This document shows, piece by piece, positions 1 through 64,000 of a DNA stretch of 64,000 bases; position 1 is the stretch's first letter; each line of letters starts with the position of its first letter. Below the pieces are notes generated by a model that saw nothing but the letters and a program-made list of their open reading frames with translations, was not told the DNA's origin and did no database searches. Position numbers and translations under genes: made by a program. This DNA is from Hyphomicrobiaceae bacterium (GTDB lineage: Bacteria; Pseudomonadota; Alphaproteobacteria; Rhizobiales; Hyphomicrobiaceae), in assembly GCA_021730785.1 (NCBI GenBank), contig JAKFWF010000065.1, forward strand, positions 62,001 through 126,000, given 5' to 3'.

Positions 1-730
1 ATAGCGCCCGCCCGTAGGCAACGCCCGATGCCAGCAGCCAGGCCAGTTCCTGGGCGTCCGACGCGCCAGCTTCACTTGCCGGCCGGCCGTCGCAGGTGAT
101 GAACGGTCCGGCAAACCCGTCGGCACGCAGTTCGCCGATGCTCGTGGCAAGCTGCCGGCCGGTTTCGGGCCAGGTCTGCTTGTCGCGTGAGGCGCTATGG
201 GTCCCAATCGGATCGAAGCCGAAGGACACGTTGAGCCGCGTCGCGTCATGCCCGCGCCTCGCGCACAGGGCAGCAAAACGGCGGGCACTCGCTGCCGGCT
301 CGGCGTGCGGCTCGAAGCGCACGTGGATGAGGTCGAGCAGGACGCCATCAAGGCAGGCGGCCATGTCACGGTCGGTATCGATTGCAACTCCGAAGCCGCG
401 CGCCACTGGACTTCCCGCAACGGCGAGCGACAGCCCATTCGCGCCTCCCGTCAGGTCGGCCAACGCCAGTTCCGCTGCCACGGCGGGATCGGGATGATCG
501 ACGCGCGCCAGGATGGCCCATGGCCGGCCGGCCGTGCCGCCCGTCACGGCTTCGGCGCCGCTCGCCCGGTCATAGAGCGGTTCGATCGCCAGCCCATCAT
601 GGGTCTTTGCCACTAGTCGGCGGTTGAAATCGGCACCCTTGAGTGCTTTTGCCACCAGCGCTACCCAGTCATCGCGGGTGGCGTGGCCAAATCCCGTGGT
701 CAGTGGCGGCAGGTCTGCAACATCGGTCAT
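1..730 (-). CDS. mutA: Methylmalonyl-CoA mutase small (beta) subunit, 5' part
   Basis: The reading frame begins with ATG at 730 and stays open to the left edge, so the 3' end lies outside the window. The protein starts MTDVADLPPLTTGFG and carries the family's opening pattern: a tryptophan followed by a leucine-lysine-glycine turn (WVALVAKALKGADF), then a KTHDGLAIEPLYDR segment, then an alternating TIM-barrel-like region. This matches the non-catalytic small subunit of heterodimeric methylmalonyl-CoA mutase, which supports the B12-binding MutB subunit in converting methylmalonyl-CoA and succinyl-CoA (propionyl-CoA pathway). mutB would be expected just left of the window. The family call is from recognised sequence pattern; an alternative is the small subunit of a related acyl-CoA mutase. 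Confidence 0.82.
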   Translation of the reverse strand, partial: MTDVADLPPLTTGFGHATRDDWVALVAKALKGADFNRRLVAKTHDGLAIEPLYDRASGAEAVTGGTAGRPWAILARVDHPDPAVAAELALADLTGGANGLSLAVAGSPVARGFGVAIDTDRDMAACLDGVLLDLIHVRFEPHAEPAASARRFAALCARRGHDATRLNVSFGFDPIGTHSASRDKQTWPETGRQLATSIGELRADGFAGPFITCDGRPASEAGASDAQELAWLLASGVAYGRAL

Positions 731-918
731 GACGGGAGGCTCTGGGTGCGGTTCTGGAGACAACGGGTGCTCGCCGCACCATCGTCTTCAACGGCACGTC
801 GCGTCAACGGCCGTTAAGGACAGCCAATTTCACGGGCGAGGGTGATTGTTTCAGCGCCGCAGGCCGACTAGTAATTCGAGTGAGCGGAATGACGCGGGAC
901 GAGATAGGGAACGTGCGC

Positions 919-1731
919 ATGCATAAATCGTTGACGGCAGCCCGTTTTGCGGCCGCGCTGGTAGCGTTCGGTGCCAACCTTGCCGCGTCACAGGGCGCGC
1001 ACGCCAAGCCGGAGGCGGTGTCGGTCGAGCTCGGTTATGCCGCGGGATCGGTCGTCATCGTCAATTCAGAACGCAAGATCTATTACGTCACGGGACCGGG
1101 CAAGGCGATCCGCTATGGCGTCGCCGTCGGCAAGGCATCGGAATTGTGGACGGGGCGCACGTTCGTTTCCGACAAGAAGATCGATCCGAGGTGGATCCCC
1201 ATCGACGGCAGCGATCCAGTCGAGGGCGGCGCGTCCGACAACCCGCTCGGCCACCGCGCCATGTATCTCGACTGGTCGCTGCTGCGCATTCACGGCACGC
1301 CCTCGCGCGGTTCGATCGGCAGTGCCGTGTCGAACGGCTGCGTGCGCATGTTGAACGAGGATGTGATCGACCTCTACGACCGCGTGCACCTGGGCGCGCC
1401 GGTATTTGCCATCAACACGTTGGCCGACGCCGGCGCCTTCAAGACCGCCAAGGCTGCCGACCTCATCTACGTGAACCCCGAAGTCCGCCTCGACGAGAAG
1501 GGCGACGAAATCGATGCGGCAGCCGAACAGCGGTTGCGGGAACAGGCGCTGCGTCAAGGCGCTTTGCGCTCACCCAACGGTGCGTTCCAGCCGACCCGCC
1601 GGGCGGAAGCGCGGCCAGCCGCACCGCCCGTGAAGCTCCAGCGCGCCGTGTCCGCGCCGCGGCCGATTTATGCGCCGGAATATCGTTCCAGCCTGTTTCG
1701 CCCCTATGATTTTGGCACCTCAACGCGCTAG
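919..1731 (+). CDS. Secreted L,D-transpeptidase (YkuD domain)
   Basis: A 270-residue protein with a signal peptide (about residues 1-29, ending AHA) and a YkuD catalytic domain at about 38-160. The catalytic signature is visible: His125 in RIHGTPSRGSIG and Cys141 in SNGCVRM. Such enzymes form 3-3 peptidoglycan cross-links or attach proteins to the wall in the periplasm. The C-terminal third is Arg/Ala/Pro-rich and shows no domain. ATG at 919 is preferred over the upstream ATG at 880 because it gives a clean signal peptide and has an AGGGA about 9 bases upstream. It stands alone between mutA (divergent) and an IS630 relic. Confidence 0.88.
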   Translation: MHKSLTAARFAAALVAFGANLAASQGAHAKPEAVSVELGYAAGSVVIVNSERKIYYVTGPGKAIRYGVAVGKASELWTGRTFVSDKKIDPRWIPIDGSDPVEGGASDNPLGHRAMYLDWSLLRIHGTPSRGSIGSAVSNGCVRMLNEDVIDLYDRVHLGAPVFAINTLADAGAFKTAKAADLIYVNPEVRLDEKGDEIDAAAEQRLREQALRQGALRSPNGAFQPTRRAEARPAAPPVKLQRAVSAPRPIYAPEYRSSLFRPYDFGTSTR

Positions 1732-1823
1732 TGACTTGTCTCAATTAAAGAGACGGGCAGTTGCATTTTCATGCGAACGCTGACTCTTGCCCTGTCGGGT
1801 CGAACCGACAAGGGACCACCACC

Positions 1824-2341
1824 GTGGCCAATAAAAAATTCGTGGTCATGCTCGTCGAGGAGGGACTGGATGCGGTGTTCACGCGAAAGAAGCGCGAAAC
1901 GCCGCCGATTGTGCCGGCGGCCCGCCATAATACGGTGTGTCGAGCGCTAAAAAAACGACCTCAAGCCGCACCTGAGCAAATACTGGGTCATTCCGCCCAA
2001 GGAGAATGCCGCCTTCGTCGCCGCGATGGAGAACGTGCTCGACGTTTATCATCGCCCGCACGATCCGGCCCGGCGAGCCGGCGTGTTACGACTACGAGTA
2101 CGAACGCAATGGTACGGCGAACATGTTCATGCTGTTCGCGCCGCTCGAGGGCTTCCGCCATGTCGAGGTGACCGAGCGGCGCACGGCGGTCGATTACGCC
2201 CGCATCCCGGACGCCGAGACCTTGAAGCGCGAGGTCGCCGCATGGCAGCGCCGACGCAATACCCTCAACGCCAAGGCCAATTGGCGCTTCACAACCGCCA
2301 ACGCCCCTAACAAGCTCAAGAGCTTGTACCCGGCGCTTTAA
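1824..2341 (+). pseudogene. IS630-family transposase relic, frameshifted and internally deleted
   Basis: Pieces of one IS630-type transposase occur in order but in different frames. VEEGLDAVFTRKKRETPP (about 1851-1904) is the N-terminal DNA-binding region; RHNTVCRALKK follows directly after an apparent deletion; a +1 shift gives LKPHLSKYWVIPPKENAAF and VLDVYHRPHDP; the usual V-C-x-D-E-T segment that carries the first catalytic Asp is missing; a further shift gives YDYEYERNGTANMFMLFAP and RTAVDYA; another deletion then joins to the C-terminal WQRRRNTLNAKANWRFTTA. No intact frame remains and I did not find terminal inverted repeats or a TA duplication. The element is dead. Family recognition is from these conserved blocks. 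Confidence 0.8.
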
Positions 2342-2354
2342 GAGAGTCGAGCCA

Positions 2355-3212
2355 TTAGGCAGCGCCTTCATCGCGGTTACCAGCCCCCTTGATTGTTGGT
2401 AGCCGTCCCTTGGCCTTCTCGCGTGCGGCGACGGCTGCCAACTCGGCCAGCTTGTGCTCCGCGTTCGGCATCACCATGCCGGCAGAGATCACGATTTTCG
2501 CCGCATCTTCCACGCTCATGTTCAGCAATTTGACGTCCTTGCGCGGCACGAAGCACACGAAGCCAGTAGGCGGCACGATGCCGGTCGCCATGAACACCGT
2601 GACAAGGTCATCAACACCTCCCGGCCTGGCGGCGGCAACCTCGCCGGTTGTGTCACCGGTGACGAACACCAGGGACCAGATGCCTTTCGATGGGAATTCG
2701 ATCAGGCCGACCTTCTGGAAACTTGCCGAGGGACCGGCGGCCTGGATCACGCTCTCGAAAATCTGCTGCACTGCGCGGTAGACGTTGCGCACGATCGGCA
2801 TCCGGCCGAGGAACAAGTCGCCGTAGCTGAACAGGGTGCGGCCAAGCAGGTTGGCGGCCAGCGCACCGATCATGGTAAGCCCGATGATCGCGAACAGCAG
2901 GCCAATGCCCGGCACCGCGAACGGCAGATAGGTGTCCGGGTTGTAGACCCGCGGCACGAACGGCTTCACTGTGCCGTCGACGAAATTCACGAACCAGCTG
3001 GCCGCATAGAGCGTGATCGTCACCGGGCCGACAACGAGCAGGCCAGTCAGGAAATAGTTGCGCAGGCGCGTGCCGAGCCGCATGCCGTGGTGTTCGGGCG
3101 AAGGCGTCGTCAGCCGGGCCAGGACGGATCGCGACTCGAGCGGTCGCTGAGGAGTTTTACCCTCATCTGGTGGCATATTCACATGCATACGCCTGCTGGC
3201 CCCGCTTGCCAT
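2355..3212 (-). CDS. DUF502 family inner-membrane protein
   Basis: A 285-residue protein with two strong membrane segments (YFLTGLLVVGPVTITLYAAS at about 54-73 and a second at about 98-122) followed by a soluble domain containing the family's RNVYRAVQQIFE and IPTGFV-like (IVPPTGFVCFVPRKDV) stretches. DUF502 proteins are common in alphaproteobacteria beside recG and glmS; their molecular role is unknown. Here the neighbour upstream on the same strand is the SPOR protein and then glmS-glmU, while the downstream side has only the IS630 relic. The start is uncertain: ATGs at 3212, 3188 and 3176 are all in frame and none has an obvious ribosome binding site. Confidence 0.8.
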   Translation of the reverse strand: MASGASRRMHVNMPPDEGKTPQRPLESRSVLARLTTPSPEHHGMRLGTRLRNYFLTGLLVVGPVTITLYAASWFVNFVDGTVKPFVPRVYNPDTYLPFAVPGIGLLFAIIGLTMIGALAANLLGRTLFSYGDLFLGRMPIVRNVYRAVQQIFESVIQAAGPSASFQKVGLIEFPSKGIWSLVFVTGDTTGEVAAARPGGVDDLVTVFMATGIVPPTGFVCFVPRKDVKLLNMSVEDAAKIVISAGMVMPNAEHKLAELAAVAAREKAKGRLPTIKGAGNRDEGAA

Positions 3213-3283
3213 CAGCGACGGAGGACTTTACCTGGCGAGTCTAACGCCGACATCATACCGATTCATCGCCCCGCCACGCAGCG

Positions 3284-4417
3284 CTACTGCGTGACCGGCT
3301 GGCAATCGTGTTTCGCACTTATCAGCTTCGGGCAGATCGGCTTCCACTCGGAAGCATCGGCGAACGGGCCGAAGGTCACGCGATGCAGCGTGCCAAAGCC
3401 GCCCTGGCTGATCGCCACGATCGACGCCTGCCGATCGCCCAGATCGCCGCCGAACTGTTGCTTGATGCGGGCGGCGACCGCCTCGGCTTCCTCGCGCGTG
3501 CGCAACTGGGCAACTTGGATCGCGTAACGGCCACCCACTGCCGAGGCCTGCACGATGCTGCCGGTGGTTGTGGCGGCGGCACCCTGTTGTCCCGGCAGTT
3601 TCGCAGCACTCGATGGCGCGGGCGGAGCGGCAGTCTTCGCAGCCTTTGGCGCATTCGCAGTACCCGGCTGGACCTCGGTTGCAGAGCTCCAAGCCGAGGT
3701 TGCGGCTTCTGGCTTCGTCGGGGCGGGCGGTGCTGGTGCAGGGCTGGCTGATTTCGAGCTACCGAACAGATCGCCAAAGAAGCCGCCGATCCCACCGCCG
3801 CTGCTCGACTTCGCCGCAGCAACAGGGGCGGGCGCCGTAGTAGGGGCGCGCGCTGTAGCAGCCGCAATGGTCGCCTTCGGTGCGTCGCTTTCTTCCTGAT
3901 CGGGCAGGCCCGCATCGCTATACGCGGCACTGCGATTGGCCAGGGCATCGGTGCGATCCGCATCGACGAGGCCGTTCTTCAGATAAAGTGCCTGGGTCAA
4001 GTCGCTGATCGCCAGTGCCGGCTTGCTCTGCTTGCGATAGGCCAGGCCGCGATGATAAAGCGCGCGCGCCAGCTGCTGTGTCGCCAAACCACCGCCCGAA
4101 ATCGCCGCTGACAGGCGTTGCACCGCCACATCCGCCTTGCCGGCCTGGAGGGCCGCAACGCCGTCTTCGATCTGCTGTTGCGCGACGGCTGGATCCTTCT
4201 TCGGAGCGGCGGCATTGGCTGCCGGCTTGGGAGGTTGCCGCTTCGCCTTGGCCGGCGTCTGCGCCGGTTGTGCAGACGATGGTGACGCGGCAGGTGCGGT
4301 CGTCTGCGCACGCGCACCCATGCACGGCACAACCAGCAGCGCGACGCACGCCCACGCGGCCACGCGGACCGGTCCACGTTCCAGATTAAAAGATGAGCGC
4401 TTCCCCCACGCCATCAT
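3284..4417 (-). CDS. Secreted TPR-like / SPOR-domain protein
   Basis: About 377 residues from ATG 4417 (a second ATG follows directly). N-terminal signal sequence (AAWACVALLVVPCMGARAQ), a Pro/Ala-rich linker, a tetratricopeptide-like helical stretch (about residues 65-165, with ALYHRGLAYRKQSKPALAIS), another long low-complexity linker, then a C-terminal SPOR domain (RYAIQVAQLRTREEAEAVAA to the end). SPOR domains bind denuded peptidoglycan at the division site. An AAGGG sits about 10 bases before ATG 4417, so the longer frame reaching 4498 is less likely. It follows glmS by 125 bases on the same strand and probably belongs to the same transcription unit. The exact target is not known. Confidence 0.75.
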   Translation of the reverse strand: MMAWGKRSSFNLERGPVRVAAWACVALLVVPCMGARAQTTAPAASPSSAQPAQTPAKAKRQPPKPAANAAAPKKDPAVAQQQIEDGVAALQAGKADVAVQRLSAAISGGGLATQQLARALYHRGLAYRKQSKPALAISDLTQALYLKNGLVDADRTDALANRSAAYSDAGLPDQEESDAPKATIAAATARAPTTAPAPVAAAKSSSGGGIGGFFGDLFGSSKSASPAPAPPAPTKPEAATSAWSSATEVQPGTANAPKAAKTAAPPAPSSAAKLPGQQGAAATTTGSIVQASAVGGRYAIQVAQLRTREEAEAVAARIKQQFGGDLGDRQASIVAISQGGFGTLHRVTFGPFADASEWKPICPKLISAKHDCQPVTQ

Positions 4418-4542
4418 CGCAATTGCCCTTTCGATCCCGCCCGACTCAGCACCTCCGCAACCCTGCCCAACCCTAGGACAAGCAGCGGATTGAGGCAAAT
4501 CGACGGCGATTAATGGGCACCATCGCAGCGCGTTTCCCGCCG

Positions 4543-6363
4543 TTACTCCACAGTCACCGACTTCGCCAAGTTGCGCGGCTGATCGACGTCCGTGCCCATG
4601 AATACGGCCGTATGGTAGGCGATCAGCTGCATTGGAATGGCGTACAGCAGGGGACTTGTGAACGGGTGAGTGTCGGGCATCTGGATGTGAGCGTGGACCG
4701 GGCAGCCGGCCGCCCCTGATTCGGCATTGGTCACGATGATGATCTGCCCGCCGCGCGCCGCCACCTCCTGCATGTTCGACACGGTCTTCTCGAACAACTC
4801 GTCCTTTGGCGCCACGACGACGACTGGCATGGTTTCGTCGATCAGCGCGATCGGGCCGTGCTTGAGCTCGCCCGCGGCATAGCCCTCGGCGTGGATGTAG
4901 GAGATTTCCTTCAGCTTCAGCGCCCCTTCGAGGGCCAGGGGAAAACTCGAACCGCGGCCGAGATAGAGCACGTCTTTCGCTTTGCCGAGGTAGTGGGCCA
5001 ACTGCTCATATTGGGCTTCCTGGCGCAGGATCGTTGTAATGTGGCGCGGCACTTCGGTCAGCGCATTGACCAGTTCCTGCTCCTTGGCGTCTGAAATCTT
5101 GCCTTGGGCCTTGCCGAGCGCAATGGCGAGACACGCGAGCACGGACAGCTGGCAGGTGAACGCCTTCGTCGAGGCAACGCCGATCTCCGGGCCGGCCAGC
5201 GTCGGCAGGATGGCATCCGACTCGCGCGCGATGCTCGACGTGCGGACGTTGACCACGGCCGCGATCTTCTGGCCCTCGCCCTTGCAATAGCGCAGCGTCG
5301 CCAGCGTGTCGGCGGTCTCGCCGGACTGGGTCACGAACACGGCGAGCCCGCCTTTGGGCAGCGGCGCCTCGCGGTAGCGCATCTCGGAGGCGACATCGAT
5401 CTCGACCGGAATGCGCGCATAGTGCTCGATCCAATACTTGGCAACGAGCCCTGCGTAGTAGGCGGTGCCGCACGCCGAAATGGTCACCCGCGTAATGGCC
5501 GACAGATCGAGGCCGAGATCGGGAAAGCGCACCCGGCCCTCGGCCATGTCGATGTAGTTGGCGAGCGTGTGGCCGATGACTTCGGGCTGCTCGTGGATTT
5601 CCTTCGCCATGAAGTGGCGGTGGTTGCCCTTGTCGACTAGCATGGTGCCGGCCGGCGAACGGATCATCGGCCGCTGCACGCGCATGCCCCCGGCGTTGCG
5701 CACCTCGACGCCCTCGCGTGTGACGATCGCCCAGTCGCCGTCCTCGAGATAGGTCACCTGATCGGTAAACGGGGCCAGCGCGATGGCGTCCGAGCCGAGG
5801 TACATCTCGCCATCGCCGTGGCCGACCGCCAGCGGCGGACCGTTGCGGGCGCCGATCATAAGGTTGTCGTTGCCGGCGAAAATGATGCCGAGCGCGAACG
5901 CCCCCTGCAGCCGCGGCAGCATGTTGGCAACCGCATCGACCGGCTTCACGCCCCGACCGAGTTCCCGCGTCAACAGGTGCACGACCGTCTCGGTGTCGGT
6001 CTCGGTTTCGAACTTGTAGCCGTCGGCGGTCAGCTCGGCCTTCAGTTCACGGAAATTCTCGATAATTCCGTTATGGACGACCGAAACCTTGGCGCTCATG
6101 TGCGGGTGCGCATTGCGCTCGACCGGCTTGCCGTGCGTCGCCCAGCGCGTATGGCCGATGCCGGTGCGGCCCTGCAGCGGCTGGTTGTGCAGGCGCGCTT
6201 CGAGATTACGCAATTTGCCCTCGGCGCGGCGGCGATCGAGCAGGCCGTTTTCCACCGTCGCAACACCGGCCGAATCATAGCCGCGATATTCGAGCCGCCG
6301 CAGCGCTTCGACGATGTCGCCGGCCACTGCCTGTTTGCCAAGAATGCCAACGATGCCGCACAT
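4543..6363 (-). CDS. glmS: Glucosamine-6-phosphate synthase (glutamine-hydrolysing)
   Basis: A 606-residue protein of normal GlmS length. Starting at ATG 6363 it reads MCGIVGILG, so Cys2 becomes the N-terminal nucleophile of the class II glutamine amidotransferase domain after Met removal; a longer frame from GTG 6396 would bury this Cys and is rejected. HTRWATHGKP follows in the amidase domain. Two SIS sugar-isomerase domains make up the C-terminal half (SACGTAYYAG, TQSGETADTL, GRGSSFPLALEGALKLKEI) and the protein ends in KSVTVE as usual. It converts fructose-6-phosphate and glutamine to glucosamine-6-phosphate, the first step to UDP-GlcNAc for peptidoglycan and LPS. glmU lies 218 bases upstream on the same strand, separated by a palindromic element. 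Confidence 0.97.
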   Translation of the reverse strand: MCGIVGILGKQAVAGDIVEALRRLEYRGYDSAGVATVENGLLDRRRAEGKLRNLEARLHNQPLQGRTGIGHTRWATHGKPVERNAHPHMSAKVSVVHNGIIENFRELKAELTADGYKFETETDTETVVHLLTRELGRGVKPVDAVANMLPRLQGAFALGIIFAGNDNLMIGARNGPPLAVGHGDGEMYLGSDAIALAPFTDQVTYLEDGDWAIVTREGVEVRNAGGMRVQRPMIRSPAGTMLVDKGNHRHFMAKEIHEQPEVIGHTLANYIDMAEGRVRFPDLGLDLSAITRVTISACGTAYYAGLVAKYWIEHYARIPVEIDVASEMRYREAPLPKGGLAVFVTQSGETADTLATLRYCKGEGQKIAAVVNVRTSSIARESDAILPTLAGPEIGVASTKAFTCQLSVLACLAIALGKAQGKISDAKEQELVNALTEVPRHITTILRQEAQYEQLAHYLGKAKDVLYLGRGSSFPLALEGALKLKEISYIHAEGYAAGELKHGPIALIDETMPVVVVAPKDELFEKTVSNMQEVAARGGQIIIVTNAESGAAGCPVHAHIQMPDTHPFTSPLLYAIPMQLIAYHTAVFMGTDVDQPRNLAKSVTVE

Positions 6364-6440
6364 GTCTGCTCGTCTCCATCTGGCCGCGTTATCCACACCT
6401 TTTGGTGCGTCGCGGGCTTATGCTCAACTCACTCTTTGTT

Positions 6441-6565
6441 GCCGATGGCGACTCCGCTACGCGGAGCCGGCCGCCATCGGCGGAGCGCCTGCGCTTGCGG
6501 CCGGCTCCCCACAGGGGAGTCGCAAGCGCCATTTAAAACCAGCCGGCCGCCATCGGCGGGGCACC
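6441..6565. repeat. Nested palindromes and 19-bp direct repeat between glmU and glmS
   Basis: Perfect 12-base arms GGAGCCGGCCGC (6463-6474) and its complement (6497-6508) form a hairpin; outer arms GCGACTCC (6448-6455) and GGAGTCGC (6516-6523) can extend it; a small CTCCGC/GCGGAG hairpin overlaps at 6452-6466. The 19-mer AGCCGGCCGCCATCGGCGG occurs at 6465-6483 and again at 6541-6559. There is no T-run, so it is not a simple terminator. It may be a REP-like element or an mRNA processing/stability structure between two co-directional genes. Confidence 0.7.
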
Positions 6566-6581
6566 GGCGCTCGGCGGCGGC

Positions 6582-7943
6582 TCATTTTGCCTTCGCCGCC
6601 TTGCGCTTCGACATGAGGGTGCGGAATTTGCCGGCCCAGCCGTCGCGCGTTTCCTGGACACTGCGCTCAAGGCTCAAGGCGTCGTCCGGCACATCCTTGG
6701 TGATGACGCTGCCCGAACCGACATAAGCACCGGCACCGATGCGCAGCGGCGCCACCAACGACGAATTGGAACCGACGAAGGCACCATCGCCGATCACCGT
6801 TTTCGATTTGGTGAAGCCGTCGTAGTTGCAGAAAATGGTGCCCGCGCCGATGTTTGCCTTCGCGCCGACCGCGCCGTCGCCGAGATAGGCGAGATGGTTG
6901 GCCTTGGCGCCCCTGCCCATCGCCACGTTCTTCACCTCGACGAAGTTGCCGATGTGCACGTCGGCTGCAAGATCGGCACCCGGCCGCAACCGCGCGAACG
7001 GTCCGATGCGGGCGTTGGTACCGATGCGCGCGCCTTCGATGTGGCAGTTGGCCTTGATCTCGGCGCCGTCCTCGACCGTGACGCCCGGCCCGAAGAACAC
7101 GTTCGGCTCGATCACCACGTCGCGCCCGATGCGGGTATCGAAGCTGAACCACACCGTTTCCGGCGCGATCAATGTGGCCCCCTGCGCCATCGCCTGCGTC
7201 CGCCTGCGCCGCTGGTAAATGGCTTCGGCGCCGGCCAGCTGATCGCGAGCATTAATGCCCAGCACCTCGTCTTCCGCGCACGCAACTACGGCGCAGCGCA
7301 GGCCGCGCGCGCGCGCGATCTCGATGGCATCGGTCAGGTAGTATTCGCCCTTGCTGTTGGCATTGCCGATCTGCCGGAGCAGGTCGAGCAGATCAGGACA
7401 ACGGAAAGCAAGGACGCCCGAGTTGCAGAGGGTGACGCGGCGTTCCGCCTCGCTGGCGTCCCGGTGCTCGCGGATGGCCAGCAGATCGCCGTCGGTCGCG
7501 GTCAGCAGTCGGCCGTAGCCGGTCGGGTCGGCGGCAGTAAACCCCAGCACTGCGACAGCGGCACCGCCATCGAGCGCCGCCCGCAGCCGACCGATCGTCT
7601 CGGACCGGATCAGGGGGGTATCGGCGTACAGCACGATGACGTCGCCCGGATGGGCTGCGATCGCATCCCGCGCCGCCAGCACCGCGTCCGCCGTGCCGAG
7701 CTGTTCGGTTTGTATAAAGAGCGCTGCCGCGGGTGCGAGCCGCCCGGTTTCAGTGGCGACCGTTTCCATGCCAGGCCCGACGACGACGGCCAGGTGATCG
7801 CACCGGCACTGCTGCGCCGTCTCGATCACGTGTCCCAGCATCGATCGTCCGGCGACTTTGTGCAGCACCTTCGGCACCGCCGATTGCATGCGCGTACCCT
7901 TGCCCGCAGCAAGGATGATCGCCTGGAAGGATCTCTCCGCCAT
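6582..7943 (-). CDS. glmU: Bifunctional GlmU: glucosamine-1-P acetyltransferase / GlcNAc-1-P uridylyltransferase
   Basis: 453 residues, full family length. The N-terminal uridylyltransferase domain has the nucleotide-binding signature LAAGKGTRMQSAVPKVLHKV (about 11-30), followed by QTEQLGTADAV and the YADTPLI metal-binding region. From about residue 255 the left-handed beta-helix of hexapeptide repeats begins (IGRDVVIEPNVFFGPGVTV, IGTNARIGPFARLRPGADL), including NFVEVKN and NYDG motifs of the acetyltransferase active site. The enzyme makes UDP-GlcNAc, the precursor of peptidoglycan and lipid A. It lies upstream of glmS on the same strand, giving the glmU-glmS order common in bacteria. Confidence 0.97.
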   Translation of the reverse strand: MAERSFQAIILAAGKGTRMQSAVPKVLHKVAGRSMLGHVIETAQQCRCDHLAVVVGPGMETVATETGRLAPAAALFIQTEQLGTADAVLAARDAIAAHPGDVIVLYADTPLIRSETIGRLRAALDGGAAVAVLGFTAADPTGYGRLLTATDGDLLAIREHRDASEAERRVTLCNSGVLAFRCPDLLDLLRQIGNANSKGEYYLTDAIEIARARGLRCAVVACAEDEVLGINARDQLAGAEAIYQRRRRTQAMAQGATLIAPETVWFSFDTRIGRDVVIEPNVFFGPGVTVEDGAEIKANCHIEGARIGTNARIGPFARLRPGADLAADVHIGNFVEVKNVAMGRGAKANHLAYLGDGAVGAKANIGAGTIFCNYDGFTKSKTVIGDGAFVGSNSSLVAPLRIGAGAYVGSGSVITKDVPDDALSLERSVQETRDGWAGKFRTLMSKRKAAKAK

Positions 7944-8145
7944 CGCGAAACCTCAGCTCCCCTCGACACTGCCTCAGCGGCCGCATCCCCCTGTTGCCCA
8001 GCAAGAAGCATGCCGCACCGACGCAGGCTTGTAGCAGCAGCCGCGCCACTGTCCACAACCGCGCTTCAAAAGGAGCAGCAGACTGTTGACCCGGCGTTGG
8101 CGCCGTTGCCACGCTTGCGCCATCTGATCACTGATTCGCAACGGG

Positions 8146-9090
8146 ATGTCCGCCATGTCCATGGTCCCCATGAAGCCCCGCACGCGGGGTAGATTGCAAT
8201 TCGCAACGATCTACGCTGGCATCTGGGCGCTGCTGGCGACGGCGGCGCTTGCCTATCTCGCAACCCTTGCCGTCCAGCCCGGCCTGCTCGGTGCATGGGT
8301 GCCGCAGGGCACGGCGCAGGAGACGGCGGACGCGCCCCAGTCAGTCGCGCGCTTTGCAACCGATGTCAGTGGCTTGCGCCAGTCGGTGGGCGAAGTGAAG
8401 CGCGATGTGGTTTCGTTGCAAACCGCAGTGGCCGCCATGTCGACACGCGAAAAAGACTTGACCGAGCGTCTGGCCGTGGTCGAGGAACGCACCAAGCCCC
8501 CAGTGGTCGCAGAGGCGCCGGTCGCGGCCGCTCCGAAGTCGATCGCCCAGCGCCAGGCCGAAGCGAGAGCCCAGAAAATCGCCGAGCGCACGGCCCAGAT
8601 CGCACAGTCGGAAGCGGTGCTCGCGCAGGCCAAGGCGCAATTGGCCGCTCAAAATACGGCGGCAGCACCCCAGGCCAGCGACGAGCCCCCGGCTGCCCCC
8701 CGCAGTGTCACGCTGCTGAATGCGTCTGTGCCAAGCCAGATCGCAACGGGCAGCCTCCAATTGCCGCCCGCGCAAGGCGTACCGGCACCGCCGCCCGCCT
8801 CCAGCTTCGGTCCAGGCACGGTCAGGGTTGCCGGCCCGCCATCGGCCGTCGAGTTATCGAGCGGTCCCTCGCTCGATGCGCTGCGCTTGAACTGGAGTTT
8901 GCTCGCCGAGCGGCACGGCGGGTCGCTGCGCAACCTCGAACCGCGCTACACGAACGGCGGGGAAGGCCAGCCCTATCAACTGGTGGCTGGCCCGATCAAC
9001 TCGCCGGAACAGGCCGCCCGCGTCTGCGCCGATCTGCGCGCCAAGAAAGTCTCTTGCCGCGTCACCGGCTTCACCGGCAACGCGCTGTGA
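8146..9090 (+). CDS. Membrane-anchored SPOR-domain protein
   Basis: 314 residues. A short basic N-terminus is followed by one membrane segment (about residues 19-44, WALLATAALAYLATLAV), a heptad-like region (about 65-110, VSGLRQSVGEVKRDVVSLQ) that should form a coiled coil, an Ala/Gln/Pro-rich linker, and a C-terminal SPOR domain (SLLAERHGGSLRNLEPRYT to CRVTGFTGNA). This topology, a single-pass inner-membrane protein with a periplasmic SPOR domain, is typical of divisome-associated proteins. It is transcribed divergently from glmU. It resembles other alphaproteobacterial SPOR proteins only in layout, so no name is given. Starts at 8146 and 8155 are both possible. Confidence 0.75.
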   Translation: MSAMSMVPMKPRTRGRLQFATIYAGIWALLATAALAYLATLAVQPGLLGAWVPQGTAQETADAPQSVARFATDVSGLRQSVGEVKRDVVSLQTAVAAMSTREKDLTERLAVVEERTKPPVVAEAPVAAAPKSIAQRQAEARAQKIAERTAQIAQSEAVLAQAKAQLAAQNTAAAPQASDEPPAAPRSVTLLNASVPSQIATGSLQLPPAQGVPAPPPASSFGPGTVRVAGPPSAVELSSGPSLDALRLNWSLLAERHGGSLRNLEPRYTNGGEGQPYQLVAGPINSPEQAARVCADLRAKKVSCRVTGFTGNAL

Positions 9091-9118
9091 GGCTCACCGT
9101 CAGGCTCGTTATGCCGCG

Positions 9119-10096
9119 TCAATCGATCTGGTCCTGGGACGCCTTGAACGAATCGCAGGCCTGCATGCTGCCGGTCTTGAAGCCCTGACTGAACCAACGC
9201 ACGCGGGCCGCCGCCGAACCGTGCGTAAACGCTTCCTTCACGACCCGGCCCGAGCCTAAGTTCTTCTGGATCATGTCGTCGCCGATCTGGGCGGCAGCGT
9301 TCAGCCCTTCCTCGATATCGCCCTGCTCCAACCGGTTCTTCAGCTGGTTGTTGAGGTTCGCCCAGACGCCGGCGAGGCAATCGGCCTGCAACTCCATCCG
9401 CACCTGGATCGCGTTGCCGGTGCGCTGGTCGGTGCGCTCTTTCATGCGCTGCACCCGATCGGCGATGCCGAGCAGGGTCTGCACGTGATGGCCGACCTCG
9501 TGGGCGACCACATAGGCCTGCGCGAAATCGCCAGGCGCGTTGAAGCGGCGCTTCAGTTCCTCGTAGAACGCCAGGTCGATGTAGACCTTCTGGTCGAGCG
9601 GGCAATAGAACGGACCCATGGCCGTCTGGCCCGTGCCGCAGGCGGTTTGTGTCGCGCGGCTGAAGATGACGAGTTGCGGCTCCTTGTACCTTTGACCGAA
9701 GCCCTGGAACACCTTGCCCCAGACATCCTCCGTGTCGGCGAGCACGCGGCCGACGAACTTCTTCATCTCATCGCTGTCGACGGCTGCCCGCTGGCCCGGG
9801 ATCTCGAATGGCGAGCGCTGGCTGCCCGCCTGCCGGCTCTGGTCGCTGCGCGGCAGTTGCGGCACCTGGCTCAGATCGGGACTACCGCCGCGCAGGAGAT
9901 CGAGCGGATTGAAGCCGAAGAACAGCATCACCGCACCGATGATCAGCATGGTGGTGAGGCTGAAGCCGCCGCGACCGCCACCGCCCATGGGGATCGGGAT
10001 CTGGATGCCGCCGCCGTTGCCGAACACGCCGCCGCCGCCCTGGCCCCGGCGATCCTCGACATTCTTGCTCTCGCGATCCTGATCGTCATAGCGCAT
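9119..10096 (-). CDS. ypfJ: Neutral zinc metallopeptidase (YpfJ/KPN_02809 type)
   Basis: 325 residues from ATG 10096, which has AGGA about 9 bases upstream; the frame extends further to 10270 but that extension lacks family features. The N-terminus is Gly-rich (IQIPIPMGGGG) with one membrane segment (about 48-62). The soluble domain contains the metalloprotease motif HEVGHH (His199, Glu200, His203) and the conserved CGTGQTAMGPFYCPLDQKVY block. This is Pfam family PF04228 (putative neutral zinc metallopeptidase), whose substrates are unknown. It converges on the SPOR gene, 28 bases apart. Confidence 0.9.
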   Translation of the reverse strand: MRYDDQDRESKNVEDRRGQGGGGVFGNGGGIQIPIPMGGGGRGGFSLTTMLIIGAVMLFFGFNPLDLLRGGSPDLSQVPQLPRSDQSRQAGSQRSPFEIPGQRAAVDSDEMKKFVGRVLADTEDVWGKVFQGFGQRYKEPQLVIFSRATQTACGTGQTAMGPFYCPLDQKVYIDLAFYEELKRRFNAPGDFAQAYVVAHEVGHHVQTLLGIADRVQRMKERTDQRTGNAIQVRMELQADCLAGVWANLNNQLKNRLEQGDIEEGLNAAAQIGDDMIQKNLGSGRVVKEAFTHGSAAARVRWFSQGFKTGSMQACDSFKASQDQID

Positions 10097-10406
10097 TGCA
10101 CGTGTCCTGCAGTTGGCGGCCGAACTCACGCGCTTATAGTGCATTTCGCCGATGGCCGCACAAGGTGGCCGTCGATTTTCGATGGCGGGCGGGAGTGGTC
10201 CGGGTTGGGTGGCCATGCGTGCTGACTTTGCCACTGACCTCGTACTACTGCCCCGACCGGGGCGGCGCATGAAGGTTTCGGGGAAGCTGTGTCAGCACTC
10301 AACAGACAGGCCGCTGGATCAATCGCCGTATACCGTGCCACACTCCTCTTGTTGATCGCCATGCCCAGACAAAGAGAACCGGGTGGGCGTAATCCAGGAG
10401 GAAGCA
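10097..10406. other. Intergenic region, no gene seen
   Basis: The divergent interval between the zinc peptidase and the cyclase gene. Both flanking starts have recognisable ribosome binding sites. No RNA gene, terminator hairpin or convincing small frame was found. Confidence 0.5.
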
Positions 10407-11366
10407 ATGAATACTGCAAAACTCGGCATCGTTGCCTTGGGTTTGACCCTCGCGACCACGGCCGCAATCTCACAGACACCCACGTGGCTGCCGCCTGCGG
10501 AAAAGGATCGTTGCCCATCGAAATGGGGTGCGGCCGACCAACGTGGCTCTGCCAATCACGTCAAGCCGGCGTCCATTCTGAAAGCGGCGCAAATGATTAA
10601 GACCGGCGAGATAATCGAGCTGGCGCATGTGCTGAACGACAAGATGCCGTTTTTCGGCACGCGGCGCTTTGACATGCACATCAAGCGCACGTTCCTCAAC
10701 CAGCCGGCAAACAAGCGCGGTTCGAACGAAGAGATCGTCATCTCCGAGATTGGCCAGGTTGGCACCCAATTCGACGGCTTCGCCCATCAGAGCCACGAAG
10801 ACAGCCTCTATAATTGCAACAAGATCAGCGAAATCGCCGGTCGAACCGGCTTCACCAAGCTCGGCATCCATCAGGTCGGCACGATCATGTCACGCGGGGT
10901 GATGATCGATGTGGCGGCCTATAAGGGTGTGGCGACCCTGCCTGATACCTACGAGATCACCGTCGAGGACCTCGAGGGTGCGCTCAAGAAGCAAGGCACG
11001 ACGTTGCAGCCGGGCGACGCCATCCTCATCAATACGGGGTGGCACAAGCTCTGGGCGGTCGACAATGCCCGCTATGTCAAGAGTTGCCCAGGCATCGGAC
11101 TCGGTGCTGCGCAGTGGCTGATCGCGAAGGATCCGGTGCTGCTTGGTGCCGACAACTGGCCGGTCGAGGTCTCGCCCAATCCTGACCCCATGATCTCGCT
11201 GCCGGTCCACCAACTCGCGCTGGTGGTCCATGGCGTGCATCTGCTGGAAAACCTGAAGCTCGACGATCTCGCCGCCAAGCAGGTGTACGAGTTCGCATTC
11301 ATGATGCAACCCATGAAGATGCAAGGTGCAAGCGGCTCGACCGTGGCACCAGTCGCAGTCAGGTAA
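10407..11366 (+). CDS. Secreted cyclase family protein (kynurenine formamidase-like fold)
   Basis: 319 residues starting at ATG 10407, preceded by AGGAGGAA at 10396-10403. A signal peptide (LGIVALGLTLATTAAISQ) implies export. The cyclase fold signature is present as GTQFDGFAHQS (family form G-T-H/Q-x-D-x-x-x-H), with MSRGVMIDV, and a GDAILINTGW strand. Members include kynurenine formamidase, isatin hydrolase and many unassigned secreted hydrolases; the GTQFDG variant places this among the uncharacterised secreted group. The substrate is not predictable. It is a single gene, convergent with malonyl-CoA decarboxylase. Confidence 0.8.
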   Translation: MNTAKLGIVALGLTLATTAAISQTPTWLPPAEKDRCPSKWGAADQRGSANHVKPASILKAAQMIKTGEIIELAHVLNDKMPFFGTRRFDMHIKRTFLNQPANKRGSNEEIVISEIGQVGTQFDGFAHQSHEDSLYNCNKISEIAGRTGFTKLGIHQVGTIMSRGVMIDVAAYKGVATLPDTYEITVEDLEGALKKQGTTLQPGDAILINTGWHKLWAVDNARYVKSCPGIGLGAAQWLIAKDPVLLGADNWPVEVSPNPDPMISLPVHQLALVVHGVHLLENLKLDDLAAKQVYEFAFMMQPMKMQGASGSTVAPVAVR

Positions 11367-11508
11367 GCGGGAACTTGCCTGGCTCCCGGCGCGTGCGGGC
11401 AACCACCCGCACCCGCCCCCTCACTTTGGTTCAGACGGCAGTATCGCTTCGCCGAAAGTTGGCGCGCAGTGCAGGGGCCGGCCGCCCTGCGCGCTGAGGA
11501 CTGCTGCT

Positions 11509-12927
11509 TCAAATCTCCTCGACCGCCGCCTTCCTAATCGGTGCCGGCAGCTTCTTCACGTCACTCGGCGCGCGGGCCTTGTCGTCGCGCCGCAGCAGGC
11601 TTCGGACAGCGCGCGAGGCAACCACCGTGCCTTCATTGGCATAGGCCTCGTGGTTGGCCTCGATCTCCTTCAGCTCGTACTTGTAGTTGACCATCAGGCC
11701 GTGCGCCTCGACCAGGCCCTTGCGCGACGCATCGCCCAGCCAGTTGATGCGCTCGAGCCTGGCGCCGTTGCCCAGATGAAAACGGGCGACGGGGTCGACC
11801 GGGCGGCCGTCCGCGGTCTTGGCCTGCAGGAAATAGTGCGCGGCCAACGCCATCAAAGATGGCTTCAACGTGGTCTCGGCCGCCACCGCCTCAACCCACT
11901 CGGGATCGTTGAGGGTCGCAAGTGCGGTGCGATCCGCCGCCGTCACCACGCCGGCCGCCGCATCGGCCCGCACCCGGTCGAGCCAGCGCGCGAAGTGCGG
12001 CACCGGCGACAGCGTGACGAAGGTCTTCAGCGAAGGGTGTTCCTTGGCCAGTTCCTCCGCCACCTGCTTGATCAGGAAGTTGCCGAACGAGATGCCCTTC
12101 AGCCCCTCCTGGCAGTTCGAGATCGAGTAAAACACGGCGGTGGTCGGCATCAGTGGGACGGCGGCCGACTTGCGCTCCTCCTGCAGCACGTCGGCGATAC
12201 CCTCGGGCGTTTCCGCCATCAAGGCGACCTCGACGAAGATCAGTGGCTCATCGATCAGCGAGGGATGGAAGAAGGCGAAGCAGCGCCGGTCGGCCGGATC
12301 GAGCCTTCGACGCAGATCGTCCCAGCCCTGGATTTCGTGCACGGCTTCATAGGCGATGATCTTGTCGAGGATGGCCGCCGGCGTCTGCCAGTCGATGCGG
12401 CGCAGCACGAGGAAGCCCCGGTTGAACCAGGAATAGAGCAGGTGCATGAGATCGCCATCGACCTGGGCGAGGGCCGCCGTCAACGCCGCATCGCCCTTTG
12501 GTTGGCGCAACAGATCGCGGCGCAGCGCGACGATCTCGGCCGTGGCGCCGGGCGCAAGATTGAGGCGGCGGAAAAACTCCTGCCGCGGGCTTTCGACAGC
12601 CGCCTGCAGGCGCATGAGCGTCGCATCGGACGGGTCCTTGGCAAAGGCTGCGGCGGCAACTCTTGCCTGCTCGCGATCGGGCTGCAGCGATTCCGCGAGA
12701 AAGCGGAAAAACGTGCGCTTCTCATCGACACTCGCCGTCCGGTAGCGGCTGAGCAGTTCGCGGGCGAGTACAACGCCCGAAGCTTCCCCCCGGCTCGACG
12801 TCAGCGCCGCCGCCAGCGCCTCGATGCTGTCGCCGTCCGCGTCGCCCCGCAGCGCCCACGGCAGATAGTGCCGCCCCTGCTCGGCGACCGTGTTCATGAG
12901 TTCCTGCAGAAACGAAACGTTGATCAT
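11509..12927 (-). CDS. Malonyl-CoA decarboxylase
   Basis: 472 residues. The N-terminal helical domain contains YRTASVDEKRTFFRFLAESL; the C-terminal catalytic domain contains RCFAFFHPSLIDEPLIFVEV, FYSISNCQEGLKGISFGNF, TLSPVPHFARWL (the Ser of this motif is the family's catalytic serine) and FHLGNGARLERINWLGD with the catalytic His. These are hallmark segments of malonyl-CoA decarboxylase (MatA/MLYCD), which releases acetyl-CoA and CO2 from malonyl-CoA. In rhizobia it is often in a matABC operon, but matB and matC are not adjacent here. Start at ATG 12927. Confidence 0.95.
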   Translation of the reverse strand: MINVSFLQELMNTVAEQGRHYLPWALRGDADGDSIEALAAALTSSRGEASGVVLARELLSRYRTASVDEKRTFFRFLAESLQPDREQARVAAAAFAKDPSDATLMRLQAAVESPRQEFFRRLNLAPGATAEIVALRRDLLRQPKGDAALTAALAQVDGDLMHLLYSWFNRGFLVLRRIDWQTPAAILDKIIAYEAVHEIQGWDDLRRRLDPADRRCFAFFHPSLIDEPLIFVEVALMAETPEGIADVLQEERKSAAVPLMPTTAVFYSISNCQEGLKGISFGNFLIKQVAEELAKEHPSLKTFVTLSPVPHFARWLDRVRADAAAGVVTAADRTALATLNDPEWVEAVAAETTLKPSLMALAAHYFLQAKTADGRPVDPVARFHLGNGARLERINWLGDASRKGLVEAHGLMVNYKYELKEIEANHEAYANEGTVVASRAVRSLLRRDDKARAPSDVKKLPAPIRKAAVEEI

Positions 12928-13281
12928 GGCTGCGGCCTCGTGCGTGCATGTCGCTTGTCGTCAAGGCAACACATAAGCGGCAAACCACGGCGCGGCAACG
13001 GGAGTGGGCGCCGCGCGCCAGTGCCTCGCCAAATCCAGATCGGATGCGCGCAAGGGCAAGCGGCGGCGCGAGCTGTTGATTGCCCAGATCCTGGCTGACC
13101 ATCGAGCATCGACGGCGCATCGCGAGCACCAGACCTCGGACATCGGCGCGTGGTCCGATCTCCACTCCCAATCCGCCAAGAGTGAGTTGTGCGTGGGAGA
13201 TACCTTGCTTCGCTGCAGAATACTGCCTAGCAGGGCACAGCAGCATGAGCTGCTTTTGCCCCACCGACGCAGAGAACCCCG
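12928..13281. other. Intergenic region, no gene seen
   Basis: 354 bases between divergently oriented malonyl-CoA decarboxylase and DedA genes. Frames crossing it are Arg-rich and lack starts with ribosome binding sites. It should hold both promoters; none is obvious by eye. Confidence 0.5.
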
Positions 13282-13809
13282 ATGGATTTCACGCACTACG
13301 TCACTCTGATCGTCGAGTTCGTGCGGGCGAACCAGACCTGGGCGGCGCCGATCGTCTTTGCGCTGGCGTTCGGCGAGAGCCTGGCATTCATGTCGCTGCT
13401 GCTGCCAGCGTCCGGGATCCTGCTCTTGATCGGAGGACTGATGGGCGCAAGCAACATTCCGTTCGTGCCGGTCTGCATCGCGGCTGCCGCCGGCAGCATC
13501 ATCGGCTACGGGATATCCTATTACATCGGCCTCTACTTCAAGGATTCGATCCCCAAGATCTGGCCGTTCTCGAAGTACCCCGACATGATCCCACGCGGGC
13601 GCATCTTCTTCGAGAAATGGGGCGCGCTCGGCGTGTTTCTCGGCCACTTTTTCGGCCCCCTGCGCGCCGTCATTCCCGTTGTGGCCGGCATGTATGAACT
13701 CAAGCAGCTGCCGTTTTGGACCGCCAACATCGTGTCGTCCTGCCTGTGGGCGTTCGGCATTCTGGCGCCAGGTGCGCTCGGCCTGAAGTGGCTGGGCTTC
13801 ATCGGTTGA
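13282..13809 (+). CDS. DedA family membrane protein 1
   Basis: 175 residues, shorter than the usual 190-220. Membrane segments lie at about 18-50 (PIVFALAFGESLAFMSLLLP, family motif E-x-x-x-x-x-P), 54-77 and 130-170. The DedA core pattern is visible: FEKWGALGVFLGHFFGPLRAVIPVVAGM (about 112-139), which holds the conserved F/R-x-x-P-x-x-A-G segment. DedA/SNARE-associated proteins act as lipid scramblases or flippases, probably recycling undecaprenyl phosphate or phospholipids and supporting envelope homeostasis. A second DedA gene follows 19 bases later, so the two are likely co-transcribed. Confidence 0.88.
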   Translation: MDFTHYVTLIVEFVRANQTWAAPIVFALAFGESLAFMSLLLPASGILLLIGGLMGASNIPFVPVCIAAAAGSIIGYGISYYIGLYFKDSIPKIWPFSKYPDMIPRGRIFFEKWGALGVFLGHFFGPLRAVIPVVAGMYELKQLPFWTANIVSSCLWAFGILAPGALGLKWLGFIG

Positions 13810-13828
13810 GTGCTGCAGGGGCGCGCAG

Positions 13829-14374
13829 ATGAGCAGCGCAATGCTGGGTGCTGCAGCGTTCGATGCCTCGCAGCTCGGCCGCTTCGTTGCGTTCATAGCG
13901 GCTCACCAGAGCACAATTTTGCCCCTGGTCTTCATCATCGGGCTGCTGAAGAGCACACCGGTGGTTACCGCCTTCATTCCCTCGACGGCCATGTTCGTTG
14001 CGCTCGCTGCGGCCTTTTCCGCCGGTGGCGGCGCGTTTGCCCCGCTGTGGCTCGCCGCTGCCACGGGTGCGACCACCGGTGACGCGCTGTTCTATGTACT
14101 GGGCCGGCAGCGCCGTGCGGTTATTTCGCAGACGTGGCCGGTATCGCGTGCTCCAGCCCTGCTGGCCCGCGGCGAAATCTTATTCGCACGCTGGGGCATC
14201 TGGAGCGTGCTTGGCGCCAAGTTCGTCTGGGGCATCCGCCCGTTCATCCCCATCATCGCTGGCATGTACCGCATGCCATTCCCACTGTTCCTCGCCGTTA
14301 CCAATCTGTCGTCGCTGATGTGGGCTGCGATCGGCATGGGTGCCGGTTTTGGCCTTGAGCAGGTGTGGCGGTAA
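13829..14374 (+). CDS. DedA family membrane protein 2
   Basis: 181 residues with the same architecture as the preceding gene: hydrophobic segments at about 18-70, a central amphipathic part, and FARWGIWSVLGAKFVWGIRPFIPIIAGM matching the DedA core, then a final membrane segment. In place of the Glu-containing first motif it has LLKSTPVVTAFIPST. The two DedA proteins are only distantly similar to one another, so a recent duplication is unlikely; they may work as a pair. The first ATG (13829) is used here, with ATG 13841 as an alternative. Confidence 0.85.
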   Translation: MSSAMLGAAAFDASQLGRFVAFIAAHQSTILPLVFIIGLLKSTPVVTAFIPSTAMFVALAAAFSAGGGAFAPLWLAAATGATTGDALFYVLGRQRRAVISQTWPVSRAPALLARGEILFARWGIWSVLGAKFVWGIRPFIPIIAGMYRMPFPLFLAVTNLSSLMWAAIGMGAGFGLEQVWR

Positions 14375-14493
14375 GCGCGCGCGGCACAGGCTCGCCCTTG
14401 CCATGGCGCCGGTGATCGCCTAGACGACGCGCATGAACCGCGGCGCACTGCGCCCCGGATCGCTCCCTTCATGCCAAGTCCAGGACCAATGCC

Positions 14494-14670
14494 ATGGCTG
14501 CCGCCAGATCATCCCGCTCGCCGCGCAACATCGAAACCCGCAAGAAGAAATCGCGTCGCACGGCCGCACGCCCCCCGCAATCGCGCAATCAAGGCAATAC
14601 GGCCGGCGTGCGCAAGCGCTTGAAGAAGATGGCCGGCAAGGCCCGCGCAGCAGCCGTCGCCCAGGCGTAA
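14494..14670 (+). CDS. Possible small basic protein, 58 residues
   Basis: The frame starts at ATG 14494 with AGGA about 8 bases upstream and ends at TAA 14670. The product is highly basic (RKKKSRRTAARPP and VRKRLKKMAGKARAAA) with an Ala/Lys/Arg composition like small nucleic-acid-binding proteins. No family is recognised. Support is the ribosome binding site, the regular codon use and the coherent charge pattern; a chance frame remains possible. Confidence 0.4.
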   Translation: MAAARSSRSPRNIETRKKKSRRTAARPPQSRNQGNTAGVRKRLKKMAGKARAAAVAQA

Positions 14671-14694
14671 TCGCTGCACCACCAACAGTTAGCA

Positions 14695-15417
14695 TTACAT
14701 GGCGCAGCCCATCGCCGTTGCCAGACCATGACAGCTGTCGGTGACGACGTCCCACGCCTGTTCGGCCTTCAGGTCGACCGCCTGGCTCGGCCCCTTCTCT
14801 GTCGGGCGCACGATGAAGGCCGTGCGCAGGCCGGTTGCAGCTGCCGCCGCCAGATCACCGTTGTGGGCCGCCGCGAGCATGAGTTCTGATGGCTTCAGGT
14901 TGAGGATCGCTGCGGTTCGCAGATAGGCCTCCGGCGTCGGCTTGTAGGCGCGCGAGGCTTCGGCCCCCAAAATCACGTTGAACGGCAGCCGACCAAACTT
15001 CGCGAGTCGGGTCAGCAGCCCGATGTTGCCGTTCGACAGCGTGCCGGTGATCACGCGGCTGTTCAGCCGCTCAAGCCCGCCCGGCATGTCTGGCCACGGC
15101 GCCAGGCGATGCCAGATCGTCACCAGATGTTCGATCTCGTGGGCGCCGAGCCCGGTGACGCCGAACGTGTCGAGCAGCTTCAGCAAACTCTCGCGATGCA
15201 GATCGTCGAGAATGGTGAAGGGGCGTCGCCCGGACCGCACCTCCTCCATCGACGGCTGATAGAGCCCGCGCCAGGCATCTGCGAAGGCGGTGCAGTCGAT
15301 GGCGAGGCCACGGCCGCGCGCGAAGCTCGTCAGCTCGGCGATCGTTGAGCCGCGCCAGTCGACGACGGTGCCGAACACGTCGAATACGATGGCCTTGACC
15401 TCAGACTTGGCATCCAT
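14695..15417 (-). CDS. Haloacid dehalogenase type II (HAD superfamily)
   Basis: 240 residues with the four HAD motifs: motif I FDVFGTVVDWRGS (nucleophile Asp in F-D-x-F-G-T, typical of L-2-haloacid dehalogenase), motif II TLSNGN, motif III AYKPTPEAYLRT, and the AAHNGDLAAAAATGLRTAFI segment that in this subfamily provides the second Asp. This pattern fits type II haloacid dehalogenases, which hydrolyse 2-haloacids, though many genomic members act on other small substrates. It lies 15 bases downstream of the DCC gene, on the same strand as aroC, so the three may be co-transcribed. Confidence 0.88.
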   Translation of the reverse strand: MDAKSEVKAIVFDVFGTVVDWRGSTIAELTSFARGRGLAIDCTAFADAWRGLYQPSMEEVRSGRRPFTILDDLHRESLLKLLDTFGVTGLGAHEIEHLVTIWHRLAPWPDMPGGLERLNSRVITGTLSNGNIGLLTRLAKFGRLPFNVILGAEASRAYKPTPEAYLRTAAILNLKPSELMLAAAHNGDLAAAAATGLRTAFIVRPTEKGPSQAVDLKAEQAWDVVTDSCHGLATAMGCAM

Positions 15418-15432
15418 GGCAGTGCGCTCTCC

Positions 15433-15927
15433 CTACTCGATCACCCGTGCCTGCCAACTGGGGTCGGGCCGGATGCAGGCATCCTTGCGGCCAAACAGCC
15501 GGTAGCGGTTTTTCGCGATCCTGTCGTAGCACCAATCTTGCAGCACGCCCGGCAGAACGGCAAAGGCGGCGAACAGGTGCCAGGGCCCACCGATCTGCTG
15601 CCCGACCCGCCGCGCCATGTCGAGCTTGCCGAGGGCAATGCCATTGTCGATCAGCAGCACGGTTTCGAAAGCGACCGGATCGAGCCCGTAGTGGCGAAAC
15701 AGCGCTTGGCCGAGGGCACCTTGCGCATGGGTAAATCGGAAGCGCCGGGCCCGATCGCGTGTGGCGATCATCGTCATGGCCGTTGAGCAGAGCACACAAA
15801 TGCCATCGTAGATGATCAGCGGTGCTTCGTCGGGGAATGCCGGCACCGCCGAATCATGGCGGTAGGAATAGGCTGGATGCGCCGCGAGCCGGTCAGCAAT
15901 GCGCGTCCCGGGCTGCACCGAAATCAC
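15433..15927 (-). CDS. DCC family protein (DUF393)
   Basis: 164 residues with the family signature: [12 protein letters not shown] near residue 40 and a C-terminal [12 protein letters not shown]. The paired D-x-x-C-x-x-C arrangement gives the family its name, and members are annotated as thiol-disulfide oxidoreductase-like although the biochemistry is poorly known. The start is GTG at 15927, which overlaps the aroC stop (GTGA), so translation is probably coupled to aroC. HAD dehalogenase follows. Confidence 0.88.
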
Positions 15928-17009
15928 CCCTGCTGCCCGCGGTGCCGCAGCAGATGGTCGGCGAGCACGATCGCCATCATCGCTTCACCGACGGGCACCG
16001 CGCGAATGCCGACGCAGGGGTCGTGCCGGCCCTTGGTCTGGATTTCGGTTTCCTGACCGTGACGGTCTATCGTGCGGCGGGCCGCGAGAATAGACGAGGT
16101 CGGCTTCACGGCGAACCGGCACACTACCGGCTGGCCGGTCGAAATGCCGCCCAGGATGCCGCCCGCATGGTTCGACAGGAACAGTGGCCGACCATCCGGG
16201 CCGATGCGGATTTCATCGGCGTTATCTTCGCCCGAGAGAACAGCACTCGCGAAGCCGTCACCGATCTCGACGCCCTTGACCGCGTTGATGCTCATCATCG
16301 CTGCGGCCAGATCCTGGTCGAGTTTCCCGTAAAGCGGCGCGCCAAGAGCGGCCGGCACACCATCTGCCACCACCTCGATGACAGCGCCACACGAGGAGCC
16401 CGCCTTGCGTACCCCGTCCAGGTAGTCGGCCCACGGCTGTACGCTGGCTGTATCAGCACAAAAGAATGGATTGGCATCGACCGCCGCCCAGTCCCACTTC
16501 GACCGGTCGATCTTGAGCGGACCAAGCTGGATCAGGCTTGCGCGAATGGTGACGCCGGCCAGGATCTTGCGTGCGACCGCGCCGGCCGCGACCCGGCACG
16601 CCGTCTCCCGCGCCGATGACCGCCCGCCGCCGCGGTAGTCGCGGATGCCGTACTTTTCCCAGTAGGTGATGTCGGCGTGGCCGGGACGGAACTTGTCCTT
16701 GATGTCACCGTAGTCCTTGGAGCGCTGGTCCACATTCTCGATCTGCAGCGCAATCGGCGCGCCCGTGGTCACTGCCACACCGGCGTCAGTCTCGAACACA
16801 CCCGACAGAATGCGCACCGCGTCCGGCTCCCGGCGCTGGGTTGTATAGCGCGATTGCCCCGGCCGCCGCTTGTCGAGGAACACCTGAATGTCTGCGGCGT
16901 TAAGCGCAATGCCCGCCGGACATCCGTCGACCACGCAGCCGATCGCTGGCCCATGGCTCTCGCCCCAGGTCGTGACTCTGAACAGGTGGCCGAAGGTGTT
17001 GTGTGACAT
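15924..17009 (-). CDS. aroC: Chorismate synthase
   Basis: 361 residues, normal length. Conserved signatures seen: [18 protein letters not shown] near the N-terminus, [16 protein letters not shown], the PROSITE-type [19 protein letters not shown] followed by [19 protein letters not shown], and [16 protein letters not shown]. The enzyme, dependent on reduced FMN, converts 5-enolpyruvylshikimate-3-phosphate to chorismate. The stop overlaps the GTG of the DCC gene. Directly upstream of the start are three 13-base tandem repeat units (17020-17056), which could lie in the leader or promoter. Confidence 0.97.
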
Positions 17010-17019
17010 GGACGTCCAT

Positions 17020-17056
17020 GTATCGCTGAATTGTATCGCTGACGTGTATCGCTGAA
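17020..17056. repeat. Three 13-bp iterons upstream of aroC
   Basis: TGTATCGCTGA occurs three times at exactly 13-base spacing (17020, 17033, 17046), with differing two-base spacers (AT, CG). The array begins 11 bases from the aroC start codon on its 5' side, so it lies in the aroC leader or promoter. Confidence 0.85.
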
Positions 17057-17250
17057 CGGCAGGGCACCCGCTCTACTGTGGGTAAACTGTGGATGGTCGG
17101 CTGCGCCAAGTGTATCTCTTAGGTGTCACAGTAGCAGCCCGCAAGGCCTGCCGCCCGCCGTGCCCCCGTGACTTTTCCTCCCTTTCACGTCTTACCATGC
17201 GACTGGTACCGCGTGATTCTAAAACTGTTGAAAACAAGAGGAGCTCAGGA

Positions 17251-17430
17251 ATGCGCAAACGAACGATCGCGCTCGGCGCGGTTGCGGTGGCCAGCATGTC
17301 ACTGGTGGGAGCAGCCGGTCCGGCTTATGCCTTGAAATGCAAGGCGCCTGAAAAGTGGAACGCCGTGGAGGGCAAATGCGAAAAGCTGGCCAAGAAGCCA
17401 GCCGCGACCAAGCCGAAGAAGCTCGCCTGA
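17251..17430 (+). CDS. Small secreted protein with a Cys pair (59 residues)
   Basis: Starts at ATG 17251 behind an AGGAG/AGGA-rich leader (17239-17250). A signal peptide (about residues 1-27, ending PAYA) precedes a mature part of only about 32 residues with two cysteines in the pattern C-x5-W-N-x5-C and a Lys/Pro-rich tail (KKPAATKPKK). The mature peptide is exported and probably disulfide-bonded. The gene 17641-17823 encodes a second mini-protein with the same Cys spacing. A strong terminator lies downstream at 17515. Function unknown. Confidence 0.7.
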   Translation: MRKRTIALGAVAVASMSLVGAAGPAYALKCKAPEKWNAVEGKCEKLAKKPAATKPKKLA

Positions 17431-17514
17431 GGCGGCACTTCGAAGCATCACATTCAATCACAGGGGACGGCCAGGCGGACTGAGCCCCCGCCGGGCAAGC
17501 CTCTCAACTCCAAC

Positions 17515-17557
17515 CAGAAAGGCCGAGGCGCCGCTGCCTCGGCCTTTCTGCTTTTCT
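17515..17557 (+). terminator. Strong intrinsic terminator
   Basis: A perfect 15-base stem: arms 17515-17529 and 17536-17550 with a six-base GCCGCT loop. A pyrimidine run (CTTTTCT) follows at 17551-17557, consistent with termination of the small secreted protein gene; the arms also end in T-rich bases. Confidence 0.85.
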
Positions 17558-17640
17558 CCGGCGCCGTGGCACGACAGCACTCACATTTGCCCACTGCAGG
17601 GATTACACTTCCCGCGAATGGAAATGAGCGTGTCGCTGCC

Positions 17641-17823
17641 ATGAACAACGGGACAACCGCGCTACTGGCAATCCTCACCCTGACCGTGGTCACCGCGTCC
17701 ACGGTCATCGCCAATGACCGGCAGTCCCGGCAGCCTGCTGGTTCGTGCGGCGTGTCCAAGACGTTCGACAAGAAATCGAAATCCTGCCTGCCGCGGAGCC
17801 AGCTGCAAGCATCGCAAAGCTGA
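17641..17823 (+). CDS. Second small secreted protein with the same Cys spacing (60 residues)
   Basis: Starting at ATG 17641, a hydrophobic export signal (ALLAILTLTVVTASTVIA) is followed by a short mature part with C-x5-F-D-x5-C, the same 12-residue Cys spacing and aromatic-Asn/Asp centre as the protein at 17251. The tail is Ser/Gln-rich. Upstream sequence also translates in frame from 17566 but that extension destroys the signal peptide. The next gene starts 34 bases after the stop, suggesting co-transcription. No known family is assigned. Confidence 0.65.
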   Translation: MNNGTTALLAILTLTVVTASTVIANDRQSRQPAGSCGVSKTFDKKSKSCLPRSQLQASQS

Positions 17824-17857
17824 AACGACGTTTCGGATCATGGTTCCGGGGTTCAAC

Positions 17858-18292
17858 ATGCGGCTGGCAGGATTGTTCGGGACCATGGCGCTGTGTGTTG
17901 CAGCAACCGCTGCCGCCCAGCAACCGACGCCTCCAGTTGCGCCTTCGCACGGGCCCGCCCCGGTCACCGCGGCGAGTGCCGGCGACGAGCCCCAGGTGGC
18001 TCCGATCCGGCGCGTCAAGCCGCCAGCCTCGCAACTGGACCCGCGATTGTCGGCGAAGCTCGTCGACCGGCGCCGTGCGGCACCTGCGACCGCCGCCATC
18101 AGGCCAACCAAGCCAGGACACAAGACTGCGCCCCGCTCGACGGCGCCCGTTCCATCAACGGGGGCCGCAAACGGACCCGGCACGCATCGCGCCACGACGG
18201 CACCAGCTGTGAAATCCGCGCTCGGTGCGTCGACGTCCAAGCCAGCGACCGCGGCCGCGCCACCAACGGCGACGCCCGCTGCCGCCCGTTGA
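17858..18292 (+). CDS. Secreted Pro/Ala/Thr-rich protein
   Basis: 144 residues from ATG 17858. Signal peptide (about 1-21, LFGTMALCVAATAAAQ), then a low-complexity mature chain rich in Pro, Ala, Thr and Lys/Arg, with no cysteine and no recognisable domain. Such sequences are usually disordered and may span or decorate the cell wall. ATG 17840 is an alternative start. It closely follows the second mini-protein gene on the same strand. Confidence 0.55.
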   Translation: MRLAGLFGTMALCVAATAAAQQPTPPVAPSHGPAPVTAASAGDEPQVAPIRRVKPPASQLDPRLSAKLVDRRRAAPATAAIRPTKPGHKTAPRSTAPVPSTGAANGPGTHRATTAPAVKSALGASTSKPATAAAPPTATPAAAR

Positions 18293-19312
18293 ACATCGAG
18301 CGGTTCGGTGTGACGCCTGCCAGGGTTGGAACGGTTGCGCCCGCACTCACGCCAGCGCGTGGCGGCCAGGCTGCGGCTGGCACTGCAATGACGGGCAGGT
18401 GCTGGCCACTTTCGCTCCCGCGAGCGGGCTGCCGCCCGCGCCCGCTCGGGAGGGACGCCCTCCCGAACCCGCCCGCTTTCTTTCTATAACAGGCGGATTG
18501 TCTGAAGGGACCCAGTCCCTTCAGCGGGGTGCGGGGCCCGTGCGCGTAGGCGCACATCCGACTTTGGAATCAGACTCGATTTCAACACACAAGTGGCAAA
18601 GTTAGCGCGTATGGCCAGCCCCCTGGCCTCGAAGAGGTCCAGTTGGTCCAACGTGCCTTGCTGCCGCTTCCTGCCCATCGAGAAGGTCCAGACTGCTCCT
18701 TGGCTGCTGATTTCGGCCCTTCGCTTTGGCCTTGCGGCACTCGGCTACTACGGCCTCGGCTGATTTCTCCCTGCTCGTCGAGCACCGTGGCCGGTGCCCT
18801 GCTCCGGGTCGTCCGGAGAAACAGAGAGAACTCCCAGGGTAAGACGTTGCTGTTTCATTCGGGCGCCGGCCGATTTACTCATGCGCGTGTCTGGATGATC
18901 TTTGGGCGTCCCCGTCCGTTGCCGGGTTACCCCACCGCACAAGCCTTGGCTCTGCTTCCTGTTCGTCGGCTCCGAACCTGGCCTGCGGCTTCTTCTCCAC
19001 CCTGCCTCGTGGCGTCGCAGTTGACTTCGGCTCGCGGTTCCCATCATCGAGGCCCGCAAAGGACTTTCACCTCCAACATCAACGCCATGCCTGGCACACA
19101 AGAGAAAGGGGGTCGGGGCAACCTTTCCCCCGGGCGGGTGTCGGCGGCAGACCACTTGCGAAGCAAGTTCGCGCTTTCCCGCCGGCGCATGGAACAAGTG
19201 TCGGATGGCACACCTGAAAATTCCTTGCGCCGCCGCCATCTTGCCGCCCGATGCAATCGCGCATATCTATGGTGCACGCTCGCAGTCACCGCCAACCGCT
19301 TCAGGACCCGCC
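18293..19312. other. About 1 kb without a convincing gene; possible decayed repeated element
   Basis: Long open frames cross this region on both strands, but none has a start with a ribosome binding site, a recognisable motif or a normal amino acid balance. Palindromic GC-rich blocks occur near 18406-18470 (for example CGGGAGGG against CCCTCCCG) and GAAGGGAC/GTCCCTTC near 18504-18520. The part from about 18640 to 19110 has a more uniform, less codon-structured composition than its neighbours and gives me the impression of a dispersed non-coding repeat, but I cannot name it. It ends just before the glutaredoxin gene. Confidence 0.4.
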
Positions 19313-19666
<354 letters not shown>

Positions 19667-19667
19667 C

Positions 19668-19753
19668 GGGAGTAGCGAGTAAGGAGTAGGCAGTAGCGAA
19701 TGGGGCGTGGACCGTTCCTGCTCGCGACAGGCTACTCCCCACTCCCTTCTAAC
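19668..19753. repeat. GAGTAG-type short repeats and inverted arms
   Basis: Variants of GGGAGTAGCGAGTA repeat between the glutaredoxin stop and the next ATG (19668-19701), and the complementary CTACTCCC occurs at 19732-19739 with ACTCCC at 19741-19746. Arms 19668-19675 and 19732-19739 can pair. Similar simple-sequence units are scattered in many genomes; they suggest a dispersed intergenic repeat rather than coding DNA. Confidence 0.6.
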
Positions 19754-20785
19754 ATGACCCTCGGCGGCCGCAGGTTCCTGCTCAGCATCGCAATCGTGGG
19801 CGCCAGTGTGTGCCTGGCGCTTGGCGTCAGCTTGCCGATCATCAAGCTCACGAAATACGTGTTCTGGTCGACCGAGCACTCGCTGCTGTCGACGGTGTCG
19901 GCGCTGATCCGGGACGGACAGTTGTTCCTCGGCGGCACGGTGCTCGTGTTCTCGATCATCTTTCCGGTGCTTAAACTGTTGTACCTGCTGCTGGTCTCGA
20001 CCCTGCCGAACATCGAGATCAAGCGGCAGGGTCGGCGCTTGCGGGCCCTCGAATGGCTCGGCAAATGGTCGATGCACGACGTTCTGGTGCTGGCCTTGAC
20101 GATTTTCTTCATCAAGAGCCAGGGCATCTATGATGCGGCGAGTTTGTCGGGCGTGTACTTTTTCACCGCGGCCGTGCTGCTGATGATCCTGTCCTACGCC
20201 TGGCTGCGGATCGACGGCAGCGAGGCCGCGGTCGCGCCTGCGGAACAGGCACCGGCGCGCGAGACCAAAGTGTCGGCATTCCGCAATTTCGGCCTGAGTT
20301 TCCTCATTATTCTTGCGACCGTGTTCTTCGCGCTCGGCATCATCCTGCCGGTGATCCGCTTCACGACAGTCTACGTCTGGAGCAACGAGCACTCGATCGC
20401 AACCATCATCTGGGCGTTGCACAAGAACGAAGAGTATTTTCTGTGCGTCGTGCTGTTTGCGTTCTCGATTTTCTTTCCGTTTCTCAAGTTGTTCTACCTG
20501 CTGACCCTCGTCACCTCGCCCGATCTCGACCCCGCATTCCGCGCCCGCAGCATCTCGACCATGGAGTGGTTGGGGCGCTATTCGATGACCGATGTGATGG
20601 TGCTGGCGTTGATGATTTTCTACGTGAATTCATCGGGGTATACGGAAGCGAGCGTGCTGCCGGGGGTGTATTTCTTCGCCGCCTCCGCACTCATGACCAT
20701 GCTGGCCTACGGCTGGGCCAACGGTGTGCCGCCGCGCCGTGGTCCGACGACCGTGACGCAGGCCGCACTGACCACCACGCGCTGA
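19754..20785 (+). CDS. Double PqiA-domain membrane protein
   Basis: 343 residues with two tandem copies of the paraquat-inducible protein A domain. Each copy has four membrane segments and shares pattern: first copy (about 8-155) LPIIKLTKYVFWSTEHSL, LKLLYLLLV, ALEWLGKWSMHDVLVLAL; second copy (about 180-320) LPVIRFTTVYVWSNEHSI, LKLFYLLTLV, TMEWLGRYSMTDVMVLAL. PqiA works with the MCE protein PqiB in lipid traffic across the envelope. No pqiB or pqiC is adjacent, so the partner is elsewhere or absent. ATG 19754 is used because upstream sequence is intergenic repeat. Confidence 0.88.
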   Translation: MTLGGRRFLLSIAIVGASVCLALGVSLPIIKLTKYVFWSTEHSLLSTVSALIRDGQLFLGGTVLVFSIIFPVLKLLYLLLVSTLPNIEIKRQGRRLRALEWLGKWSMHDVLVLALTIFFIKSQGIYDAASLSGVYFFTAAVLLMILSYAWLRIDGSEAAVAPAEQAPARETKVSAFRNFGLSFLIILATVFFALGIILPVIRFTTVYVWSNEHSIATIIWALHKNEEYFLCVVLFAFSIFFPFLKLFYLLTLVTSPDLDPAFRARSISTMEWLGRYSMTDVMVLALMIFYVNSSGYTEASVLPGVYFFAASALMTMLAYGWANGVPPRRGPTTVTQAALTTTR

Positions 20786-20891
20786 GACCGGCAAAATCGA
20801 GTTTTACTGCAGATTTCGCCGGCGTGCTTAACTAGCGCTTAGCCCGCTTGGCCTAGTGTTCGCTCGCATCGTGTGGAGGGAGTGCGTAGTC

Positions 20892-21890
20892 ATGCAGCGG
20901 CCACAGCCGGTTGAACTCACGATTCTGGTCGTGAGCTACAATACGCGCGCGCTGACGCTGGCCGCGCTCGACTCGATCGCGGCCGAAACGCGCCAGACCC
21001 GTTATCGGGTTCGCGTTGTAGATAATGCGTCGAGCGACGGCTCGGCCGAGGCGCTGCGGAACCACCCGACTGCGCCCGACGTCATCGCTTCGGCCGAGAA
21101 CCTGGGCTTTGCCCGCGCCAACAATCGCGCAGCCCTTGGCGTCGATAGCGACTACATCCTGCTGCTCAACCCCGACACGATTGTGCGCGACGGCGCCATC
21201 GACCGGCTGATGGAGTTCGCCCGCTTTGCGCCGGAAGCCGGCATTTGGGGCGGCCGCACGCTGTTCGCCGACGGGCAGCTCAACCCGTCATCGTGCTGGG
21301 GCCGCATGACGCCGTGGAACCTGCTGTGCCGCGCCACCGGGCTGACCGGGCTGTTGCCTCGCGTGGCGCTGTTCAACGGCGAAGCGTACGGCGGCTGGCA
21401 GCGCGATCACTCAGCCCCCGTCGACATCGTCTCCGGCTGCTTCTTGCTGATCAAGCGGGAGCTTTGGGAGCGGCTCGGCGGATTCGATCCGATCTTCTTC
21501 ATGTACGGCGAGGAAGCCGACTTGTGTTTGCGCGCCCGCCGGCACGGTGCGCGGCCGATGATCACGCCGCACGCGACGATCATCCACTATGGCGGGGCGT
21601 CCGAGCCGGCGCGTGCCGCCAAAATGGTGCGCCTGCTCGCAGCCAAGACGACGCTGATCCGTCGGTATTGGCATCCCTTGATGCGGCCTGTCGGCTACGC
21701 GCTAATGGCCGCCTGGCCTCTGACCCGGGTGCTCGCGCTGACGGTTGCCAACCGCCTGGGCCCGTCGCCCGAACGCCGCAACGCGGCGGCGACCTGGTGG
21801 GAGGTCTGGCAAAAGCGCGCCGTGTGGCTGCCAGGTTACGCCACGCCGGCCGCCGCGCCGCACCAAGTCCTCGAAGCGGTCACGCCTTAA
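20892..21890 (+). CDS. Glycosyltransferase family 2, rhamnosyltransferase-like
   Basis: 332 residues. The GT-A fold is clear: LTILVVSYNTRALTLAALDS at the N-terminus, VVDNASSDGSAEAL, the ENLGFARANNRA motif, LLLNPDTIVRDGAI with the metal-binding D-x-T variant, and VSGCFLLIKRELWERLGGFD followed by FMYGEEADLCLRAR (catalytic ED region). A C-terminal hydrophobic helix (about 275-300) may contact the membrane. It transfers a nucleotide sugar onto a lipid-linked or surface glycan. It opens a four-gene polysaccharide cluster. ATG 20892 is preferred; GGAGGGA lies about 11 bases upstream. Confidence 0.88.
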   Translation: MQRPQPVELTILVVSYNTRALTLAALDSIAAETRQTRYRVRVVDNASSDGSAEALRNHPTAPDVIASAENLGFARANNRAALGVDSDYILLLNPDTIVRDGAIDRLMEFARFAPEAGIWGGRTLFADGQLNPSSCWGRMTPWNLLCRATGLTGLLPRVALFNGEAYGGWQRDHSAPVDIVSGCFLLIKRELWERLGGFDPIFFMYGEEADLCLRARRHGARPMITPHATIIHYGGASEPARAAKMVRLLAAKTTLIRRYWHPLMRPVGYALMAAWPLTRVLALTVANRLGPSPERRNAAATWWEVWQKRAVWLPGYATPAAAPHQVLEAVTP

Positions 21891-21953
21891 CGCCGCGTTA
21901 ACCAACGCACACCTAGCCTGAAGCGCGCAGCAGCACCCGACGAGATCGCAGTG

Positions 21954-22781
21954 ATGACGGACGCCTCGAGCCAGGCCAGCATTGAACGACCGGCCGCCCT
22001 TCCAGCTCCCCATAAGCGCTTCACGATCGCGACGCTCGTGAACAGCCGCCCGCACTATGACGAAATGCTGGCGTCCTTCGACGAGGCCGGCTTCGACCGC
22101 GCGAGCTGTGAATTCCTGTTCGTCGACAACACCGGCACTGGCCAGACCTGCGCCTACCGTGGCCTCGACCACATGCTGGGCGAAGCTCGCGGCGAGCACG
22201 TGATCCTGTGCCACCAGGACGTACGGCTGGTGCATGACGGCCGCCAGGAACTCGAAGTCCGCCTCGCCGCGCTCGAGGCGCTCGATCCGGCCTGGGCGAT
22301 CGCTGGCAATGCAGGCGGCATCGCACCGGGCCGCCTCGCCATCCGCATCACCGATCCGCACGGCGCCGACCGCCGCGTCGGCACCCTGCCAGCCAGGGTC
22401 ATGAGCCTCGATGAAAACTTCATGGTGGTGAAGCGCTCAGCGCGCCTGTCGTTTTCGCGCGACCTCACCGGCTTCCACTTCTACGGCGCCGATCTGTGCC
22501 TGATGGCCGACGTGAGGGGCCTGTCGAGCTACGTCATCGACTTTCACCTCGAACACATGAGCGCCGGCGTGAAGGGCACCACGTTCGATGCCATGGAGCG
22601 TGCGTTCTGCGAGAAGTGGGGACGCGCCTTCCGCCCGCGCTTCCTGCAGACCACCTGCAGCCTCGTCAGCCTGACCGGCGATAGCGTGTCGCGACTGATC
22701 GGCCGGATCGCAGCTCCGCAGCTCGCGCGCATCTCGAAGCGCCTGCCGTCGGCCAGCGGCTGGACACGACCGGTCGCCTGA
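21954..22781 (+). CDS. Glycosyltransferase, GT-A type
   Basis: 275 residues. The opening FTIATLVNSRPHYDEMLASF, FLFVDNTGTGQTCAYRGLDHML and EHVILCHQDVRLVHDG segments look like a family 2-type glycosyltransferase in which the usual D-x-D is replaced by HQDVR. The C-terminal part (FHFYGADLCLMADVRGLSSYV, FHLEHMSAGVKG) retains the acceptor-side D and H patterns. It lies between a GT2 gene and the flippase gene; its stop overlaps the flippase start (ATGA-type, one base). Specific sugar unknown. ATG 21954 or the GTG just before it may be the start. Confidence 0.72.
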   Translation: MTDASSQASIERPAALPAPHKRFTIATLVNSRPHYDEMLASFDEAGFDRASCEFLFVDNTGTGQTCAYRGLDHMLGEARGEHVILCHQDVRLVHDGRQELEVRLAALEALDPAWAIAGNAGGIAPGRLAIRITDPHGADRRVGTLPARVMSLDENFMVVKRSARLSFSRDLTGFHFYGADLCLMADVRGLSSYVIDFHLEHMSAGVKGTTFDAMERAFCEKWGRAFRPRFLQTTCSLVSLTGDSVSRLIGRIAAPQLARISKRLPSASGWTRPVA

Positions 22782-24334
22782 TGCCAGCCACGCCCGAACC
22801 CAGTGCCGCGCCTTCGCTGCCGACCGGCCGACGGCTCGGCCGCCAAATCGGCCGCCAGGGCGCGTTGCTGTTTTCAGGTTTTGCCGTCGTCCAGATCTGC
22901 TCGTTCGCGCGCAATGCGATCGTCGGCTACTGGCTGTCGCGCGGCGACTTCGGCGTGGCCGCGACCATCACAATCGCCTTGCAGATGCTGGAGCAGCTGA
23001 GCGACCTCGGCGCCGACCGCCTGCTCGTGCAGGCCAAGGATGGCGATGATCCGCGGCTGATGGCAGCGGCCCATGCGACGCTGCTGGCGCGCGGCGTGCT
23101 GACGGCCGCGATCCTGTTTCTGGTGGCGGGCCCGGCCGCGGCCTTCTTCGCCATTCCCAGCGCCACGTCGGCATTCCAGTTGGCCGCCTGGGTGCCGTTG
23201 ATCAAATCGCTGATGCACCTTGATTCGCGCCGCCAGCAACGCGGCTTGCAGAACCGCAACTACCTGCTGATCGAGGTGGTGCCGCAGGTCCACGCGCTGC
23301 TCGCGACCGTGCCGTTGCTCTATCTAACCGGCGACTACCGGGCCGTGGTGTGGGTTGCCATCATGCAGGCAGGTCTCTCGGTCCTCACATCGCACGCGCT
23401 CAGCAAGCGGCGCTATGCGCTCGGGCTCGAGATGGAATTCGTCAGGCGGCTGGTTGCCTTCGGCTGGCCGATCTGGCTCAGCGCATTTCCCCTGGTCCTC
23501 GTCTACCAGGGTGACCGCGTCATCGTCGGACGCATGCTCGGCATCGAGGCGCTGGCCGGATACTCGGCAGCCTTCATGGTGGCGATGGTGCCGGGATTGC
23601 TCGCGGCCAAGGTCGGGCATGCGCTGCTGCTGCCACTGCTGTCAACCCAGCGCGACAACCGGCAAGCCTTCTTCGACCGCTATCTGACGATGTATGAAGG
23701 CGTCAGCATCGCGGCCGCCGCCTACGTGGTCGCGTTCGTCATTGCCGGCGGGGCCATTCTGCCACTCGCGTTCGGGTCTCAATATCAAGGGCTTGGACCG
23801 GTACTCGGCTGGTTAGCTGCCATGTGGTCGGTGCGCATGGTGCAGGCGGTACCCGGCATCGCGCTGATGGCGCGCGGCGAAACGAGCCCGCTGCTGATCG
23901 CCGGCATCATCAGGGCGACGGCGCTCGGGCCGGCGCTGCTTGCCGTACATATGGGACTTGGCCTGATCGGCATCGCTGCTGCCGGTGTGCTGGGCGAACT
24001 GGCGTCGGCTGCCTATGTGATCCAGCGGACGACGCGCGACATTCCGGGATTAGGACGAGCCACAATCGTGCGCACGCTCTATCCGCTGCTGGCTGCCCTC
24101 ATGGCGGCCGCCTGCATGTATTTCGTGCCGCATGCGACCAATGCCTGGATCCAGCTGCCGTTCGGCTTCGTGCTTGCGGTCTGCGCCATGCTGGCCGGCC
24201 TGGCGGTGATGCCGCGCCTGCGTCTGTTCATCGACGGTAAGTTGCAACCGCTCAAAGTGTCGGCCGTTCGGCCTACGAGCCCCCCTCCAGCACCGACCAC
24301 GACGGAGGCCACCTATGCCGTCCAACAGGCCTGA
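22781..24334 (+). CDS. Polysaccharide flippase (Wzx/MATE-like)
   Basis: 517 residues with about 12 to 14 hydrophobic segments and the fold pattern of polysaccharide biosynthesis exporters: a start GALLFSGFAVVQICSFARNA, LSRGDFGVAATITIALQMLEQLSDLGADRLLVQ, and later FGWPIWLSAFPLVLVYQGDRVIVGRMLG and LALTFG-like PLAFGSQYQGLGPVL. It should flip an undecaprenyl-linked oligosaccharide across the inner membrane. Its N-terminus overlaps the preceding glycosyltransferase by one base and its 3' end overlaps the next glycosyltransferase by 20 bases, so the cluster is one transcription unit. Confidence 0.85.
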   Translation: MPATPEPSAAPSLPTGRRLGRQIGRQGALLFSGFAVVQICSFARNAIVGYWLSRGDFGVAATITIALQMLEQLSDLGADRLLVQAKDGDDPRLMAAAHATLLARGVLTAAILFLVAGPAAAFFAIPSATSAFQLAAWVPLIKSLMHLDSRRQQRGLQNRNYLLIEVVPQVHALLATVPLLYLTGDYRAVVWVAIMQAGLSVLTSHALSKRRYALGLEMEFVRRLVAFGWPIWLSAFPLVLVYQGDRVIVGRMLGIEALAGYSAAFMVAMVPGLLAAKVGHALLLPLLSTQRDNRQAFFDRYLTMYEGVSIAAAAYVVAFVIAGGAILPLAFGSQYQGLGPVLGWLAAMWSVRMVQAVPGIALMARGETSPLLIAGIIRATALGPALLAVHMGLGLIGIAAAGVLGELASAAYVIQRTTRDIPGLGRATIVRTLYPLLAALMAAACMYFVPHATNAWIQLPFGFVLAVCAMLAGLAVMPRLRLFIDGKLQPLKVSAVRPTSPPPAPTTTEATYAVQQA

Positions 24335-25553
24335 TCGCACGACGACATTCGATGGCATCGTGTGCCTCGGTGGCGAGGACTGGTGGTACCACAACCGTGG
24401 CCACTTCGATTTCCAGATCATGCGCCGTTTGGCCCGGCGCTGGCCGGTGCTGTTCGTCAACTCGCTCGGCGTGCGCATGCCGAGTTTGAAGGACAACCGC
24501 CTGTTCCTGCAGCGCATCAGCCGCAAGCTGAAGAGCCTGGGCAACGGCCTGGTCAACGTCGAGAACCGGTTCTGGGTGTTTTCTCCCGTGATGGTGCCGG
24601 GCGCTGCCGGGCAGAAGCTGTCGAGTTGGGCGCTCGGACCCCAGATCAAGCGCGCGGCCACAGCTGCCGGCATGCGCAATCCGATCCTGTGGATCCACTG
24701 CCCGGCAGGCGCGGTGCTCGCCGACAGCTACGCTAGTGCCGCTGTCATCCTGCAGCGCACCGACCGGTTCGAAGCGTTCCCCGAGGCGAACCCCGCGATC
24801 GTCGGCGCCCAGATCGCCCACCTGAAGGCCCGCGCCGACCTTGTCGTCTATGCGAGCCCGGCACTGATGGCGTCCGAAACCGGCACTGTCCGTGCCCAGA
24901 CGCTGGTGACGCACGGCGTCGATCTCGATACCTTCGCCGCTGCCGGTCGAGACGGAGCAGCCTTGCCACAGGATCTTGCAGGCCTGCCGCGCCCGCGCAT
25001 CGGCTTCATCGGCGGCATCGACCACCACACGTTCGATCCAGAGTTGTTCCTTGGGCTCGCCCGCGCTCTGCCGCATCATCAATTCGTGCTGGTCGGTGGC
25101 TGTTCGCTGCCTGACGGATGGTGCACTTTGCGCAACGTGCACTTCGCCGGCCGCAAACCCTACGACGAAGTCGCCGGCTACATGGCCGCCATGGATGCAC
25201 TCATCATGCCGTGGAACCACAGCGAGTGGATCAAGGCCTGCAATCCGATCAAACTGAAGGAATATCTGGCGGTCGGCCGACCGGTGATCACCACCGATTT
25301 CCCAGCGCTCGACCCATGGCGCGATCTCGTGCACGTGGCCGGCGATGCGGCCGGCTTCGCGCGCGCCATCGAAACGGCGCTGGCGGCTGCGCCGGCACCA
25401 AACAACGGCGTTCTGAACCGTCTGGCATCAGAAACGTGGGATGCCAAAGCCGATGACGTGCATCGCGCCCTGACCGGCCTTGGCCTCACCTTCGCTGGCG
25501 GACTAACAGAGTTGCCGATTTCTACACGGCACTCGGGAGCCCGCGCCCCATAA
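24315..25553 (+). CDS. Glycosyltransferase, GT4-like (GT-B fold)
   Basis: 412 residues. The N-terminal half has HFDFQIMRRLARRWPVLFVNS and RNPILWIHCPAGAVLA; the C-terminal half has the second Rossmann domain with PRIGFIGGIDHHTFDPEL, HHQFVLVGGCSLPDG, and VHFAGRKPYDEVAGYMAAMDALIMPW followed by KLKEYLAVGRPVITTDFPALDP, where the Glu of K-x-x-E-Y-L-A-x-G-x-P is the nucleotide-sugar contact. This is a typical retaining GT4-type enzyme of surface polysaccharide assembly. It ends the four-gene cluster. Confidence 0.85.
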   Translation: MPSNRPDRTTTFDGIVCLGGEDWWYHNRGHFDFQIMRRLARRWPVLFVNSLGVRMPSLKDNRLFLQRISRKLKSLGNGLVNVENRFWVFSPVMVPGAAGQKLSSWALGPQIKRAATAAGMRNPILWIHCPAGAVLADSYASAAVILQRTDRFEAFPEANPAIVGAQIAHLKARADLVVYASPALMASETGTVRAQTLVTHGVDLDTFAAAGRDGAALPQDLAGLPRPRIGFIGGIDHHTFDPELFLGLARALPHHQFVLVGGCSLPDGWCTLRNVHFAGRKPYDEVAGYMAAMDALIMPWNHSEWIKACNPIKLKEYLAVGRPVITTDFPALDPWRDLVHVAGDAAGFARAIETALAAAPAPNNGVLNRLASETWDAKADDVHRALTGLGLTFAGGLTELPISTRHSGARAP

Positions 25554-25692
25554 GGAGTAGCACGGCTCGTGCAACACCGAGCACGGCCGCGTTTGGCTTT
25601 TGCAGGCATCGACGGGTGTGCTACCACCCCACTCGAGAACAGTGCAGAGTAGGCAGCGCAGCCTTTACCTGCGGCGAGGAGGGTTGGACGAT

Positions 25693-26235
25693 ATGGCGGA
25701 GCGGCGCCCAAGCTACGACTACGCAGAAATCCTCGCCTGCGCGCGCGGCGAACTGTTCGGTGCGGGCAACGCGCAGCTGCCGCTGCCGCCGATGCTGATG
25801 TTCGAGCGCATCAGCCACGTGTCCGACACGGGCGGCGCCCACGGCAAGGGCCAGATCGTCGCCGAAATGAACATCGCCGGCAATCCGCAGACCGACTGGT
25901 TTTTCGCCTGCCACTTCAAGGGCGACCCGGTGATGCCTGGTTGCCTCGGCCTCGATGCGCTGTGGCAGCTCACGGGCTTTTACCTCGGCTGGCTCGGCGC
26001 CAGTGGACGCGGCAGGGCGCTTGGCGTCGGCGAAGTGAAGTTCAGCGACATGGTCATACCGGCAACCAAGAAACTCGAATACATCGTCGACCTGAAGCGG
26101 GTCATTCTGCGCAAGCTCAAGCTCGGGATCGCCGATGGCATGCTGAAGGCCGATGGCCAGGTGATCTATACCGCGACCGATCTCAGGGTCGGGCTGTTCG
26201 AGACCGGGGACGCCGCGGCTACGCCAAACTCATGA
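25693..26235 (+). CDS. fabA: 3-hydroxydecanoyl-ACP dehydratase/isomerase
   Basis: 180 residues from ATG 25693. The hot-dog fold active site is visible: [22 protein letters not shown], with catalytic His74 and Asp88. FabA dehydrates 3-hydroxyacyl-ACP and isomerises trans-2 to cis-3-decenoyl-ACP, the branch point of anaerobic unsaturated fatty acid synthesis. It is followed 58 bases later by fabB and then fabI, a conserved alphaproteobacterial order. The Fur-family regulator gene often found upstream is not present here; a polysaccharide gene precedes instead. Confidence 0.97.
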
Positions 26236-26293
26236 ATTCCGCCGGGGACAAGCGCCGGTCCCCCACAATCGCGAATACCAGAAGGAACTGCTC

Positions 26294-27526
26294 ATGCGAC
26301 GCGTCGTCGTCACCGGAATGGGGATCGTCTCTTCGATCGGGAACAGCACCCAAGAGGTGGTGGCATCCCTGCGCGAAGCCAAATCCGGGATCGTCGCATC
26401 GGAGAAGTACAAGGAACTCGGTTTCCGCTGCCAGGTGCATGGTGCGCCCCAGATCGAGTGGGAATCGTTAGTGCCGCGCAAGCCCAAGCGATTCATGAAT
26501 GTCGGCATGGGGTGGAACTACATCGCCATGAATCAGGCGATCCGCGATGCTGCGCTGACCGAACGGGACGTGCAGGACGAGCGCACAGGCATCATCATGG
26601 GCTCGGGCGGCCCCTCGACGGTCGCGATCGTCTCGGCGGCGGACGTCACACGCGCCACGGGTGCGCCAAAGAAGATCGGACCCTTCGAGGTGCCCAAGGC
26701 GATGTGTTCGGGCCCGTCCGGCGTGCTCGCGACCGCGTTCCAGGTGCATGGCGTCAACTATTCGATCTCATCGGCCTGCGCGACCTCGGCGCACTGCATC
26801 GGTAACGCGGCCGAGATGATCCAGTACGGCCGCCAGGACGTGATGTTCGCCGGCGGCTGCGAGGAACTGGACTGGACCCTGTCGAATTTATTCGATGCCA
26901 TGGGCGCGATGTCATCGAAGTACAACGCGACGCCCGCGCGCGCCAGCCGCGCCTATGACAAGGACCGCGACGGCTTCGTGATCGCCGGCGGGGCCGGCGT
27001 GGTGGTACTCGAGGAGTATGCCCGCGCCAAAGCGCGCGGCGCGAAAATCTACGGCGAGATCGTCGGTTATGGTGCGACGTCCGACGGCTTCGACATGGTG
27101 GCCCCATCCGGCGAGGGCGCGGCGCGCTGCATGCGCCAGGCCCTGGCCGGCTTCGACGGCAAGGGGATCGGCAGGGTCGACTACATCAATCCGCACGCGA
27201 CCGCGACGCCAGTCGGCGATGCCCGTGAGATCGACGCCATCCGCGCCGTGTTCGGGAAGGACATCCCTGCGATTTCCGCCACCAAGTCTCTGACCGGCCA
27301 TTCGCTCGGTGCCATCGGCGTGCAGGAAACGATCATCTCGCTGCTGATGATGAACAATGGCTTTATCTGCGAAAGTGCCAACATCGACGAGATCGATCCG
27401 GCCTTTGCAGATCTGCCGATCGTGCGGCAGCGCCGCGACAACGTGGCGCTTAACTGTATCATTTCGAATAGCTTCGGATTTGGCGGCACCAATGCAACGT
27501 TGGCGTTCCGCCGGCCGGAGAGTTAA
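26294..27526 (+). CDS. fabB: 3-oxoacyl-ACP synthase I
   Basis: 410 residues, normal for KAS I. The Cys-His-His triad is visible: Cys162 in [14 protein letters not shown], His in [13 protein letters not shown], and His in [16 protein letters not shown]. FabB elongates cis-3-decenoyl-ACP made by FabA, so the pair is diagnostic of the anaerobic unsaturated fatty acid pathway. ATG 26294 with AGAAGGA upstream. Located between fabA and fabI on the same strand. Confidence 0.97.
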
Positions 27527-27658
27527 CATCTCGACGCCCTGCCCAGCGACCGACGCGCAGGAGCAATGTGCGGGCGGCCATGAATGCGTGGCTCCAGTCA
27601 CTGGACCAGCCGGCGGCAGTTCAAGCCATGCGGACAACGCACGAGACCAGGAGTTGCC

Positions 27659-28525
27659 ATGAGTGAGATCGACATCGCCAAGCCCGGCCCGCTGATGGCG
27701 GGCAAGCGCGGCCTGATCATGGGCGTCGCCAACGACCGCTCGATCGCCTGGGGCATCGCGCGCATCCTGGCCGGCCATGGCGCCAAACTCGCCTTCACCT
27801 ACCAGGGCGACGCCTTCGGCCGGCGCGCCATTCCACTCGCCCAGTCGGTCGGCGCCGAGATCATCGAGCCCTGCGACGTCGGCGATCTCGCCAGCGTCGA
27901 CCAGGTGTTCGACAAGATCAAGACGACCTGGGGCAGCCTCGACTTCGTGGTGCACGCGCTCGCCTTCTCGGATCGCCGCGAACTCGCGGGGCGTTACGCC
28001 GACACCAGCCGCGACAACTTCACCAACACCATGGTGATCTCCTGCTTCTCGTTCACGGAAATCTCGAAGCGCGCAGCAGCCCTGATGCCGAACGGTGGCT
28101 CGTTGCTGACTTTGTCGTTCGGTGGCGCGACGAAGGTCGTTCCGTCCTACAACGTGATGGGCATCGCCAAGGCCGCACTCGAAGCAAGCGTGCGCTATCT
28201 GGCCAGCGATTTCGGACCCCACGGCGTGCGCGTCAACGCGCTGTCGGCCGGCCCCATGCGTACGCTCGCAGGCGCTGGCGTGTCCGATGCCCGCACCATC
28301 TTCAACTACCAGAAGGATCACGCACCGCTGCGGCGCACACCGACCCTCGACGAAGTGGGCGGGGCAGCGCTCTACCTGCTGTCGCCGCTGTCGGGTGCGG
28401 TGACAGGCGAAGTGCACTTTGTCGATTGCGGCTATTCGACGGTTGCCATGCCGACGCTGGAAGCGCTGAAAGCCCAAGAAGAAGTGACCGCGGCTGGACG
28501 CAAGACCAGCGTCGCGGCAGAGTAG
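27659..28525 (+). CDS. fabI: Enoyl-ACP reductase (NADH), FabI type
   Basis: 288 residues from ATG 27659 (CCAGGAG just upstream). The FabI variant of the short-chain dehydrogenase fold: KRGLIMGVANDRSIAWGIAR as cofactor-binding region and Tyr164-x6-Lys171 (YNVMGIAK) as the catalytic pair, the longer spacing that separates FabI from classical SDRs. It catalyses the last reduction of each fatty acid elongation cycle and is the triclosan target in many bacteria. Preceded by fabB with a 132-base gap. Confidence 0.97.
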   Translation: MSEIDIAKPGPLMAGKRGLIMGVANDRSIAWGIARILAGHGAKLAFTYQGDAFGRRAIPLAQSVGAEIIEPCDVGDLASVDQVFDKIKTTWGSLDFVVHALAFSDRRELAGRYADTSRDNFTNTMVISCFSFTEISKRAAALMPNGGSLLTLSFGGATKVVPSYNVMGIAKAALEASVRYLASDFGPHGVRVNALSAGPMRTLAGAGVSDARTIFNYQKDHAPLRRTPTLDEVGGAALYLLSPLSGAVTGEVHFVDCGYSTVAMPTLEALKAQEEVTAAGRKTSVAAE

Positions 28526-28573
28526 AGAAAGTCGACGACTTCGCGCGACGCTCGCCAAGAGACTGATCCGACC

Positions 28574-28885
28574 ATGCAGGCATTGCGCTTTCTCGGCGGC
28601 ATGTTTCTGTTGCTTTCAGCCGTCATCCTGATTGCCGACTACACCAATGCGCGCGGCGCCCTGGCGCCGAGCTTGACGGTGTCCATGGCCAGACACTGGG
28701 CGAGCCTGGCACCAACCACGCTCGCAGCCGCCCAGAAATCAATCCAATCGGTCAGCCCGCTGCTCTGGGATCCACTTGCCAGATCGCTGCTGGCAATCCC
28801 GGCCTGGGCGTTGTTCGCGGCCATCGGCGGTTTGTTTGCGTGGTTCGGACGGCGTAGGCGGCGCGTGAACATCTTCGTGAACTGA
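28574..28885 (+). CDS. Small two-helix membrane protein, unknown
   Basis: 103 residues. Membrane segments at about 5-23 (RFLGGMFLLLSAVILIADY) and about 72-91 (LLAIPAWALFAAIGGLFAWF), ending in a basic tail RRRRRVNIFVN. It lies 48 bases after fabI on the same strand, and similar small proteins follow fabI or related genes in Hyphomicrobiales. No enzymatic motif is visible. The function is unknown; a link to fatty acid synthesis is only positional. Confidence 0.65.
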   Translation: MQALRFLGGMFLLLSAVILIADYTNARGALAPSLTVSMARHWASLAPTTLAAAQKSIQSVSPLLWDPLARSLLAIPAWALFAAIGGLFAWFGRRRRRVNIFVN

Positions 28886-28987
28886 GCGGCGACCGCCTCG
28901 CAAATCGCTGCCGCCGATTTATATTGCTGTGAGGTTCGAACTACTTGCGGCATCAGTGCCGAGGCTGACCAAAACGAGGGCCATCCG

Positions 28988-29647
28988 ATGTTCTTCAAGA
29001 AATCCGCCACTATGCCGACCACCGCCACCGCGCTTCCCGGCCGCAGCGCCCCAATCGCCACGGCAAAGACCCACTTCATCTCCGATCGCCCGCTAAAAGG
29101 TCCATACCCCGAGGGCCACGAGATCGCGATGTTCGGCCTCGGTTGCTTCTGGGGCGCGGAACGCAAGTTCTGGCAGCTGGGCGAGGGCGTGTGGGTCACG
29201 GCCGTCGGCTACGCCGCCGGCCTCACGCCGAACCCGACCTACGAAGAGGCCTGCTCCGGCAAGACCGGCCACAACGAAGTGGTGCGCGTGGTATTCGAGC
29301 CCAGCAAGATCAGCTACGAAAAGCTGGTGAAGACCTTCTTCGAAAGCCACGATCCGACCCAGGGCATGCGCCAGGGCAACGACGTTGGCACGCAATATCG
29401 CTCCGGCATCTACACCTACGGGGCCGAACAGTTGGCCATTGCGCAGGCCGCCAAGAGCGCGTTCCAGCGCGTGCTGTCCAGCAACGGGTTTGGCGCGATC
29501 ACGACCGAAATCGTGCCCGCAGCAGAGTTCTACTATGCCGAGGACTACCACCAGCAGTATCTGGCCAAGGTTCCACACGGCTACTGCGGGCTCGGTGGCA
29601 CTGGCCTCAGCTGCCCGGTCGGCGTGGGCGTGAAGGCTGCGGAATAG
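28988..29647 (+). CDS. msrA: Peptide methionine sulfoxide reductase A
   Basis: 219 residues, at the long end for MsrA. The catalytic motif [13 protein letters not shown] (Cys53) is intact, followed by [30 protein letters not shown] and [10 protein letters not shown], and a [13 protein letters not shown] region, all family hallmarks. C-terminal Cys residues ([14 protein letters not shown]) can serve as resolving cysteines. It reduces methionine-S-sulfoxide in free or protein form using thioredoxin. The N-terminus (about 30 residues) is low in conservation and may be longer than needed. Confidence 0.95.
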
Positions 29648-29747
29648 GTCGATGCGCCACAGTCGCGTGCGCATACCTTGACATCGGCTTGCCCCACCCC
29701 CTCCTGATAGTGTTTCCTTGTGGGACACTATTTTCAGGGGACTTTCC

Positions 29748-31136
29748 ATGGCGGTGACCGAGTTGATTGCGGCGCATACTCTGGCCGAGAGCATCGCCGA
29801 GCTGCGCGCCATGGCGGCCCGGCCGGTTGCCACTGCCGACGAACTCGTCAAGCTGCTCGTCGGCATCTACCAGGCGCTCCTCAGCACCGATCTCACCGCC
29901 CAGGACCCGGCCGCGACGAAACCGCAGGTGCCGCAATTGCGGGTCGACCTGTTTGCCCTGCGCCTTGCCCTGCGTGGCCGGATTGCCGGCTGGCACCAGG
30001 CCGGCCTCATGAACCACGATGCGCAGCAGCGGCTGCGCGACTGCCTGCGGGCCGCCCGCTTCGCCAGCGACATGCTGGGCGAACTCGGCGCCGGTTTCGC
30101 CCAACTGCCGCACGGCGAAACGACGCTCAAGGCCTTCACCGGCGACACCAACTCGCTGGTCAATCCGGCCTACGACACGGATGCCAAGGCCGCCTACCGC
30201 TCGGGCGACGTGCTGGTGGTGCGCGGCATGGCGCACAACAGTGCGGCCATCGCCCGCATCGGCGACGTCGACAGCCAGTTCAGCCACGTCTGCATCATCC
30301 ACATCGACGCCCGAGGCACCCAGTGGGTAGTCGAAAGCCTGATCGAGGATGGCGCGGTGATCAACCGTCTCGGCCACACTCTCGCCCATGGCAACGGCCG
30401 GGCGATGCTGTTTCGCCATCCCGATGATGCTCTCGCCGCCAAGGCGTCGCAGATCGCCTACGACCACGTGCGCCGCTCCCGCAGTACGTTCAAGCGGCCC
30501 ATCCTCTATGATTTCACCATGCGCCTCGACCGGCGCCGTGAACTGTTCTGCTCGAAGCTCGTGTGGCTGGCCTACAGCCGCGCGAGCAAGGGTCAGCTGC
30601 AGCTGCCGCTGTTCAAGACGCGGTTCAACTTGCGCAACCGCGACTTCATCGACCGCATCGGCGTCCAGGCATCGGAGACCTTCGCGCCGGGCGACATCGA
30701 AATCGATCCCCGCTTCGATCTCGTCGCCGAATGGCAGGATTTCCGCGTCACCTCGCGGCTGCGCGCCCAGGACCTGATCATGGTCAAGCTGTTCGAGTGG
30801 ATGGAGATGCACGGCTACACGTTCCGCCAGAGTTCCGCGATCCGCCTGATCTCGTGGTTCGGGCGCCTGTCGGCGCATCTGTCGGAGGACGTGAAGTCCA
30901 TGCTGGCGTCCGTCGTGCCCAAGGTGCCGATCAACATGAAGCGCAAGACGATTGCCGCTGTCGCGATGCTGCACAAGACGGCCGAGCCGATTCTGACCGA
31001 GATCCTGGCCAAGGAAGCCGAGCAGATCGCGCGGACCGGGCGGCCGCTCCATCCCCGTCAGGTCTACGAGACCCTGGAGTTCATCCGCCAACGCGCCGAC
31101 GGCAAAATCGGCTATCTCGTGGCGCCGGGCGCGTGA
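29748..31136 (+). CDS. Permuted papain-like (YiiX/YebB-type) hydrolase
   Basis: 462 residues from ATG 29748, with AGGGGA upstream. The central domain follows the circularly permuted NlpC/P60 (YiiX, DUF830) pattern: YRSGDVLVVRG opens the domain, His180 in QFSHVCIIH precedes the nucleophile, and Cys268 lies in LFCSKLVWLAY. The first 145 residues are helical and the last 130 are helical/basic, both without known domains; the family core is about 150 residues, so the protein is extended at both ends. Members hydrolyse amide or thioester bonds in lipids or peptides. No neighbour informs the substrate. Confidence 0.75.
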   Translation: MAVTELIAAHTLAESIAELRAMAARPVATADELVKLLVGIYQALLSTDLTAQDPAATKPQVPQLRVDLFALRLALRGRIAGWHQAGLMNHDAQQRLRDCLRAARFASDMLGELGAGFAQLPHGETTLKAFTGDTNSLVNPAYDTDAKAAYRSGDVLVVRGMAHNSAAIARIGDVDSQFSHVCIIHIDARGTQWVVESLIEDGAVINRLGHTLAHGNGRAMLFRHPDDALAAKASQIAYDHVRRSRSTFKRPILYDFTMRLDRRRELFCSKLVWLAYSRASKGQLQLPLFKTRFNLRNRDFIDRIGVQASETFAPGDIEIDPRFDLVAEWQDFRVTSRLRAQDLIMVKLFEWMEMHGYTFRQSSAIRLISWFGRLSAHLSEDVKSMLASVVPKVPINMKRKTIAAVAMLHKTAEPILTEILAKEAEQIARTGRPLHPRQVYETLEFIRQRADGKIGYLVAPGA

Positions 31137-31248
31137 GGGTAGTCGCGCGCGGTTGTGAGCCCAGCCAAAGAGGTTTATCGTCGGGGCGCCGTACACTCGC
31201 GATCGTGCGCGTGCACCCGCATCCCAGCACCACACCAGGAGCGCCACC

Positions 31249-32415
31249 ATGCCGATCGTGAACCGCATTGCCGGGATGCAGGATGAAATCACCGTCTGGC
31301 GCCGCGATTTCCACGAGCATCCCGAGTTGCTGTACGACGTGCATCGCACCGCGGGCGTCGTCGCCGACAAGCTCAAGGCGTTCGGCTGCGACGAGGTGGT
31401 GCCCGGCATCGGCCGCACCGGTGTCGTCGGCGTGATCAAGGGGCGCAAGAGCGGCTCCGGCCGCGTCATCGGCATGCGCGCCGACATGGACGCGCTGCCG
31501 ATCCTGGAAGACACCGGGCTGCCCTACGCCTCTAAAACACCCGGCAAGATGCACGCCTGCGGTCACGACGGCCACTCCGCCATGTTGCTCGGCGCCGCCA
31601 AGTACCTGTGCGAGACGCGCAACTTCGACGGCACCGCGGTCGTGATCTTCCAGCCAGCCGAAGAAGGCGGCGCCGGCGGCCGCGCCATGGTCGAGGACGG
31701 CATGATGGACCGCTGGAACATCCAGGAGGTCTACGGCATGCACAACCAGCCCGGCATGGCGGTCGGCCAGTTCGGACTGCGGCCAGGCCCGTTGATGGCG
31801 TCGTCCGACCGCCTGCATGTGACGATCGAGGGCAAGGGCGGGCACGCGGCCAAACCGCACAAGTGCATCGATACGGTGCTCGTTGGCGCGCACATCATCA
31901 CCAACCTGCAGTCGATCGTGTCGCGCTCGCTCGATCCGCTCGACTCTGGCGTCATATCGATGTGCATGTTCCACGCTGGCAACGCCGGCAATGTCATCCC
32001 GGCAACCGCCGAACTGACCGGCACCGCGCGCGCACTGACACCCCACGTGCGCGACCAGCTCGAGCGACGCTTCGTCGAAATCGCCGAGGGTACGGCCAAG
32101 CTGTTCGGCGCCACCGCCAAGGCGATCTACCGGCGCGACTACCCCGTCACCAGCAACCATCCAAAGCAGACCGAGTTTGCTGCCGCAATTGCCGGTGAAG
32201 TGGTGGGCCGGAGCAACGTCGATACGGATCTACCTCCGGTCATGGGCGGCGAGGACTTCTCGTTCATGCTGGAAGCGCGGCCCGGCGCGTTCATTTTCGT
32301 TGGCAACGGCGATACGGCAAACGTCCATCATCCAGCTTACAACTTCAACGACGACGTCATCCCGGTCGGCGTGTCATACTGGGCGCGCCTCGTCGAGACG
32401 GCGATGCCGGCGTAA
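31249..32415 (+). CDS. M20 family amidohydrolase (hippurate hydrolase-like)
   Basis: 388 residues. The metal-binding pattern of M20D aminoacylases is visible: RRDFHEHPEL at the N-terminus, GMRADMDALPI, HACGHDGHSAMLLGA, FQPAEEGGAGGRAMVEDGM, and a C-terminal GGEDFSFMLEARPGAF plus VHHPAYNFND. Such enzymes cleave N-acylated amino acids or hippurate. Start ATG 31249 with CCAGGAG upstream. The gene stands alone between the papain-like protein and a DUF5655 protein. Confidence 0.93.
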   Translation: MPIVNRIAGMQDEITVWRRDFHEHPELLYDVHRTAGVVADKLKAFGCDEVVPGIGRTGVVGVIKGRKSGSGRVIGMRADMDALPILEDTGLPYASKTPGKMHACGHDGHSAMLLGAAKYLCETRNFDGTAVVIFQPAEEGGAGGRAMVEDGMMDRWNIQEVYGMHNQPGMAVGQFGLRPGPLMASSDRLHVTIEGKGGHAAKPHKCIDTVLVGAHIITNLQSIVSRSLDPLDSGVISMCMFHAGNAGNVIPATAELTGTARALTPHVRDQLERRFVEIAEGTAKLFGATAKAIYRRDYPVTSNHPKQTEFAAAIAGEVVGRSNVDTDLPPVMGGEDFSFMLEARPGAFIFVGNGDTANVHHPAYNFNDDVIPVGVSYWARLVETAMPA

Positions 32416-32458
32416 AGCTGTACGAAGTCGCCGTCGTACAACGTGACCGAACCGCCCC

Positions 32459-33151
32459 ATGACCAAGGACCCGCGCGACAAGGAGGAGGAGTTCATTGCC
32501 GGCCTCGCCCTGGACACTGGGCGGGATCTGGCGGCCTGGATGGCGCTGATCGACGCGCAGACGTTTGCGCACCGCAACGACATGATCGACTGGCTGCGCC
32601 GGCAGAACCTCACCTTTGCCAAAGCGTCGCGGCTGGAGCGCATTCACCACAACGGCGGCCGGCCGATGTATGGCGAGCGGCCGGCGGAGCGCGAGCCGGT
32701 CGCCGGGCAGCGCCCACCAGCAACCGCCACAGCTGCGCCACCAAGTGCGTCGCTCCCGCTTGTCCCGCTTGTACAGCCTGCCCCGGCGCCTGCACCACCG
32801 GAACCAGCAGATCTCGCAACGTTCCTGGCCAAGGCCAAGGGCTATCGCCCGCTTGCCGAAATGCTGATCCGCACCATTCAGACCAACGTCGCCGCGACGG
32901 CGCTGGCCGTGCACGAAAGCCACATCGATCTGGCAGCCCCCGCGCTGTTCGGCGCCATTGCGGTCACGGCGAAGGACGTGCGCCTCGCCCTCGATCTCGG
33001 CGACGTGCCGTTCGAAGGGGAACTCAAGCGCCTGAAATGGCCGGGCATGGCCCCGTCACTGACGCACACCATCGTACTCAGCGACGCGCGCAAGGTCGAT
33101 CGGGCCCTCATGCTATTGGTCACCGCAGCGGCCGCGCGCGCCAACAGCTGA
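32459..33151 (+). CDS. DUF4287-like / DUF5655-domain protein
   Basis: 230 residues. The N-terminal third (DKEEEFIAGLALDTGRDLAAWMALID, DWLRRQNLTFAKASRLERIHHN) looks like a DUF4287 helical module. A Pro/Ala linker follows (about 75-120). The C-terminal half (LATFLAKAKGYRPLAEMLIR to the end, with AVHESHIDLAAPALFGAIAVTAKDVRLALDLG) matches the DUF5655 domain, which in relatives is annotated as predicted transport or DNA-damage related without proof. No enzymatic motif is clear. Confidence 0.65.
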   Translation: MTKDPRDKEEEFIAGLALDTGRDLAAWMALIDAQTFAHRNDMIDWLRRQNLTFAKASRLERIHHNGGRPMYGERPAEREPVAGQRPPATATAAPPSASLPLVPLVQPAPAPAPPEPADLATFLAKAKGYRPLAEMLIRTIQTNVAATALAVHESHIDLAAPALFGAIAVTAKDVRLALDLGDVPFEGELKRLKWPGMAPSLTHTIVLSDARKVDRALMLLVTAAAARANS

Positions 33152-33230
33152 TCGCCACACTTGACGGGAAAACCATCGTATTGCCGGAATTTCCGGGTCC
33201 CTGGACACCGTGGGCAGGAGGCGACAGACC

Positions 33231-34580
33231 ATGACTGGCAACATTCGGCGTTTCGGTAGCGTGTTCGGCGTGACATCTGTGGTGGCGCTGCTGTGCCTGG
33301 TTCCACAATCCGCACACGCGCAGACCGCCAGTCGCGATGTCATCGCCGATTTCCTGAGCCGGGCCAAGCCTATCGACCAGCAGTTCGCGCAAACGACGCC
33401 GCCCGCGCAGAAGCCGGCCGGCAGTGCTGCCGCACCACCGGCAACGCCGCCAGTCGAAAAAGACCCGCGCGAGGGCGATGCCACTTTTGAGCAGGCCAAG
33501 AAGCTCATGGCCGCCATCGATGCCGTACTGAACGACACCGCCAAGAACCGCGGCGAAGTGAAGAAACTGCCGTCGAAGGACGAGTTCATCATTCCCCCGA
33601 TCTGGACCGAGACCAAGGAAGACCGCGAGAAGAAGGTCCGAGATCTGCTGGATGCGGCGCTCGGCATCGTCACCGACGTGCCCGTGGTCGATGTGCAAAA
33701 GCGCGTCGAGGAGCGCCGCAAGTCGATCCGCGACATCGACGAGCGCATCGTCAAGTTGCGTGAAAAGCAGCTGGCGGCGCCCAAGGACGGCATGCTGCCG
33801 GGTGTCCTCACCGATACCGTCGACAGCCTCACCAAGGATATCGAAGACTCGAAAAAGAAGATCGAGCTCAACCGCGAGGATATAAAAGCGGCCAAGGGCG
33901 AGATCGCGGCCGCCATGGCGAAGTCGGGCATCCAGCTGGCGCCCGAGCAGATCGACCTGCTGCTCGACAGCGTGCTGTCGGGCGATCTCGTGCGCCTCGT
34001 CGCCGTGTTCAATTCCGCGAAGCTGGTCGATGCCCAGCTCGGCAAGCTGATGGCGGCGTCCGGCGACAACACCAACGCCGCCCGCAAGTACTTTGCCATG
34101 CACGCCGCCCTGTTCGCCATGCTGGTGCATGCGCAAGATGCGCTAATCGCCAAAATCGATACCAACTACCTGCCCAAACTCGACGCCATCACCAAAGATG
34201 TGGAAGCTGCCCGCCGCAAGACCGCGGAGTTGCTGCGCGCCGAAAACCGGCCCGACCAGAAGAAGGCGCTGGAAGCCAACCGCGACAGCCAGAAGCTCGC
34301 CGAGGATGCCGCCAAGGGTTATCGCCGCTACATGCTGCAGCAGCGCGAGCAGATCGCTGGCGCCCGCAAGCGTGCAGCCCACGACCTGCGCATCGCCGAC
34401 AACACATTCGAGACGGTGGAAGCAAGTTTCCAGTTGCGCAACCTGATGCGCGACAGCGCCACGTCGTTCGAGGCGATCCAGAAGCTCGAAGCGCCCACGT
34501 TCGACCAGATCTTCAAGAACGAAGAGCTGCGCCGCGAGTTCGAGAACCTGACCCGCAAGCTCGACGCGCCGAGCAGTTGA
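33231..34580 (+). CDS. Periplasmic coiled-coil protein, unknown
   Basis: 449 residues from ATG 33231 (GCAGGAGG upstream). A signal peptide (GVTSVVALLCLVPQSAHAQ, about residues 12-30) marks export. The mature chain is strongly helical, charged and repetitive in heptads, for example VQKRVEERRKSIRDIDERIV, KDIEDSKKKIELNREDIKAA and AARRKTAELLRAEN, so it is mostly coiled coil. No Cys and no catalytic motif is visible. Length and layout suggest a structural or scaffold role in the periplasm, but family membership is not recognised. It is followed by a convergent methyltransferase gene. Confidence 0.65.
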   Translation: MTGNIRRFGSVFGVTSVVALLCLVPQSAHAQTASRDVIADFLSRAKPIDQQFAQTTPPAQKPAGSAAAPPATPPVEKDPREGDATFEQAKKLMAAIDAVLNDTAKNRGEVKKLPSKDEFIIPPIWTETKEDREKKVRDLLDAALGIVTDVPVVDVQKRVEERRKSIRDIDERIVKLREKQLAAPKDGMLPGVLTDTVDSLTKDIEDSKKKIELNREDIKAAKGEIAAAMAKSGIQLAPEQIDLLLDSVLSGDLVRLVAVFNSAKLVDAQLGKLMAASGDNTNAARKYFAMHAALFAMLVHAQDALIAKIDTNYLPKLDAITKDVEAARRKTAELLRAENRPDQKKALEANRDSQKLAEDAAKGYRRYMLQQREQIAGARKRAAHDLRIADNTFETVEASFQLRNLMRDSATSFEAIQKLEAPTFDQIFKNEELRREFENLTRKLDAPSS

Positions 34581-34601
34581 GGGCGCGGGCTGGCTCAGCC
34601 G

Positions 34602-35468
34602 TCATCGGACGAAAACGACCCCCGTTGTCTGAGACAACCGGTGGCGAGGAGCAAAGGCGATATCGCGCGTGATCTCCGGCACGTGCCAGCAGTCCTTGAG
34701 TTTTAGTCCGGAATCGGTGAAAATTTGGATGAACTGCCGACCGTTGGCGAATAAATAAGGCGACGAGGTTGAAACGAAACTTTGCCGTGACCAGTAATTC
34801 GGCCGATCAACGAGGGCTATTTTATTAATAATGACGGCGTCCGCCAATTCTGAAATTTTGCAAAACGTGGCGAAACCCTCCGGCGGCATGTACTGGATGC
34901 ACCCCGACGAAATGAGAATATCGCAAGCCTTGATGGCGGCAAGGTCGGTCTCAAAGGTTAGTTCTGTCGTGCCCGCGCGCTCTGCCGCCGCCCGACCCCG
35001 CGCCACGGTCTCGGGCATATCCACCACAGTCCAAGTCGCGCCATCGGGCAGCTTGAAGTAATCTCTATACTGCCAATAAACAATTCCTCCTGCACCACCC
35101 ACGTCGACGATGCGACATCCCGGCTTTACCAGTTTGCTCAGCCACAAAAGGACTGCAAAAGTTGACGTCTGACCAACGAAAACGGGCTTGTCTGCTGCCT
35201 TAAATTCGCCGGCATCGCCCAGTGATCGGCGTCGCGGCACATCGTCTGTGACGAGATTTTGCGCCAAGTCCGCGTCGTTCCAGCCAACCCGGTGGTGATC
35301 CATTTCGCAGGCGGCCGCGGCACTTTCGTAGGTCTGATAAACGCCGCTGAACGCATTCATTTTACGCGACCAATAGTACTGGTCGTAGGCGCGCCGCACG
35401 AACGGGATTTTCCCAAGCCACGTTCCAACAGCGGTTCTAGTCACCGCAATCCTGATCAAGTTCCACAT
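34602..35468 (-). CDS. TIGR04325 family putative methyltransferase
   Basis: 288 residues. The segment PGCRIVDVGGAGGIVYWQYRDYF is a SAM-binding motif I, followed by TWTVVDMPETV and DILISSGCIQYM, the typical layout of TIGR04325 methyltransferases, which sit in polysaccharide or lipid modification loci. FANGRQFIQIFTDSGLKL and the C-terminal region also fit. Its DNA is visibly AT-richer than neighbours (for example around 34780-34860), which suggests transfer. Its nearest neighbour on the same strand, the Lrp gene, is not related. Confidence 0.75.
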   Translation of the reverse strand: MWNLIRIAVTRTAVGTWLGKIPFVRRAYDQYYWSRKMNAFSGVYQTYESAAAACEMDHHRVGWNDADLAQNLVTDDVPRRRSLGDAGEFKAADKPVFVGQTSTFAVLLWLSKLVKPGCRIVDVGGAGGIVYWQYRDYFKLPDGATWTVVDMPETVARGRAAAERAGTTELTFETDLAAIKACDILISSGCIQYMPPEGFATFCKISELADAVIINKIALVDRPNYWSRQSFVSTSSPYLFANGRQFIQIFTDSGLKLKDCWHVPEITRDIAFAPRHRLSQTTGVVFVR

Positions 35469-35540
35469 AAATCACCTCGACAATGTCACTGCATTTAATA
35501 TTCGTCTTATAGCAAATCAGATCGCAAAGCGTCATCCCTG

Positions 35541-36002
35541 CTAACGCACCGGATACCCGGTCATGGCGCGCACCGTGCGGATTGCGAGGTTTGATTGCAA
35601 CCGCGAAATGTGCGGCAGCTTGGCCAGGTGCTCACGGTGGATGCGCTCGAAGTCGGCGAGATCGGCCGCCACCACACGCAGCAGATAGTCGGTTCCGCCC
35701 GCCATCAGGTGGCACTCCAAAATCTCGTCCATGCCGGCGACCGCCGTCTCGAAGGCATCGAATACCTTGCCCGACTGGGAGTTGAGCGACACTTCGACGA
35801 AGAACTCCATGGTGAGCCCCAGCGCCCGCCGGTCGAGGTGGGCTGAATAGCCAGCGATGATGCCGGCTTCCTCCAGCAGCTTGACGCGGCGGTGGCAGGC
35901 CGACGGCGACAGGCCCACGCTGTCGGCCAGATCGGCGATGGCAATGCGGCTGTCGCGCTGCAGCTTCAGCAGGATGCGGCGGTTGATGGGGTCGAGTTCC
36001 AT
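35541..36002 (-). CDS. Lrp/AsnC family transcriptional regulator
   Basis: 153 residues. An N-terminal winged helix-turn-helix (NRRILLKLQRDSRIAIADLADSVGLSPSACHRRVKLLEEAG) precedes a RAM ligand-binding domain (about 70-140, AVAGMDEILECHLMAGGTDYLLRV). It is transcribed away from the alanine dehydrogenase gene across a 303-base interval. That divergent arrangement is well known: Lrp-type regulators commonly control ald in response to alanine. The regulation is inferred from context. Confidence 0.93.
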   Translation of the reverse strand: MELDPINRRILLKLQRDSRIAIADLADSVGLSPSACHRRVKLLEEAGIIAGYSAHLDRRALGLTMEFFVEVSLNSQSGKVFDAFETAVAGMDEILECHLMAGGTDYLLRVVAADLADFERIHREHLAKLPHISRLQSNLAIRTVRAMTGYPVR

Positions 36003-36143
36003 ACGAATGTCATCCGAACTATTCTTCCGATTTCAGAATTTCATGCGAAAAATCACGTGTCCATAGGCCATGATTGAGAAGCGTTACTCGCGAGCGTCGA
36101 TTAGTCTGGTGTCGGGACGTCGCTGCGCCTCGCTGGCGGGACT

Positions 36144-36168
36144 TGGTCCCTCCGGACCACTCTTTTTT
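36144..36168 (+). terminator. Terminator-like hairpin in the ald leader
   Basis: TGGTCC (36144-36149), loop CTCC, GGACCA (36154-36159), then CTC and six Ts (36163-36168). It lies about 140 bases upstream of ald in the Lrp-ald interval and reads in the ald direction, so it could attenuate ald transcription or stop upstream transcripts. The six-base stem is short. Confidence 0.4.
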
Positions 36169-36305
36169 ATTGGTCACTGGCGACACGCGTTGCGCGCGCC
36201 GGCCGCCAGCGACAGCACAGATCAAGGGGGAGTTCGAGGGGACATGTCACCTCGAGCGGGTGCAGGGCGGCAGCCCTGCCCATGCCAGCAAACAGGAGAA
36301 CGAAA

Positions 36306-37421
36306 ATGCTGATCGGCGTACCGAGAGAAATCAAAACCCGCGAATACCGCGTCGGCCTGACGCCGTCGAGCGTGCGCGAGGCAACCGCGCACGGCCACAA
36401 GGTGCTGGTCGAGACCAAGGCTGGCGAAGGCATCGGCGCAGCGGACGCAGACTATGAGCGCGCTGGCGCAACAATTGCCAAAACAGCGGCCGAAATCTTC
36501 CAGACAGCCGACATGATCGTGAAGGTGAAGGAACCGCAGGCGGCCGAGCGCCGGATGCTGCGCCGCGACCAGGTGCTGTTCACCTATCTGCATCTGGCCC
36601 CTGACGCTGCCCAGACCACCGATCTGATCGCCAGCGGTGCGACCTGCATCGCCTACGAAACCGTCACGTCGGCGATCGGCGGCCTGCCGCTGCTGGCACC
36701 GATGTCCGAGGTTGCCGGTCGCATGGCGGTGCAGGCCGGCGCCTATTTCCTGGAAAAGGCGCACGGGGGCATCGGCATTCTGCTCGGCGGCGTGCCGGGC
36801 GTTGCGCCAGCCAAGGTCGTGGTCCTGGGCGGTGGCGTCGTTGGCACGCACGCGGTCGACGTGGCGCTCGGCATGGGCGCCAACGTGCATGTGATCGACC
36901 GCTCGGTCGACGCTCTGCGGCGGCTATGGGTACAGTTCGGGCGCGGTCTCAACACGGTCTACTCGACGCGCGATGCGATCGACCACCACTTGTCGGACGC
37001 CGACCTCGTCATCGGCGGCGTGCTGATCCCGGGCGCCTCGGCGCCGAAGCTGATTACGCGCGCGCACTTGAAGACCATGAAGCCCGGTTCTGTCATCGTC
37101 GACGTGGCGATCGACCAGGGCGGGTGCGCCGAAACCTCGAAAGCCACGACCCACGACGAACCAACTTATGTTGTAGATGGGGTCATTCACTATTGCGTCG
37201 CGAATATGCCAGGCGGGGTGCCGAAAACCTCGACCCACGCGCTCAACAACGCTACCTTGCCGTTCGTACTGGCGCTGGCCGACAAGGGGTGGAAGGCCGC
37301 GCTGAAGGACGATCCCCACTTGCGCAACGGGCTCAACGTTTGGAACGGCAAGATCACCTACGAGGCCGTGGCAAAAGCGCTCGGGCACGAGTTCGTGCCA
37401 GTGGCGCTGGCGCTTGGCTGA
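36306..37421 (+). CDS. ald: Alanine dehydrogenase
   Basis: 371 residues from ATG 36306 with AACAGGAG upstream. Recognised signatures: [17 protein letters not shown] at the N-terminus, [11 protein letters not shown], the Rossmann motif [30 protein letters not shown] and [14 protein letters not shown]. The enzyme reversibly deaminates L-alanine to pyruvate and ammonia with NAD. It is divergent from an Lrp regulator, and its stop codon overlaps the possible CTG start of the next gene. Confidence 0.96.
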
Positions 37422-38536
37422 GGGCGGTTCTGGTTGCAACACTGGTGGCTTTGGCCTGGGCCGCTGCCTGGGCGCGGGAGGAGGATGCGAGCGAAATCCT
37501 CGTAGCCGTCGCGGGGCCGATGAGCGGACAGTACGCGCAGTTCGGCAAAAACATGCTGGCAGGCGCGCAACTAGCCGTCGATAACATCAACGCTACCGGG
37601 CGGATTGGCAAACGCAAACTCAAGCTTTTGATCGAGAATGACGCCTGCGACCGGGTGCAAGCAACCCGCATCGCGGAGCAGCTCGTAAAGCAGAACGTGG
37701 CGCTCGTTGTCGGCCACCATTGCGACAGTGCGTCGATCGCAGCCGCGCCAGTTTATGCGGCGGCGAGCATCGTCCAAATTTCGCCAAGCACCACCGAGGC
37801 GAGCTTCACCGACAAGCGTGCGGGCCCCACGACTTTTCGGCTCGCTTATCGCAACGAAGACGAGGGTGTCGTCAGCGGCACTTATCTCGCCGAACGATTT
37901 GCCGGCAAACGCGTGGCGATCCTACACGATCGCACAGTGGTCGGCATTCAACTCTCCGCTCAAACAAAGAAAGCGATGAACGCGGCCGGCCTTGTCGAAA
38001 CCCTGTATTCGGGCTTCATTGCCGGCGAGCGCGACTACAGCCAGCTTGCACGCGACCTCAAGGCCTATCGAATAGACGCCGTCTACCTCGGCGCCTATCC
38101 GAGCGAGGTCGACTTGATCTATTCAGCCCTGCGCAGTGAAGGCCTGACGATGACTGTGGTTGGCAGCAACCTGCTGTCTGGCGCGTTCATGAAAACGCCG
38201 GTCAGCCCGTTGCAAGACGGCGTGCTTTTGACCACCATCGCGGGATCGCCGCTGCAGTCGGGCGCGATGACATCGGGAATGGGCCGTGCGACCGGGGATA
38301 CGCTTGCCCTAATCAAAGTCACAACCTACGCGGCGTTCGAAATCTGGGCGCAAGCGATGCAGAGCACTACAGTGTCCGCTGGGACGCGAGTAACGGGGGA
38401 GCTAGCTGTGAAAATCCAGCAAGGGCGGTTCCAGACCGCCCTCGGCAGCGTCTCATTCAACAAAAAAGGGGACGCTATGGTCCCCTTCTTCACCATGCTG
38501 GTCTCAAAGGGCGGCCAACCAATCCCCGCCCCCTGA
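37418..38536 (+). CDS. Periplasmic branched-chain amino acid-type ABC substrate-binding protein
   Basis: The mature part is a Peripla_BP_6 (LivJ-like) protein: ILVAVAGPMSGQYAQFGKNM, AVDNINATGRIGKRKLKLLI, VVGHHCDSASIAAAPVYAAA, and ISPSTTEASFTDKRAGPTTF. In frame upstream a signal peptide runs from [19 protein letters not shown] to the REEDASEI start of the mature chain. Its first codon is CTG at 37418, overlapping the ald stop (CTGA); the next GTG (37445) would remove most of the signal. So the start is probably CTG, or a mutated ATG. No permease or ATPase genes accompany it. It may bind alanine or another amino acid. Confidence 0.7.
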   Translation: MRAVLVATLVALAWAAAWAREEDASEILVAVAGPMSGQYAQFGKNMLAGAQLAVDNINATGRIGKRKLKLLIENDACDRVQATRIAEQLVKQNVALVVGHHCDSASIAAAPVYAAASIVQISPSTTEASFTDKRAGPTTFRLAYRNEDEGVVSGTYLAERFAGKRVAILHDRTVVGIQLSAQTKKAMNAAGLVETLYSGFIAGERDYSQLARDLKAYRIDAVYLGAYPSEVDLIYSALRSEGLTMTVVGSNLLSGAFMKTPVSPLQDGVLLTTIAGSPLQSGAMTSGMGRATGDTLALIKVTTYAAFEIWAQAMQSTTVSAGTRVTGELAVKIQQGRFQTALGSVSFNKKGDAMVPFFTMLVSKGGQPIPAP

Positions 38537-38547
38537 TCAGCTGCCGC

Positions 38548-38754
38548 TTATCGACCCTGGCTCTCGGCCATGAACTCGGTCATCAGGTGGCGCTCGACGC
38601 GCGCCAGATCGTCGGGCACGGCCCAGCCTGCCGATCGATACTCCCGGATGCGGCTTTGCACGATGGCGAGCGCCTCCCGAGGATCATCCTTATCCTCGAT
38701 CTGCGTCATGATCACCGTCAAATCCTGGTACAGCTGTTCTGCTTTACGTCCCAT
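38548..38754 (-). CDS. Small conserved-looking cytoplasmic protein, 68 residues
   Basis: Starting at ATG 38754 behind GGAGGAGGG, the product MGRKAEQLYQDLTVIM continues through a charged helical region (EDKDDPREALAIVQSRIREYR) to an Asp/Glu-rich end. The frame continues upstream to 38829 without a better start. No domain recognised; similar short helical proteins occur in Hyphomicrobiales. It is convergent with the substrate-binding protein, 11 bases away. Confidence 0.6.
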   Translation of the reverse strand: MGRKAEQLYQDLTVIMTQIEDKDDPREALAIVQSRIREYRSAGWAVPDDLARVERHLMTEFMAESQGR

Positions 38755-39114
38755 TACGCCCTCCTCCACAGTCGACTTTGCCAGTATCTGCGTGTTTACC
38801 GCCACGCGATACTGTCGGTTATGTTGCATTGCAGCAATCTATTTAGTGGCAGAGCGGCGAACTGATTTGCGCTGATCAAAACATTGCTGCGATGCACAAA
38901 ACAGTTCTGGCGGTCTGCTTAACTATACTAACAATCTCCACAACTTTTACAAGCCTGTCCGCGACCTGATTTTCAGTCACGGGCACGCAACCGACCGGCC
39001 AGCCTTTGTGCTTGCGCCTGTTTCGAGGGCAGTCACGAACGCAACCGCTTGACCAATCACTGGCTGCGCGCGACCCTTTTTTACCGGACGTTTCGAAACG
39101 CAAACGCAGGCCCC

Positions 39115-40137
39115 ATGCCGCCTCGCCATAACGTCATCACCGACCTTGCCGGCATCCGTGTCGGCAACGCCCACGACGCCGACCTCATGAGCGGCGTCAC
39201 CGCAATCCTGTTCGACGGCCCGACGATCGCCTCCGGCGTCACCCGCGGTGGCGCGCCGGGGGGCCGCGACACAGGTTTTCTCGAACCGGAGATGACGGCG
39301 CCGGGCCTGCATGCCGTGGTGCTGTCGGGCGGCTCGGCCTTCGGTCTGGATGCGGCCGGCGGAGTGCAGAGCGTTCTGCGCGAGCGTGGCATCGGCTTTG
39401 CCATCGGCGCCGCGCGGGTTCCTCTCGTGGTGCAGGCGATCACTTTCGATCTGCTCAACGGCGGCGCCAAATTCTGGGGGCGGATGCCGCCCTACTGGGA
39501 GCTTGGCTGGCAGGCTGCAGCGGCGGCCAGGCCCGGGGCATTTGAACTCGGCTCCGTCGGCGGCGGCTATGGAGTGACCACCGCCACCTGCCGCGGCGGC
39601 CTCGGCTCGGCCAGCACGACCACGCCGCGCGGATTTGCGGTGGGCGCCATCGCCGTTGTCAACGCAGTGGGCACCGTTACCGTTGGCGATGGGCCGCAGT
39701 TCTGGGCTGCTCCCTATGAGGTTGGAACCGAGTTCGGCGGGCTTGGCTTGCCTTCGCCACTGCCAGCCGGCGCGCTCGCCCTGCGGATCAAGGGCGGCGC
39801 ACCGCCTTCGACCACGATTGCCCTCGTCGTCACGGACGCCATCCTGACCAAGGCCCAGGCCAAGCGGCTCGCCATCATGGCCGACGATGGTCTCGCCAAG
39901 GCGGTGCGGCCGACCCACGCCCCCATGGACGGCGACACGGTGTTTGCGGTGTCGACGCTTCGAGCACCACTGGTCAACGAGACCCTGGATCTGACCGAAA
40001 TCGGCATGGCGGCCGGCGACTGTCTGGCGCGCGCCATCGCACGCGGTGTATACGAAGCGGCCGACACGCCACCCGGATGGGCTGGTCCGCCGGCGCACCG
40101 CGCACGTTTTCCTCGCACTACGGATCCAGCCACGTGA
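39115..40137 (+). CDS. P1 family (DmpA/NylC-like) peptidase
   Basis: 340 residues. Family features: HNVITDLAGIRVGNAHD at the N-terminus, GVTAILFDG, RGGAPGGRDTGFLEPE, VVLSGGSAFGLDAAGGV, and a late MDGDTVFAVSTL block that in NylC-type members holds the autocatalytic Thr nucleophile. P1 (S58) Ntn hydrolases are autoprocessed aminopeptidases or amidases. The short DmpA relatives release N-terminal residues from peptides or hydrolyse nylon oligomers. ATG 39115 follows from family alignment; the stop overlaps the GTG of the next small gene (GTGA). Confidence 0.85.
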   Translation: MPPRHNVITDLAGIRVGNAHDADLMSGVTAILFDGPTIASGVTRGGAPGGRDTGFLEPEMTAPGLHAVVLSGGSAFGLDAAGGVQSVLRERGIGFAIGAARVPLVVQAITFDLLNGGAKFWGRMPPYWELGWQAAAAARPGAFELGSVGGGYGVTTATCRGGLGSASTTTPRGFAVGAIAVVNAVGTVTVGDGPQFWAAPYEVGTEFGGLGLPSPLPAGALALRIKGGAPPSTTIALVVTDAILTKAQAKRLAIMADDGLAKAVRPTHAPMDGDTVFAVSTLRAPLVNETLDLTEIGMAAGDCLARAIARGVYEAADTPPGWAGPPAHRARFPRTTDPAT

Positions 40138-40319
40138 ACCGCAACCGCCTGCTGATCACTGTCGCCATGGTCCTGACTTTGATCGTGCTGCTGGCCTGGC
40201 AACTGAAGCGCAATGCCCAGGTTGCCGAGTGTCACGACAAGGGCGGCGTGTGGACCGGCGCCCTGTGCCGGCCGGAGCCGGGCCGCGTCCTGATCCAGCG
40301 CGACCTGCGGCGCAGTTGA
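40134..40319 (+). CDS. Small membrane-anchored protein, 61 residues
   Basis: Starts at GTG 40134, overlapping the stop of the P1 peptidase gene, so it is probably translationally coupled. One membrane segment (LLITVAMVLTLIVLLAW) precedes a short outside part with CHDKGGVWTGALCRPEPG, i.e. two cysteines and a conserved-looking GGxW. Function unknown; its position behind the P1 peptidase is the only hint. Confidence 0.6.
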   Translation: MNRNRLLITVAMVLTLIVLLAWQLKRNAQVAECHDKGGVWTGALCRPEPGRVLIQRDLRRS

Positions 40320-40627
40320 GTGAAGCTCGGGTCTTGTCGGGTCACAACTGACAAAATCGCGCGCCCGTTACTGCTGGTGGCAGACAGGCTGAAGGCACAC
40401 ACGGACGCGCTGCAAAGGCTCGACCACAGGCGGGACGCTCCCTGATAACCACGAGAAAGTTGCGATGCTGCGCCAGACGATTCGATTGATGCTTGCGGCG
40501 CGGTTCAAAGGCGTAGGAACGATAATTGCACAACACGAAAAGTTGATTGCTATGAAACGCGCAGCAGATTTGCGTCCGTAGTATACCACCGCCGTTTCGT
40601 GCAGCAACCGAACAACCAGGGATCATA
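40320..40627. other. Intergenic region, no gene seen
   Basis: 308 bases between the small membrane protein and the catalase-fold gene. No RNA gene or terminator is evident. It should hold the catalase-gene promoter. Confidence 0.45.
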
Positions 40628-41623
40628 ATGCTCTCTCGAACCGTCACAAGCACACTCGCCATATCCGTCGTATCCTGGGTCGGGACCATGTCAGGTTCCG
40701 CCATCGCCCAGACGGTAACGCCCGAAGCGGTCGCAAACGTAATGCGCACATTGGGTGGCCCGGTGAAGGCCCGGCCCAGCGGCGCCAAGGGCCAATGCTT
40801 CGTCGGCACGTTCACACCGACGGCAGAAGCCAAAACACTGACCAAATCGGTCGCCTTCGAAAAGGCATCGAAGGTCGTGGCACGGTTCTCGGTCGGCAGC
40901 GGCAATCCGAAGGTCATGGATAGCAGCAAGGCCGTCAACCGGGGCTTCTCGTTCCGCATCGACGACGGCGGCAAGGGCCAGACAGAATTCGTGATGGTCA
41001 ATGCGCCGATCAACTTCGTCAAGTCGCCCGACCAGATGCTGGGCTTCCTGCAGGCACGGTTGCCGGGCGCCGACGGCAAGCCTGATCCGGAAAAGATCAA
41101 GGCGTTCGCCGAGGCCAATCCCGAGACGACGCTGCAGGGCAAATACCTGGCGAGCAAGCCGGTGCCAGCCTCCTGGGTCGGCGTCAGCTACTGGGGCATT
41201 CACGGCTACACGATGACGAACGCCAGCGGCGCCAAGCAACTCGTCAAGTTCCGCATGGTCCCGCTCGCCGGCGAACTGGGACTGACGGACGATGAAGCGA
41301 AGGCCAAGGGGGGCGATTTCCTGGTCGACGAACTGAAGGGTCGCATCGAGTCGAAGGCGCCGGCCGGCTTCGAGATGGTGGCACTCATGGGTCGCGCCGG
41401 CGACGAGAAAACCAACGCCACGCAGATGTGGGACGACGAGGACAAGCGCACGCAAGTCAAGCTCGGCACGTTGACGATCACGGCGCTCGAGAAGAACGAG
41501 ACCTGCGACGGCGGGATCTTCGATCCGCTGACCCTTGCCGCCGGCCTCGAGGGACCTGCCGATGAGCCACTGTTCACAGCCCGCCAGCCGGCCTACGCCG
41601 TGTCGTTCGGACAGCGCAATTGA
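40628..41623 (+). CDS. Secreted catalase-fold (SrpA-like) protein lacking the distal His
   Basis: 331 residues with a signal peptide (about 1-27). The chain follows the catalase-family peroxidase pattern: GAKGQCFVGTFTPTAEAKTL, FEKASKVVARFSVGSGNPK, RGFSFRIDDGGKGQTEFVMV, WVGVSYWGIHGYTMTNASG, and a C-terminal FDPLTLAAGLEGPADEPLF. The usual HAKG motif, which carries the distal catalytic His, reads SGAKG here (Gly52). Related proteins decompose H2O2 or use it as peroxidases in the periplasm. The missing His means peroxide chemistry is doubtful. RBS AGGGA is present and a strong terminator follows. Confidence 0.78.
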   Translation: MLSRTVTSTLAISVVSWVGTMSGSAIAQTVTPEAVANVMRTLGGPVKARPSGAKGQCFVGTFTPTAEAKTLTKSVAFEKASKVVARFSVGSGNPKVMDSSKAVNRGFSFRIDDGGKGQTEFVMVNAPINFVKSPDQMLGFLQARLPGADGKPDPEKIKAFAEANPETTLQGKYLASKPVPASWVGVSYWGIHGYTMTNASGAKQLVKFRMVPLAGELGLTDDEAKAKGGDFLVDELKGRIESKAPAGFEMVALMGRAGDEKTNATQMWDDEDKRTQVKLGTLTITALEKNETCDGGIFDPLTLAAGLEGPADEPLFTARQPAYAVSFGQRN

Positions 41624-41654
41624 ATTGATCGTGCGCTGACTGACTAGATAAGTG

Positions 41655-41686
41655 AGGCGGATGGGCCATGCTCCATCCGCCTTTTT
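41655..41686 (+). terminator. Intrinsic terminator of the catalase-fold gene
   Basis: AGGCGGATGG (41655-41664), eight-base loop, CCATCCGCCT (41673-41682), then a T-run to 41686. It reads in the catalase-gene direction, and the stem's mirror could also serve transcripts of the convergent fad operon. Confidence 0.85.
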
Positions 41687-41737
41687 CAATTGCGCCGCAG
41701 TCGGCAACACCCGCGGTCGGATGCCGAACTGCTGAGC

Positions 41738-43042
41738 TTACGCCGCCGCCCGCATCTCGCCCGCCTTCGCGCTCTCCAGGATCGCGGTGACGCCCATGCC
41801 GCCGGCCGTGCACACCGAGATCAGGCCGCGGCCGCCCTTCTGCGACAGCAGCTTGGCGAGGTTCGCGGTGATGCGCGCGCCGGTCGCGGCGAACGGATGG
41901 CCGAACGCCAGCGACGAGCCCATCACGTTCAACTTGGCGCGGTCGATTGCACCCAGCGGCTGGTCGAGACCGAGATGCTGGCGGCAGTACGCAGGGTCCT
42001 CCCAGGCCTTCAGGGTGGCCAGCACCTGGGCGGCGAAGGCCTCGTGGATCTCGTAGAAGTCGAAGTCCTGCAGGGTTAGGCCGGCGCGCTTCAGCATCTT
42101 TGCCACCGCAATCGTCGGCGCCATCAGCAAGCCCTCGCCGGCCGTGAAGTTGTTGGCCGAGGTCTGGTAGTGCGTGAGGTAGGCGAGGATCGGCAGGCCA
42201 CGTTCGCGCGCCCATTCCTCGGACGCCACCAGAACGCAGGCCGCGCCGTCGGTCAGCGGCGTCGAGTTGGCAGCCGTCATGGTGCCCTTGTCCGACTTGT
42301 CGAAGGCTGGCTTCAAGGTTGCGATCTTGTCGAGACTGATATCGCTGCGCACGTTGTTGTCGCGGAACACGCCTGCACACGGCACCAGCAGATCGTCCAT
42401 GTAGCCCGACGCGTAGGCCGCGGTCGCCTTGCGGTGGCTGTCGAACGCCAGTTGGTCCTGCTCGGCGCGGCTGACGTGGAACTCCTTGGCCATCAGCTCG
42501 CAGTGCTGGCCCATGCTGAGCCCGGTGCGCGGCTCGGCGACGGACGGGGCCATTGGCGCCAACTCGCCGAACGAGAAGCCCTTGAAGGCCTTGAGCTTGC
42601 CGCCGAACGACTTCTGCAGCGGAACTTCCTTGAGGCGGCCAGCGAGCTTCTTCGACACGACGATGGGGGGATCCGACGTCGTGTCCGATCCAACCGCGAT
42701 ACCGCACTCGATCTCGCCGGCCGCGATCTTGGCGCCGATGCCCATGGCCGCCTGCAGCGATGTCCCGCAGGCCTGGATCATGGTGATGCCGGGTGTCGAG
42801 GGCGCGAGCTTGGTCGACATCACCGCTTCGCGCGCGATGTTCCAGTCCTTCGAGTGGGTGACGACGGCGCCGCCCACCACCTCGTCGATATGGGCGCCTG
42901 ACAGCTTGTACTTGTCGACAAGCCCATTGAGCGCCGCCGTCATCATGTCGAGGTTCGACTGATCGGCATACAACGTGTTCGAGCGGCAGAACGGGATGCG
43001 CACGCCCCCGACAATGGCGACACGGCGAAGGGATTGGGTCAT
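41738..43042 (-). CDS. fadI: Acetyl-CoA C-acyltransferase (FadI-like thiolase)
   Basis: 434 residues. Thiolase signatures: MTQSLRRVAIVGGVRIPF at the N-terminus, QACGTSLQAAMGIGAKIA with the nucleophilic Cys, NSTPLTDGAACVLVAS, HEAFAAQVLATL with the catalytic His region, FGHPFAATGARI and the C-terminal CTAGGMGVTAI with the second Cys. The enzyme cleaves 3-ketoacyl-CoA to acetyl-CoA in beta-oxidation. It is the last gene of the fadE-fadJ-fadI unit, but the 5' region is displaced: a 47-bp copy of its first codons lies 919 bases upstream beyond a toxin-antitoxin pair. Confidence 0.93.
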   Translation of the reverse strand: MTQSLRRVAIVGGVRIPFCRSNTLYADQSNLDMMTAALNGLVDKYKLSGAHIDEVVGGAVVTHSKDWNIAREAVMSTKLAPSTPGITMIQACGTSLQAAMGIGAKIAAGEIECGIAVGSDTTSDPPIVVSKKLAGRLKEVPLQKSFGGKLKAFKGFSFGELAPMAPSVAEPRTGLSMGQHCELMAKEFHVSRAEQDQLAFDSHRKATAAYASGYMDDLLVPCAGVFRDNNVRSDISLDKIATLKPAFDKSDKGTMTAANSTPLTDGAACVLVASEEWARERGLPILAYLTHYQTSANNFTAGEGLLMAPTIAVAKMLKRAGLTLQDFDFYEIHEAFAAQVLATLKAWEDPAYCRQHLGLDQPLGAIDRAKLNVMGSSLAFGHPFAATGARITANLAKLLSQKGGRGLISVCTAGGMGVTAILESAKAGEMRAAA

Positions 43043-43044
43043 GG
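42998..43044. repeat. 47-bp direct repeat, copy A (fadI 5' end)
   Basis: This stretch includes the fadI start and first 15 codons. It matches 43917-43963 with one mismatch (A/T). The two copies flank the MntA/HepT pair and the hybrid frame. Confidence 0.95.
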
Positions 43045-43091
43045 TTGGGCTCGCATTGATTGAATTGTTTCCGATACGGCTGGGCTGATAT

Positions 43092-43451
43092 TCAAGGAGC
43101 AGACTCTGGTGGCAGAGATGCCAAGATCTCCTGCATAACGTGCTGCAATTCAGGCAATGAGACGGTCGCGATCCGCCAGATCAAATGATCGTCGTCGCGG
43201 CCGTATTCGTGTCGCAATAGGTTGCCGATGGCGCGGATGCTCTTCCACGGAACATCCGGGTACCGGTGAGTGACCTCCGCGGGCAAATGTCGACAGGCCT
43301 CCGAGATGATCTCGACGCAGCGCTCGACCATTCTGCGCAACGGCAGGTTCTGAACATAAGCCTCCTCTCGAACGCTCTTCATCGCGGCCGACACTGTGGC
43401 GATTTCCACCAGAATGTCTTCGATCCGGAATTTGTACTCGCTCGGCTGCAT
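43092..43451 (-). CDS. hepT: HepT-like toxin (DUF86 RNase)
   Basis: 119 residues, helical throughout. The DUF86 pattern is present: VREEAYVQNLPLRRMVERCVEIISEACRHL and WKSIRAIGNLLRHEYGR, where the GN-x-L-R-H-x-Y segment corresponds to the HepT R-x4-6-H active site in a variant form. HepT proteins are HEPN-fold RNases neutralised by an MntA nucleotidyltransferase that AMPylates a Tyr (type VII system). The start is one base behind the mntA stop, so the two are coupled. Placed inside the fad operon. Confidence 0.82.
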   Translation of the reverse strand: MQPSEYKFRIEDILVEIATVSAAMKSVREEAYVQNLPLRRMVERCVEIISEACRHLPAEVTHRYPDVPWKSIRAIGNLLRHEYGRDDDHLIWRIATVSLPELQHVMQEILASLPPESAP

Positions 43452-43452
43452 T

Positions 43453-43749
43453 TCAAATTACGCGCAAACTGGATTTCTCGATCCGCGCTCGTAACGCTGG
43501 ATGGAGCGATGGCCTGGTCAACAGGTCGACCTTGCGCCGTAGCGAACTCGACAAAAATTCTTGAAGTTCAAGAAACTCGACGAACGAAAACGAGCCAGCG
43601 GGATCATAGTCAAGAAAAAGGTCGATATCGCTGTCGGGTCCTAGTTCATCGCGTGCTGCCGAGCCGTAGAGATAAAGCGCTGTCGCGTTGAACCGGCGAA
43701 TTGTCGACTCGTGCCTCCGGAGGGTCGCGATAACATCTTCGCGCGTCAT
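43453..43749 (-). CDS. mntA: MntA-like antitoxin nucleotidyltransferase
   Basis: 98 residues starting at ATG 43749 (a GTG precedes it), with GGAGGG upstream. The minimal nucleotidyltransferase signature LYGSAARDELGPDSDIDLFLD is intact (G-S-x-A-R ... S-D-I-D-L). In type VII systems MntA AMPylates HepT and silences it. The ATG overlaps the stop of the hybrid fragment frame (TGATG). C-terminal RRKVDLLTRPSL is typical of MntA. It is upstream of hepT, the usual order. Confidence 0.85.
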   Translation of the reverse strand: MTREDVIATLRRHESTIRRFNATALYLYGSAARDELGPDSDIDLFLDYDPAGSFSFVEFLELQEFLSSSLRRKVDLLTRPSLHPALRARIEKSSLRVI

Positions 43750-43961
43750 CACAACGTCCCTCCGAGTTCAATGTGCCGCTGCGGCACCGCCGCGACCGCG
43801 CCTTCCCTCGCCGTGAAATGCAGTGGGCCACCGCGCAACAGCGCGATGCCGACTTTGACGGTGGCACTGGCGTCGTCCAGGTCGGCATCAGAAATGGTTA
43901 CACAGCAGAACCGCAGGCGCACGCCCCCGACATTGGCGACACGGCGAAGGGATTGGGTCAT
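43749..43961 (-). pseudogene. Hybrid fossil frame: fadI start joined to a FadJ-like tail
   Basis: A 70-residue frame whose first 15 residues copy the FadI N-terminus (MTQSLRRVANVGGVR, one substitution), then a short junction, then SDADLDDASATVKVGIALLRGGPLHFTAREGAV, homologous to the last 45 residues of the FadJ protein encoded at 44296 (RGGPLHFKASEGKVV). Its start overlaps the stop of the pentapeptide gene (ATGA) and its stop overlaps the mntA start (TGATG). It is a recombination scar rather than a functional enzyme. Confidence 0.8.
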
Positions 43962-43963
43962 GG
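43917..43963. repeat. 47-bp direct repeat, copy B
   Basis: Second copy of the fadI 5' end sequence (see 42998-43044), with one mismatch. Its ATG opens the hybrid frame. The repeats lie 919 bases apart, in the same orientation. Confidence 0.95.
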
Positions 43964-44263
43964 CTCAGTTTTCTGGGTTCGATAGGCGGAGAACAGATCA
44001 GTGACGGCGATGCCGTCGATCGTCATCCCGTCGAGCTTGCAGTTCATGATCGATGCGCCGGCCAGATTGGCGTTGCTCAGCTTGATTCCGGACGCATTGG
44101 CGTTATCGAGCGACAGGCCTGAGATGTTCACGTCATCGACCCTCCAGCCCGACATATTGACATTACGGAAGGTTGCGCCGGCAAAGTTTACGTCGTCGAA
44201 TTTCGAGCCAGACAGGTCAGCCACCGATACGTCGAGCCGATGTTTTTCCTTGGTGATCTTCAC
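43958..44263 (-). CDS. Pentapeptide repeat protein
   Basis: 101 residues from GTG 44263 with AAGGAG upstream. The chain consists of A-x-L/F-x-x type units (VADLSGSKFDDVNFAGATFRN, SGLSLDNANASGIKLSNANL, AGASIMNCKLDGM), enough for a short right-handed quadrilateral beta-helix. Pentapeptide proteins can mimic DNA or act as scaffolds; no specific role is shown. It is 32 bases behind fadJ and overlaps the start of the hybrid frame, so it is part of the fad transcript. Confidence 0.8.
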   Translation of the reverse strand: MKITKEKHRLDVSVADLSGSKFDDVNFAGATFRNVNMSGWRVDDVNISGLSLDNANASGIKLSNANLAGASIMNCKLDGMTIDGIAVTDLFSAYRTQKTEP

Positions 44264-44295
44264 GGCACTAGCTCTCCTTGAAGCGGCCCGGGGAC

Positions 44296-46290
44296 CTACT
44301 CCGCCGCCTGCCGCTGCGGCATGGCCACGACCTTGCCTTCGCTGGCCTTGAAGTGCAGCGGGCCGCCACGGAACGGCGCGAAGCCGGTGCCGAAGATCAC
44401 GCCGGCATCGACCAGATCGGCGGTGTCGACGACGCGCTCGTCGCGCGCCCGCTCCGCCTCGGCGATCAATGGCTGAACGAGTTCGCGCCCGAGCCGTTCG
44501 AGCGCCGACTTGGTGGTCGATAGCTCGCTCTTCACGGGCTTGCCGTCCTTCCAGACATAGAAGCCCTTGCCGGACTTCTTGCCGAGATTGCCGGCGGCGA
44601 CCAGCTTGTCGAGGGCCGAGCCCTCCGGATTGTTCTTCAGAATCTTGCCGACGTGGGCGCACACGTCGAGGCCAACCGTATCGGCAAGTTCGATCGGCCC
44701 CATCGGCATGCCGAAGGTGCGCGCCGCCTCGTCGATCTTTTCCTTGCTCTCGCCGGCCTGCATGCGGGCCATCGCCGCCATCATGTAGGGGGCGAGCACG
44801 CGATTGACCAGGAAGCCCGGCACGCTCTTCACGATCAGCGGGAACTTGTCGATCGCGGTGACGAACACCGCCCCCTTCTTCACTTCCTCGTCGCGCGAGG
44901 TCGCCCCGCGCACGATCTCCACCAGCGGCATCTGCGCCACCGGATTGAAGAAGTGAATGCCGATCAGGCGGCCGGGATCGGCGAGCCCGCGGGCGATATC
45001 CTCGATCATGATCGACGACGTGTTCGACGCCATGACGGCTCCCGGCTTCAAGCGACCCTCAATGCCGCGGAACAGCGATTGCTTGACCTCGAGCCGCTCG
45101 ACGATCGCCTCGATGACGACGTCGGCACGGGCAAGCCCATCGCCGTTCGGATCGGCGATCAGGCGGGCGCTGGCGGCATCCTGCAGGGCCTTGGTCTTGA
45201 ACTTGCGACGAAGCGTCTTGGCTTGCGCCTTGATGCCCTTGGCGATCGCCTCGGCGTTGAGATCCTGCAGCGTGACCTCCATACCCGATGCCACGCACCA
45301 GCCGGCGATGTCGGCACCCATTGTGCCGGCGCCGATCACGTGCACGCGCATCGGCTTGAAACCGAGGCCTTTGGGCGCCTGTGCCTTCAACTGCTCCGAC
45401 AGGGCGAACACGCGGCGCAGATTGCGCGAGGTGTCGCTCACCATCAGCGGGGCAAATGCCGGCGTCTCGGCCTTCTTCAGGGCATTGAGGTCACCGCCGT
45501 GCTTCTCGAACAGATCGATCAGGCGGAACGGGGCTGGATAATGATCCTCGCGCACCTTCTTCGCGGTCTCGGCGCGCATCTTGCCGGCCAGGAACCCGCG
45601 CGCCGGCCACTTTGCCATCAGCGCCGTCGTTCCAGCAGCCGGCTTCGAGCGACGCTTCTGCTGCACAGCCTTACGTGCAGCCCAGCGCAACGCCTGCGGA
45701 CTGGCGACCAGTTCGTCGATGAGCCCCATGCCGCGGGCCGCCGTCGAGCGGATCATCGAGCCGGTCAGCATCGTCGTCATGGCCTGCATGGCGCCGGCTT
45801 GCCGGATCGAGCGCGCCGTACCGTTGAAGCCCGGGAAGATGCCGAGTTTCACCTCGGGAAAGCCGACGCGGGTCGCATCGTCGCGCGTCGCGATGCGATA
45901 GTGGCACGCCAGCACCAGCTCGAGCCCGCCGCCGAGGCACAGGCCATGGATGGCCGCGACAACTGGAATGGAGAGCCTCTCCAACCGGTCGAGCATCGCG
46001 TTCACTGGGCGAAGGTTCTCGATCACCTTGGCTTCGCTGTCGAAGGCCTCGAACTCGCGGATGTCGGCGCCGACGATGAAGCCCTTGTCCTTGCCCGACA
46101 TGATCACGAGGCCGGCGATGCTCTTGTCGGCGGCCCCCTTCTCGGCGAAATCGACGATCGCCATCAGTTCCTCGATCGGCCGGCGGCCGAGCGAATTCGC
46201 GCTCTCGCCTTCGCGATCGAAGGTCACCCAGGCGATGTTCTCCTGATCGACCGCGACTTTCCAATCCTTGAGCGATTCAATGACGGACAT
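44296..46290 (-). CDS. fadJ: Trifunctional-type enoyl-CoA hydratase/3-hydroxyacyl-CoA dehydrogenase (FadJ-like)
   Basis: 664 residues from ATG 46290 with AAGGAG upstream (a longer frame to 46317 is rejected). The N-terminal crotonase domain has GLCLGGGLELVLACHYRIA with the catalytic Glu, and the second Glu is in FPEVKLGIFPGFNGT. The C-terminal NAD-binding domain has VHVIGAGTMGADIAGWCVASG and the dehydrogenase IHFFNPVAQMPLVEIVRG. It catalyses hydration and oxidation in fatty acid beta-oxidation. It is the second gene of the fadE-fadJ-fadI unit. Confidence 0.95.
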   Translation of the reverse strand: MSVIESLKDWKVAVDQENIAWVTFDREGESANSLGRRPIEELMAIVDFAEKGAADKSIAGLVIMSGKDKGFIVGADIREFEAFDSEAKVIENLRPVNAMLDRLERLSIPVVAAIHGLCLGGGLELVLACHYRIATRDDATRVGFPEVKLGIFPGFNGTARSIRQAGAMQAMTTMLTGSMIRSTAARGMGLIDELVASPQALRWAARKAVQQKRRSKPAAGTTALMAKWPARGFLAGKMRAETAKKVREDHYPAPFRLIDLFEKHGGDLNALKKAETPAFAPLMVSDTSRNLRRVFALSEQLKAQAPKGLGFKPMRVHVIGAGTMGADIAGWCVASGMEVTLQDLNAEAIAKGIKAQAKTLRRKFKTKALQDAASARLIADPNGDGLARADVVIEAIVERLEVKQSLFRGIEGRLKPGAVMASNTSSIMIEDIARGLADPGRLIGIHFFNPVAQMPLVEIVRGATSRDEEVKKGAVFVTAIDKFPLIVKSVPGFLVNRVLAPYMMAAMARMQAGESKEKIDEAARTFGMPMGPIELADTVGLDVCAHVGKILKNNPEGSALDKLVAAGNLGKKSGKGFYVWKDGKPVKSELSTTKSALERLGRELVQPLIAEAERARDERVVDTADLVDAGVIFGTGFAPFRGGPLHFKASEGKVVAMPQRQAAE

Positions 46291-46345
46291 GATCAACTCC
46301 TTGTTTTCTCCTCGCAACGCCCGAGCGGCGGTCGAGGAAAAGCTC

Positions 46346-48847
46346 CTACTCGGCCGCTGATTGCACCGCGCGCATGTTGTGGCCCACGGTCATGAAATTC
46401 GGCCGCACCTCGGCCGGGTCGAAATGGTCGACCGCGATCACGCGGGCGGTCAGGGCTTCGACCTCGCGCAACAGCGCGCCTTCGCTCTCGCTGATCACCT
46501 TGGCACTGACCGCGTCGCCGATCCAGTCGATCCCGTGATAGCGCTTGACGATGCCGTCGCGCACTGCACGATCGAGCTTCTTTTCAGCTGGCGCCGCGGC
46601 GATCACTTTTTCCAGCGTGACTTCGAGGATCCCGGTCGGATCATTCACGTCCCTCGACACGAACATGAAGCGGGTCAGACGGTCGCGCACCTCGCCCGGT
46701 TCGCATGCGATCCGCACCACCTCGTGAGCGAGTTGGTCGGGTGCCGGGTGGTAGTGCCCGCCGAGCGGATAGACGAGCGCACGCATCAGGATGCGGGCCC
46801 ACATGACGGGGAAGTTCTCGATCGTGCCGCGCAGGGCGACCTGGAACCGGTAGAGGCCGTTCTGGGCCGCCATGGCAACGATCACCTGGTCGGCGGCCGG
46901 CTTGCCGTCATCTTCGTAGCGCTTCAACACGCAGCTCAGCATGTAAAGCTCCGAGAGCGCATCGGCGAGGCGGCCGGTCAACTTCTGCTTGACCTTGAGG
47001 CCGCCGCCCAGCAGCGCCACCGTCAGATCGGCGACGACCGCGAAGTTGCGCGAAGAGCGCGACAGCTGGCGATACCATTCGGCCGTGCCGTAGGACTTCT
47101 CCGGCACATGCGCGAACCGGCCCGCCGTCAGGTTATGGAATAGCGCGCCGAAAATATTGCCGACGGTGAAACCAATGTGGCCGAGGAACGCTGCCTCGAA
47201 TGCTTCAAGCCCGCGCTTCGTATCCATGTCCTGTACCGCCTTCACCTCCTTGTAGAGGTAGGGGTGCGAGCGCAGCGCCCCTTGCGCGAACGTGATCAGC
47301 GTGCGGGTCAGGATGTTCGCGCCCTCGACGGTGATGCCGACCGGCACCGCCTGGTAGGCCGCCTGGATGTAGTTGGTCGGGCCATCGCAGATGGCGCGGC
47401 CGCCGTGGATGTCCATGGCATCGTTGACGGTGCGGCGCATGCGCTCGGTGGTTTGGTACTTCATGAGGGCCGAGATCACCGACGGCTTCTCGCCGCGGGC
47501 GACCATCGCCGCCGTGACGCCACGGGCCGCCTCGTTGACATAGGCTGTCTCGACCATGCGGCCGAGCGGCTCCTCGATGCCCTCCATGCGTGCGATCGGC
47601 AGGCCGAACTGCTTGCGGATGCGCGTGTAGGCCGTGGTGAAGCGCAACATGGCCTTGGCGGCAGCCGTTGCGGACGACGGCAGCGAGATTGCGCGGCCGG
47701 CGGCGAGGCATTCCATCAGCATGCGCCAGCCATGGCCGGCCATCTTCTGACCGCCGATCACCCATTCCATCGGAATGAACACGTCCTTGCCCCAGTTCGG
47801 GCCGTTCGGGAACGCCGAGCCGCTCGGCAGGTGGCGGCGGCCGATGTTGACGCCGGGGTGGTCGGCTGGAATGAGCGCCAGCGTGATGCCGACATCGGCT
47901 TTGTCGCCGATCAGCTTTTCCGGATCGAACAGGCGGAAGGCGAGGCCGACCAGCGTCGCCTTGGGCCCGAGCGTGATGTAGCGCTTGTCCCAGGACAGGC
48001 GGATGCCCAGCGTCTCCGTGCCCTGGTGGGTGCCGCGCACCACGGTACCGATGTCGCGCATGGTGGCTGCGTCCGAGCCCGAGGTCGGCCCGGTCAGCGA
48101 GAAGCAGGGGATGTCGAGGCCCTTGGCGAGGCGCGGCAGGTAATGGTGCTTCTGCTGGTCGGTACCGTACTTCTCGATCAGTTCGCCGGGTCCAAGCGAG
48201 TTCGGCACCATCACGATCGTGCAGACATCGGGCGAGCGCGAGGCGATCTTGCCCAGGATCAGCGATTGCGCCTGGGCCGAGAAACCAAGCCCGCCGTGCT
48301 CCTTCGAGATCAGCATGCCAAGGAACCCATGGCGGCCGACGAACTTCCAGATCTCGTCGGGAATATCCTTGTCGTTGAAGCGGATCTTCCAGTCGTCGAT
48401 CATGCGGCAGAGTTCGTCCGTCGGGCCATCGAGGAAGGCGCGCTCCTCGGCCGTCAGCACGATCGCCGGTACGGCGCGCAACTTTTCCCAGTCTGGATGG
48501 CCCGAGAACAGCTCGGCATCGAAGCCGATGGTGCCGGCGTCGAGTGCCTCCTGCTCGGTATCGGAGACCTTGGGCAGGATCTTTTTCACGATGCCGAAGG
48601 CCGGCTCCACCAGGATCTTGCGGCGCACCGCTGGGATGGCCATCAGGATGGCGATCAGCGCTGGAATGCAGGCAAGAAGCGACAGCAGCCCGAACTCGGG
48701 AGCAGCACCACTGTCGTCAAACACGCCCGAGATCCATGCGTAGGTCGCCACTACAGCAGCGACGGCCCAGAGCCACATGGGCGCGCGATTGATCGCCAGC
48801 GCCGTGACGGCAATGAAACACAACAGCAGAAACATCAGTTCAGCCAT
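46346..48847 (-). CDS. fadE: Long-chain acyl-CoA dehydrogenase FadE
   Basis: 833 residues starting at ATG 48847 (AGGAGG upstream), the length of FadE-type enzymes. Two N-terminal membrane helices (MAELMFLLLCFIAVTALAIN and PMWLWAVAAVVATYAWISG) precede the acyl-CoA dehydrogenase domains; FGFLGMLISKEHGGLGFSAQ-like (RHGFLGMLISKEHGGLGFS), CFSLTGPTSGSDAATM, and FALPIARMEGIEEPLGRM are recognisable. The C-terminal DUF1974 region is present. It makes the trans-2-enoyl-CoA for FadJ. A sigma-70-like promoter with an operator palindrome lies upstream at 48911-48939. Confidence 0.94.
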   Translation of the reverse strand: MAELMFLLLCFIAVTALAINRAPMWLWAVAAVVATYAWISGVFDDSGAAPEFGLLSLLACIPALIAILMAIPAVRRKILVEPAFGIVKKILPKVSDTEQEALDAGTIGFDAELFSGHPDWEKLRAVPAIVLTAEERAFLDGPTDELCRMIDDWKIRFNDKDIPDEIWKFVGRHGFLGMLISKEHGGLGFSAQAQSLILGKIASRSPDVCTIVMVPNSLGPGELIEKYGTDQQKHHYLPRLAKGLDIPCFSLTGPTSGSDAATMRDIGTVVRGTHQGTETLGIRLSWDKRYITLGPKATLVGLAFRLFDPEKLIGDKADVGITLALIPADHPGVNIGRRHLPSGSAFPNGPNWGKDVFIPMEWVIGGQKMAGHGWRMLMECLAAGRAISLPSSATAAAKAMLRFTTAYTRIRKQFGLPIARMEGIEEPLGRMVETAYVNEAARGVTAAMVARGEKPSVISALMKYQTTERMRRTVNDAMDIHGGRAICDGPTNYIQAAYQAVPVGITVEGANILTRTLITFAQGALRSHPYLYKEVKAVQDMDTKRGLEAFEAAFLGHIGFTVGNIFGALFHNLTAGRFAHVPEKSYGTAEWYRQLSRSSRNFAVVADLTVALLGGGLKVKQKLTGRLADALSELYMLSCVLKRYEDDGKPAADQVIVAMAAQNGLYRFQVALRGTIENFPVMWARILMRALVYPLGGHYHPAPDQLAHEVVRIACEPGEVRDRLTRFMFVSRDVNDPTGILEVTLEKVIAAAPAEKKLDRAVRDGIVKRYHGIDWIGDAVSAKVISESEGALLREVEALTARVIAVDHFDPAEVRPNFMTVGHNMRAVQSAAE

Positions 48848-48910
48848 CGACCAATCCTCCTGAAAATCGGTACCGGCACGCCCAAGGCCGCGCCGTCGTC
48901 CACTGCGGAT

Positions 48911-48939
48911 CTTATAATTCAACTTGACGTTAACGTCAA
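48911..48939 (-). promoter_or_regulatory. fadE promoter with overlapping palindromic operator
   Basis: Read on the minus strand, TTGACG (-35, 48939-48934), 17-base spacer, TATAAG (-10, 48916-48911), a near-consensus sigma-70 promoter about 64 bases before the fadE start. The perfect 16-bp palindrome TTGACGTTAACGTCAA (48924-48939) covers the -35 box and half the spacer, so a bound regulator would block RNA polymerase. The palindrome resembles operators of regulators of branched-chain or fatty acid catabolism (LiuR-like MerR or TetR family); the identity is inference. Confidence 0.75.
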
Positions 48940-49353
48940 CTTTCCCATCGACGCCTCGCCTGCCGCTCGACGCGCATTGCGGGCCGTGGCAGCGTTACAT
49001 GGCATCCTGTTTCGCTACACCTGACAATCAATTCGTTGTGACGCCGGCCCCGGATGGCTCAACTGCTGAAAGCAGCCGATAGAGGCATTCCGCCCGCACA
49101 CTCGAGAAAGCGCCGATGACCGTGTCCCGATACAAGGCTCCAGTTGAGCTAATCGGCAACACACAAATCGGAATGTGATTTGGCGCCAACGCTCAGCTTG
49201 CAGAAATCGGACAAATCAATCCTTTGTTAATCGAAGAAGTTAGGAGTGGAAAAACGGACTGCCGTCATTGTGCGTCGTAAGGAGCGAGGCCCCATGTTGG
49301 GACCGCCATTGCTCCGCGGCCGGCCAAGACCTACCATCGGGACAGTGACGAAA
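48940..49353. other. Intergenic region upstream of fadE
   Basis: About 400 bases with the fadE promoter at its edge. A short frame starts at 49246 and continues into the gene at 49354, but the region before 49354 has no motif. No RNA gene seen. Confidence 0.45.
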
Positions 49354-49557
49354 ATGGCGACGATCCACCTCATCGAAACCAAGACGACCAGAAGTGCCGC
49401 GGCAGCTTCGCCTGCGGATCAATCGACCCCCAAAACCTGCGCGGGCGCTGAAATCATTCTCTTTCCCGGCGTTCGCTACGAGCGCTGGAGCGATGAGCAG
49501 CCCACCGGCACGGCCAAAGGCCGCACATCGCGCGACTGGCTGACATTGGCCGAATAA
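49354..49557 (+). CDS. Small protein with an EIILFPGVRYERW motif, 67 residues
   Basis: From ATG 49354 the product reads MATIHLIETKTTRS, a Ser/Ala/Thr spacer and then GAEIILFPGVRYERWSDEQP, a sequence pattern I have seen in short uncharacterised alphaproteobacterial proteins, ending RTSRDWLTLAE. Upstream frame to 49246 exists but has no better start. No known function. Confidence 0.6.
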   Translation: MATIHLIETKTTRSAAAASPADQSTPKTCAGAEIILFPGVRYERWSDEQPTGTAKGRTSRDWLTLAE

Positions 49558-49595
49558 CGACCCTGCCCCACCGTCGTTCCAGTCATCGTCGCCGA

Positions 49596-50180
49596 TCACT
49601 GCCGGCGTGGCATGCACGATGCCTTGGCCAGTTCCGCCTCGATCTCGGCCTTGTAGGCGAGGCCCTTGTTTGGCGCGCGTACGAGCACGATCCCCTTGCT
49701 GCCCGGCATCGACACTTGGGCAAAGCCGGCTGCCAGCCTCGCCTCCGGCAACAGGCCGACGAACCATTCGCCCGGTGGCAGCAGCAGGACCGCGATGTCA
49801 GTGCGGCGCTGATCCTGTCCGGTCACCACATAGACGCTGTCACCGCGGGCATCGTGCACCGAGAAGGTCCACCCGGCCTCCGGCAGGGTGGCGCGCACGG
49901 CATAAGCTGCTTCCGAAACATTGAACTTGCAGGCGACATAGCTGCTGTCCGGCCCCTGGAATGGCATGACCTGCCCGTCCGGCGACGGCTGTGGCAAGGC
50001 GCGCATCACATCGGGCGGCAGTGCGGCGGCAATCCGGTCCACGGCAGCATTGGTCGACAGGTAGGGCCACGTGAACGTCATGCAGATATGCACGATGCCG
50101 GCACCGATCAGGGCCAACAGCAACGTCCGAAGACGCAGGCGCGGATACCGGCGGCGGGGCTCATCGGTGGTGTCGGCCAT
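49596..50180 (-). CDS. Single-pass membrane protein, DUF1254-like
   Basis: 194 residues. One membrane segment near the N-terminus (about 19-38, TLLLALIGAGIVHICMTF) precedes a periplasmic domain (about 45-190) with VACKFNVSEAAYAVRATLP, WTFSVHDARGDSVYVVT and RLAAGFAQVSMPG. It lies 10 bases behind the DUF1214 gene and forms the last gene of an operon with PBP1A. In related bacteria this partner is annotated DUF1254-like or unassigned; my assignment is from neighbourhood and modest sequence resemblance. Confidence 0.6.
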   Translation of the reverse strand: MADTTDEPRRRYPRLRLRTLLLALIGAGIVHICMTFTWPYLSTNAAVDRIAAALPPDVMRALPQPSPDGQVMPFQGPDSSYVACKFNVSEAAYAVRATLPEAGWTFSVHDARGDSVYVVTGQDQRRTDIAVLLLPPGEWFVGLLPEARLAAGFAQVSMPGSKGIVLVRAPNKGLAYKAEIEAELAKASCMPRRQ

Positions 50181-50190
50181 CGGCGTATCC

Positions 50191-50916
50191 TCACCTGCAC
50201 GCGATGCGGCGAATGGCGGGAAGGCCGCGCGTGGCGGCCTGGATCTCGGCGGCAGTCGCGTTCGGCCGCGGCGCGGGCCGGGTCATCACCAGCACGAAGC
50301 GCCCGGCGCCGCCGGTCGGCAGCCAGTTGCCCGGCCGTGCATCGCGCGCCAGGGTGACAATGTAGCTGCCGTCCGGGCCAAGTGCGATCGTGCTCGCGCC
50401 ATAGGCATAGCGGTCGGCACGATTGCGGATGACAGTGCCACGGTCGTCGAACACGGCAAGGCTCCACCAGTCGGCGTCGAGGCCATCCCCCTGCAGAGCG
50501 TATTCGCACGAGGAATGCAGGCGCTGGCCATCGTCGTCGCTGCGCGCTTCCCAGGTGTGGACGGCGGTGGAACTCGGCGGCAGGCTGCCGATACGGGCAA
50601 AATGCGCCCGCGTGTAGGGGTCGGCATCGGGCCTACCGGCATTCGACCACAGCACCCAGGCGCCGCTCGTCCGCGTGGTGAGGCTGGAACCGCGCTCGAC
50701 CATGATCCAGCTCGACCAGATGCCGAAACCGAGCGCCACGACTACGAACACGCCGACGTTCAAAATGGTTTCGATCGCGCCGACGACAATGGCGCGGATC
50801 TGCGATACCGCCGGCTGTACTGCGCCCGGCAACGATCGGATCGGCGGCAACGGCGGGAGTTTCGGCAGCTTCGGCAGCCGAGCCCGGGCCATGGCCTTCA
50901 TGGTATCGAATGCCAT
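50191..50916 (-). CDS. DUF1214 domain membrane protein
   Basis: 241 residues. A Pro-rich N-terminus is followed by a membrane segment (about 52-72, TILNVGVFVVVALGFGIWSS), then a DUF1214-type domain with SGAWVLWSNAGRPDADPYTRAHFARIGSLP, YALQGDGLDADWWSLAVFD and NWLPTGGAGRFVLVMTRP. Family members often occur beside DUF1254 proteins; the function is unknown. ATG 50916 overlaps the stop of the PBP1A gene by one base, which indicates coupled expression. The periplasmic domain and the neighbour suggest a role at the cell wall, but this is inference. Confidence 0.82.
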   Translation of the reverse strand: MAFDTMKAMARARLPKLPKLPPLPPIRSLPGAVQPAVSQIRAIVVGAIETILNVGVFVVVALGFGIWSSWIMVERGSSLTTRTSGAWVLWSNAGRPDADPYTRAHFARIGSLPPSSTAVHTWEARSDDDGQRLHSSCEYALQGDGLDADWWSLAVFDDRGTVIRNRADRYAYGASTIALGPDGSYIVTLARDARPGNWLPTGGAGRFVLVMTRPAPRPNATAAEIQAATRGLPAIRRIACR

Positions 50917-53126
50917 CAGGGCCGTCCGCGCGTGCCAGCGATCGCTTGACCGGGCGCGCCGATCGTCTCCGCCCGTCGGTCAAGCGCACTGGTCGGCTGC
51001 TGCGCCCCCGATGTACCGGGCACCTGCTGGGCCTCGGGCGGCACACCGCCGGCCTTGCGCAGAGCGGTTGCGGTGCGCTTCAACGCTTCACGCGTCAACT
51101 CGGGCATGATGCTGGCGCGGCGTCCCGGCGTGTCGCCAGTTCCGGGCGCTGCTGCCGCGGTCGCCGGCTCGAGGCGGCGCTGTTCCGCCAGCCGCTGCTT
51201 TTCAGCGATCTGTGCCGGATGGGCGGTCAGGCCGAGAATGGTCGCAATATCCTTGCTTTGATGCGCGACCGACATGAAGTTCGACCACGTCTGTGCCGGC
51301 AGACTACCACCGGTGATGTTGTTCATCTTGGTGTAGTCGTCGTTGCCGAGCCACACGCCGGTGACGAGCGCGCCGGTGAACCCCATGAACCAGGCGTCGC
51401 GGTAGCTGGAACTGGTACCTGTCTTACCGACCGAATGGGTGAATTCGAGGGCCGCCTTCTTGCCCGTTCCCTCGGTCACGACGAGTTGCATCAGCTGGTT
51501 CATCTGCTCGGCAACCCGCGGCCTGATGACCTGTGGTGCTGGCGGCTCGTCACGCTCCCGGCTGTACACGACATCGCCCTTGGAGTTGAACACCTCCAGG
51601 ATCCCGTAGGGCTTGGCGAGCTTGCCGCCGTTGGCGAATGCCGCGAACGCGCCCGTATGCTGGATCGGCGTGATGCCGGTGTCGCCGAGCGCCATCGAGC
51701 AGGTCTTCTTGACGCCCTCGACGCCCAGCCGCTGCGTCATTTCGAGGACTTTATCGCGACCAGCTTTCAGCGACAGATCAACGGCCGTGGTGTTGAGCGA
51801 GGTCTTGAACGCATCGCCGATCGAAATCGAGCGACCAGAACCGCCGCCGCCGTTGTAGTTCTTCGGCGACCAGTTCCCACAGCTGACCGGGCTGTCGCTG
51901 ACGATCGACTTCGAGGTGAAGCCGTTCTCGAGCGCCGTCGCATAGACGTAGAGCTTGAACGACGAGCCCGGCTGCCGGCGGGCATGCGTTGCCCGGTTGA
52001 ACTGGCTTTCGCCGTAGTCGAGCCCGCCGACGAGCGCGCGCACGGCCCCGTCCGGCTCCATCGATACGAGTGCGCCGGACTTCAAGCGGGCATTTCTGCC
52101 TTCGAGGCGGATGGTCGATTGCAGGGCGTTGTCGGCGGCCTGCTGCATGGCGAGATCGACGGTGGTGCGAGCGGTCAGCACATACTGGCCTTTGCCCTCC
52201 ATGACGCGTTGGATCTCTTCGTAGGCATAATCGAGGAACCAGTCCGGGCTCGACGTCGAGCGGGTCTCGATCACACGGGCGGGGTTCAGCCGGGCGTTGT
52301 GCACCTGCCCGCGGGTGTAGAGACCGGCCTCGACCAAATTCGACAATACATCGTTAGCGCGGGCGCGCGCGGCGGGCAGGTTCGCGTGCGGGGCATATTT
52401 GGTCGGTGCCTTGTACAGGCCGGCCATCATGGCCGCCTCCGCCATGTTCACTTCGCGCACCGACTTGCCGAAGTAGAACTGCGCGGCTGCTTCCACGCCG
52501 AACGCGCCGCCGCCCATGTAGGCGCGATCGAGATAGAGCTTCAGGATCTGCTGCTTGGTCAGTCGGCTTTCCAGCCAGAACGACAGGAATACTTCCTTGA
52601 TCTTGCGCTGCAGCGATCGCTCGGACGACAGGAACAAGTTCTTGGCCAGCTGCTGCGTCAGGGTCGAGCCGCCCTGTACCGTCTCGCCGGCGTTGGCATT
52701 GGCCACGAGCGCCCGCGCGGTGCCGATGAAATCGATGCCGAAGTGCTCGTAGAAGCGCCGGTCCTCGGTCGCCATGGTGGCGTGGATCAGGACTTGCGGG
52801 ATCTCCTCCAGCGGGATCGCGTCATTCAGATTGATGCCGCGCTTGCCGATTTCGTTGCCGCGGCTGTCGAGGAATTTGACCGAGTATTTGCCGGTGGTCA
52901 GGTATTTGTCCTCGTCGACTTCGAGGAAGGCTGGCAGCGCCAGCATGTACATGACGACGAGGCCGCCCGCGCCGAGTGTCAGCGCTTCGGAGCTCAGCTC
53001 GTTGAACAGGCGCGTCCAACCGGTCAGGCGGAACCGCATGGCAAAGCTCGACGCCGCGTTGTAGCCGTCCTTGAAGCGCTCCCAGATGCCGGCCAGCGAC
53101 GAATCGATCCATGAATCGAGTCGCAT
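50916..53126 (-). CDS. Bifunctional penicillin-binding protein 1A
   Basis: 736 residues from ATG 53126. Domain order: an N-terminal cytoplasmic part, a membrane segment at about 48-66 ([18 protein letters not shown]), a glycosyltransferase domain (GT51) with [40 protein letters not shown] and [20 protein letters not shown], then a transpeptidase domain with S-x-x-K in [13 protein letters not shown]-x-N in TSLNTTAVD, and K-T-G-T in [15 protein letters not shown]. It polymerises and cross-links peptidoglycan in the periplasm. The start is uncertain: the frame continues upstream to GTG 53212, but LDSWIDSSL is a typical early segment. The stop overlaps the DUF1214 start. Confidence 0.93.
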
Positions 53127-53309
53127 CCAGCTGCTCAACTTGAATTTTTCGCCTTGGTTTTGAAACCAGTCGCTCAAGCTTTGACCTGCCAATCGAACGT
53201 CGCGGCGCACCCCGGCCGCCCATCCATAGCCCCTGGCTCCAGAATCGCGAAGACACAAACCCAGCCTTACTTTACACCTGACTGCGGCGGCAATGCGAGG
53301 GCTAACAGA

Positions 53310-53780
53310 GTGGCCGATGTCACGAAAGAGACGACTGCACCGTTTTGGGAGCAGAAAACACTGGACGAAATGACTCGTCCGGAGTGGGAAAGCCTGTGCG
53401 ACGGCTGTGGACGCTGCTGCCTCGTCAAGATCGAGGACGAGGACAGCGGTGACATTCACCTGACCCGCCTGTCCTGCCGCCTGCTCGATGTCGGCTCCTG
53501 CCGCTGCTCCGACTATCCAAACCGCCACCGCGAGGTGCCCGATTGCATTGCGATCGACCCCGACCGCGTGCGCAACCTGAGCTGGTTGCCGCCGACCTGC
53601 GGTTACCGGTTGATCGAAGAGCGGCAGGGCCTGCGCTGGTGGCACCCCCTGGTTTCAGGCAATCCCGAAACCGTGCATCAGGCCGGCATCTCGGTCAGAA
53701 CGTGGGCCTTGAACGAAGCCCGCGTGAAGGTGGAAAACATCCACCGCTACATCATCAACGACTTCAAGGACGGTGAGTGA
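53310..53780 (+). CDS. UPF0260 / YcgN-like cysteine cluster protein
   Basis: 156 residues from GTG 53310. Start by the family pattern [26 protein letters not shown], with a Cys cluster (CDGCGRCC ... CRLL ... [10 protein letters not shown] ... DC ... CGYRL) of the YkgJ/UPF0260 type, which probably binds Fe or Zn. YcgN family proteins have no established function. The gene is divergent from PBP1A with about 180 bases between starts. Frame continues upstream to 53154 but lacks family features. Confidence 0.85.
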
Positions 53781-53797
53781 GTCGGTTCACAGCCAAC

Positions 53798-54163
53798 TTA
53801 CGGCGAACCGCGGAACACCCCGTCCTTGAAAAACACGCGATAGCTTGTTGTACCCTCTGCACCACCCTCGAATGCGCGCCATTTGCCGTTCTGGCACAGG
53901 GTGCCGCCCTGCACTTCCACCGCTTCGAATTCGATCAGGCTTGGATAGACAGCTGGATCTGCGCCAGGGGCGACAGCCATGAACGTGGTCATGCACTTGC
54001 GGCCGGTGATCACCGGATCATAGCCTTTGATCATGATCCCGCCGCCGCCCGTCGAGGGAAATGTGCTGCGCAATAGGGGCCAAGCTTCGTAAGCCTCCTC
54101 AGCTGATGCTGCCGGCGAAACAACCGCCAAAATTGCCATGGAAATCAGAACCATCTTACGCAT
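53798..54163 (-). CDS. Secreted protein, unknown, 121 residues
   Basis: A signal peptide (about 1-21, VLISMAILAVVSPAASA) is followed by a mature chain with two Cys residues (RKCMTTFMAV and GGTLCQNGKWRAFEGG). Motifs such as YPSLIEFEAVEVQGGTLC and the final RVFFKDGVF give a beta-rich look. No known family. The gene is convergent with UPF0260, 17 bases apart. Confidence 0.7.
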   Translation of the reverse strand: MRKMVLISMAILAVVSPAASAEEAYEAWPLLRSTFPSTGGGGIMIKGYDPVITGRKCMTTFMAVAPGADPAVYPSLIEFEAVEVQGGTLCQNGKWRAFEGGAEGTTSYRVFFKDGVFRGSP

Positions 54164-54409
54164 GCTTTTCTAGCTCCCGGTGCCGCGCGCGGTGAATGCA
54201 CGCAAATCAGGTACGGACGCGCGTCTTGAAAGTTCCAGCGCAAATCCAATACATCCGCCGCGGCGATCACTCGCGGCCAGCACAGTAGTGGAACTTTTTC
54301 CTCATCGCCATGCCACATCCGAAACGTGCATCAATACGCCAAAGTGGCCCTTAGGTTGCAATAGACACCCTGCCTGTCCCACACCGGGACATCCGTTCAG
54401 GAGCCGTCC

Positions 54410-54679
54410 ATGCACACCACCGCCGCCATTGCCGCCTTAGCGGCAGGTTTCGTCACTTATCCCTCCGCGGGCGACAGAATTGTCACCCTGCCCAAGAACG
54501 CCGAAAGTGGCCCGCGCATCGAAGTGACGACCGACAAGGGGCCGATCCTGGAGCTCGTCATCCGCTGCCGCCGCGGCACCGCGATCATCTCCTACTCCAA
54601 GATCGAGCGCCTGTTCTGCTCGCCACGCCTGAAATGCGCCCGCGATCTGCAAGAGGTGGCGGCGCAGACCTGCGGCTGA
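54410..54679 (+). CDS. Small, probably exported protein, 89 residues
   Basis: ATG 54410 begins MHTTAAIAALAAGFVTYPSAG, a weak signal-like stretch, then IEVTTDKGPILELVIRC, SYSKIERLFCSPRLKCARDLQEVAAQTCG with four Cys (IRC, LFC, LKC, QTC). The CAGGAG preceding ATG supports the start. The Cys-rich end suggests disulfides. No family recognised; the neighbour downstream is an alpha/beta hydrolase. Confidence 0.6.
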   Translation: MHTTAAIAALAAGFVTYPSAGDRIVTLPKNAESGPRIEVTTDKGPILELVIRCRRGTAIISYSKIERLFCSPRLKCARDLQEVAAQTCG

Positions 54680-54760
54680 GGTTACGGCTGTATTCTGCCA
54701 CTTCGGCAGCGCCTCGCATCGTGCTATCGCCACTGCCTCGACCAGAGCACGGGGATTCGC

Positions 54761-55669
54761 ATGTTGGACAGTGCGCACAGCAGCCATCAAAGCCGCTTCA
54801 TCAAGGTCCGCGACGGGACGAGCCTGCACGTGAGCCACTGGCCGGCACCCCGCTCGGCTGCGCGCCCCGTCCTGTGCCTGCCGGGGCTCACCCGCAACGG
54901 CCGCGACTTCGCCGATGTGGCCGCTGCCCTGAGTAGCGGCGCCGATGCGCGCGACGTGTTCGCCCTCGACGCCCGCGGCCGCGGCCGCTCGCAATGGGCC
55001 CGGGACTGGCGCAGCTATTCGATTCCAACCGAAACCCAGGATGTCATCGACGTGATGGCAGCACTTGGCCTGGCCGATACTGCGATCCTCGGCACCTCGC
55101 GCGGCGGCATCATCGCCATGATCCTGGCTGCGATCCAGCCCGGCGCGATCGGCGCGGTTGTCATGAATGACATCGGCCCGGTGATCGAGCGCACGGGCCT
55201 CATGCGGATCGCCGGTTACGTCGGCCGCATGCCGGTGCCGGTGTCATGGGACGATGCCACCCGTACCGTGGCGGAGGTCAGTCGCAAGGCGTTCCCTGCC
55301 GTGCCGGCAGACGTGTGGCCGCGCGTCGCCCGCGCCTGGTTCAACGAGCAGAATGGCCGGCCGGCGCCGGGCTATGATCCGGCCCTCGGCCGCTCGTTCT
55401 CCTCGACCGATGCGACCCCGCCGGCGCTGTGGGGCCAGTTCGGCGCGCTGAAGCGCGTAGCCGTCCTGGTCGTGCGCGGCGAAACCTCGGACCTGCTGAG
55501 TGCTGCGACTGTCGCCGACATGCAACAGCGACACCCCAACTGTGCCCGCCTCGAGGTCAAGGGACAGGGGCATGCGCCGCTGCTGATGGACGCTCCCTCG
55601 ATCAACGCACTCCGCGGCTTCCTCAACGATGCGGATGCGGGGCGCTCCGTCGCCGGACGGGTGTACTGA
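54761..55669 (+). CDS. Alpha/beta hydrolase
   Basis: 302 residues of the alpha/beta hydrolase fold: oxyanion region LCLPGLTRNGRDFADV, strand [15 protein letters not shown], and nucleophile elbow GTSRGGIIA (Ser113). The acid and His follow as VRGETSDLLS and KGQGHAPLLMD. It hydrolyses ester or amide bonds; substrate unknown. Start ATG 54761. It is convergent with the permease pair, 11 bases apart. Confidence 0.88.
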   Translation: MLDSAHSSHQSRFIKVRDGTSLHVSHWPAPRSAARPVLCLPGLTRNGRDFADVAAALSSGADARDVFALDARGRGRSQWARDWRSYSIPTETQDVIDVMAALGLADTAILGTSRGGIIAMILAAIQPGAIGAVVMNDIGPVIERTGLMRIAGYVGRMPVPVSWDDATRTVAEVSRKAFPAVPADVWPRVARAWFNEQNGRPAPGYDPALGRSFSSTDATPPALWGQFGALKRVAVLVVRGETSDLLSAATVADMQQRHPNCARLEVKGQGHAPLLMDAPSINALRGFLNDADAGRSVAGRVY

Positions 55670-55680
55670 AAGCTGCCGCC

Positions 55681-56196
55681 TCACTGCAGCGCGATCGACC
55701 AGCCGATGACGCCAGCCAGCAAGCCCGCGAGAATGCCCGATACCGGTGGCACGAAGCTCGACGCGAGCAGGCGCAGAGCGACGAAGCGTGTGCCCATGAT
55801 CGGCAACTCATAGGCGATCACGCGGTTGACGGCATAGACCGACCAGCCGGTGATCAGCGCGATCACCTGCGGCCCGCCAGCCCCGTCGCGGGCAAGCAGG
55901 ATCGCGATCGGGAACGACACGATCGGCCCGCCCGGCAGCAGGCCGCCGATCAGCGACGCCAGCAGAATGCCCTTGAGGCCGGTATCGGGTCCCATGATGG
56001 AGACGGTCATGCCATCCGGGACCAGTTCGGCGAAGCAAGAGGCGGCCACCAGTGAGAACGGCAGACGGAGCGCGAGCCGCAGGCCCTGGTCAGTGGAGAA
56101 AGCAAACGCCCGGCCGAGCGATGCCGGCTCGCGCCGCCAGGCAAAGAAGCCGGCAACGGCCGTGGCGACCGTGAGGATCAGCAGCGAGATGATCAT
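55681..56196 (-). CDS. Split permease-like protein, C-terminal half
   Basis: 171 residues from ATG 56196 with four or five hydrophobic segments. Central motif LIGGLLPGGPIVSFPIAILLARDGAG is echoed in the neighbouring protein as GAVTPGGPFAAFPI. The layout resembles one half of a DUF318/PF03773-type permease (the predicted permease family including ArsP), but the match is weak by eye. The start overlaps the stop of the preceding gene by four bases (ATGA), so both halves are translated together. Confidence 0.6.
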   Translation of the reverse strand: MIISLLILTVATAVAGFFAWRREPASLGRAFAFSTDQGLRLALRLPFSLVAASCFAELVPDGMTVSIMGPDTGLKGILLASLIGGLLPGGPIVSFPIAILLARDGAGGPQVIALITGWSVYAVNRVIAYELPIMGTRFVALRLLASSFVPPVSGILAGLLAGVIGWSIALQ

Positions 56197-56801
56197 GTGC
56201 TGTCCTTGCCCCGCGCGGCAGCAGCCCCCTGGTACTCGGGCCGGTCGATCGCCAGCGGGCCGCGCGCCAGCAGCCGGGCGAGCGCGCCGGCGATGATCGG
56301 CAGCGGCAGCGAGGTGATGACGCGGACAAAAACAAACTCGTGCCCCAGCAGCGGCAGTTCCCACGTCACGATGCGCTGGATGCCGATGATCGACCAGGCG
56401 GTGAGAAAGGCGATCACCGCACCCACGTCGGCGCCCGCGAGAAACAGCGCATAGACGATCGGGAACGCGGCGAACGGTCCGCCGGGCGTCACCGCGCCAA
56501 GCGCGGTCGCGAGAACAAGCCCGGCCCAGCCTGATTGCGCGCCAAGGATGGGGGCGATCTGCTTCGGGTCGGCCAGTTCACGGGCCAGGCCGCCGAGTAG
56601 GAGACCGAGCGCGATCAGCGGCGCGATACTGACCATCAGGCCACTGGCATGACTAAGCGCCACGGTCAGCGGGCCGGGCCCCTTGATCCACACCACCAAC
56701 ACCATCGCGACCGCGGCCAGCGCGATGAAGAAGATCAAACTGCCGTCCACCAGCGGGCGGGCGGCAGGTTTCTTGGCCGTGACTTCGCGGGTGGCTGACA
56801 T
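56193..56801 (-). CDS. Split permease-like protein, N-terminal half
   Basis: 202 residues from ATG 56801. About five hydrophobic segments with LGAVTPGGPFAAFPIVYALFLAGADVGAVIAFLTAWSIIG. The T-P-G-G-P ... F-P-I motif also occurs, in diverged form, in the downstream partner, so the two proteins look like the halves of a two-domain transporter. The frame extends to 56918 without a better start. Substrate unknown. Confidence 0.6.
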   Translation of the reverse strand: MSATREVTAKKPAARPLVDGSLIFFIALAAVAMVLVVWIKGPGPLTVALSHASGLMVSIAPLIALGLLLGGLARELADPKQIAPILGAQSGWAGLVLATALGAVTPGGPFAAFPIVYALFLAGADVGAVIAFLTAWSIIGIQRIVTWELPLLGHEFVFVRVITSLPLPIIAGALARLLARGPLAIDRPEYQGAAAARGKDST

Positions 56802-57001
56802 GGAGGTGGGGCGACTCGATCGGGAAGGTCGGCACAGCAGTGCCATAACCGCCTGGCAATTGTCTCTCGGCACGCTCGCGCACCTGCCGTGCAGTGTGCC
56901 TTTAGCCTTAGACGCCATCAGCCGTGCTGTTGCGGGAATGCTTAGTCAGTCGACCGGAGGCGATTGTTGCAAGTGGAATTCGTGGTCAAACCACTGCGCA
57001 C

Positions 57002-57033
57002 AAAAAAACCCGAGCAACATCATGTTGCTCGGG
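57002..57033 (-). terminator. Intrinsic terminator of the porin gene
   Basis: On the minus strand CCCGAGCAACAT (57033-57022) pairs with ATGTTGCTCGGG (57020-57009) around a one-base centre, then a run of Ts (57008-57002). Perfect 12-base arms plus the T-run make a classic terminator 31 bases after the porin stop. Confidence 0.93.
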
Positions 57034-57063
57034 CTTCCGTTGTGAGTGCTAAGTCGCTGACGT

Positions 57064-58602
57064 TCAGAAGCGATAGATGATCGACGACTGCACGCGGGAC
57101 TGGTTGCCCTTGTTGCCGTCGACGTCGGTACGCTCGCCGTTCTGGTATTCCACGCCCACGTCAACCTCGGGGAATGGGCTGTAGATCAGGTTGCCACTGA
57201 TATAGCGCGTGTCACGCAACTGGGTACCGTTCGAGAAGGTTGGCTGATTGATCGCCACGCGGCTGAACGTGAAGGTTGACCGCAGTGAGTCCGTCCACCA
57301 GTGCTGGAGCGAACCATAACCACCGTATGCAACTATACTTTCCACCGTTGTGAGGTTGCTGGAAAAGGCGAACGATGCCTGGCCACCGACGTCCTGCAGG
57401 TAGCGTGATGCACCATCGAGATAGCCTGCCTGGAAGCGCAGATTGTCCTTCTTGTGCCCGAGGAACGGCAACGCGAACTGCCCCGTGGCCAGGAAGCCGA
57501 AGCCCCAAATCCCATCGGCTTCAGCGACGCCAGCAGCAGTCACGCCCGGCGTATTCGGCAACGGAGTTGCCGAGCGTGCGGCAACACCAGCAGCTTGCAG
57601 GATCAGCTCCGGGCTCTCATAGCGTGCCCTCAGGATAAAGTCCGGCAGGGTGTCGCGGGGCTGAATGGCAAAATTAGTGTTCAAGATGCCGGGACCGGCT
57701 GTGGCATTCGTAACACCGGTTCCGTTGACAGCGCCATTTCCAATTCGGATGCGGCCTTCGGGGTTTTCGATCGCGAAGGCGCCGGTGAGACCGCCACCGA
57801 ACTTGTGAGTGTAGCGGAGCTGTGGAACGCGCAAGAAGGTCTGTCCGCCGGGACCTTGGAAGTCCAGGATTTCCGGGTACGTCGAGGGGTCCGAGAAGGT
57901 AGACCAAAACTGGCCGCCGAGCACGGGACCAACTTCGGCGACCGCATGCCGCAGACGGAAGGTGTTCGAGTTCGAGACAATTTCGTTGCCGAGATCAGCC
58001 GGGCCGAAGAAATCCGCCTCGACCAACACGCGTGCCGGTCCCCATGGAGTGTCGGTCTTGCTGGCTTCGAAGAACAAGCGCGACTGCCGTGCGTGGAAAC
58101 GCGTCTGTGCGTCACCCGGGGCAGTTGGGGTTGCAACACCGCGCGTTGCGATTGAAACCGGATTGAACAGGTCGGCCGAGCCGTTCGTACGACCACCCCA
58201 GGCGCCGATGAAGTCGCCCTTTGCGTAGCCACCGATGCGCAGGCTCACGTCGCTGCCTGGCAACTTCCAGGTCAACCGCTTGCTGCCGGCTTCGACATAG
58301 GTCGGGTTCTGCGGCGAACCGGTTGCACCCGGCGTCTTGGGCTTGGCGATAGCAGCCGAAGACTTTTCCGCGTTCTGCACGGCGGTTTCCGTTTGCAGAA
58401 CCGTCGCTTCGGTCTTGGCTTGCTTCTTTTTGAGCTGCTGCACTTCGCGGCGCAGCTCTTCCAAGCGCGACGTCTGTTCCTTGATCAACGCATCAAGACG
58501 ATCAGCCTGACCGGCCCCCTGCGCATTGGCGGCTCCTGCCAGCGCTACGGCGAGCGCAAACGGCGAAGCCGCGAGCATCGGATTTCGCGAACTTTTCAGC
58601 AT
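57064..58602 (-). CDS. DcaP-like trimeric outer-membrane porin
   Basis: 512 residues. Signal peptide (about 1-28, ALAVALAGAANAQ), then a periplasmic coiled-coil segment (RLDALIKEQTSRLEELRREVQQL) and a beta-barrel with alternating hydrophobic residues (LRIGGYAKGDFIGAW, LFFEASKTDTPW, LVEADFFG), ending in aromatic IYRF, the outer-membrane insertion signal. The coiled coil plus barrel matches the DcaP family, which imports dicarboxylates and other small acids. A strong terminator follows and the gene is preceded by a long AT-richer region. Confidence 0.82.
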   Translation of the reverse strand: MLKSSRNPMLAASPFALAVALAGAANAQGAGQADRLDALIKEQTSRLEELRREVQQLKKKQAKTEATVLQTETAVQNAEKSSAAIAKPKTPGATGSPQNPTYVEAGSKRLTWKLPGSDVSLRIGGYAKGDFIGAWGGRTNGSADLFNPVSIATRGVATPTAPGDAQTRFHARQSRLFFEASKTDTPWGPARVLVEADFFGPADLGNEIVSNSNTFRLRHAVAEVGPVLGGQFWSTFSDPSTYPEILDFQGPGGQTFLRVPQLRYTHKFGGGLTGAFAIENPEGRIRIGNGAVNGTGVTNATAGPGILNTNFAIQPRDTLPDFILRARYESPELILQAAGVAARSATPLPNTPGVTAAGVAEADGIWGFGFLATGQFALPFLGHKKDNLRFQAGYLDGASRYLQDVGGQASFAFSSNLTTVESIVAYGGYGSLQHWWTDSLRSTFTFSRVAINQPTFSNGTQLRDTRYISGNLIYSPFPEVDVGVEYQNGERTDVDGNKGNQSRVQSSIIYRF

Positions 58603-59390
58603 GCATAACCCCGAATTTGATCCTGCTGAGGGCTCATCGCAAGACTTCCCACTTAGCCACCTCGGCTGCCCGTCACAATTTACACAACTTTAACTATTTG
58701 CCGTCAATTCGGCAGCGGAGGCATGTGCGTGATGCGTGGCTCCAGCGCAACAACAGGTTCAGCAGGGGCGTACACCAGCCTAGCCGTCACATCCTGATGG
58801 CGGAGGACATTGAGTCTTTTTGGCAATCCAGAAACAAAACTAACTTCATGTTTTTTATATATTTTCTTAAAAAATTGACACAGTGAATGTCCTGTGCGCA
58901 ACAGCCACGGTGTGGCATCTTCCACGCACTTTTCGACCCACTCCTTCGCCACAAATCGACCTCTTGAGTGATCGAAACAAGTCGATAATCACGGAAAGTT
59001 GAGCATCTCGTGTTGACGAGCGAACCCGTCGGTCGGCGGGAAAACAAACATTTGCGACTAATGCCGCGGCAAATACCCATACGGAATCGCTTTAACCGCT
59101 GATCGAGATCCGTTGCGAACCGCGAGCCGTGTCAAAGCGCACCAACGAACGACCGCAGCACCGGAGTATATGGGATGCAATTCTAATTTTGCGACTAACT
59201 TGGAATGGAAAGTCGTTTTTTGCGCCACTCAAAGTAATACACGAGTGCCATGCACCACACTGCGCCGCTGCGAGGTTCGCCGGCAGACCCGTGGCCCACG
59301 GCATAGCAGCGCTGAGCGAACAGCACCTTGTCGCCCGCCCCCCGGCCGAATTAGCTTCGGTGAGCACACCCTGCCTCCGGAGGACACGCC
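58603..59390. other. AT-richer intergenic region, no gene seen
   Basis: About 790 bases between porin and amidohydrolase genes (divergent), with visibly lower GC than its surroundings (for example 58840-58880). Short frames occur, for example one on the minus strand from 58952, but without motifs or ribosome binding sites. Promoters for both genes must lie here. Confidence 0.5.
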
Positions 59391-61118
59391 ATGGCCGCCC
59401 GCTTCGATCTCGTGGTTCGTAACGGCACGGTGATCGACGGCACGGGCCGCGACGCTGCACCAGCCGACGTTGCGATCAACCAGGGTCGCATTGTTGCCGT
59501 CGGCACCTTCGACGGCGCCGGTAAGGAAGAAGTGGACGCCCGAGGCCGCATCGTGACACCCGGCTTCGTCGACATCCACACGCACTATGACGGTCAGGCG
59601 ATCTGGGATGCACACACCGCGCCGTCCGCCTGGCACGGGGTGACGACCGCTGTCATGGGCAACTGCGGCGTCGGCTTTGCGCCCTGCCGGCCGGCCGACC
59701 GCGAAAAGCTCGTCGAATTGATGGAAGGCGTGGAGGACATCCCCGGGCCCGTCATGCACGAAGGGCTGAACTGGCAGTGGGAGACGTTCGGCGAGTACAT
59801 CGCCGCTCTCGACACCCGTCGGCGCGATATCGACCTGTGCGCGCTCCTCCCGCATGCAGCGCTCCGCGTCTATGTGATGGGCGACCGCGCGATCCGGCAC
59901 GAGAAGGCCACCGCGGACGACATTGCCCAGATGGGCGCGATCACGGCGGACGCGATCCGGGCCGGCGCCTTCGGCTTCTCCACATCGCGCACCATCAGCC
60001 ACAAGACACTGGCCGGCGACTACACCCCGACCCTGCGCGCCACCGAGGACGAGTTGCACGGGATCGCTGCCGGCATGAAGCAGGCGGGCGCCGGCTTTCT
60101 CGAACTGGTTTCGGACTGGAATGAGCCGGACGCGAAGTCCGAGTTCGCCATGCTGCGGCGCGTCGTGGAACGCTCGGGCCGTCCGGCCGTGTTCTCGCTG
60201 ACCCAGCGGCATGAAGCGGCGCGTTCGAATGTATGGAAGGAACTGCTCGGCTATGTGGATGACGCCTGCGCGGCCGGCCTGTCGATCCGACCGGTGGCCC
60301 CGCCGCGGCCGATCGGCCTGCTGCTCGGGCTCGAAGGCAGCCAGAACCCATTCTCCGGCACACCGTCTTATAAGAGGATCGCTGCGGCGCCTCTGGCAGA
60401 GCGTGTGAAGATCATGCAGGACCCGCAGGTGCGCGCGCGCATCCTGTCCGAGGACCCGATCGCCGGCAGTACGTTCCCGCTGATCAAGCGGCTCATGTAC
60501 ACGCAGATTTTTCGCTTCGGGAACCCGCCGAACTATATGCCCAAGCGCGAAGACTCAGTCGCGGCGATGGCCGCTGCCCAAGGGCGCACGGCACCGGAAA
60601 TCGCCTATGACATCCTGATCGAGGATGGCGGACGCAACTTCCTCTACGCGCCGCTGGTCAATTACTTCAACTTCGATCTGTCCGCGTCCGAAGCCATGCT
60701 CGACAACCGCAACACCATCATGGGGTTGGGCGACGGCGGCGCGCACGTCGGCTTCATCCTCGATGCCGGCTACCCGACCTGGCTGATGAGCTATTGGGGT
60801 CGCGAGCGCCAGCGCTGGAGCTTGCCCGAGGTGATCCGCCGCCTCACGTCCGATCCAGCGGGCGCCAGCGGCCTCGGGGACCGAGGTGTGATCGCGGTCG
60901 GCAAGAAGGCCGATCTCAACGTCATCGACTTCGACAAAGTCGGCTTCGACCGGCCTTATGTCACGTTCGATTTGCCGGCCGGCGGCCGCCGTCTGTTGCA
61001 GAAGGCATCGGGCTATGATGCCACGATCGTCTCGGGCGCCATCACCTATCGCAATGGCGAGGCGACCGGCAACCTCCCCGGCCGCATCGTCAAGGGCCAG
61101 CGTCTGGCGGCCGCCTAG
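59391..61118 (+). CDS. N-acyl-D-amino-acid deacylase-type amidohydrolase
   Basis: 575 residues from ATG 59391 with a GGAGGA ribosome binding site. Metal-site motifs of the amidohydrolase superfamily: GFVDIHTHYDGQ (H-x-H), VMGNCGVGFAPC, and the final GDGGAHVGFILDAGYPT with conserved Asp. The GNCGVGFAP segment is characteristic of D-aminoacylases and D-glutamate deacylases. C-terminal VTFDLPAGG and GKKADLNVIDFD are usual for the family. It probably deacylates N-acyl-D-amino acids; the exact substrate is not certain. Confidence 0.88.
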   Translation: MAARFDLVVRNGTVIDGTGRDAAPADVAINQGRIVAVGTFDGAGKEEVDARGRIVTPGFVDIHTHYDGQAIWDAHTAPSAWHGVTTAVMGNCGVGFAPCRPADREKLVELMEGVEDIPGPVMHEGLNWQWETFGEYIAALDTRRRDIDLCALLPHAALRVYVMGDRAIRHEKATADDIAQMGAITADAIRAGAFGFSTSRTISHKTLAGDYTPTLRATEDELHGIAAGMKQAGAGFLELVSDWNEPDAKSEFAMLRRVVERSGRPAVFSLTQRHEAARSNVWKELLGYVDDACAAGLSIRPVAPPRPIGLLLGLEGSQNPFSGTPSYKRIAAAPLAERVKIMQDPQVRARILSEDPIAGSTFPLIKRLMYTQIFRFGNPPNYMPKREDSVAAMAAAQGRTAPEIAYDILIEDGGRNFLYAPLVNYFNFDLSASEAMLDNRNTIMGLGDGGAHVGFILDAGYPTWLMSYWGRERQRWSLPEVIRRLTSDPAGASGLGDRGVIAVGKKADLNVIDFDKVGFDRPYVTFDLPAGGRRLLQKASGYDATIVSGAITYRNGEATGNLPGRIVKGQRLAAA

Positions 61119-61124
61119 ACGGGC

Positions 61125-61913
61125 TCACGGCGCCCAGCGCGCGGCGCGCTTTTCGGCAAACGAAGCGAGCCCCTCGGCGGCTTCGGCGGACTGCCGCTTT
61201 GCCGCGTGCGCATCGACGAGGCCCGCCATCGCGCGATCGTCGAAGTTGCCGCGCGCCTGCTCGAGGATGCAAGCCTTGGTGTCGCTGACCGCCTGGGGAC
61301 CGTTCTCCAGCAGGCTTGCCACCGCCGCCGCACCGCGTGCCTCGAGTTCGGCCGCCGGCACCACTGCGTGGATGAGGCCGATGCGGGCCGCTTCCTCGGC
61401 GTCGAACCGCTCACCGGTGAGCGCATAGCGGCGCAGTTGGCGCACGCCGATGGCGTCGACCAGTTGCGGGATGATGATGGCAGCCGTCAGCCCCCAGCGC
61501 ACTTCGGAGATCGCAAACTTGGCATCGATACTGGCCAGTGCCACATCGGCAGCAGCAACGAGGCCCGTCGCACCGCCGACGCAAAATCCGCGAACGAGCG
61601 CGACCGTCGGCACGGCAAGCCGGTTGAAGCGGTCGACGGCCTCGGCCGTCTGCCGCGACGCGCGCTCATTGTCGGCCGGCTGCGACACGCGCACCGCGTT
61701 CAGCCACTTGAGGTCGGCGCCTGCCATGAAGCTACGGCCGGCGCCTGTCACCACCACGGCACGCAGCGCCGCCTTGGCGGACAATTCGTCCATGGCATCA
61801 TGCAGGCCCTGGATCAGCGCGCCGTCATAGGCGTTACTGACCTCGGGCCTGTTCAAAGTGACGGTCGCGACGCCGCGCGCGTCGAGGCTCCACAACACGG
61901 GGGACTCAGCCAT
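61125..61913 (-). CDS. Enoyl-CoA hydratase, LiuC/AtuE-like
   Basis: 262 residues of the crotonase fold: AGRSFMAGADLKWL oxyanion loop, VRGFCVGGATGLVAAADVAL where a Gly replaces the first catalytic Glu of standard hydratases, and FAISEVRWGLTAAIIIPQLV with the second Glu. That combination is typical of methylglutaconyl-CoA hydratases (LiuC, AUH) and isohexenylglutaconyl-CoA hydratase (AtuE). It may act in leucine or terpene catabolism. No partner genes of that pathway are beside it. Convergent with the amidohydrolase, six bases apart. Confidence 0.85.
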   Translation of the reverse strand: MAESPVLWSLDARGVATVTLNRPEVSNAYDGALIQGLHDAMDELSAKAALRAVVVTGAGRSFMAGADLKWLNAVRVSQPADNERASRQTAEAVDRFNRLAVPTVALVRGFCVGGATGLVAAADVALASIDAKFAISEVRWGLTAAIIIPQLVDAIGVRQLRRYALTGERFDAEEAARIGLIHAVVPAAELEARGAAAVASLLENGPQAVSDTKACILEQARGNFDDRAMAGLVDAHAAKRQSAEAAEGLASFAEKRAARWAP

Positions 61914-62335
61914 CGGAAAGTGTGTCCTATTTGGCGCGTACGAAAAAAAACGAGCGCGGCGTCTATGGTTTGGCCTTTCGCTGTGGCCATGGCAAGGAGG
62001 GTGTCACCATCACGAATTTTTTAACTGCGCTGGGGCACACGCATGACCGGAGCAGATCGAAGATCAGAAAAAACGACGAATCTTCAGCGTGTTGTCGCTG
62101 TGGTCGCAAAAGCCTAGCGCTGGCCGGGTGCAACCGCCGCGACGCAAGGTCACGTGAGCGATGCAAACCGGGCGTAGCTCTCCTGCAAGAGCCCTGCTAG
62201 ATCGGGCCTTCGTTTCGCCAAGTCTGTTCCCGATGACAGCACGCGGGACAGACGGCCGCGCGCCGTCCGCTCGGTCACGACGGAACCGCGGCGGATTGGG
62301 CGCTCAACTGCGACAGGATTACGGAACGGTACGCG
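61914..62335. other. Intergenic region, no convincing gene
   Basis: About 420 bases between divergently transcribed hydratase and L,D-transpeptidase genes. A frame from GTG 61922 (92 codons) has no motif and no convincing ribosome binding site. No RNA gene seen. Confidence 0.45.
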
Positions 62336-63709
62336 ATGCCAGGCAAGACCAGACGCAGCGCCCGCAGTGTGCTCGAGACAACGCAGCCGACACGGCGGGG
62401 CTTGCTTGCGGGTCTCGGTGCTCTTGGCCTCGGTGCGGCATCGGCCAGCGCCCAGTCCGGCGGCAGCTGGGCGGACGGATTGCCCGGCTTCGGTCGCGGC
62501 GCCGGCAGCTCCCGCGATTCGTCCGACAAGCGCGAGCGGGTGGTCGATGTCTTGAACGACCTGCGCAGCGATGCCACGCCGTGGCGCAGCGACCAGATGG
62601 TCGAGAATATCGATGCCGCAATCCAGCGCTATCAGCAGATCGTTCAGCGCGGCGGCTGGCCGGCGATGCCGACCGGCCGTCTGCTGCGCGCCGGTGACGA
62701 CGATGAGCGCGTGCCTATTCTGCGCCGCCGCCTTGCGCTCGGCGGGGAACTGCGGCGAACCCGCGCGTCCGAGGGCAGCTTTCACTTCGATGACGACCTC
62801 GAACAGGCGATGAAGACCTTCCAGGAGAGCCATGGCCTGCGCGTCACCGGCCGCGCCGAGCTGTCGACGATCTCGCAGCTGAACATTCCAGCCCACGTGC
62901 GGATGGAGCAGCTGCGCCTCAACCAGCGCCGCATCCGCGAGTTACTGCAGACGCGCATCGAGGACCGCTATGTGCTGGTGAATGCGGCGGCCTTCCAGCT
63001 GGAAGCCGTCGAAGGCCATGAAGTGCGCCGGCGCCACCGCGTCATCGTCGGCAAGCCCGAACGGCAGACACCGGTCGTCAAGGCCACCATACGTGCCCTC
63101 AATTTCTTCCCCTATTGGAACGTGCCGCAGAGCGTTGCCACGCTCGATCTGATCCCGCGCCTGCAGAAAGAACCCGAATATCTGCGTAAGGAGCTGATCC
63201 GCGCCTACAACGGCTACAAGGGCCCGGAGCTTGATCCGCAGGCCGTCGACTGGTCGAGGGCTGACGGCAAGGTGGTGCACTTCCGGCAGGATCCGGGCCA
63301 GCAGAATGCGCTCGGCCTCGTGCGCATCGACATGCCGAATTCCGAGACCGTCTATATGCATGACACGCCGCTGAAGCCACTGTTCAACCAGCGCTCGCGG
63401 CCGTTCTCGGCGGGATGCGTGCGCGTGCAGGACGTGTTCAAGCTGGTCGAGTGGATCGCGCGTCACGAGATCGGCTGGGATAAGCCCGGGCGCGCCGACG
63501 ATGTGGTGGCCGCCGGCCAGCCGCTCGACGTCACGCTGACCCGGCCGCTGCCGGTGTATTTCACCTACATCACCGCCTGGGCCGAAGCCGATGGCCGCGT
63601 CGAGTTCCGCCCCGACGTCTATGGCCGGGACGGCGTGAAGGACCTGGCCGGCGAACGTGATCCCGACGCAGCCCCACCGCCAAACCAGCTGCAAGCGCTG
63701 GCGCCGTGA
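62336..63709 (+). CDS. Tat-exported L,D-transpeptidase (YcbB/LdtD-like)
   Basis: 457 residues. Twin-arginine signal TRRGLLAGLGALGLGAASASA with Arg20-Arg21 indicates Tat export. A peptidoglycan-binding domain 1 region (about 125-180, EQAMKTFQESHGLRVTGRAE) is followed by a YkuD catalytic domain with His342 in VYMHDTPL and Cys361 in PFSAGCVRVQDV. The long insertion before the YkuD core resembles LdtD (YcbB). It makes 3-3 cross-links in peptidoglycan. This is the second L,D-transpeptidase of the window. Start ATG 62336. Confidence 0.88.
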   Translation: MPGKTRRSARSVLETTQPTRRGLLAGLGALGLGAASASAQSGGSWADGLPGFGRGAGSSRDSSDKRERVVDVLNDLRSDATPWRSDQMVENIDAAIQRYQQIVQRGGWPAMPTGRLLRAGDDDERVPILRRRLALGGELRRTRASEGSFHFDDDLEQAMKTFQESHGLRVTGRAELSTISQLNIPAHVRMEQLRLNQRRIRELLQTRIEDRYVLVNAAAFQLEAVEGHEVRRRHRVIVGKPERQTPVVKATIRALNFFPYWNVPQSVATLDLIPRLQKEPEYLRKELIRAYNGYKGPELDPQAVDWSRADGKVVHFRQDPGQQNALGLVRIDMPNSETVYMHDTPLKPLFNQRSRPFSAGCVRVQDVFKLVEWIARHEIGWDKPGRADDVVAAGQPLDVTLTRPLPVYFTYITAWAEADGRVEFRPDVYGRDGVKDLAGERDPDAAPPPNQLQALAP

Positions 63710-63902
63710 TGGGGGGTGTAGCCGTCATTTCGCTGAGGCAACGATAGGGCGGGCCAATCGCACGCGGCGCAGGGTCCAGCCGCGCCAGTCGGCTCCCTGT
63801 CCGGCGTTCGCCGCGCTGAGCTGCTCGCGACTTGGCATCATGAGCTGCGGCAGGTTCCACATGTTTGCAGGCGTGTGACAGCGAAACACATGGCCTGCCC
63901 GC

Positions 63903-64000
63903 TCAGGCCACCCGGGCGAGGCCGCCAAAACGGCGGTCGCGCTGGGAGAAATCGTTGATCGCATCGGCCAGGTCCTGGGGTTCGAAGTCCGGCCACATGG
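63903..64000 (-). CDS. uppS: Isoprenyl transferase (undecaprenyl diphosphate synthase), 3' end
   Basis: The window edge cuts this gene; only the last 32 codons are visible. The residues MWPDFEPQDLADAIND and FSQRDRRFGGLARVA match the conserved C-terminus of UppS (W-P-D-F ... R-x-R-R-F-G-G). UppS makes the C55 lipid carrier for peptidoglycan and surface polysaccharides. cdsA usually follows downstream but is not seen; instead about 180 bases lead to the convergent L,D-transpeptidase gene. Confidence 0.78.
   Translation of the reverse strand, partial: MWPDFEPQDLADAINDFSQRDRRFGGLARVA

Follow-up and report, generated by a model that had tools for sequence, protein, structure and literature searches.

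The distal His is a defining catalytic residue of heme catalases, and the roles of Arg354, Tyr358 and Arg365 in human catalase are likewise established. At the small end of the fold, the solved structures 3e4w and 3e4y presumably represent MAP2744c of Mycobacterium avium paratuberculosis, a protein with peroxidase activity, and SrpA of Synechococcus PCC 7942 is, we assume, the product of one member of the family sample described below (L119). Replacement of the distal His is represented by the H54F mutant of the catalase from Proteus mirabilis, deposited as 3hb6 under the PDB title "Inactive mutant H54F of Proteus mirabilis catalase". No description of natural catalase-fold proteins that lack the distal His was found in the literature searched, a body outside which most subscription papers lie.

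The window, the 64,000-nucleotide stretch of DNA analysed here, encodes a natural protein of this kind. The gene at 40628..41623 on the + strand specifies 331 residues and, as judged from the ORF list, Pfam, a structural model and a structure match, a probably exported catalase-fold protein without the distal His. Like MAP2744c, the query protein has a small catalase fold that lacks the additional C-terminal portion found in full catalases, and the two align over 294 residues with a Z of 34.2 and 28% identity; unlike the query, MAP2744c keeps the distal His in a RALHAKG motif and has Leu at the site of N129. SrpA shares the same domain, a similar size, 36.5% identity and both Cys of a predicted disulfide, but its RRNHIKG motif includes the His. 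The H54F mutant resembles the query in its catalase fold and in the replacement of the distal His, but it is a full catalase and carries Phe rather than Gly at that site.

The gene stands alone between a gene for a family S58 peptidase, which is followed by a small unassigned ORF, and a convergent thiolase gene. The sequence-only reading had credited it with signals for export and for strong expression, namely a ribosome binding site and a strong terminator. The first two are supported: a signal peptide, probably of the Sec type, is evident at residues 1-27 (40628..40708, + strand, with AIA/QT at the cleavage site), and AGGGA at 40618..40622 (+ strand), 5 nt ahead of the ATG, is a probable ribosome binding site. 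The terminator does not stand out, given that the 12-pair terminator-like hairpin between the convergent genes (41654..41683, + strand) comes from a scan that counted 2 hairpins against a shuffle mean of 1.9. Export of the protein is probable from the evident signal peptide and from the model, in which residues 1-24 are unstructured, with pLDDT below 50.

On the opposite strand, adjoining the catalase-like gene, 41738-48922 (- strand) holds genes for beta-oxidation: a thiolase, an enoyl-CoA hydratase/3-hydroxyacyl-CoA dehydrogenase and a long acyl-CoA dehydrogenase. The interval that separates the thiolase gene from the multifunctional beta-oxidation gene holds, at 43092-43752 (- strand), genes for a HepT-like ribonuclease and a small nucleotidyltransferase that resemble a HepT/MntA-type pair, and the transferase also matches PADLOC PDC-S09. 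Immediately downstream, the multifunctional beta-oxidation gene is followed by one for a small pentapeptide-repeat protein (43958-44290, - strand).

Membership of the catalase family is supported both by profile and by fold. The Pfam catalase profile PF00199 matches residues 49-324 with an E value of 6.9e-23 and 81.8 bits, against a gathering score of 25, and the ORF is the sole PF00199 match found in the genome of the window. The sole NCBIfam match is catalase HPII, at 43 bits far below its cut-off of 1102. Among solved sequences the nearest is 3e4w (E 1.2e-28), the PDB title of which describes a 33-kDa catalase-related protein. An AlphaFold2 model built from 90 family rows has a mean pLDDT of 90.9, and a search with Foldseek and VIA-align places 3e4w and 3e4y at the top (Z 34) and full catalases below them (Z about 28-30), so that the model matches solved catalases with Z of 28-34 across about 280-294 residues. 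With 331 residues and 3e4w as its best match, the query has the single-domain small catalase fold of SrpA/MAP2744c-type catalase-related peroxidases, and the description of the chain as an SrpA-like member of the catalase family is borne out in this respect.

On the proximal side of the predicted heme site, the query has the Tyr and Arg partners of a monofunctional heme catalase (EC 1.11.1.6). R319, Y323, which would be the proximal heme ligand, and R330 (41582..41617, + strand) pair in the structural alignment with human Arg354, Tyr358 and Arg365, and the heme anchors R49, R86, R319, Y323 and R330 are invariant in 90 aligned rows. C57 (40796..40798, + strand) and C293 (41504..41506, + strand) rank first of all mutual-information pairs; 145 of the 162 rows have both, 14 lack both and 3 have just one. 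This covariation is consistent with a predicted disulfide in an exported protein.

The distal side differs. The motif is R49-P50-S51-G52-A53-K54-G55 (RPSGAKG; 40772..40792, + strand), with the codon of G52 at 40781-40783, whereas R-x-x-H-A-K-G or a near variant is found in catalases and in most aligned relatives, and the query thus has GAKG in place of the HAKG-type motif of SrpA/MAP2744c-type peroxidases. Sequence alignments around the motif are ungapped and place G52 on human His75 and Proteus His54. The structural alignment pairs residues 47..331 of the model with 70..366 of human catalase and 49..345 of Proteus catalase; it gives end points only, and the same pairing of G52 presumes that there is no gap in residues 47-52. 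The proposal that Gly replaces the distal His is therefore confirmed by the sequence alignments, with which the structural ranges agree. In the segment V124-N125-A-P-I-N129-F130 (40997..41017, + strand), alignment to 1hbz places V124 on the catalytic Asn148 of human catalase and N129 (41012-41014) on Phe153; M137 (41036..41038, + strand) falls on Phe161 of the heme pocket. The query thus lacks both the distal His and the distal Asn of a monofunctional heme catalase (EC 1.11.1.6). Its sole His, H192 (41201..41203, + strand), is away from the distal motif, in a segment aligned with the GSHTY segment of catalases, and therefore no other His can replace the one that was lost.

The distribution of the distal residue was followed in a family alignment of 162 rows, including the query, drawn from genome searches, extra regions and five plasmid records. 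Of 180 loci collected, 161 were aligned beside the query. The rest comprised L011 and L012, which represent the locus of the query itself, 2 duplicates and 13 long catalases, which were removed, and 2 loci without a match. The rows are a sample around the query (E cut 1e-20), fewer than the matches listed and with many close relatives, and proportions in it are not prevalences. The distal site in this sample holds His in 118 rows, Gly in 32, Phe in 9, Tyr in 1 and Gln in 1, with a gap in 1. The Tyr row is L159, with the motif RAIYAKG. The existence of a subgroup that shares the Gly, which the sequence-only reading had left to an alignment, is now evident, given that 18 of the 162 rows, the query included, are identical in RPSGAKG. 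These 18 rows form the query's clade and all carry N129; their named sources include metagenome-assembled genomes labelled Hyphomicrobium, Reyranellaceae, Devosia, Methylobacterium and Beijerinckiaceae, as well as Rhabdaerophilum sp. SD176. One genome (G019) holds two copies from the Gly clade on different contigs (L014 and L038).

The remaining 14 Gly rows comprise seven of RASGAKGV type, which include L116 (Methylobacterium bullatum) and L117 (M. aquaticum), L068, the pair L143 and L144, L146, and three from outside the class, namely L120 (Polaromonas) and L099 and L160, a pair of copies from a single genome in the same phylum. When the motif columns are left out of tree building, 6 changes are needed to account for the His, Gly and Phe states. 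A single origin of all 32 Gly rows is rejected by an AU test (p 3.8e-6), in a comparison against a quick tree that shares the long-branch problems of the model. Relatives of the query have lost the distal His more than once, which suggests recruitment of the fold to a different function.

A decaying gene or a sequencing error would also account for the missing His, and L066 and L067 (the Gln and gap rows), which cluster with the query's clade, have a missing or garbled distal motif and look like broken genes or assembly faults; some copies may thus be broken or misassembled. The identical motif in 18 rows, together with dN/dS of 0.11-0.16 between the query and four orthologues, argues that Gly52 is neither a read error nor chance. 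Over 13 pairs inside the clade dN/dS is 0.055-0.16, which indicates that the protein is under purifying selection. Decay is rejected on this conservation, and decay or error together are regarded as very improbable. Outside the clade, dN/dS is 0.26 for one pair of Methylobacterium-type Gly rows and 0.17 for one Phe pair.

Loss of the His is accompanied by other changes in the pocket. G52, N125, N129 and M137 are fixed in 18 of 18 members of the clade, and N129 occurs in none of the 118 His rows, which have Phe (115), Gln (2) or Leu (1) at that position. Ten positions are fixed in the clade yet occur in fewer than 6% of His rows, and four of the ten (50, 52, 129 and 137) align with human Val73, His75, Phe153 and Phe161, which are listed in the tables of human-catalase contacts in PMC8751451. 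Mutual information, computed without reference to the pocket, places 129 first and 124 second among the partners of column 52, although 52-129 comes only 145th among all 44253 pairs and such ranks are inflated by shared ancestry. N129 does not serve as a general compensation for Gly, since the other 14 of the 32 Gly rows keep Phe129; these rows also vary at position 130, and remodelling has thus differed among the Gly groups. Nor is V124 special to the query's clade, given that 88 of the 118 His rows also lack Asn at position 124.

A parallel change is seen in the Phe clade (L070, L073, L076, L077, L080, L082, L097, L098 and L118), all nine members of which combine F52 with H129, with Gln (7) or Glu (2) at position 124. 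In effect, to judge from the alignment, His and Phe have swapped two pocket positions, the 75 and 153 sites. The clade has the same His-to-Phe substitution as the Proteus H54F mutant, plus the His at 129. Met at position 137 is common to this clade and that of the query, whereas 100 of the 118 His rows have Phe there. The sequence-only reading had allowed that a different His might occupy the distal place; this is excluded for the query, where H192 alone is present and lies elsewhere, but a different His in the pocket may apply to the Phe clade.

The main rival to an enzyme with altered chemistry is a non-enzymatic periplasmic heme protein, a carrier, buffer or sensor with Tyr-ligated heme, which would need no distal catalyst. 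Retention of all of the proximal anchors after loss of the distal catalytic His fits such a protein, as does the isolation of the gene: no cytochrome b561 gene adjoins it, and clustering of ORFs around 35 regions, the window included, gave only few-region clusters besides the family gene, some of them probably spurious ORFs. No partner gene is accordingly put forward, although that negative is a weak one, since the ORF caller took ORFs that overlap the family gene in several regions. A protein that merely holds heme is harder to reconcile with a distal pocket that is strictly fixed in the clade, where 18 of 21 listed heme-pocket positions are invariant against 100 of 302 positions overall (a contrast inflated by the several that are invariant family-wide), or with the Phe clade, which puts a His back in the pocket. 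A non-enzymatic role is accordingly considered unlikely, if still to be taken seriously.

The genes for cytochrome b561 separate part of the family from the rest. In 45 of 51 members with an "RR..H" motif (for example L096 and L166), a cytochrome b561 gene is directly downstream on the same strand, at 12-66 bases; SrpA is an exception, with no b561 downstream. Cytochrome b561 is the presumed electron donor for the adjoining catalase-like protein, and the "RR..H" gene with its downstream b561 is likely to form a membrane-fed periplasmic peroxidase unit. Of the 67 other His members, two have a b561 neighbor, in both cases upstream, at distances of 172 and 214 bases. The search, over flanks of varied length, gave no b561 for 31 Gly loci (5 of them with fewer than 900 bases downstream), 9 Phe loci and 3 others. 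The profile behind these counts was built up from a single seed over two rounds and is not a Pfam model; a Pfam search of 20 genomes agrees with them. The query is outside the 31, and Pfam finds no b561 on its contig (C4), the five matches in its genome being on contigs C8, C19, C23, C34 and C36. Four genomes (G216, G292, G389 and G459) hold both kinds of gene, and in these it is the RRNHAKG gene, rather than the Gly or Phe one, that has b561 as its neighbor.

All 47 members found beside b561 keep the His, and the His has been lost only among members without b561. Absence of b561 does not single out the Gly forms, since 65 of the 67 other His members also lack it. The RASHAKG relatives, the nearest His kin of the query, are also without b561, so its absence probably preceded the loss of the His. 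The label "SrpA-like" consequently needs care, since b561 adjoins most of the "RR..H" members and none was found beside Gly or Phe loci.

These comparisons bear on whether the query is still an H2O2 peroxidase, with N129, water or the substrate in place of the distal His. The family does tolerate distal changes, as the many His rows without Asn at the Asn148 site attest, and the His relative L119 is annotated as a "catalase family peroxidase". The annotation says little, since L118 and L120, which lack the His, carry it too. The corresponding change of the distal His to Phe in the Proteus catalase is described by its PDB title as inactive, and the His is kept wherever b561 was found alongside. 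Retained peroxidase activity with H2O2 is thus thought improbable. Removal of H2O2 may in any case be covered in the host genome, since a KatG-type gene is present elsewhere in it, with two peroxidase domains in one 775-residue frame.

The substitution of the distal His, its conservation and recurrence, the accompanying pocket changes and the lack of a b561 neighbor are observed. The preferred reading, which is held at about even confidence, is that the query is an exported protein with Tyr-ligated heme, that its distal pocket has been rebuilt and that, instead of dismutating H2O2, it acts on another ligand or substrate. Heme would be bound via Tyr323 and the conserved arginines. On the inferred geometry, the distal pocket would have been rebuilt by loss of the catalytic His (G52), by Val at the Asn148 site and by a polar Asn (N129) at the Phe153 site. 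Compound I should not form from H2O2 by the His-assisted route, so that the protein should not be a catalase, and the altered, Asn-lined cavity would most likely serve another ligand or substrate, such as an organic peroxide, a small gas or a radical species. A broader proposal, advanced tentatively and with some doubt, is that remodelling of the distal site has, on more than one occasion, made the fold into a different periplasmic heme enzyme. The Phe clade would have done so by His75 to Phe and Phe153 to His, and the query's clade by Gly at 75 and Asn at 153, both with non-catalase chemistry and a substrate other than H2O2.

A family that naturally lacks the distal His offers ready-made variants with which to probe the catalase heme site without it, and one branch shows a His at a neighboring position in the pocket. 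"Catalase family peroxidase" labels may credit such proteins with an activity that is absent from them; among those so labelled are two plasmid-borne members without the His, L118 of Rhizobium (Phe) and L120 of Polaromonas (Gly).
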